Positions 1-27,816 of a stretch of 27,816 nucleotides of DNA are shown here, one piece after another (position 1 is the first letter of the stretch; every line of letters begins with the position of its first letter). Both the position numbers and the translations under genes were made by a program. Under the pieces are notes generated by a model. The model made no database searches, was not told the DNA's origin, and worked only from the letters and a program-made list of their open reading frames with translations. Source of the stretch: an uncultured Lysobacter sp. GTDB taxonomy: Bacteria; Pseudomonadota; Gammaproteobacteria; Xanthomonadales; Xanthomonadaceae. The stretch lies in assembly GCA_946480055.1 (NCBI GenBank), contig CAMLID010000041.1, positions 1 to 27,816 on the forward strand, given 5' to 3'.

Positions 1-452
1 GTTTCCATCCAGGCGTAGGCCGCTTCGGACCCCGGCTGGTTGAACAGCACCATCAGCACGACCCACTTGAGGTCGTCGAGATCGAGCTCGTCCTGGTCCA
101 GCGCCATGGCGCGGTCCAGCACCAGCTCGCGCTGGCCGGCGTCGAGGATGCCGTGCTGCTCCAGGAACATCAGGAAACCGCGGCATTCGACGTCGAGCTT
201 GTCCAGCTCGGGGCCGAAGTAGACGCGGGTCGGGCCGTTCGCGCGCGGCGGGCTGGCGTCGGGCCGCTGCAGGGCCAGCGCATCGAGCCACTCGAAGGCT
301 TTGTTGATTTCGGCGGGGCTGAAACCGGCCTGGCCCAATTCGTCGAACAGGGGGCCGCTGCGGAGCGAATCGCGGTCGCGGACGAGGTCCGCATCGTCGG
401 TGAAGTAATGCTCGAACAGGTACAGCAGGACGTCCAGAATGCTCTCTTTCAT
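1..452 (-). CDS. smg: Smg / DUF494 family protein (C-terminus cut by window edge)
   Basis: The reading frame starts at ATG 452-450, opens [17 protein letters not shown] and runs without a stop to the window edge, giving 150 visible residues. The family is usually about 155-160 residues, so only the last few are missing. The opening, the acidic stretch TDDADLV and the central [18 protein letters not shown] segment are what I recognise as Smg/DUF494. Its biochemical role is not established; in many gamma- and betaproteobacteria it lies between dprA and topA. Here it follows dprA on the same strand with a gap of about 78 bases, so it is probably the last or next-to-last gene of the lysM-dprA-smg transcript. 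Family assignment is confident; no function should be read into it. Confidence 0.88.
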
Positions 453-530
453 TTCCCTCGGCCTGCGCCGCATGCGGCGCGGTGGGTCTGGAGTGGCTGA
501 CGACCGCTAGGCCCCTGCACGGGGAGTGGC

Positions 531-1670
531 TCAGCGGTTGCGGAAGTAACGGCCGTGTTGCGCCGCTACGCGACCCTCAAGCTCCATGATCAGCAGCATG
601 GAGGACAGTACGGCAGGCGTCAATCCGGTCCGCTCGACCAGGTGATCCATACCGGTGGGGTCATGGCCGAGCGCGTGCCACAAGGACTGGTAGTTGCGAT
701 CGTCGAGGCGTTCATCCTGAACGGGCCTCGTGACCGGCGTGTGGCCGCACTGTATGGGGGCGTTCAGACGCAGGCGCAAGTCGGCCGCGAGCTCCTGCGC
801 CAGCGGTGCCAGGGCCGCGGTCAGCTCGTCCGGGCTTTCGACCAGGGCGGCGCCGTCGCGGATCAGGCGGTGGCAGCCGCGTGCGAGCGGGTTGTGGATC
901 GAGCCGGGCAGGGCGAACACCTCGCGGCCGGCCTCCGCGGCCAGGCGCGCGGTGATCAGGGCGCCGGAGCGTTCGGCCGCCTCGATCACCACGGTACCCA
1001 GACTCAGGCCGGCGATGATGCGGTTGCGCGAGGGAAAGTGCGCCGGCCGCGCGCCGGTGCCGGGCAGGTGCTCGCTGACCACTGCGCCGGTCTCGGCGAT
1101 GCGCGCGTGCAGCGTGGCGTTGGCGCGCGGATAGGGCACGTCCGGTCCGGTGCCGAGCACCGCCACGGTCGCGCCGCCGCTAGCCAGCACGGCCTGATGG
1201 GCGGCGGTGTCGATGCCGGCGGCGAGCCCGCTGGTCACGGCCAAGCCGGAAGCGGCCAGGGCGCGGGCGAAATCGGCGGCGTTGTCGCGTCCGCCGGGTG
1301 TGGGCGCGCGGCTGCCGACCACGGCCACCGCCGGGTGCCACAGCCGGTTCGGATCGCCGGCCACGAACAGGGCCAGCGGCGGGTTGGGGCTGCGCCGCAG
1401 CAGCGGTGGGTAGTCGGGGTCGTGCCAGCCGATCAGGTGGTGCCCGGGCGCGGCCAGCCAGGCCTGGGCGCGTTCCAGTTCGGCCCCATCCGGTGCCCGC
1501 AGCGCCGCCGCCTGGGCTTCGCCCAGCTTGGCCTCGCGCCAGGCCGCGGGCCCGGCCGCAAGCACGGCGGCAGCGCTGCCGTGGCGTTCCAGCAGGGCCC
1601 GGCGCGGGGCGCTGGCGCCGTCGGCGGCGACTAAAGCGATTAGGGCGTGATGGTCGGCGGTCTCGGACAT
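531..1670 (-). CDS. dprA: DNA-processing protein DprA (Smf), RecA loader in natural transformation
   Basis: A 379-residue protein; DprA binds incoming single-stranded DNA in the cytoplasm and loads RecA onto it. The start is ATG 1670-1668 (MSETADHHAL). The frame stays open far upstream, but that extension overlaps the LysM gene and is not conserved-looking. Residues 1-60 fit the small N-terminal helical domain. The Rossmann-like core covers about 110-285, with VAVVGSR (115-121), SGLAAGID (147-154), SRNRIIAGLS (214-223) and a GALITARLA segment near 236-244. The C-terminal 60 residues (DPTGMDHLVERTGLTPAVL) match the winged-helix DML1-like domain. It lies between lysM (92-base gap) and smg, the order common in xanthomonads. 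No missing motif or frameshift was seen. Confidence 0.95.
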   Translation of the reverse strand: MSETADHHALIALVAADGASAPRRALLERHGSAAAVLAAGPAAWREAKLGEAQAAALRAPDGAELERAQAWLAAPGHHLIGWHDPDYPPLLRRSPNPPLALFVAGDPNRLWHPAVAVVGSRAPTPGGRDNAADFARALAASGLAVTSGLAAGIDTAAHQAVLASGGATVAVLGTGPDVPYPRANATLHARIAETGAVVSEHLPGTGARPAHFPSRNRIIAGLSLGTVVIEAAERSGALITARLAAEAGREVFALPGSIHNPLARGCHRLIRDGAALVESPDELTAALAPLAQELAADLRLRLNAPIQCGHTPVTRPVQDERLDDRNYQSLWHALGHDPTGMDHLVERTGLTPAVLSSMLLIMELEGRVAAQHGRYFRNR

Positions 1671-1695
1671 GCGACCAGCCTGCCCCGGGAAACGA

Positions 1696-1719
1696 CGACG
1701 GCGCCCTAGGGCGCCGTCG
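1696..1719. other. Perfect 24-base palindrome between lysM and dprA
   Basis: Positions 1696-1719 form an uninterrupted palindrome whose centre is the CTAG at 1706-1709 region (arms CGACGGCGCC / GGCGCCGTCG). On the minus strand it is followed by TCGTTT, a short and poor U-run. It could be a weak attenuating terminator between lysM and dprA, or a protein-binding site. The sequence cannot decide between these. Confidence 0.4.
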
Positions 1720-1762
1720 CTTCGTTGCGTAGGAAAACACCCCGGCCTGCGGGGCGCCCCGA

Positions 1763-2935
1763 TCAGTACGGGGCGTCCGGATGCTTGAGCTCGTAGCCGA
1801 TCCGGGTCGGGCGCACACCCTCCATCACCAGGCCGTAGCTGACCTTGTCGAAGGTGCGGAAGATCATCACGTGACCGGCGTATTCGTCGGGCACGCGGAC
1901 CTTGTCGGCCCGGCCGACGGTGTCTTCGCTGCGCTCGGCGCCGACCTTGACCCGGTCGACGACGTTGCGACCGACCCGCCAGGTCGAAAGCACGGTGCCG
2001 TTGTCGATGCCGTCCAGACGGCCCACCGACAGGGCGACCACGTCGCGCGCGCCGCCGCTGGTCAGCTGGTCGGCCACGGCCAGGACGCGGGCGTGACCGT
2101 ACTGGAACTCTTGCTTCGGCGGATGCGGGAAGAACTGCAGGTCGTAGGGCTGGGCTTCGACCGGGATCAGGCGGTCGCCGACCCGGACTTCGCGGCCGGC
2201 GTCGTCGATCACCAGCGTGCTGGCGCCGACCCCACCGACTTCGCCGCGGCTCACGGTGCCCGTGGTCAGCTGCATCAGCTCGTAGCCGAGCAGATCGCCG
2301 CGGCCCTGGGGCAGCGTCGAATCGGTCCACAGGGCCTGGAAGCCAGGCGGATTGCGGCCGTTGAAGTCGAGCTCGTGGCTGCGCAGGGTGGTGATGCGGC
2401 CGGTGACGCTGCAGCACTTGTCGCTGGTCAGGCGGCTGTAGCGCTGGGTCGGGCGGACCACGGCGTAGCGCTGGCCGGCCTCGGCGCCGCTCAGGCCCTT
2501 GATGTAGGCGACCTGGCCCTGAGAGCCGCGCAGGCGGTCCTCTTCCAGGCTGACCACGTAGGGCAGCTGCTCGAAGCTGTCGACCACGCGCAGATTCTTC
2601 AGGAACGGCTCGACCTGGCTCAGCGGGATGCCGGTGATCGGAGCTTCCTCGCGCGGACCGGGCTGGACGCCCAGGCGGTCGAGGTAGGCCAGCGAGATCA
2701 CGTCGCCCGGGTAGATCAGGTGCGGATTCTTGATCTGCGGGTTGGCCTGCCAGATTTCCGGCCACAGCCACGGGCGCTTAAGGAAACGCCCGGCGATGTC
2801 CCACAGGGTGTCGCCCCGCTTGACCACGTAGGTGTCGGGGTGACCGCCTTGCATCTCCGCCGCGAGGGCGTAGGTGGCGATCGTCAGCAACGCGGCGGTT
2901 GCAACCGCGCGGAATGGTTTAAACATGGCGGCCAT
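1763..2935 (-). CDS. Exported LysM-domain peptidoglycan-binding protein
   Basis: A 390-residue protein. Residues 1-26 look like a Sec signal peptide (VATAALLTIATYALA, cleavage near AYALA-A/E). Residues 35-83 are a LysM domain: DTYVVKRGDTLWDIAGRF, then the PEIWQANPQIKNPHLIYPGD signature, so it should bind peptidoglycan in the periplasm. The remaining 300 residues are a conserved-looking extension typical of the LysM proteins found upstream of dprA in gammaproteobacteria; I know no activity for it. The first ATG (2935) is preferred over the in-frame ATG at 2926 because AAGGGG lies about 10 bases before it. Divergent from def, it is the first gene of the leftward lysM-dprA-smg group. Family confident, cellular role unknown. 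Confidence 0.9.
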   Translation of the reverse strand: MAAMFKPFRAVATAALLTIATYALAAEMQGGHPDTYVVKRGDTLWDIAGRFLKRPWLWPEIWQANPQIKNPHLIYPGDVISLAYLDRLGVQPGPREEAPITGIPLSQVEPFLKNLRVVDSFEQLPYVVSLEEDRLRGSQGQVAYIKGLSGAEAGQRYAVVRPTQRYSRLTSDKCCSVTGRITTLRSHELDFNGRNPPGFQALWTDSTLPQGRGDLLGYELMQLTTGTVSRGEVGGVGASTLVIDDAGREVRVGDRLIPVEAQPYDLQFFPHPPKQEFQYGHARVLAVADQLTSGGARDVVALSVGRLDGIDNGTVLSTWRVGRNVVDRVKVGAERSEDTVGRADKVRVPDEYAGHVMIFRTFDKVSYGLVMEGVRPTRIGYELKHPDAPY

Positions 2936-2978
2936 CTACCTGATTCCCCTTGCAGGTTTGCCCTTTGCGGGCCTCGGA

Positions 2979-3009
2979 ACTATAGCCCAGAAGAACCCCG
3001 TGCTTGCAA
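2979..3009 (-). promoter_or_regulatory. Candidate sigma70 promoter for lysM-dprA-smg
   Basis: On the minus strand a good -10 hexamer TATAGT (2984-2979) is preceded by TTGCAA (3009-3004). The 19-base spacing is longer than ideal. It lies about 45 bases ahead of the LysM start codon in the def/lysM divergent region. Predicted from the hexamers only. Confidence 0.4.
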
Positions 3010-3032
3010 GCTTTCGAGGCCCAAAACGGGGT

Positions 3033-3038
3033 TACAAT
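3033..3038 (+). promoter_or_regulatory. Candidate -10 element (TACAAT) for def
   Basis: TACAAT lies about 50 bases before the def start codon. No convincing -35 at 16-18 bases is visible (CTTTCG at 3011-3016 is the nearest). The leader has no Shine-Dalgarno but carries seven Ts at 3074-3080. Confidence 0.35.
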
Positions 3039-3087
3039 CCTCTTCTTGCTTGTGTATGTGACCGACGCCCCCATTTTTTTCGACGCC

Positions 3088-3609
3088 ATGTCTCTGTTGC
3101 CGATCCTCGAATTTCCCGACCCCCGGCTGCGCACCAAAGCCGTGCCGGTCGACCCTGCCCGAGTCACCGAGCCTGCGTTCCAGAAGCTGCTCGACGACAT
3201 GTTCGAAACCATGTACGAGGCCCCGGGCATCGGTCTGGCCGCAAGCCAGGTCGACGTCCACCAGCGCTTCATGGTGATAGACGTGTCCGAGGAGCACGAC
3301 CGGCCGTTGGTGTTCATCAACCCGGAGATCCTGGCCAAGGCCGGCGAGCAGGTCTACCAGGAGGGCTGCCTGTCGGTCCCCGGCATTTTCGCCGACGTGA
3401 CCCGCGCCAACGAGATCACGGTGCGTGCGGTCGGCCGCGACGGCCAGCCGTTCGAGCTGCAGATCGACGGCCTGCTCGCGGTCTGCATCCAGCACGAAAT
3501 GGACCACCTGGACGGCAAGCTGTTCGTCGACTACCTCTCGCCGCTCAAGCGCGAGATGGTGCGCAAGAAGCTGGCCAAGCAGCGCAAGCTCGCCGGCGAC
3601 GCGGCCTGA
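3088..3609 (+). CDS. def: Peptide deformylase
   Basis: A 173-residue enzyme that removes the formyl group from the N-terminal methionine of nascent proteins, using an active-site metal ion (usually iron). All three family motifs are present: GIGLAASQ (48-55), EGCLS (92-96, metal ligand Cys94) and QHEMDH (135-140, metal ligands His136 and His140, catalytic Glu137). The start at ATG 3088 gives [15 protein letters not shown], the canonical beginning. The frame stays open upstream to 3004 but that part is leader. No clear Shine-Dalgarno precedes it, only a T-rich tract. It heads the def-fmt-rsmB group, divergent from lysM. Length and motifs are normal, so the call is secure. Confidence 0.97.
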
Positions 3610-3640
3610 GGTCGCGGGCGCGGCCGGCGTCGCCGCGACC
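3610..3640 (+). other. Hairpin directly after def stop codon
   Basis: GGTCGCGG (3610-3617) pairs with CCGCGACC (3633-3640) immediately after the def stop. No U-tract follows, so it is not a convincing intrinsic terminator. The def-fmt gap (3610-3847, 238 bases) has a second small hairpin, GCCGCC/GGCGGC at 3753-3770, and no gene that I can support. Confidence 0.35.
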
Positions 3641-3847
3641 GCGCAGCCACCCGCATCGCCCCGGTACCGATCGCCGCGATGCCTGCACGATGCGGCGGCC
3701 GTCGCGCCGCGTCGGCCCATTCTCCTCGTATCCGCCGCACGCAGCGCACACGGCCGCCGTCGCAGGCGGCATGCTGGTCCCCGGACGTGCGCCGCCATCC
3801 GGCCTCGATCCGAGCGCTTCCGCTCCCCCGCTTCCGGAGTTTTTCGC

Positions 3848-4777
3848 ATGTCCCTGAGGATCGTCTTCGCCGGTACGCCCGATTTCGCCGTGCCCAGCCT
3901 GCGCGCCGCCGCGCGGTACAACGAAGTCGTCGCCGTCTACACCCAGCCCGACCGTCCGGCCGGCCGCGGCCGCGAACTCACTCCGTCGCCGGTCAAGCGC
4001 GAGGCGCTGCTGCGCGGCATCCCGGTGCTGCAGCCGGAAAACTTCAAGGCCGCGATCTCGCGCAAGGCGCTGCGCGCGCTGCAGCCCGACCTGATGATCG
4101 TGGTCGCCTACGGCCTGATCCTGCCGCAGTCGGTGCTCGACATTCCGACCCACGGCTGCTGGAACGTGCACGCCTCGCTGCTGCCGCGCTGGCGCGGCGC
4201 CGCGCCGATCCAGCGCGCGATCGAAGCCGGCGACCGCGAAACCGGCGTGTGCCTGATGCAGATGGAAAAAGGCCTGGACACCGGTCCGGTGCTGTTGGCC
4301 CAGACCACCGAGATCGGCGAGACCGAAACCGGCGGCCAGTTGCACGACCGCCTGGCCGAGATCGGCGCGAGCGTGCTCAGCGACGGCCTGGGCCTGCTGC
4401 GCGCCGAGCTGCGCCCGCAACCCTGGGTCCAGCCCGAGGAAGGCGTGACCTACGCGCACAAGCTCGACAAGGCCGAAGCGCGGCTGGACTGGAACCAGCC
4501 CGCGGTCGCGCTGGCGGCCAAGGTACGCGCCTTCAATCCCTGGCCGATGGCCGAGGCCGTGGTCGCCGGCGAACGCGTGCGTCTGCACGGCGCGGTCGCG
4601 TTGCCGCTGGCCCACGGCGCGGCGCCCGGCACCCTGCTGCAGGCCGGACGCGAAGGCATCGACATCGCCTGCGGCGAAGGCGTGCTGCGCGTCCGCGTAT
4701 TGCAGCGCGACGGCGGCAAGGCCATTACTGCCGCCGACTACCTCAACGGTCGCCGCGACCTGGCGGTCGGCGCGTGA
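3848..4777 (+). CDS. fmt: Methionyl-tRNA formyltransferase
   Basis: A 309-residue cytoplasmic enzyme that formylates initiator Met-tRNA with 10-formyltetrahydrofolate, the step that def later reverses. The start [16 protein letters not shown] is canonical, and GGAG sits 8 bases before the ATG. The catalytic triad seen in the family is present: Asn106 and His108 in [17 protein letters not shown], and Asp144 in KGLDTGPVL. The C-terminal OB-fold region includes AFNPWPMA and ends near DYLNGRRDL. It lies downstream of def after an unusually long 238-base spacer and overlaps the next gene by four bases (GTGA), so it is probably translationally coupled to rsmB. Length is normal. Confidence 0.97.
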
Positions 4778-6075
4778 ACGCGTCCAGCGGCGCCGAAAGC
4801 CGCGCCGTCGCCGCGCGCGTGCTCGACGCGGTGCTGCACCGCGGCCGCTCGCTCAAGCCCGAACTCGCCACCGCGCTGCCGACCCTGAAAGATCCGCGCG
4901 ACCGCGCCCTGGTCGAGGCGATCTGCTTCGCCGTGCTGCGTCGCTCCGCGCGCTACGAAGCCGCGCTCAAGGACTGGATGCCGCGCCCGCTGGGCAAGCG
5001 CGACAGCGACCTGCGCGCGCTGCTGTACGTCGGCTTCGCCCAGCTCGACCTGGCCTTGCCCGCGCATGCGGCGGTCGCGGCGACGGTCGACGCCGCGCGC
5101 ACGATCGGCCGCAGCCATCAGGCCGGCATGGTCAACGCATTGCTGCGGCGCGCCCAGCGCGACGGTTTTCCCACGGTCGAGGCGCATGCGCATTGGCCGG
5201 CTTGGCTGCGTGCCCGCGTGCAGCGCGACTGGCCCGCGGACGAGCTCTCGATCCTCGAAGCCAGCGTCACCGCGCCGCCGCTGTGGCTGCGCGTCAATCG
5301 CGGCCAGGGCGAGCGCGAGGCCTATCGCGCGCGTCTGGACGAAGCCGGTATCGCGGCGTCGGTCGACGCAGCCCTGCCCGATGCGCTGCGCCTGGACGAG
5401 CCGATCGCGATCGCGGCCCTGCCGGGCTTCGCCGACGGTGCGGTCTCGGTGCAGGACGGCGCCGCGCAGCTGGTCGCCGATGCGCTGTCGCCGCCGTCCG
5501 GCGCGCGCGTGCTCGACGCCTGCGCCGCGCCCGGAGGCAAGACCGCGCATCTGCTCGAACGCGACCCCAGCTTGCGGCTGACCGCGCTCGACGTCGATAC
5601 CTCGCGCCTGGACATGGTGCGCAGCGGCCTGGCGCGCCTGCGCCTGGGCGCGCAAGCGCAGCTGCTCGCGGCCGACGCGTCCGACCTCGCCGCCTGGTGG
5701 GATGGCACGCCGTTCGACGCGGTGCTGCTGGACGCGCCGTGTTCGGCCACCGGCATCATCCGCCGTCAGCCCGACGTGCTGATGCACCGGCGCGAATCCG
5801 ACATCGCGGTGGTGGCTGCGCTGCAGGCGCGGCTGCTCGACGTGCTGTGGCGGACCGTGGCCCCGGGTGGTGTGCTGGTCTACGCGACCTGCTCGATCCT
5901 GAAGGAAGAGAACGAGGGCCAAGTGCGCGCGTTTCTGGCGCGCACGGGCGATGCGCAGGTCGAGGCCCTGGACGCGCGGTACGGACGCGATCGCGAAGTG
6001 GGTCGGCAGCGGCTGCCTGGGGAGCTCGGGTACGACGGTTTCTTCTATTCGCGCTTGAGGAAGGCTCTTTCGTAG
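4774..6075 (+). CDS. rsmB: 16S rRNA (cytosine-967-C5)-methyltransferase RsmB (Sun/Fmu)
   Basis: A 433-residue AdoMet-dependent enzyme that makes m5C967 in 16S rRNA. An N-terminal NusB-like RNA-binding domain (about 1-140, with [12 protein letters not shown] and [12 protein letters not shown]) precedes the methyltransferase domain. The AdoMet motif [10 protein letters not shown] starts at Asp248. Both conserved cysteines are present: Cys323 in DAPCSATG and catalytic Cys373 in YATCSI. The start is GTG 4774, overlapping the fmt stop as GTGA. It is chosen because it gives the usual [12 protein letters not shown] opening and the normal length; the frame itself stays open far upstream through fmt. 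The stop codon TAG (6073-6075) lies inside the first unit of a hexanucleotide repeat array. It is the last gene of the def-fmt-rsmB group. Confidence 0.96.
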
Positions 6076-6111
6076 CCGTAGCCCACAGCCACAGCCACAG
6101 CCACAGCCACA
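6072..6111 (+). repeat. Hexanucleotide tandem array (GTAGCC)2(CACAGC)4
   Basis: A period-6 run starts at the rsmB stop codon: GTAGCC GTAGCC (6072-6083), then four CACAGC units and a partial unit ending near 6111. Simple hexamer arrays like this are prone to change copy number by replication slippage. Confidence 0.85.
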
Positions 6112-6134
6112 CTCGGCCGCCCCGTTCTCGCTTT

Positions 6135-6161
6135 GGGGTAGGAGCGGCGTAAGCCGCGACC
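6135..6161 (+). repeat. REP-like palindromic element, copy A
   Basis: The element begins GGGGTAGGAGCGGCGTAAGC and ends CGCGACC, with internal complementarity GCGGC..GCCGC. The 27-base core is identical to copy D at 18632-18658. Dispersed elements of this type are widespread in xanthomonad intergenic DNA. Confidence 0.8.
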
Positions 6162-6184
6162 GCGAACTCCGGGGCTCTGCGATG

Positions 6185-6450
6185 GCTTCGGTTCTTTAGA
6201 TCAAAGGCTTCCGCCCGCTGCGCGGGCGGGTCACTTTCTCTTGCTGGCCCAAGAGTCCGCCTGGATTCCCTTCGGTCAAAAGTAACCAAAGAGAAGGGCT
6301 TGCCTAGACAACCCTCCCGTGCGAGTGCGGGGCGTGCGCGGGGATTTTTCGACGGGACATCCCTGTCCCTTCGAAAAACGGCGCGCATCCTGCGCGCCGC
6401 CCTTCGGGGCTACGGTTGCTCGTCGTAGTGCGGTGCTATGGATTTCAATG
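6185..6450 (+). repeat. Non-coding dispersed-element-like block with hairpins
   Basis: This block contains a perfect hairpin CCGCCCGC/GCGGGCGG (6211-6229), the phrase GGGTCACTTTCTCTTGCTGG and, further on, AAAAGTAACCAAAGAGAAGG. From memory these resemble a repeated intergenic family in Xanthomonas, Stenotrophomonas and Lysobacter genomes. It also holds the long hairpin at 6345-6378 and GGCGCGC/GCGCGCC at 6380-6398. No open reading frame in it looks like a real protein. Membership in a repeat family is recalled and not tested. Confidence 0.5.
6345..6378 (+). other. Long hairpin: 14 paired bases around one mismatch, 4-base loop
   Basis: TTTTTCGA (6345-6352), one mismatched base, then GGGACA (6354-6359) pair with TGTCCC (6364-6369) and TCGAAAAA (6371-6378) across a TCCC loop. 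The A/T ends give it U-runs on both strands, so it could terminate transcription in either direction, including read-through from rsmB. Confidence 0.55.
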
Positions 6451-6453
6451 CCG

Positions 6454-6513
<60 letters not shown>

Positions 6514-6664
6514 GCGCGGCGGTGCCTTGATCGGGGCGTGGAACGGGCGGCTTCCCTGCGTGCCGCTTTTCCCCTCGCGCCTGCCCCAGGTCGCGCTAAT
6601 GCATCCGACGCGCCGCGCACATTCGCCTGAACATTTCCCCGACATCCCCGTCGAGCATCGCGGC

Positions 6665-6670
6665 TATCAT
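6665..6670 (+). promoter_or_regulatory. Possible -10 element (TATCAT) giving a leaderless transcript
   Basis: TATCAT ends 7 bases before the ATG at 6678. If used, transcription would begin at or next to the start codon. No good -35 is seen, so this is tentative. Confidence 0.2.
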
Positions 6671-6677
6671 CCCGCGC

Positions 6678-8354
6678 ATGCTGAACTCGACCCGCTCCCG
6701 CGACACTTGGTTGTTCTGGATCATCGCCCTGCTGGTGCTCGGCGCCGGCTTGGGCATGCGCGACCCCTGGCCTGCCGACGAGCCGCGTTTCGCGCTGGTG
6801 GCGCGGCAGATGGTCGAGAGCGGGGACTGGCTGTTTCCGCACCGCGGGACCGAGCTCTACTCGGACAAGCCGCCGTTGTTCATGTGGCTGCAGGCCGCCG
6901 CCTACACCGTGTTCCGCGACTGGCGCGTGGCGTTCCTGCTGCCGTCGCTGCTGGCTTCGCTGGGCACGCTGTGGTGCGTGGTCGATCTGGGCCGCCGGCT
7001 GTGGACGCGCAAGGTCGGGGTGTACGCGGGCTGGGCGCTGCTGTTCGCGCTGCAGTTCACCTGGCAGTCGAAGAAGGCGCAGATCGATCCGCTGGTGGTG
7101 TTCTGGATCACCCTGGCCAACTACGGCCTGCTGCGGCACCTGCTGCAGTGGCGCCGGGACGGCCGCGGCGACTGGCGGATGTGGGCCCTGGCCTGGGCCG
7201 CCGCGGGCCTGGGCACCATCACCAAGGGCGTCGGCGCGATCGCGCTGCTGATGCTGATACCGGCCGGCATCGCCTCGCTGCGCGGCTGGCCGCTGCGGGT
7301 GCAGGTGCGCGATCCGAAGTTCTGGCTCGGGCCGCTGGCGTTCGTGGCCGCGGCCTGCGTGTGGGTGGTGCCGATGGTGATCGCCGCGACCGGCCACGGC
7401 TCGCCGGAATACCGCGGCTACATGGACGACATCCTGCTGCGCCAGACCGCCAAGCGTTACAGCGCGTCCTGGGACCACGGCCAGCCGCCGTGGTACTTCG
7501 TCCAGGTCGTGCTGACGATGTGGCTGCCGACCATGCTGGCGTTGCCGTGGGCGATTCCGGCCTGGCGCCGGCGCCTGCGCCGGCGCGATCCGCGCTACCT
7601 GCTGCCGCTGGCGTGGTGGCTGCTGGTGCTGGTGTTCTTCACCCTGCCCAACGGCAAGCGCGACATGTACATCCTGCCGGCGCTGCCGATGGTGTGCCTG
7701 GCGCTGGCGCCGCTGCTGCCGGGCATCGTGCGCAAACTGTGGCCGCGCCGCATCGCCGCCGGTTTCACCTGGCTGTTCGCGCTGGGCCTGCTCGGCCTGG
7801 GCGCGGCGATGTGGTTCGGCGAACCCGGCTTCGAACGCAAGCTGGTCGCCGAGCGCGGCATCGCCGAGGGCGCGCGCGCGATGGCCGCCAGCCTGATGGC
7901 GGTCGGCGGCTGGGGCCTAGCGAGCCTGCTGTGGTTCGGGCCGCGGCGCCCGCTGGCGTCGATGGCTTCGCTGCTGACCGGCTTGTGGGTCGGCTTCGGC
8001 CTGCTGATGGCGCCGCTGCTCAACGATTCCTCGTCGGCGCGCGGGCTGATGGCCCAGGTCGGCCAGGAAATCGGACCGAAGGCGGAGCTGGGCCTGGTCG
8101 CCTGGCGCGAACAGAACCTGCTGATGGCCGACCGTCCGGCGGCGACCTTCGGCTTCAAGGTCGACTTCAAGGAACAGATGCGCCGCGGTCTGGCCTGGCA
8201 GGCGCAGCGACCCGATACACGCTGGCTGCTGGTGCAGGACGTGGCCCTGGCCGAATGCGTGGACGCCACGCTGAGCACGCACATGGGCAGCGCCAATCGG
8301 CGCGGTTGGACCCTGGTGCCGGGCGCAGCCATTCAAGGCTGCGCTCCCAAGTAG
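6678..8354 (+). CDS. ArnT/PMT-like (GT39/GT83 type) membrane glycosyltransferase
   Basis: A 558-residue integral inner-membrane protein with about 11-12 hydrophobic segments. The first loop has PWPADEPRF (Asp34-Glu35) and the motif YSDKPPLF (61-68), both typical of the ArnT/protein-mannosyltransferase superfamily. These enzymes move a sugar from an undecaprenyl-phosphate carrier to lipid A, another glycan or a protein on the periplasmic side. A C-terminal soluble part starts near residue 450. I cannot say whether it adds aminoarabinose or another sugar, because no arnBCADEF-type genes are nearby. The ATG at 6678 has no Shine-Dalgarno; a TATCAT hexamer ends 7 bases before it, so a leaderless mRNA is possible. 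Its neighbours are other envelope glycosyltransferases, on the opposite strand. Confidence 0.85.
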   Translation: MLNSTRSRDTWLFWIIALLVLGAGLGMRDPWPADEPRFALVARQMVESGDWLFPHRGTELYSDKPPLFMWLQAAAYTVFRDWRVAFLLPSLLASLGTLWCVVDLGRRLWTRKVGVYAGWALLFALQFTWQSKKAQIDPLVVFWITLANYGLLRHLLQWRRDGRGDWRMWALAWAAAGLGTITKGVGAIALLMLIPAGIASLRGWPLRVQVRDPKFWLGPLAFVAAACVWVVPMVIAATGHGSPEYRGYMDDILLRQTAKRYSASWDHGQPPWYFVQVVLTMWLPTMLALPWAIPAWRRRLRRRDPRYLLPLAWWLLVLVFFTLPNGKRDMYILPALPMVCLALAPLLPGIVRKLWPRRIAAGFTWLFALGLLGLGAAMWFGEPGFERKLVAERGIAEGARAMAASLMAVGGWGLASLLWFGPRRPLASMASLLTGLWVGFGLLMAPLLNDSSSARGLMAQVGQEIGPKAELGLVAWREQNLLMADRPAATFGFKVDFKEQMRRGLAWQAQRPDTRWLLVQDVALAECVDATLSTHMGSANRRGWTLVPGAAIQGCAPK

Positions 8355-8400
8355 GCAGCGAGAGGAAACGGATCGCGCCCCAGCGCCGCGCTCCTGGCCC

Positions 8401-8425
8401 TGTAGGAGCGGCGCAAGCCGCGATG
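8401..8425 (+). repeat. REP-like element, copy B
   Basis: The element starts TGTAGGAGCGGCGCAAGCCG and continues CGATG. It lies just after the ArnT-like gene. With copy C, in the opposite orientation at 8532-8555, it forms an inverted pair in the 258-base convergent gap 8355-8612, where it may act as a bidirectional stop. Confidence 0.8.
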
Positions 8426-8531
8426 CGCTGCGACAACGACGCAAATTCCGACTACGGTTCGTAAGGCGGCTTTCTGCGCAGTTCGCTTTTGATGATCCGC
8501 TGGTGATTCCGCTCCAGGCGCCGCTTGCGGC

Positions 8532-8555
8532 GGCATCGCGGCTCACGCTCCCACA
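8532..8555 (-). repeat. REP-like element, copy C (inverted relative to copy B)
   Basis: Read on the minus strand it begins TGTGGGAGCGTGAGCCGCGA. It has the same core as the other copies with a few changes. Confidence 0.7.
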
Positions 8556-8612
8556 GGGACGGTTGCTCGCCTGGGGCGTAGCGCCCAAGGCCCACGATGC
8601 GTCATTGCGGGC

Positions 8613-9467
8613 TCAGCGCGCGCCTCTCAAATCCGGCAGCGGGCTCACCGCGAACTCGGCCAGATGCCGATCCAATCCGACCGGCGCGCGCACGCGCTTG
8701 CTCGCCTTGGCCTCGGCCAGCAGCGCGTCGTTGGGGCTTTCGCCGTCGTCGTGGCGTTCGCGGTGGTACAGGTGCGTGGCCAGGCCGGCGAAACGCAGCG
8801 AGCGCCGCTCCAGCCCGGCATGGAACGCGCGCACGGCCAGATCCTTGTCCTCGCGGCCCCAGCCTTCGTAACGCTCGTCGAAGCCGTTGAGCGCGACCAG
8901 ATCCTCGCGCCACCAGCCCTGGTTGCAGGTCTTGATCGCGGCGGTGCTCTGGCCGCGCGTGCTGCGCAGCGACAGCGCGGCCAGCGCCGGCACGCGCAGG
9001 GTGTGGCGGCGCCGGGTCAGGCCGCGGTCGAAGAAGCCCAGGGCCTGGGTCTCGCCGGACAGCAAGCGGTCGCGGCCGACCTCGTCGGTGAGCACGCGCT
9101 GGCCCTGGACGAAGCTGCCCGGCTGCGCCGCGCGCAGGTGGTCGGCGACGAACAGCGGGTGCGCGACCATGTCGCCGTCCAGCAGCAGCACGTAGTCGCC
9201 GGAAGTGGCGGCGATCGCGCGGTTGCGCGCCAGGGCGACGCGGAATCCGCGGTCTTCCAGCCAGCTGTGGCGCAGCGGCACCGGGTAATCGCGCGCGGTG
9301 CGCTCGATCAGTTCGCGGGTGTCCTCGCGCGAGCCGTCGTCGGCGACCACGACCTCGTGCGGCAGCGTGCGCTGGTGCGCGAGCGCGCCCAGGGCCAGGC
9401 GCAGCGCCTCGGGCCAGTTGTAGGTGGTGATGACCACGCTCGCGCGCGGGGCGGTGGCTGCGTTCAT
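8613..9467 (-). CDS. Family 2 glycosyltransferase with galactosyltransferase-like C-terminal part
   Basis: A 284-residue, apparently soluble or membrane-associated enzyme of GT-A fold. The nucleotide-sugar-binding start SVVITTYNWPEALRLAL (from residue 10), VVADDGS (40-46), the DxD-type motif LLLDGDM (94-100) and the acceptor/metal region NQGWWRED..GWGREDKDLAVR (182-213) are clear. The last segment resembles the Glyco_transf_7C domain of chondroitin-polymerase-like and LPS-core enzymes. The start ATG 9467 overlaps the stop of the upstream glycosyltransferase as ATGA, so the pair is translationally coupled. Donor and acceptor sugars cannot be named from sequence; an LPS-core or exopolysaccharide role is inferred from its neighbours. 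Confidence 0.85.
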   Translation of the reverse strand: MNAATAPRASVVITTYNWPEALRLALGALAHQRTLPHEVVVADDGSREDTRELIERTARDYPVPLRHSWLEDRGFRVALARNRAIAATSGDYVLLLDGDMVAHPLFVADHLRAAQPGSFVQGQRVLTDEVGRDRLLSGETQALGFFDRGLTRRRHTLRVPALAALSLRSTRGQSTAAIKTCNQGWWREDLVALNGFDERYEGWGREDKDLAVRAFHAGLERRSLRFAGLATHLYHRERHDDGESPNDALLAEAKASKRVRAPVGLDRHLAEFAVSPLPDLRGAR

Positions 9468-10279
9468 GGTTCGGACGTGGTGACGGGCTGGCCGTTCTGC
9501 AACATCCACAGCATGATGGTTTTCTGGCGCACGTAGTTGGCGCGCACGTAGGCGTAGACCAGCCCGTGCCAGCCGTCGAGGAAACCCAGCCTCAACACGT
9601 AGCCGCGCCAGAAGCGCCAGGCCGGCGCCAGCACCAGTTTGCCCAGGGTCGCGCGCTTGCCGCGCGCGTAGTCGTGCTCGGCCATCATCCGCGCGTAGCG
9701 CTGGGTCTTGGCCAACTGCTGTTCCAGCGAGCGGTAGGGGTAGTGGATCAGGTCGCCGGGCAGGGTGAGCACCGCGCCGTCGACGCTGGCGGCCTCGTGG
9801 ACCTCGCGCTTGCCGCGCCAACCGCCGCGGCGGCGGTCGAACAGGCGCAGCACGCGGTCGGGATAGGCATTGCCGTGGCGCAGGAACTTGCCGAAATACT
9901 CCGACAGGCGCGCGAAGCGGTAGCCGGCGGCGGCCGCGAAACCGGCCGCGCGCTCGGCTTCGATCGCCTCGCGCAGGCGCTCGTCGACGCGCTCGTCGGC
10001 GTCCAGGCACAGCACCCAGTCGTGCGCGGCCTGCTCGATCGCGAACTGCTTCTGGCTGCGGAAACCGTCGAACGGCCGCTGCAGCACGCGCGCGCCGGCC
10101 GCGCGCGCGATCTCGACGGTGGCGTCGGTCGAAAACGAGTCGACCACCACCACCTCGTCGCAGAACGCCAGCGAGGCCAGGCAGTCGCCGATGCGATCGG
10201 CTTCGTTGAACGCGATGATGCAGGCCGAAAGCTGGCAAGATGCCTGCGCCGCGCGCGCCTGCGTGCCCGCGGCGGCCAC
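9464..10279 (-). CDS. WaaE/KdtX-like LPS-core family 2 glycosyltransferase
   Basis: A 271-residue GT2 enzyme. The signature LSACIIAFNEADRIGDCL (18-34), DEVVVVDSFSTDATVEIA, WVLCLDADERV (Asp93-x-Asp95), KREVHE and the HYPYRSLEQQLAKTQRYA stretch match the WaaE/KdtX/LgtF group. Those enzymes add a beta-linked hexose to the inner-core heptose of LPS at the cytoplasmic face of the membrane. The start codon is GTG 10279; no in-frame ATG, GTG or TTG lies between it and the upstream stop. Only 25 bases separate this start from the divergent ATG at 10305. It is the first gene of a two-gene operon. The group is confident; the exact sugar is not. Confidence 0.87.
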   Translation of the reverse strand: MAAAGTQARAAQASCQLSACIIAFNEADRIGDCLASLAFCDEVVVVDSFSTDATVEIARAAGARVLQRPFDGFRSQKQFAIEQAAHDWVLCLDADERVDERLREAIEAERAAGFAAAAGYRFARLSEYFGKFLRHGNAYPDRVLRLFDRRRGGWRGKREVHEAASVDGAVLTLPGDLIHYPYRSLEQQLAKTQRYARMMAEHDYARGKRATLGKLVLAPAWRFWRGYVLRLGFLDGWHGLVYAYVRANYVRQKTIMLWMLQNGQPVTTSEP

Positions 10280-10304
10280 GTTCGATTCAGTCCGGGATGC
10301 GTTG

Positions 10305-11357
10305 ATGGCGGATTACCTGTTGTTCGCAAGCGAGCGTTATGCGCTGCCCATCCTGCAACCGGTGGCCGATGCGCTGCAAGCGCAGGGGCATGCGGTGCAT
10401 GCCTGGTTCGTCGACGGCGCCGCCGGCGCCAAGCTGCCGGCGCCGGTGCGCAGCATCGGCCTGCACGAGGCCGTGGCGCTGAAACCGCGTGCGGTGTTCA
10501 GCGCCGCCAACTGGGTGCCGCCGTTCGTGGCCGGGGCCAAGGTGCAGCTGTTCCACGGCTTCAATGTCGAAAAACGCGAGGACGCGCGCGGCCATTTCCG
10601 GGTGCGCGGGCTGTTCGACCTGTACTGCACCCAGGGGCCGGCGACCACCGCGCCGTTCCGTTCGCTGGCTGCGCAGGCCGGGCATTTCGCCGTGGTCGAA
10701 ACCGGCTGGCCCAAGCTCGACCCGCTGTTCCGCGACGACGACGGCAGCGCCGCGCGCCTGCGCCGGCGCGCCGGGCGGCGTCCGGTGGTGCTGTTCGCCT
10801 CGACCTTCACCGAGCGTCTGAGCGCCGCGCCGCACCTGTACGACGCGATCGCCGACGAGGTCCGCCGCGGCGACCGCTACTGGCTGCTGACCCTGCACCC
10901 CAAGTGCCCGCCGGAGCTGTTCGAGCGTTACCGCAAGCTGGCCGGGCCCAACGCCGACTTCGTCGAGACCGAGCAGTTGATCGCGGCCCAGCGCGCGGCC
11001 GATGTGCTGGTCGCCGACACCACTTCGGTGGTCTCGGAGTTCGTGGTCCAACGCAAGCCGGTGGTGACCTTCCGCAACCGCGCGCCGAAGGCCCACATGA
11101 TCGATTTCCACGAGCCGCACGAGCTGCCGGTAATGCTGGAAAACGCCTTCACCCCGAGCCCGGAGCTGCAGGCCTCGCTGGACGCCTACGCCGACGCGAT
11201 CCATCCCTATCGCGACGGTCGCTCGTCCGAGCGCGTGATCGCCGCGACCGAAGACCTGATCGAAGGGCGTCTGGGCCAACTCGGCGCCAAGCCGTTCTCG
11301 GCGCGCCTGCGCGCGCTGCAGATCCGGCGCGAACTAGGCTACTGGGGCCGCGGCTGA
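10305..11357 (+). CDS. CDP-glycerol glycerophosphotransferase-like (TagB/TagF family) protein
   Basis: A 350-residue protein of GT-B fold. The start MADYLLFASERYALPILQPV is typical, although the frame stays open upstream within the neighbouring gene. Family marks are the HGFNVEKRE segment (His84), LHPKCPPELFERY (His198) and ADTTSVVSEFVVQRKPVVTF. In Gram-positive bacteria such enzymes transfer glycerol-phosphate from CDP-glycerol to teichoic-acid primers. In this Gram-negative setting the acceptor is more likely an LPS-core or surface-glycan group, and other phospho-polyol donors are possible. There is no strong Shine-Dalgarno. It is divergent from the WaaE-like gene with a 25-base gap and ends before a hairpin at 11428-11456. 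Confidence 0.8.
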   Translation: MADYLLFASERYALPILQPVADALQAQGHAVHAWFVDGAAGAKLPAPVRSIGLHEAVALKPRAVFSAANWVPPFVAGAKVQLFHGFNVEKREDARGHFRVRGLFDLYCTQGPATTAPFRSLAAQAGHFAVVETGWPKLDPLFRDDDGSAARLRRRAGRRPVVLFASTFTERLSAAPHLYDAIADEVRRGDRYWLLTLHPKCPPELFERYRKLAGPNADFVETEQLIAAQRAADVLVADTTSVVSEFVVQRKPVVTFRNRAPKAHMIDFHEPHELPVMLENAFTPSPELQASLDAYADAIHPYRDGRSSERVIAATEDLIEGRLGQLGAKPFSARLRALQIRRELGYWGRG

Positions 11358-11427
11358 ACGCGGCGCGCAGCTTCGGCTTCCTGGCCCCCACAGAAGGCAG
11401 AGGCCGCGTCGACCTCGGCCTACGTAG

Positions 11428-11456
11428 GATGCGGTGAGTCGCAGGCGAACCGCATC
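11428..11456 (+). other. Hairpin / dispersed palindrome in convergent gap
   Basis: GATGCGGT (11428-11435) pairs with ACCGCATC (11449-11456) inside the 157-base convergent gap 11358-11514. The phrase GTAGGATGCGGTGAG..CGCAGGCGAACCGCATC resembles a short dispersed intergenic palindrome seen in many gammaproteobacteria. It may help end both converging transcripts; there is no U-tract. Confidence 0.5.
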
Positions 11457-11514
11457 GTCCATCGTCGCGCCGAGCGCCCGCAATGGCGCGGTTGCCACCG
11501 CACCTACGGCCGCA

Positions 11515-13077
11515 TCACCAGCTCAGCTTGCGCCGGGCCAGGGCCGCCGACAGGCTGCGGTACAGCGCTTCGGCATCGGCGACCGGCAGGAAACGGATCC
11601 GCAGCGGCGGCGCCAGCGCGGCGGCGCCGGCGGTGTCCAGCCACAGCGTCGCGGTGCCGCAGCGGCGGTCGATCGGACTGCGGGTGAGCTGCAGCGCCTG
11701 CAGCTTGTCGATCTCGGCGAAGCGCCAGTAACGCTGCCACCAGCCTTCGCGCACCGCGATCAGCTCGGTGTTGAGGGCGTAGCCGAGCCGGCGCGCGCGC
11801 TGACGCGCCTTGAGCGCGGCCCAGGGCAGCCACAGCAGGGCGAGCAGGCCCCAGGCGCCGAAGCGCAGGCACAGCAGGGCGGTGATCCCGGCCAACCAGG
11901 GCAGGCCGGGCAGGAACAGCCGCCACCAGCTCGCCAACGGCAAGGTGCGCCAGTCCAGGCTCGACCAGCCGGCCTTCGGCAGCAGGTGTTCGATCAGCGA
12001 CTCGCACGCGGCCGCGGTCGCGACCGGCGCCAGTTCGCGCAGCGCGCGCTCCTGCTGTTGGTCGTCGCCGACCGCGGTCTCGATCTCCAGGCTGCGCCGA
12101 CGCAGCAGCCGGTGCATCAGGCCCTCGCGCAGCGTCCAGGCCTGGATCCGCCGACGCGAGGCGCTGGTGCGCCAGCGCGCCAGCAGGCCGCGTTCGACGG
12201 TGAGGCGACGGCCGTGCTCGGTCAGGTTGAAACCGTAGTACTGCAGCAGGGCCAGCAGCATCGACAGCAAGCGCACCAGGCCGATGAACAGCCCCGCCAG
12301 CACCAGCGCGCCCAGCAGGTATTGCAGCGGGCCGAAGTGGTGTTCGCTGGTCCAGCCGAACAGCGACAGGATCAGCTGCCGGGTCGTGCTGGGCATGATG
12401 CCGTCGGGGACGATGTCGCGGCTGTAGGGCATGAACGCGGCGATGCCGGCGCCGACCACGAACATGCCGCGGTTGTTGACCACCCCCAGGCGCAGCACGT
12501 CGCCCAGCGACATCGTCAGCAGCGGCGCCGCGGCCGGCTCATCGACCGCGCTGGCGGAATCCTCGGCCGCGCCGCGACGCCGTACCAGCGCTTCCAGCGC
12601 CAAGGCGTCGGACAGCTTGAGCACGCGCATCTCGGCTTCGGGCTTGTGCCCGCCGGCCGACTCCAGCCGCACCTCGGCCACGCCGAACACGCGGTGCAAT
12701 GCGGATTGCCGCAACGCGACATTGTGGATGCGCGCGAACGGGATCACCCGCAGGCTGCGTTCGAGCAAGCCGCTGCGTACCACCAGGCTGTCGCCGGTGG
12801 CGCCGTAGCGGTAGGTGAAGTACTGCCACAGCGCCAGCACCACCAGCACGCCGACCGCGAGCAGCGACCACAGCTCGTTGCGATCGCCGCGCCCGAACAC
12901 CAGCAGCGCGATCAGCGGCACGATGAACTGCTTGAGCTGCTGCAGCAGCACGAACAGCCACGACATCGGATGCAGTCGGCGCTCGGCGCTGGCGGCCTCC
13001 GCGGCGGTCGGCGCGGCCGGTTCGGATGTCGCGGCGCCCGGAGTGGGATCGCCGGCGTCGGGATCAGACATCGTCAT
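11515..13077 (-). CDS. Membrane protein with bacterial PH (bPH2) domains, YdbT-like
   Basis: A 520-residue membrane protein. Hydrophobic segments occur at about 39-80 (WLFVLLQQLKQFIVPLIALL, VGVLVVLALW), 200-220, 250-290 and 380-420. Between them lie three PH-type beta-rich repeats, each with the pattern of a short strand, G..R..R...R and an I..V..RQS/Q..L turn (for example VVRSGLLERSLRVIPFARIH). This is the layout of YdbT, the larger partner of the YdbS/YdbT pair. The start is ATG 13077 (MTMSDP) or ATG 13071; both overlap the ydbS-like gene (stop at 13064), so the two are coupled. The family has no firm biochemical role; a membrane-stress or envelope function is usually inferred. It is the last gene of the leftward group. 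Confidence 0.85.
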   Translation of the reverse strand: MTMSDPDAGDPTPGAATSEPAAPTAAEAASAERRLHPMSWLFVLLQQLKQFIVPLIALLVFGRGDRNELWSLLAVGVLVVLALWQYFTYRYGATGDSLVVRSGLLERSLRVIPFARIHNVALRQSALHRVFGVAEVRLESAGGHKPEAEMRVLKLSDALALEALVRRRGAAEDSASAVDEPAAAPLLTMSLGDVLRLGVVNNRGMFVVGAGIAAFMPYSRDIVPDGIMPSTTRQLILSLFGWTSEHHFGPLQYLLGALVLAGLFIGLVRLLSMLLALLQYYGFNLTEHGRRLTVERGLLARWRTSASRRRIQAWTLREGLMHRLLRRRSLEIETAVGDDQQQERALRELAPVATAAACESLIEHLLPKAGWSSLDWRTLPLASWWRLFLPGLPWLAGITALLCLRFGAWGLLALLWLPWAALKARQRARRLGYALNTELIAVREGWWQRYWRFAEIDKLQALQLTRSPIDRRCGTATLWLDTAGAAALAPPLRIRFLPVADAEALYRSLSAALARRKLSW

Positions 13078-13594
13078 CGAGATCGATCTGCCGGCCCAGG
13101 CGGTCGCGCAGGCGCTGCGCGTCCTCGGCGTCCAGGTGCGGCACCTGGACCGAGCTGTGGCGGGTGCCCGCGGTGTGCACGACCAGGGTCGCCAACTTGC
13201 GTCGGCGCTGCCAGGGCCCGTGCTTGAGGTCCAGGTGCTGGACGCGCGTGATCGGCACCCGGGTCTCGCGCTGCCACAGGCGGCCGCGGCGCACCGCCAG
13301 GCCGTGATCGTCCAGCCGCCAGTAGGTGTAGCGGAACTGCTTGGTGCCTATCCAGATTCCGGCCGCGATGCCCAACAGCGCGCCGGTGCCGGCGGCGGCG
13401 ATGCCCGCGGCCATGCCCAGACCCAGGGTCGCGCTGATCATCCCGGCCACGCCGAACAGTATCGCCAGCGAGATCGAGGTGCCGAGCACGAACAGGGGTC
13501 TGGCGCGTTCCGGCAGCGACTGCCAGGCGGGTTCGCCCTCGACGGCGCTTGCGAGCGTAGCGGACGGGTCGGAGTCGGATAGCGGTTCGCTCAT
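13064..13594 (-). CDS. Bacterial PH-domain membrane protein, YdbS-like
   Basis: A 176-residue protein. After a 30-residue polar start there are two adjacent hydrophobic segments (about 34-84, GALLGIAAGIWIG at the end). A single bPH2 domain follows, recognisable from YTYWRLDDHGLAVRRGRLWQ, TRVPITRVQHLDLKHGPWQR and a HSSVQVPHLD strand. It is the small partner of YdbT. Its ATG (13594-13592) overlaps the stop of the Sel1-like gene as ATGA, and its own end overlaps ydbT. All three are therefore likely translated from one mRNA and may act together at the inner membrane. Confidence 0.87.
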   Translation of the reverse strand: MSEPLSDSDPSATLASAVEGEPAWQSLPERARPLFVLGTSISLAILFGVAGMISATLGLGMAAGIAAAGTGALLGIAAGIWIGTKQFRYTYWRLDDHGLAVRRGRLWQRETRVPITRVQHLDLKHGPWQRRRKLATLVVHTAGTRHSSVQVPHLDAEDAQRLRDRLGRQIDLDDDV

Positions 13595-15024
13595 TCGCCT
13601 GGCAGCTCGAAGTAGTTGTAGTCCTGCACCCAGTCCTTGCCGCGCTTGTAGTCGTTCAAGCGCTGCTTCATGCGGCGGGCGGTGTCGACGTCGTCGCCGT
13701 CGAGCTTGGCGATCGCGCGTTGCTGATAGTCGCCGGCTTCAGCGAAACGCGCATTGGCGGCGTAGGCGGCGGCCACGGTATCGAGTTCGCCGGCGCCGAT
13801 GGTGTCGGCGCGCTCGATCATGTGCGCCGCCAGTTCCAGCGCGCGCTTGGGATCGCGTTGGTCGGGGATCGGGCAGGTGGCCAGGTACCACACGCGCTCG
13901 TTGCGGCCTTCCTTCGCGCCGGCATCTTCCGCGCGCCCGGCCCATTCCTCGGCGCGCTTGCAGTCGCGCGGTCCGCCGACACCGTTGAACGTGAAGGTGG
14001 CGGTGCTGACCATGGCCTCGGCGATGCCGCCCTCGGCGGCGCGGCGCGAGTGCACGGCCATGCGGTTCAGGACGTCCGGCGGCGCGACCTTGCCCTTGGC
14101 CGGCCGGTAGGTCTCGGTCAGCGCCAGCAGCGCCAACAGGGATGCCTGGGCGTTGCCCTTGTCGCTGGCCTGCTCGAGCAGCTTCAGCCCGCGCGGCTTG
14201 TCCTGGGGGGCATACTCGGGCTTCGCGCCGCTGTACAGCAGCGCGCCCAAGCCGAGCATCGCAAGATCCTCGCCATCGGCCGCCTTGCGTTCGGTGGCGA
14301 GCATGCGGCCGCGGTAGCTGTCCCGATAGTCCGGCCAGATCTCGTTGAGGCGCGTGCGCGCGGCCGCATCGTCGCGCAGCGGACGGTCCAGGTCCGAGAG
14401 CGTGACCGCGGGCATGAGTTCGCCCACCAGGTCGTTCAGGAGGAACTCCATCATCTCGTTTTCGCTCAGGCCGGACTTGCGCAGCTCCTGGTCGATCGTG
14501 ACCGTGTTGTCCACGACCATGGACTCGAAACGAACCTTCCACTGTCCGTTCTCGCGCTTGAACTCCGGGCCGTACTGGTATTGCTCACCGGTCGGCGGCC
14601 CGAGCTCGCCGATCGCGCGATCGCCGGGAATCAGCGTCACATGGGTGATCGTGGGCAGGCGTTCGCCCTCGTCGTGCGGGCCCACGCCGTAAACGTTGAT
14701 CTTGGTGCAGTAGCGCGCGACGCCCTCGCCGTCGAGCGCGGCGAGCTTGGCTTCGTCCAGGGTCGCGCGCAGGGCGTACACCGGTGCGCGCTCGGTCATG
14801 GGAATCCGGCGTACCTGGTCGGGCGACGCGTACAAGGCCGCGTCGCGCAGGAAGGTCATGTAGCGCAGGCTGTCCTGGCTGAGCAGGGCGACGCTGTCGG
14901 GGTCTCTCTTGCTGCTCAGTTGGGCGAAACGGTCCCAGGCCTGACTCACCGCATTCATGTCCTCCAGCTCGTCCGCCATCGCCGGCGCGGCGAGCAGCGC
15001 CAAACACAGGATCCAACCACGCAT
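13591..15024 (-). CDS. Secreted/periplasmic protein with Sel1-like repeats, unrecognised family
   Basis: A 477-residue protein. Residues 1-17 (MRGWILCLALLAAPAMA) form a clear signal peptide with cleavage before DELED. The N-terminal 150 residues (AWDRFAQLSSKRDPDSVALL, then NGQWKVRFESM near the end) resemble an NTF2/SnoaL-type fold, but I cannot prove it. The middle and C-terminal part carry helical Sel1/TPR-like repeats: LAMLGLGALLYSGAKPEYAP, then KPRGLKLLEQASDKGNAQAS, AAEGGIAEAMVSTATFTFNG and KRAEEWAGRAEDAG. Such repeats usually bind other proteins. It is the upstream member of the overlapping sel1-ydbS-ydbT group and follows the acyltransferase by 70 bases. I do not recognise a named family and assign no function. 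Confidence 0.75.
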   Translation of the reverse strand: MRGWILCLALLAAPAMADELEDMNAVSQAWDRFAQLSSKRDPDSVALLSQDSLRYMTFLRDAALYASPDQVRRIPMTERAPVYALRATLDEAKLAALDGEGVARYCTKINVYGVGPHDEGERLPTITHVTLIPGDRAIGELGPPTGEQYQYGPEFKRENGQWKVRFESMVVDNTVTIDQELRKSGLSENEMMEFLLNDLVGELMPAVTLSDLDRPLRDDAAARTRLNEIWPDYRDSYRGRMLATERKAADGEDLAMLGLGALLYSGAKPEYAPQDKPRGLKLLEQASDKGNAQASLLALLALTETYRPAKGKVAPPDVLNRMAVHSRRAAEGGIAEAMVSTATFTFNGVGGPRDCKRAEEWAGRAEDAGAKEGRNERVWYLATCPIPDQRDPKRALELAAHMIERADTIGAGELDTVAAAYAANARFAEAGDYQQRAIAKLDGDDVDTARRMKQRLNDYKRGKDWVQDYNYFELPGE

Positions 15025-15094
15025 CCGCTTCCCCTCGTTCGTTCGTCCGTCGATGCCGGCGCTTGCTTGTGCTGTCGCGCAGCGCAGCGGCCGC

Positions 15095-16012
15095 TCAGCG
15101 ATTCCAGTACGGGTTTTCCTCTCCCGAACCCGGCGGTCGCAGCGTATAGCGTTTGTAGGTCCACTGGTATTGCGCGGGGTCGCGGCGCGCGATGCGTTCG
15201 ACCGCGGCGTTGAGCGCGGTGGTGGCGGCCACCAGATCGGCGTCGCCGATCTGCGCCGGCGCCGGTTCGATGCGCAGTGCGAAGCCGGGTGCGCCGGTGT
15301 GGGTGTCGATGCGCTCGCAGTAGGCGAACAGCACGGTCGCGCCGGTGCGGCCGGCGAGGCGGCCGAGCAGGGTCATGGTCAGCGCCGGTACGCCGAAGAA
15401 CGGCGCGAACTCGCCGTCGCCGGCCTTGGGCTGCTGGTCGGGCAGGATCCCGGTCACACCGCCGGCATTGAGCAGTTTCCACAGCTGGCGCACCGCAGGG
15501 CCCTCGGCGCGGATCTGGGTGACCCGATCGGGCGCGTCGGCGCGGACCAGATTCAGGAAGGCCTCGCCGATCTTCGACTCCGGCGGCCGGTACAGGATCG
15601 CCAGCGGCGTGCGCGAGGCCAGCCACTGGTTCAACAGCTCCCAATTGCCGTAGTGCGGCGCGGCCACGATCACCCCGCGGCCGGCGGCGATGGCCGCGTC
15701 GAACAGCTCGGTGCCGTGGGTCTCGCGCAGCAGGCCCAGGTTCTCCTGGTGCGGCCGGGTCCACAGGCGCAGGGTCTCCAGGATCTGGCGGCCGGTGGTG
15801 CGCAGGATCGCGCGGTGCCACTGCGCGCGCTCGGCCGGCAGCAGCTCCGGGTAGGCCAGCTCCAGGTTGATCCGGGCCACCCGGCTCTCGCGGCCGTCGC
15901 GCCAGCGCCAGGCCGCGGCGACCAGGTCGCCCAGGCGCAGCAGCCAGGACCAGGGCAGGCGCGCGAGCGCGGAGGCGAGCAGGTACAGCACACGGGCGAC
16001 GAAACGGGTCAT
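15095..16012 (-). CDS. Late lipid A acyltransferase homologue (LpxL/LpxM family)
   Basis: A 305-residue inner-membrane protein with one N-terminal hydrophobic segment (LYLLASALARLPWSWLLRLG). The family's HX4E active-site motif is present as HYGNWE (His120-Glu125), with INLELAYPEL at 48-57, VTGILPDQQPKAG further on and ..YQWTYKRY at the C-terminus. These enzymes move a fatty acyl chain from acyl-ACP to the lipid A precursor on the cytoplasmic face. The exact member (lauroyl or myristoyl transferase) cannot be told. The start is ATG 16012, at a divergent junction with dtd. It is probably the first gene of the leftward group ending with the PH-domain pair. Confidence 0.92.
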   Translation of the reverse strand: MTRFVARVLYLLASALARLPWSWLLRLGDLVAAAWRWRDGRESRVARINLELAYPELLPAERAQWHRAILRTTGRQILETLRLWTRPHQENLGLLRETHGTELFDAAIAAGRGVIVAAPHYGNWELLNQWLASRTPLAILYRPPESKIGEAFLNLVRADAPDRVTQIRAEGPAVRQLWKLLNAGGVTGILPDQQPKAGDGEFAPFFGVPALTMTLLGRLAGRTGATVLFAYCERIDTHTGAPGFALRIEPAPAQIGDADLVAATTALNAAVERIARRDPAQYQWTYKRYTLRPPGSGEENPYWNR

Positions 16013-16050
16013 CGCATCAGTCTAGCCGGCGCGGGCGGATCGGCCGGTGC

Positions 16051-16093
16051 GTGGGCTGGCCGTAGCGGGCTGGCCGGAAGCGGGCTGACCGGG
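16051..16093 (+). repeat. Three imperfect 14-15-base direct repeats
   Basis: GTGGGCTGGCCGTA, GCGGGCTGGCCGGAA and GCGGGCTGACCGGG follow one another in the 122-base divergent region between the acyltransferase and dtd. They could be binding sites or just a slippage product. Confidence 0.6.
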
Positions 16094-16134
16094 CGACACT
16101 GTGCGGCCCGTCGCCGAACCGCAGGACCCGCCCC

Positions 16135-16575
16135 GTGCTCAGCCTGATCCAGCGCGTGACCCAGGCCGCCGTGACCGTCGACGGCGAGACCGTCGGGGCG
16201 ATCGGGCCCGGCCTGCTGGCCCTGGTCGGGGTCGAGCCCGGCGACGGCGAGGCACAGATCCTGCGCATGGCCGAGCGCCTGCTCGGCTACCGGGTCTTCG
16301 CCGATGAGGCCGGGCGCATGAACCTTGGCCTGGGCGACACCGGCGGCGGCCTGCTCCTGGTCAGCCAGTTCACCCTGGCCGCCGACACCCGCAGCGGCAT
16401 GCGCCCGGGCTTCAGCACCGCGGCCGCGCCGGAACTGGCTGAACCGATATTCAACCGGCTGGTGGCCAGCTGCCGGGCCCGTCACGCCGGGGGGGTGGAA
16501 ACCGGGCGGTTCGGTGCCCATATGGTGATCAGCCTGGTCAACGACGGCCCGGTCACCTTCCTCCTCCGGTCCTAG
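16135..16575 (+). CDS. dtd: D-aminoacyl-tRNA deacylase
   Basis: A 146-residue cytoplasmic proofreading enzyme that removes D-amino acids (and glycine) wrongly attached to tRNA. The two active-site motifs are present: SQFTLAAD (77-84) and NDGPVTFLL (136-144, containing the Gly-cisPro pair). The ETGRFGAHM segment is also typical. The start is GTG 16135 (read as Met), giving the standard MLSLIQRVTQAAVTVDGE opening; no ATG is available there. It lies 72 bases ahead of rpoD, divergent from the lipid A acyltransferase. Length matches the family (about 145). Confidence 0.96.
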   Translation: MLSLIQRVTQAAVTVDGETVGAIGPGLLALVGVEPGDGEAQILRMAERLLGYRVFADEAGRMNLGLGDTGGGLLLVSQFTLAADTRSGMRPGFSTAAAPELAEPIFNRLVASCRARHAGGVETGRFGAHMVISLVNDGPVTFLLRS

Positions 16576-16576
16576 A

Positions 16577-16596
16577 CCGGGCCCGAGCCGGCCCGG
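16577..16596 (+). other. Hairpin after dtd stop
   Basis: CCGGGCC (16577-16583) pairs with GGCCCGG (16590-16596) just after the dtd stop codon. It is GC-rich with no U-run. It sits immediately before the rpoD -10 element, over the place where a -35 would be. Confidence 0.4.
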
Positions 16597-16598
16597 CC

Positions 16599-16607
16599 TG
16601 CTATACT
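16599..16607 (+). promoter_or_regulatory. Extended -10 promoter for rpoD (TGcTATACT)
   Basis: TG, one base, then TATACT forms an extended -10 element. No recognisable -35 is found at the correct distance, where GC-rich hairpin sequence lies. Extended -10 promoters can work without a -35. Transcription would start near 16614, leaving a leader of about 34 bases. Confidence 0.55.
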
Positions 16608-16647
16608 GGAACGTTCCCTAGACCTACAAGCGCGGGTGGCGCAGCCC

Positions 16648-18504
<1,857 letters not shown>

Positions 18505-18525
18505 AGCTTGGCGTCGCCGCAATAC

Positions 18526-18555
18526 GAAAAAGCCCCGCCGATGCGGGGCTTTTTC
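18526..18555 (+). terminator. Strong rho-independent terminator after rpoD
   Basis: A 13-base perfect stem, GAAAAAGCCCCGC (18526-18538) and GCGGGGCTTTTTC (18543-18555), with a CGAT loop and a T-run. It ends 51 bases after the rpoD stop. Confidence 0.95.
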
Positions 18556-18631
18556 TTTGGGGTGTCCGTCGCGATCGGGGTTCGGGGTCGCGACTGACGC
18601 AGCTCTCACAGAAGCGACGATGCTCAGCCTT

Positions 18632-18658
18632 GGGGTAGGAGCGGCGTAAGCCGCGACC
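18632..18658 (+). repeat. REP-like element, copy D
   Basis: The 27-base core is identical to copy A at 6135-6161. It is the left arm of an inverted pair with copy E; the two arms could form a long cruciform or hairpin around about 46 bases. Confidence 0.85.
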
Positions 18659-18704
18659 CGATTCAAGCAAGGCATCCAAACCTTCTGTCGTCGCCGCACG
18701 ATGC

Positions 18705-18731
18705 GGTCGCGGCTCACGCCGCTCCTACCCC
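18705..18731 (-). repeat. REP-like element, copy E (inverted partner of D)
   Basis: This is the reverse complement of the copy D core with a few changes (GTGAGCC in place of GTAAGCC on the minus strand). Together D and E resemble a BIME-type pair. Confidence 0.85.
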
Positions 18732-18752
18732 AAAGCGCAACCGCCGCTTTTT

Positions 18753-18777
18753 GTGGGAGCGGCGCAAGCCGCGATCG
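18753..18777 (+). repeat. REP-like element, copy F
   Basis: It begins GTGGGAGCGGCGCAAGCCGC and is closest to copy B. It is a third element in the 290-base gap 18505-18794 and ends 17 bases before the next stop codon. Confidence 0.8.
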
Positions 18778-18794
18778 ATTCTCCGGGCGCCAGC

Positions 18795-19166
18795 TCAACC
18801 CACGTCGTAGAAGAACTGCTCGTGCACGATCTTGCCGTCGCGCACGCGATAGACGCAGATCTCGGACATGTCGATGCGGCCCATGCCCTTCATGGTCACG
18901 TCCAAGCGCATGGACAGGCTGAACCAATTGCCCGCGACCACCGGGTCGCTGACGCTGCTGCCGTGCATGGCTTCGATGCCTTCATTGAACTTGCGGCCCT
19001 TCTCGCGGATCGCGTCCATGCCGCGCGCGTTGCCCAGCGCTTCCGGCGGCAGGCCTTCGGGCTCGATGCTGACGGCGTCGTCGGCATACAGTTCGACCTG
19101 GGCCTGCTCGTATTCGCCTTGGCGGCACAGCTCGACCAGGCGTTGCGCGATCTGTTCGGTATTCAT
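18795..19166 (-). CDS. SnoaL-like (NTF2 fold) protein
   Basis: A 123-residue small cytoplasmic protein. The opening MNTEQIAQRLVELCRQGEYE, the LYADDAVSIEPEG strand, the helix AIREKGRKFNEGIE and the final strands ICVYRVRDGKIVHEQFFYD are the SnoaL/NTF2-like pattern, a cone-shaped barrel with a pocket. Family members range from isomerases and hydrolases to non-enzymatic binders, so no reaction can be assigned. ATG 19166 has AAAGGA about 8 bases ahead. It appears to be a single gene, divergent from the small membrane protein at 19308. Its downstream side is filled with REP-like elements. Confidence 0.85.
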   Translation of the reverse strand: MNTEQIAQRLVELCRQGEYEQAQVELYADDAVSIEPEGLPPEALGNARGMDAIREKGRKFNEGIEAMHGSSVSDPVVAGNWFSLSMRLDVTMKGMGRIDMSEICVYRVRDGKIVHEQFFYDVG

Positions 19167-19210
19167 GTGAGCGTTCCTTTGGGTGGGAGCCGCAGCTTAC
19201 GCCCGGGCTG

Positions 19211-19228
19211 CTGACAGCGTGTTGTCAG
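19211..19228. promoter_or_regulatory. Possible operator palindrome CTGACA-N6-TGTCAG
   Basis: A perfect 6-6-6 inverted repeat lies in the 141-base divergent region between the SnoaL-like gene and the membrane-protein gene. It could be a regulator site or an RNA hairpin; its regulator is unknown. Confidence 0.3.
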
Positions 19229-19307
19229 GGGTATGCACTCGCGTCGGCGGCTTGCGATGTTGGAGCGGGCACGGCATTGTCCGATCCAGCACATCGGAAA
19301 GCCGCGA

Positions 19308-19775
19308 ATGTCGGACGACAACCCGTACCAACCGCCCGGCGTAGCCGTGCACGACATCGCCCAAGCCGACCCGAAGGCGCGCTTGTACAGCGTCGCCGGC
19401 ATCACCCTGGCGGCCTTCCTGGGCAGCGCCTTCGCCGGCGGTCTGCTGATGGCGTTCAACTACCGTGCCCTGGGCGAGCCGGTCAAGGCGCGTAACGCGC
19501 TGGTGCTGGCGTTCCTCGCGACCGCGGTGGTGCTGGCGCTGGCCATGGTGCTGCCGGAATCGGTGCCGGGCCTGGCATTCGTGCTGCCCCAGTTGCTGGT
19601 CGTGCAGGTGCTGGCGCGCAAGCTGCAGGGCGCAGCGATCGGCGCGCACCAGGCGCGCGGCGCGGCGATGCATTCGAACTGGCTCGCCGTCGGCATTTCG
19701 CTGCTGGTGGCCGCGGCATTGATCGCGATCGCCGTGGTCGCGGTGTTCCTGCTGCCGGCATCGATGCTGACTTGA
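19308..19775 (+). CDS. Small membrane protein of unknown function
   Basis: A 155-residue protein with a short polar start (MSDDNPYQPPGVAVHDIAQ) and four likely membrane segments: about 28-49, 62-83, 88-104 and 124-150. The N-terminal NPYQPP motif is common to several small uncharacterised proteobacterial membrane proteins. ATG 19308 is preferred over upstream in-frame starts because GGAAAG lies 6 bases before it and because the upstream codons look non-coding. It is convergent with the GH47 gene (42-base gap) and divergent from the SnoaL-like gene. I do not recognise a named family. Confidence 0.75.
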   Translation: MSDDNPYQPPGVAVHDIAQADPKARLYSVAGITLAAFLGSAFAGGLLMAFNYRALGEPVKARNALVLAFLATAVVLALAMVLPESVPGLAFVLPQLLVVQVLARKLQGAAIGAHQARGAAMHSNWLAVGISLLVAAALIAIAVVAVFLLPASMLT

Positions 19776-19817
19776 GCTGGCGCGGCGCGGCCCCGCCCGG
19801 GCTAGCGCATCCGGCCC

Positions 19818-21302
19818 TCAGTCGGCCCGTTTCCAGGTCGCCCGGATCGGATGCGCCTCGGTGTTGAGCACCACTGCCTTCGGATCCAGCGTCGCCGCCG
19901 GCGCGAACAGCAGATAGAAGTACTTGAAGGTCTCGGCGAGCACGAAGCTCTCCATGTCGTCCGCCTTCTCCTTGGTGACCACGTTCTTCAGCGCCGCGTA
20001 GCCGGCTTCGGTGCGGGTGTGGCGGACGAAGTCGTCGAACAGCGAACGGCCCATGCTGCGGTAGCGCGCCTCGCCGGTCAGGCGATACAGGTACCAGGTC
20101 GATTCGACGATCTCCGGTCGCAGCGGGTAGCCGGCCGAGGTCGCCTCGCGCTTGCGGTAGTCGTAGGCCTCCGGCTCGATGCCGTGCGCGTTCCACATCG
20201 CGAACGAAGACTCCTGCAGGCGCCGCGCGCGTTCGATGTTGCCCGACAGCGCCAACAGGCCGGGATAGAACGCGTCCAGCGCGCCGTAACGGCTGGCCAG
20301 GCGCTGGCCGCTGCGCATGTCGACATGGCCGTACCAGAGCGCGCCGTCGACCTCCTCACCGTAGTAGCGATCGGCGGCGGCGACGCTGGTCTTCCACATC
20401 GCCAGGCAATCTTTGTCGCCGAACAGCTGCCAGCACTTCCACAGATACTCGTAATAGGAATCCACGCGCGCGCCGATATGGCTGCGGGTGTTGGTCCACT
20501 CGCCCGTGACCACGTCGAAGCGTTCGCCGACCAGGCCGATCTTGGAGCGGCGCTTGTAGGTTTCCACCAGCGCGCGCTTGGCTTTGGCGTAGTACACCGG
20601 ATTGCCGGTGAGCTTGCTCAGAGTGCCGTATTCGATCAGCAGGGTGCCGGCCTCGGCCGGATTGCTCTCGTTGCCGTGGGCCTTGCCGCTGCGCAGATTG
20701 ACGTAGACATAGGGCAGGCCGGTGGGCGAGTCGAAGGCCGGCAGCAGACGATCGCCGAGATCGGTGGCGAGCTTGAGCAGGCGCTCGTCGCCGCTGAGCT
20801 GATAGCCCGAGAGCAGGCCGCCGAGCAGGCGGATCACGATCTCGAAATGCTTGACGTCGAGATCGCGATCGAACGAGAGCCGGGTCGCGATCAGTTCGCG
20901 CGCCTCGTCGGCTTCCTTGTCCAAGCCCATCAGGATCATGGTGTCGAGCGCGTCCACCGGCGTCATCAACAGCGACTCGCCGTACCAGTCGTGCGCGCCC
21001 TTGCTCAGCGGCTTGAGCGCGTCGTGGCCCCAGGCGTAGCGCTTGTAGCCGTTCCAGGCGTGCAGGAACTCGGCCTTGACCCGCGCCGCGTCGCGCGCGG
21101 AGGCGGCTTCATAGGCGATGTCGGTAGGGGCTTTCGGCGCCGCGGCCGTCGTCAGGGGGGGTACGGCCGCGGCGCCGATCGCCGAGAACACGGGGGCAGG
21201 AGACGCTTGCGCAAGCGGCGTCCCGGACCAGGCGGTCGCAGGCAGCGCGACCGATACGCAAAGCAGCAGGGCGCAGGCGCGCGCGCGGGACGGCAACGGC
21301 AT
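19818..21302 (-). CDS. Secreted GH47 family alpha-mannosidase
   Basis: A 494-residue exported enzyme. Residues 1-25 are a signal peptide (RACALLLCVSVALPATAWSG) followed by an Ala/Pro-rich linker to about 60. The rest matches glycoside hydrolase family 47, the inverting calcium-dependent alpha-1,2-mannosidases: HAWNGYKRYAWGHD (81-94), LMTPVDALDTMILMGLD (112-128), FEIVIRLLGGLLSGY (Glu154, the expected acid), GARVDSYYEYLWK (Asp281), LRPEIVES (Glu397), DDMESFVLAETFKYFYLLF (448-466) and the calcium-binding LNTEAHP (Thr481). ATG 21302 has GGAG 7 bases ahead; the longer frame upstream overlaps the epimerase gene. It is the last gene of the lacI operon, 16 bases after the AGE gene. It probably trims high-mannose chains in the periplasm or outside the cell. 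Confidence 0.9.
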   Translation of the reverse strand: MPLPSRARACALLLCVSVALPATAWSGTPLAQASPAPVFSAIGAAAVPPLTTAAAPKAPTDIAYEAASARDAARVKAEFLHAWNGYKRYAWGHDALKPLSKGAHDWYGESLLMTPVDALDTMILMGLDKEADEARELIATRLSFDRDLDVKHFEIVIRLLGGLLSGYQLSGDERLLKLATDLGDRLLPAFDSPTGLPYVYVNLRSGKAHGNESNPAEAGTLLIEYGTLSKLTGNPVYYAKAKRALVETYKRRSKIGLVGERFDVVTGEWTNTRSHIGARVDSYYEYLWKCWQLFGDKDCLAMWKTSVAAADRYYGEEVDGALWYGHVDMRSGQRLASRYGALDAFYPGLLALSGNIERARRLQESSFAMWNAHGIEPEAYDYRKREATSAGYPLRPEIVESTWYLYRLTGEARYRSMGRSLFDDFVRHTRTEAGYAALKNVVTKEKADDMESFVLAETFKYFYLLFAPAATLDPKAVVLNTEAHPIRATWKRAD

Positions 21303-21318
21303 CTTCGGTCTCCGGAGA

Positions 21319-22548
21319 TCAGCGGGGGCGCAACAGTTCCAGCGCGTCGTAGCAGGCGCCCATGGTGTGGTAGTCGGTCTTGCCGGCCGGACTCTTCTCG
21401 TCGCTGTACTTGCGGTTCTCGCGATCGAGGATGCGGAACCATGCACCGTGCTCGTGATCGACGAAATGACGCCAGCTGTAGGCCCACAGACGCTGATACC
21501 AGTCCCAGTAGCGCACCTGTCCGGTGCGGTGCGCCAGGCGCGCGGCCGCGGCCAGCGACTCGGCCTGGACCCAGAAATACTTGTCGTCGTCGCAGACCGC
21601 GCCGTCGGGATCGAAGCCGTAGCACAGGCCGCCATGGCGCTCGTCCCAGGAATGCGCGATCGCGGTGTCGAACAAGTGCTGCGCGGTCGGCAGCAGCCAA
21701 TCGACCGGCGCGCCGCGCTCCTGCGCATGCTGGTCCAGGATCAGCAGCAGCTTGGCCCACTCGGTCTGGTGCCCGGGCTGGAAACCCCAGGGCCGGAACA
21801 GGTGCTTGGGATCGTCGCGGTGGTAATCCCAGTCGATGTTCCAGTCGCGGTCGTAGTGCTCCCACACCAGCCCGCCGGCGAGCGCGGCCTGGCGTCGGGT
21901 CATCTGGCTGGCCAGGGTGCGCGCACGGTAGTAGTAGCGCGACTCGCCGCTGGCTTCGTACGCGGCGATCAAGGCCTCGCACAGATGCATGTTGGCGTTC
22001 TGGCCGCGGTAGTCGGAGAAGCGCCAGCTGGCGTCGGCCTCGTCGCGGTAGAGACCGGCATCCTCGTCCCAGAACCAGGTTTCCAGCAGCTGCCAGGTTT
22101 CTTCCAGCCACGGCGCGGCCTCGGCGATGCCGCCCTTGAGCGCACTGGCATAGGCCAGCATCACGAAGGCGACGCCGTAGGCATGGTTGGTGCGGTCTTC
22201 GGCGATGCCGTCGCGCAGGGTCCAGGCATAGCCGCCGCCGACCGGATCGCGATGGGCCTGACGCAGATAGCGCAGGCCGTGGCGCGCCGCTTCGCGGTAG
22301 TCCTCGCTGTCGAACTCGCGCGCGGCCATGGCGTAGTTGAAGACGAAGCGGGTGCTGCTGACCAAGTGCCGGTGCGAGGCGTCGTAGACGCTGCCGTCGT
22401 CGCGGAAGTAGTGGAAGAAGCCGCCGGCCGGGTCGATCGCGCGCGGATGATAGAACGCCATGGTGTCGGCGATGTGGGCGCGCAGAAAGGCGGGATCACG
22501 GAAATCCGGCAGGGTGCCGTCGTGGACGGGGGCGTCGTAGCGGCTCAT
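21319..22548 (-). CDS. AGE-family isomerase, probable D-mannose isomerase
   Basis: A 409-residue cytoplasmic enzyme of the N-acylglucosamine 2-epimerase superfamily, an (alpha/alpha)6 barrel. The pocket residues of the mannose isomerase/YihS and AGE group are visible: Arg67 in STRFVFNYA, NHAYG (121-125), His188 in NMHLCEAL, His260 in GHQTEWAKLL and His394 in DYHTMGACYDALELL. Family members turn mannose into fructose, or epimerise N-acyl-glucosamine or cellobiose. With alpha-mannosidases and a fructokinase-like gene next to it, mannose to fructose is the best reading. The start overlaps the kinase stop as ATGA, with GGAGGA inside the kinase end serving as its ribosome-binding site. Family firm, substrate inferred. 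Confidence 0.88.
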   Translation of the reverse strand: MSRYDAPVHDGTLPDFRDPAFLRAHIADTMAFYHPRAIDPAGGFFHYFRDDGSVYDASHRHLVSSTRFVFNYAMAAREFDSEDYREAARHGLRYLRQAHRDPVGGGYAWTLRDGIAEDRTNHAYGVAFVMLAYASALKGGIAEAAPWLEETWQLLETWFWDEDAGLYRDEADASWRFSDYRGQNANMHLCEALIAAYEASGESRYYYRARTLASQMTRRQAALAGGLVWEHYDRDWNIDWDYHRDDPKHLFRPWGFQPGHQTEWAKLLLILDQHAQERGAPVDWLLPTAQHLFDTAIAHSWDERHGGLCYGFDPDGAVCDDDKYFWVQAESLAAAARLAHRTGQVRYWDWYQRLWAYSWRHFVDHEHGAWFRILDRENRKYSDEKSPAGKTDYHTMGACYDALELLRPR

Positions 22549-23540
22549 GACTGTTCCTCCATCAGACTCTCCACTTCCGAGCGCGGCGGCATGGCCGCGA
22601 ACGCGCCGTGGCGCGTGGTCGCCAGCGCGCCGGTCGCCGCAGCGTAGCGCAGCGCATCTTCGAACGCGTCGCCGCCTTCGAGAAAAGCCGCGAAGTCGGC
22701 GGCCTGCACGTCCAAGGTCGCCAGCCGATGCAGCCAACCGCCGACGAAGGCGTCGCCGGCAGCGGTGGTGTCGGTGGGCAGGACTTCGTACGTGCCCAGC
22801 TCGCCCTGGCGCGTGCGCGTGTACCAGCGTATCGGCGCAGCGCCGTCGGTGACCAGCACGCAGGTCGCATAGCCGTGCCACAAGCGCTGCAGCGCCGCGG
22901 TATGACTGCCCAACGGCGCGGCCAGGAAGTCGAATTCGGAGCGGCTGAGCTTGATCGTGTCCGCCTCCAGCAACGCGCGCCACACCGTCGGCTGCGGGTC
23001 GAAGGCATCGGCCCACAGCGCCGGGCGCAGGTTGAGGTCCATGCTGACCAGCGCGCCGGCCTGACGCGCGCGCTGCATGCCAGACAGGGTCGCGTTGGCG
23101 ATGCCGGCCTCGGTGAGGCTGTTGGAGCAGACGTGGAAGGCCAGCGCGTCTTCGAAACAGTGCGCCTGGTAGTGCTCGGCGCGGAACAGCAGGTCGGCCG
23201 CGGGCGGACGGTAGAAGCTGAAGCTGCGTTCGCCGTGCGCGTCCAGCGACACGAACGCGAGCGCGGTCTTGGCCCCGGCGGTGCGCACCGTATAGCGCAC
23301 GTCCACGCCGGCGTCGCGCAATTGCTCGTAGAGGAAATCGCCGAACATGTCCTCACCGAGCATGCCGACGAAGCGCGCCTGACCGCCCAGTCGCGCGATC
23401 GCGGTGGCGACATTGGCAGGCGCACCGCCGGCGTATTCGACGAAATGACGCGCCTCGCCGGGTCGCGTCGACGGCCGCGCGAGGAAGTCGATCAGGGCCT
23501 CGCCGAAACAGACGATGGCCTGGCGTTGCTCGCGTGCCAT
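22545..23540 (-). CDS. PfkB-family sugar kinase, probable fructokinase
   Basis: A 331-residue cytoplasmic kinase of the ribokinase/PfkB family. The N-terminal start CFGEALIDFLA (11-21), the first PfkB signature AGGAPANVATAIARLGG (38-53), the DLNLRPALW strand (168-176) and the second signature DTTAAGDAFVGG (257-268, catalytic base Asp263) are intact. Length is normal. It most resembles fructokinases and would make fructose-6-phosphate from ATP and the fructose produced by the adjacent isomerase; other ketoses are possible. Its start codon shares one base with the transporter stop (TGATG), and its own stop overlaps the isomerase start, so translation is tightly coupled along the operon. Confidence 0.88.
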   Translation of the reverse strand: MAREQRQAIVCFGEALIDFLARPSTRPGEARHFVEYAGGAPANVATAIARLGGQARFVGMLGEDMFGDFLYEQLRDAGVDVRYTVRTAGAKTALAFVSLDAHGERSFSFYRPPAADLLFRAEHYQAHCFEDALAFHVCSNSLTEAGIANATLSGMQRARQAGALVSMDLNLRPALWADAFDPQPTVWRALLEADTIKLSRSEFDFLAAPLGSHTAALQRLWHGYATCVLVTDGAAPIRWYTRTRQGELGTYEVLPTDTTAAGDAFVGGWLHRLATLDVQAADFAAFLEGGDAFEDALRYAAATGALATTRHGAFAAMPPRSEVESLMEEQS

Positions 23541-24844
23541 CAGTGCATGGCCCTCGCCAGCGGTGCGCCCGCGAGCGCTTGGCCCTGCAGCGACGGCGCC
23601 AGGCGCGAGCCGCGCCAGCCGTACCAGACGATATAGGCGTAGCACAGCAACGGAATAGCGAACGAGGGCTGCAGGCCGGTGCGGTCGGCCAGCGCGCCCT
23701 GCAGCCACGGGATGATCGCGCCGCCGACGATGGCCATGACCAGCAGGCTGGAGGCCTTGCTGGTCATCGGTCCCAGGCGCTCGATGGCGATGGTGAAGAT
23801 GGTCGGGAACATCACCGAATTGAACAGACCGATCGCGAGCACGCTCCACATCGCCAGCGGCCCGCGCAGCGACATGGTCGCGACCAGCAGACCGATCGCG
23901 ACCACCGCGGCCAGAGCGAGCAGGCGCCGCGCGTCGTAGTGGCGCAGCAGCGCTGCGCCGATGAAACGGCCGACCATCGCCCCGCCCCAGTAATAGGCCA
24001 GGTGCTCGGTGGCTGCGTCGCGGTCGAGCCCGCCGATGGACGGCTCGGTGATGTAGTTGATCATGAAGCTGCCGATCGACACCTCGGCGCCGACGTAGAC
24101 GAAGATCGCCAGCACGCCCCAGCGCAGGTGCGGGTGGCTCAGCACCTCGCGGTAGGTGTGGCGTGCGTTGTCGGCGCGCTCGGTGGCTTCGGTCAACGGC
24201 GGAATCCGCATCAATGCGACGAAGGCCGCCATCGCCAGCAGGCAGCCGGCGATCACCATGTACGGCAGTTGCACCGACGCGGCTTCTTCGGCGCGATACG
24301 CGGCCAGTTGGGTCGGCGACAGCGCCGCCAACTCGGTCGCGCCGAGCACCGCGCCGGACAGGATCAGCGGCCCGATCAGGTACGGAAACAGCGTCGTGCC
24401 CAAGGAGTTCAGCGCCTGCGCCAGGTTCAGGCGGCTGGACGCGCCGGTCGGATCGCCGAGCAGGCTGATGTAGGGATTGGCCGCCACCTGCAGCAGGGTG
24501 ATGCCGCTGGCGAGCACGAACAGCGCGCCCAGGAACAGCGGATACGACGGCAGCCGCGCGGCCGGGAAGAACAGCGCCGCGCCGGCCGCGGCCACCAGCA
24601 GCCCGACCACGATGCTGCGCTGGTAGCCCAGTTTCGCCAGCACGCGTCCGGACGGCAGCGACATCAGGAAGTAGGCGCCGAAAAAACTCGACTGGATCAG
24701 CATCGTCTGCGCGTAGTTCATCTCGAACACGGACTTCAGGTGCGGGATCAGCACGTCGTTGAGACTGGTCAGGCCGCCCCAGGTGAAGAAGATCAGGCTG
24801 ACGACGGCGGTGGCCGCGCCGTAGGACAGGGTGCGACCGTTCAT
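23540..24844 (-). CDS. FucP-type sugar/H+ symporter (MFS)
   Basis: A 434-residue inner-membrane transporter with about 12 membrane segments. The start SLIFFTWGGLTSLNDVLIPHLK, then SFFGAYFLMSLPSGRVLAKLGYQ and the LQVAANPYISLLG loop are typical of the FucP/glucose-galactose branch of the major facilitator superfamily, which brings hexoses in with protons. MTSKASSLLVMAIVGGAIIPWLQG in the second half is another family mark. With mannosidases and a mannose isomerase in the same operon, mannose is the likely cargo; this is inference. ATG 24844 overlaps the lacI stop as ATGA. It is the second gene of the operon. Confidence 0.9.
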   Translation of the reverse strand: MNGRTLSYGAATAVVSLIFFTWGGLTSLNDVLIPHLKSVFEMNYAQTMLIQSSFFGAYFLMSLPSGRVLAKLGYQRSIVVGLLVAAAGAALFFPAARLPSYPLFLGALFVLASGITLLQVAANPYISLLGDPTGASSRLNLAQALNSLGTTLFPYLIGPLILSGAVLGATELAALSPTQLAAYRAEEAASVQLPYMVIAGCLLAMAAFVALMRIPPLTEATERADNARHTYREVLSHPHLRWGVLAIFVYVGAEVSIGSFMINYITEPSIGGLDRDAATEHLAYYWGGAMVGRFIGAALLRHYDARRLLALAAVVAIGLLVATMSLRGPLAMWSVLAIGLFNSVMFPTIFTIAIERLGPMTSKASSLLVMAIVGGAIIPWLQGALADRTGLQPSFAIPLLCYAYIVWYGWRGSRLAPSLQGQALAGAPLARAMH

Positions 24845-25890
24845 GCGGTGTCTCCGGGCGGGGCGGATGCGGCGTCGCTGCTGGCGCGGACCTGCAGATG
24901 CACCGGCGCGATGGTGCGCGTCGGTGCCGCGTCGGGATCGCGCAGGCGTTGCAGGATCAGTTCGGCGGCCTGACGTCCGCGTGCGCGCGGATCGACTGCG
25001 ACGGTGGTCAGCGGCGGCGCGCTGACCTGCGCTTCGGGAATATCGTCGAAGCCGACCACCGCGAAATCGTGGCCGGCGCGCCGGCCGCGCGCGGTCAGTC
25101 CGGCCATCAGCCCCAGCGCGACCGCGTCGTTGTAACAGACCGCCGCAGTCGGCGCGGGGTCGCGCACGAACAGCGCGCCGGTCTGGCCGGCCGCTTCCAG
25201 GCGCGTGGGCGCGCATTCGATCAGCCACTGCGGTTCCGGTGTCAGTCCGGCCGCGGCCAGCGCCTCGCGATAGCCTTCGCGACGCTCGCGGCAGGAACTG
25301 GAATCGCGATGGCCGCCGAAGAACGCGATCCGGCGATGGCCGCGTTCGATCAGGTGCTCGGTCGCCAGGCGCGCGCCGCGACGGTTGTCGAGCGCGAGGA
25401 AGTCCCAATCGGTGTCGAGTTCGCGGTTGAACACCAGCACCGGCGTGCGCGTGCCGACCAGCGCACGCAGGCGCGCGCCGTCGCTGCCCTCGGCCGGCGA
25501 CAGGATGATCGCGGCCGGGTCGTGCTCGATCAGCGAGTACAGCACCGCGTGCTGGCGCTCGGCCGACTCGCCGGTGCTGCCGAGCAGGGTGACGTAGCCG
25601 GCGGTGGCCAGGGATTCGTCGACGCCGGCGGCGAACTCGGCGAAGAAGGGATTCGACAGGTCGTTGATCACCAGCGCCACGCCCGAGGACACCTTGCGCC
25701 GCAGGTTGGCCGCGCCGCGGTGGTAGACGTAGTTCTGGCGCTTGAGCTCGGCTTCGACCCGGACCCGCGTGTCGGCGTGCACCAACGGGCTGCCGCGCAG
25801 CACCAGCGACACGGTCGCGCGCGACAGGCCGCAGCCCTTGGCGATGTCGGTCAGGGTCACGCGGCCGTGGCGGGCACGGGTCGGCGTCAT
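24841..25890 (-). CDS. LacI-family repressor of the mannoside locus
   Basis: A 349-residue DNA-binding regulator. Residues 11-32 (VTLTDIAKGCGLSRATVSLVL) are the LacI helix-turn-helix, followed by the hinge helix around AANLRRK (60-66). The periplasmic-binding-protein-like sensor domain runs from about 70, with DLSNPFFAEFAAGVD, AVCYNDAVALGLMAGL and AVVGFDDIPEAQVSAPPLTTVAVDP. It should repress until a sugar from the pathway binds; mannose or a mannobiose-like product is a guess. ATG 25890 is the first in-frame start. Operator-like palindromes lie 47 bases upstream of it and before the divergent GH92 gene, so autoregulation and control of both directions are likely. It is the first gene of the five-gene operon. 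Confidence 0.92.
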   Translation of the reverse strand: MTPTRARHGRVTLTDIAKGCGLSRATVSLVLRGSPLVHADTRVRVEAELKRQNYVYHRGAANLRRKVSSGVALVINDLSNPFFAEFAAGVDESLATAGYVTLLGSTGESAERQHAVLYSLIEHDPAAIILSPAEGSDGARLRALVGTRTPVLVFNRELDTDWDFLALDNRRGARLATEHLIERGHRRIAFFGGHRDSSSCRERREGYREALAAAGLTPEPQWLIECAPTRLEAAGQTGALFVRDPAPTAAVCYNDAVALGLMAGLTARGRRAGHDFAVVGFDDIPEAQVSAPPLTTVAVDPRARGRQAAELILQRLRDPDAAPTRTIAPVHLQVRASSDAASAPPGDTA

Positions 25891-25936
25891 TGGCTGGCGG
25901 CCGCGGCCGCGGCGGTGAGCGGGGTGGGGCGCATGG

Positions 25937-25954
25937 ATTTAGATCGTTCTAAAT
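25937..25954 (-). promoter_or_regulatory. LacI-type operator 1 (lacI-operon side)
   Basis: Plus strand ATTTAGATCGTTCTAAAT: arms ATTTAGA/TCTAAAT around a central CG, the hallmark of LacI-family sites. On the minus strand, toward lacI, it reads TTTAGAACGATCTAAA, exactly as operator 2 reads toward GH92. It ends 47 bases before the lacI start codon. The embedded TCTAAA could double as a poor -10. Confidence 0.8.
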
Positions 25955-25957
25955 TCG

Positions 25958-26009
25958 CCGCATGCTGCGCTCCGAGGCACGCCCTTGCATTCTGCAGTGC
26001 AGCATGCGG
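25958..26009. other. 11-base inverted repeat between the two operators
   Basis: CCGCATGCTGC (25958-25968) is the exact reverse complement of GCAGCATGCGG (25999-26009), with a 30-base spacer. It may be a second regulator site, or help the region fold or loop. It is not related in sequence to the operators. Confidence 0.5.
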
Positions 26010-26040
26010 GCACATCGGGTGCGTGCTAGCGTGCCGGCCG

Positions 26041-26056
26041 TTTAGAACGATCTAAA
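26041..26056 (+). promoter_or_regulatory. LacI-type operator 2 (GH92 side)
   Basis: TTTAGAACGATCTAAA with central CG is the exact reverse complement of the operator 1 core. It ends 62 bases before the GH92 start codon. Centres of the two sites are 103 bases apart. The shared right flank TTCGC follows both on the plus strand. Confidence 0.8.
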
Positions 26057-26118
26057 TTCGCTGCCAGCGCCGCCCGACCGGGTCGTCCGCACCCGGTCCG
26101 TCCTTACCGGAGCCGTCC

Positions 26119-27816
26119 ATGCCCGCCGATTGCCTGCCGCCGCGCCCCCCGTCCAAGCGTCGCCTGCGCTGGCCGCTGTTGCTGGCCTGGGTCATCAGCG
26201 GCGTCGCCGCCGCGGCCGCGCCGATCGCGACCGACGAAGCGGCTCGCCGCGCCTACGCCGCGGTCGATCCCTTCATCGGCACCGGCGGCGAAGGCCACAC
26301 CTTCCCCGGCGCGGTGGTCCCGTTCGGCATGGTCCAGCTCAGCCCCGACACCCAGATCAAGCCGCGCAAGGAGGCCTACGGCTGGGCCGCGGGCTACCGC
26401 TACGACGACAACAGCATCGTCGGCTTCTCGCACACGCATTTCTCCGGCACCGGCCATTCCGATCTCGGCGACGTGCTGCTGATGCCGATCGCGGGCGAGG
26501 TCAGACTCGAGCGCGGCGAAGACGGCAAACCCGGCAGCGGCTACCGCTCGCGTTTCCGCCACGACGACGAAGTCGCCCAGCCCGGCTACTACGCCGTCAC
26601 CCTGGACGACTACGGCGTGCGCGCCGAACTCACCGCGACCGAACGCGTCGGCGTGCACCGCTACGCCTTCCCCAAGGGCAAACCCGCGCACGTGCTGATC
26701 GACCTGCGCACCAGCATGTACGACTACCCAGGCAAGGTGCTGTGGTCGCGCCTGCGTCTGCGTCCCGATGGCACCGTCACCGGCTTCCGCGAAACCCGCG
26801 GCTGGGCGCCCGGGCGTCAGCTGTATTTCGCGATGCGCTTTTCGCGTCCGCTCAGCGGCCATCAGTTCCACGACACCGAACAGGACGTGATCTACAAGGG
26901 CTTCCCGCCGCCGGCCGAGAAGACGCCGACGCTGCGCGCGCAGATCGAAGGCCGGCAGTTGGTCGGTGCCTTCGACTTCGCCGATGCGTCCGGACAATCG
27001 CTGGTGGTCAAGGTCGCGATCTCGCCGGTCAGCGAAGACAGCGCCATCGCCAATCTCGACGCCGAAGTGCCCGGCTGGGATTTCGACGGCGTACGCGCGC
27101 AGGCGCGCGCGAGCTGGACCCAAGCGCTGTCGGCGGTCGACCTCGACGCGCCCGAGCCGATGCGCAAGAGCTTCTACACCGCGCTCTACCACTCGCTGAT
27201 GGGCCCGAGCCTGTTCATGGACAGCGACGGCCGTTACCGCGGCCCGGACAACGCGGTCCACCAAGCCAAGGGCTACCGCCACCATTCCACCTTCTCGCTC
27301 TGGGACACCTACCGCGCGCTGCACCCGCTGCTGACCCTGGTCCAACCCGAGCAGCGCAACAACGACTTCGTCAATTCGCTGCTGGCCTCGCGCCGCGAAA
27401 GCTCCTACGGCGTGCTGCCGGTGTGGGCGTTCCACGGCCAGGAGACCTGGTGCATGGTCGGCTACCACGCCGTGCCGGTGATCGCCGACGCCTATATGAA
27501 GGGCATCCGCGGCTACGACGTCGACGAAGCCCTGCAGGCCATGGTCGCCAGCGCCAGCTACGGCCCCTACGACGGTATCGCCCAATACATGGAACTGGGC
27601 TACGTGCCGATCGACGAAGAGGGCGAAGCCGCGTCCAAGACCCTCGAATATGCCTACGACGACTGGACCATCGCGCGCATGGCCGAAGCCATGGGCCGCA
27701 AGGACATCGCCGCCACCTTCAACAAGCGCGCCGGCAACTGGAAGCACGCCTTCGACGCCAAGACCGGCTTCATGCGCGCACGCAAGCGCGACGGCAGCTT
27801 CCGCGAACCCTTCGAC
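26119..27816 (+). CDS. Secreted GH92 family alpha-mannosidase (C-terminus cut by window edge)
   Basis: The frame is open from ATG 26119 (GGAG 8 bases ahead) to the window edge, 566 codons. The family is usually about 750-800 residues, so roughly the last quarter is missing. Residues 1-34 are a signal peptide with a long basic start (KRRLRWPLLLAWVISGVAAA). Glycoside hydrolase family 92 marks are VDPFIGTGGEGHTFPGAVVP (49-68), GFSHTHFSGTGHSDLGDVLLMP (from 102), FSLWDTYRALHPLL and ETWCMVGYHAVPVIADAY. Glu442 in the last is the expected general acid. LEYAYDDWTIA is also typical. The catalytic-base aspartates should lie beyond the edge. These are inverting, calcium-dependent exo-alpha-mannosidases, mostly alpha-1,2. 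It is divergent from lacI under operator 2 and pairs functionally with the GH47 enzyme. Confidence 0.93.
   Translation, partial: MPADCLPPRPPSKRRLRWPLLLAWVISGVAAAAAPIATDEAARRAYAAVDPFIGTGGEGHTFPGAVVPFGMVQLSPDTQIKPRKEAYGWAAGYRYDDNSIVGFSHTHFSGTGHSDLGDVLLMPIAGEVRLERGEDGKPGSGYRSRFRHDDEVAQPGYYAVTLDDYGVRAELTATERVGVHRYAFPKGKPAHVLIDLRTSMYDYPGKVLWSRLRLRPDGTVTGFRETRGWAPGRQLYFAMRFSRPLSGHQFHDTEQDVIYKGFPPPAEKTPTLRAQIEGRQLVGAFDFADASGQSLVVKVAISPVSEDSAIANLDAEVPGWDFDGVRAQARASWTQALSAVDLDAPEPMRKSFYTALYHSLMGPSLFMDSDGRYRGPDNAVHQAKGYRHHSTFSLWDTYRALHPLLTLVQPEQRNNDFVNSLLASRRESSYGVLPVWAFHGQETWCMVGYHAVPVIADAYMKGIRGYDVDEALQAMVASASYGPYDGIAQYMELGYVPIDEEGEAASKTLEYAYDDWTIARMAEAMGRKDIAATFNKRAGNWKHAFDAKTGFMRARKRDGSFREPFD

Follow-up and report, generated by a model that had tools for sequence, protein, structure and literature searches.

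A cluster of sugar-related genes closes the window (the whole stretch of DNA that was analyzed, 27,816 nucleotides from an uncultured Lysobacter sp.) and raises the question of whether these genes form a dedicated unit for alpha-mannoside use, how such a unit might be controlled, and whether its arrangement is peculiar to this organism. Using Pfam and NCBIfam profiles, we found six genes and a shared control region in the order given by an earlier, sequence-only reading of this DNA, and the profile scores bore out the families it had assigned (table 1). One control region is common to the five minus-strand genes and the divergent GH92 gene. The LacI and transporter genes overlap by 4 bases, transporter and kinase by 1, and kinase and isomerase by 4, and a gap of 16 bases separates the isomerase gene from the GH47 gene. 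Over 11.2 kb, the window DNA shares 95.6% nucleotide identity with the nearest genome compared (G001), which matches Lysobacter sp. Root76; this supports Lysobacter as the host.

Table 1. Genes and predicted control elements of the putative mannoside operon (positions in the window)
Feature	Position	Strand	Details
GH47 alpha-1,2-mannosidase (predicted)	19818..21302	-	494 aa; PF01532 418.4 bits; closest solved structure 4ayo (E 2.3e-80)
AGE-family D-mannose isomerase (mannose to fructose, predicted)	21319..22548	-	409 aa; PF07221 400.5 bits
PfkB-family kinase, most likely fructokinase	22545..23540	-	331 aa; PF00294 200.2 bits
GluP/FucP-type MFS hexose symporter	23540..24844	-	434 aa; PF07690 72.2 bits
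LacI-family regulator (ManR-like)	24841..25890	-	349 aa; PF00356 and PF13377
Operator O2 TTTAGATCGTTCTAAA (predicted)	25938..25953		LacI side of control region
Central palindrome	25987..26006		Between O2 and O1
Operator O1 TTTAGAACGATCTAAA (predicted)	26041..26056		GH92 side of control region; 103 bp from O2
GH92 alpha-mannosidase, partial	26119..27816 (window end)	+	PF17678 269.7 bits; PF07971 301.3 bits

The GH47 protein begins with a signal-peptide-like stretch and matches PF01532 nearly end to end (Glyco_hydro_47, profile positions 2–454 of 455). Its residues E154, D281, and E397, which we take to be the catalytic positions, and T481, presumably the calcium-site threonine, align with the motifs of 4ayo, a bacterial GH47 from Caulobacter K31 with the same aligned catalytic residues. 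Among the solved GH47 sequences matched, 14 of 16 are named alpha-1,2-mannosidases, and the Caulobacter model enzyme is reported, in an excerpt of PMC10685318, to hydrolyze alpha-1,2-mannobiose. The window GH47 is thus predicted to be an exo-alpha-1,2-mannosidase.

The window ends at residue 566 of the GH92 reading frame (full length about 793), short of the catalytic acid and base. Within the window, it matches PF17678 over positions 2–236 of 236 and PF07971 over positions 2–262 of 464, and its TIGR01180 score (430.7 bits) lies above the cut-off. The complete ortholog in G001, identical to the window part at 544 of the 566 residues, matches PF07971 over positions 2–463; its acid E578 and its GNDD motif at 679, both beyond the window end, align with those of solved GH92 enzymes. 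An alpha-1,2 specificity had been expected for this protein. The alpha-1,2 subgroup is marked by a Trp, a His, and a Glu of the +1 subsite (PMC5930347, PMC9522356). In the alignment with 2wvx_B, whose chain fits the triad numbering with an offset of 19 (the acid Glu533 likewise), the G001 protein has Gly opposite Trp88 and Glu-His, in reversed order, opposite His584-Glu585. In addition, it scores higher to 6f91, 7zgm, and 6f8z than to 2wvy and 2wvx. With the triad out of register and the best scores going to solved enzymes of the other group, the alpha-1,2 expectation did not hold; GH92 appears to be nearer to the alpha-1,3/multispecific enzymes and is most likely alpha-1,3 or broad in specificity.

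The transporter exceeds the TIGR01272 gluP cut-off (343 vs. 202.55 bits) and falls just below that of TIGR00885 fucP (279.2 vs. 280.4 bits), and its only PDB matches are 3o7q and 3o7p (L-fucose-proton symporter). Among solved structures, the isomerase matches 3gt5 (649 bits) and 5x32 (516.5 bits). Its H188, H260, and H394 correspond, by motif, to His179, His251, and His395 of the P. geniculata enzyme, a kinetically characterized mannose isomerase. The kinase matches 3ljs, named fructokinase, with an E-value of 5.2e-115. The isomerase-kinase route proposed earlier is likewise supported.

We put at about 0.8 the probability that the locus is a self-contained alpha-mannoside utilization operon under LacI control, including hydrolase, import, and isomerase-kinase steps, and the likely role suggested by the sequence-only reading is to this extent supported. 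This view builds on gene families, gene order, conservation, operators, and catalytic residues, the last observed by alignment. In the proposed scheme, in which export, substrate, transport specificity, effector, and repression are predicted features, GH47 (for alpha-1,2 linkages) and GH92 (most likely for alpha-1,3 linkages or a broad range) would act outside the cell as exo-alpha-mannosidases and free terminal mannose from eukaryotic glycans, candidate substrates being high-mannose N-glycans or mannoproteins. Mannose would be taken up by the GluP/FucP-type symporter, converted to fructose by the AGE-family isomerase, and the fructose phosphorylated to fructose-6-phosphate by the PfkB kinase. 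LacI may occupy one operator per divergent promoter, repressing both until mannose or a mannose product is bound. It is possible that the target is fungal prey.

To examine how widespread this arrangement is, we gathered 80 related loci via GH47, so that loci lacking GH47 are uncounted. All six genes occur in the same order in 11 of the 80, and four further loci lack a single gene. Partial versions of the unit occur in sister species; in four species of the same genus, GH92 and the isomerase are kept, but no match for GH47 was detected at the small locus. The arrangement is therefore conserved rather than unique. In the open-license literature searched (main texts), no paper brought together Lysobacter, GH47, and GH92, and none combined Xanthomonadales with TonB, mannose, and a LacI regulon; among the matches listed, no description of the six-gene arrangement was found. 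Nevertheless, the claim of a distinct arrangement is not supported, given both the 11 conserved loci and the published Shewanella route for mannosides, which also runs through an isomerase and a kinase, has regulators of its own, and comprises manR, manP, manI, manK, and omp-Man (PMC2996990, gene table). By that gene table alone, the Shewanella pathway resembles the window operon in that a regulator, a permease, an isomerase-type gene (manI), and a kinase-type gene (manK) are grouped; its list also has two regulators and an outer-membrane transporter. In an excerpt of a comparative-genomics survey (PMC4052901), five LacI orthologous groups (ManR) are assigned to mannose and mannosides; no word beginning with "xanthomon" appears in its main text. 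Two features of a ManR-type system are found here as well, namely a dedicated LacI regulator with predicted palindromic sites, and permease, isomerase, and kinase in one unit; a third, a receptor of the outer membrane in the regulon, was not found in G001. N-glycan scavenging in Xanthomonas campestris, a relative that belongs to the family of the window host, is attributed to the nix cluster, described in the excerpted part of PMC5700972 as a TonB receptor plus nine genes, nixD-L. Compared with that description, the window locus has only two hydrolases and no fucosidase, galactosidase, or receptor gene. The mannoside operon is an ordinary representative of a known type that is also present in related bacteria, with an unusually regular control region.

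The locus had also been expected to continue with more glycosidases. In G001, no sugar gene was recognized beyond GH92, and phage-like genes follow instead. GH38 and GH125 were each detected in none of the seven genomes searched, G001 included. A single GH76 match in G001 (23.3 bits alone, 28.4 bits with neighbors, Pfam cut-off 25.9) was rejected, as it lies inside the AGE gene (position 500859); the same profile gives 24.2 bits on the window AGE gene. With neither GH38 nor GH125 nor a true GH76 in G001, one would not expect alpha-1,6-linked mannan to be degraded completely.

This gene content bears on what the operon consumes. It might be adapted to free mannose, short manno-oligosaccharides, or mannosylated products of other kinds (e.g., fungal O-mannosyl or GPI glycans) instead of high-mannose N-glycans, with the hydrolases serving as auxiliaries. 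Such an adaptation, which we consider possible but doubtful, would agree with the absence of those three families from the nearest genome, with a scan of the proteins in and next to the locus that showed no gene releasing N-glycans from protein, and with the four species in which GH92 and the isomerase occur without a GH47 match; on the other hand, the operon retains GH47 in the 11 complete loci (from the set of 80 collected by GH47), and nearly all of its solved matches (14/16) bear the name of alpha-1,2-mannosidases. Much less probable is a pathway for a sugar other than mannose, in which the AGE protein and the kinase would handle glucose/fructose, lyxose/xylulose, or an amino sugar. Both proteins do score below their NCBIfam cut-offs (229.6 vs. 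600 bits for the D-mannose isomerase model NF051846; 215.6 vs. 450 bits for the fructokinase model PRK09434), and the characterized P. geniculata mannose isomerase also interconverts glucose/fructose and lyxose/xylulose; yet the lowest Km of that enzyme is for mannose (both from an excerpt of PMC7762179), and the genes share their control region with two alpha-mannosidase genes.

A very improbable explanation is that the locus is the reduced remnant of a larger cluster in related species, from which its GH47 was acquired. Six genomes examined do carry a second GH92-LacI-transporter-kinase-isomerase-GH47 cluster, a type that occurs in related Lysobacter, Luteimonas, Pseudoxanthomonas, and Stenotrophomonas; in one of the genomes (G016), it includes GH2 and a TonB receptor. 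The nearest genome holds only one GH47 and one GH92 and thus lacks this cluster. The larger cluster agrees with the window locus in the families of its LacI, transporter, kinase, isomerase, and GH47 proteins, whereas its GH92 is only about 32–35% identical, and its GH47 in G016, unlike that of the window, has a lipoprotein-like start. The GH47 tree disfavors an origin from the big cluster: with a node support of 0.917, the window copy groups with small-locus GH47s of Lysobacter and Luteimonas and away from the big-cluster copies, five of which are 68–69% identical to it. The small-locus copies do not form one clade, with Dokdonella and three MAGs placed elsewhere. A self-contained mannoside operon remains our preferred reading.

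As for its control, O1 and O2 have 16-bp cores that are exact reverse complements. Allowing up to three mismatches, the operator pattern has two matches in the window against 0.07 expected, and none of 100 shuffles reached two. As the pattern was derived from O1 and O2 themselves, independent evidence comes from conservation in relatives. The G001 genome contains exactly two exact sites, the counterparts of O1 and O2. In all ten genomes searched (the nearest genome included again), every site with at most one mismatch (18/18) lies in this control region. Twenty control regions were examined; four of them lack a recognizable pair of operators, and the spacing is 98–103 bp in 15 of the 16 two-site regions. 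As far as the sites are concerned, the idea of a single LacI regulator having a site at each of the two promoters is thus supported. At one locus (L085), neither a LacI gene nor an operator was found at this place. Three genomes (G012, G013, and G014) keep at least one operator in the rpoD-side locus, where no LacI gene was found, implying that another regulator may read such sites. In G016, an operator pair precedes a TonB-dependent receptor gene, which has a match (E ≤1e-100) in two of eight genomes and none in G001; in the latter, no operator lies outside this control region and the predicted regulon contains no outer-membrane receptor. No consensus sigma-70 promoter was detected at 25800–26200, and no Rfam match at gathering thresholds was found within the window. 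DNA looping by a tetrameric repressor would fit the regular spacing. However, in a comparison with E. coli LacI, the C-terminal end of the 349-residue protein has no evident heptad tail, and two dimers are therefore the preferred, putative arrangement.

The central palindrome, 20 bp long and conserved, lies midway between O2 and O1. At two promoters, it precedes a GTGCTA box by exactly 16 bases, and the operator follows shortly after the box. We tentatively suggest that mannoside operons of Lysobacter and its relatives might be under dual control, in which a second protein on this palindrome near -35 would act beside the LacI repressor and help switch both promoters and, in one related species, TonB-receptor promoters too.

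Taken together, the operon represents a small, well-delimited predicted unit for removing mannose from eukaryotic glycans in Lysobacter. The linkage specificity expected of its GH92 is corrected away from alpha-1,2, and the central palindrome gives a specific starting point for finding a second regulator.

All six genes that the sequence-only reading had assigned to this locus lie there, and each exceeds its Pfam cut-off (table). Successive overlaps of 4, 1 and 4 bases link the LacI, transporter, kinase and isomerase genes, with a gap of 16 bases between the isomerase gene and GH47; the minus-strand genes are arranged as in one operon. From rpoD to the window end (11.2 kb), the sequence matches the nearest genome (G001, apparently Lysobacter sp. 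Root76) at 95.6%, and Lysobacter is well supported as the host. The window includes only the first 566 residues of GH92, of which 544 are identical to those of the 793-residue G001 copy; the general acid (E578 in the G001 copy) and the base fall outside the window. Elsewhere, positions 6678-8354 encode a PMT-like glycosyltransferase (PF13231, PF02366) without a link to the mannoside operon, and positions 9566-13227 hold two adjacent long plus-strand frames (623 and 597 aa) without a Pfam match.

Table. Genes and palindromes of the mannoside locus (window coordinates)
Feature	Position	Strand	Remark
GH47	19818-21302	-	Pfam cut-off reached
AGE isomerase	21319-22548	-	Pfam cut-off reached
PfkB kinase	22545-23540	-	Pfam cut-off reached
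MFS transporter	23540-24844	-	Pfam cut-off reached
LacI regulator	24841-25890	-	Pfam cut-off reached
Palindrome copy O2	25938-25953		Inverted relative to O1
Second palindrome	25987-26006		20 bp, midway between O2 and O1
Palindrome copy O1	26041-26056		Inverted relative to O2
GH92	26119 to window end	+	Pfam cut-off reached; frame incomplete

To examine the specificity of GH92, we used the full-length G001 copy. It scored highest against 6f91 (661.9 bits), which we take to be BT3965, then against 7zgm (625.8 bits), presumably the plant-N-glycan alpha-1,3-mannosidase of PMC9522356, and 6f8z (584.6 bits), with lower scores for 2wvy (410.6 bits) and 2wvx (385 bits). A Trp/His/Glu triad in the +1 subsite marks alpha-1,2 enzymes (PMC5930347, PMC9522356); PMC9522356 gives the same kind of triad and identifies 6F8Z as BT3130. 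In the G001 protein, Gly is aligned opposite Trp88 of 2wvx, and Glu-His, in reversed order, opposite His584-Glu585. By alignment, the protein also lacks Pro520 and Trp526, which narrow the BT3965 site. The triad being out of register and the best scores lying above those of 2wvy and 2wvx, the earlier assignment of GH92 to alpha-1,2 linkages was not borne out. Based on the score order and the loss of both the triad and the BT3965 residues, GH47 (alpha-1,2) and GH92 (alpha-1,3 or broad) are likely complementary, not redundant. The specificity of GH92 is uncertain, because its top score goes to an exceptional alpha-1,4 enzyme.

The closest solved relative of GH47 is 4ayo (E = 2.3e-80), and alignment with it revealed that the acid, base and calcium-site motifs, as we take these residues to be, are retained. 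The Caulobacter model GH47 hydrolyses alpha-1,2-mannobiose (PMC10685318). The isomerase falls under the cut-off of the NCBIfam mannose isomerase model. It scored 649 bits against 3gt5 and 516.5 bits against 5x32, presumably the Marinomonas mannose isomerase. By motif, its H188, H260 and H394 match the three-histidine centre of the characterised Pseudomonas geniculata mannose isomerase (PMC7762179). The nearest solved chain to the kinase is 3ljs, named fructokinase; the kinase is under the NCBIfam fructokinase cut-off. Hexose symporter is a better label for the transporter, since it exceeds the gluP cut-off and narrowly misses that of fucP.

O1 lies 62 bases upstream of the start of GH92, and O2 is 47 bases upstream of that of LacI, a placement as for a LacI repressor that would act in both directions. 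A consensus promoter search of this region found none. Exact TTTAGA-N4-TCTAAA occurs in G001 at these two places only and is present in five of seven genomes searched (reversed control, 0). With up to three mismatches, G001 has one further site while the reversed control has four, and such loose matches are therefore of little weight. Using a consensus from relatives, all 18 sites with at most one mismatch were at this control region, in 10 of 10 genomes (11 loci named, L061 left out; one genome is G001 again); with the reversed control, a single genome had a hit, at one site. At up to four mismatches, 16 of 20 control regions contain two sites, spaced 98-103 bp in 15 and 90 bp in L064; L069 and G012 have a single site, and L070 and L085 none. 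A diverged pair with 101 bp spacing is present in L069 and L070, and in L085 neither a LacI gene nor an operator was found at this place.

The central palindrome raises the possibility of dual control, in which a second protein besides LacI would bind it to help switch promoters. Its exact consensus is found once each, always here, in five of seven genomes (G001, G013, G014, G016 and G067) and is absent from G062 and G063. Among 14 loci scored against a consensus derived from some of the same loci, eight have at most two mismatches (matched by 0 of 200 shuffles each) and six (L062, L063, L068, L084, L086 and L091) have 3-4 (matched by 0-2 of 200). G016 has only two other places, with two mismatches each, and both adjoin operators that belong to TonB-receptor genes; in front of one such gene the palindrome lies 16 bases 5' of GTGCTA, the same as at GH92. 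However, the GTGCTA-to-operator distance is 16 bases there and 12 at GH92, and matches with 1-2 mismatches elsewhere in G013, G014, G062, G063 and G067 are about as frequent as in the reversed control and thus meaningless alone. Both points lower the odds, and we consider dual control rather unlikely.

The arrangement had been proposed as distinct. Among 80 loci kept of 227 found, each with a GH47 relative, 11 share all six genes in the same order (L060-L063, L068-L070, L083, L084, L086 and L091); of these, L060 belongs to the nearest genome. By this search four lack one gene, either the transporter (L064, L065, L067) or LacI (L085); L066, a short contig, matched GH92, transporter and GH47 only. 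The remainder comprise larger clusters, short contigs and GH47 genes in other contexts. The rpoD-side loci of four same-genus species (G012, G013, G014, G016) keep GH92 and the isomerase and have no GH47 match; LacI, transporter or kinase is variously absent (L023, L024, L026, L028). These species, G028 and G035 have a second cluster with GH92 (32-35% identical), LacI, transporter, kinase, isomerase and GH47, and also, as shown in G016, GH2 and a TonB receptor. In the GH47 tree, the window copy groups with Lysobacter and Luteimonas small-locus copies (support 0.917). Small-locus GH47s are not one clade, because Dokdonella and three MAG copies are placed elsewhere.

Further glycosidases had been expected past GH92. 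In G001, about 3.4 kb without a selected reading frame is followed instead by phage capsid, IstB-like ATPase and tyrosine integrase genes, the last adjoining tRNA-Met; this region (L010, 6349-12973) is probably an integrated element. GH125 and GH38 are absent from all seven genomes searched, and the GH76 match in G001 was the AGE gene itself. In G016, a TonB-dependent receptor gene (L022, 6305-9457), separated from the GH92/LacI locus by about 12 kb, has an operator pair in front; at E <=1e-100 this receptor has matches in two of eight genomes and none in G001. For uptake it would be enough if glycans were cut down to mannose before reaching the inner membrane.

No description of the six-gene arrangement was found in the open-licence literature searched. 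For Shewanella, a 2010 study grouped manR, manP, manI, manK and an outer-membrane transporter as one mannoside pathway (PMC2996990), and five mannose/mannoside LacI groups were described in 2014 (PMC4052901). The Xanthomonas nix cluster is far larger than this locus (PMC5700972). A bacterial N-glycan review names GH38, GH92 and GH125 as the only exo-mannosidases so far characterised on high-mannose N-glycans, and a term count of its text gave zero occurrences of GH47 (PMC10154615). With 11 of 80 loci sharing the arrangement, it is not distinct; the parts and logic of the locus are already known, and its control region is clean and testable.
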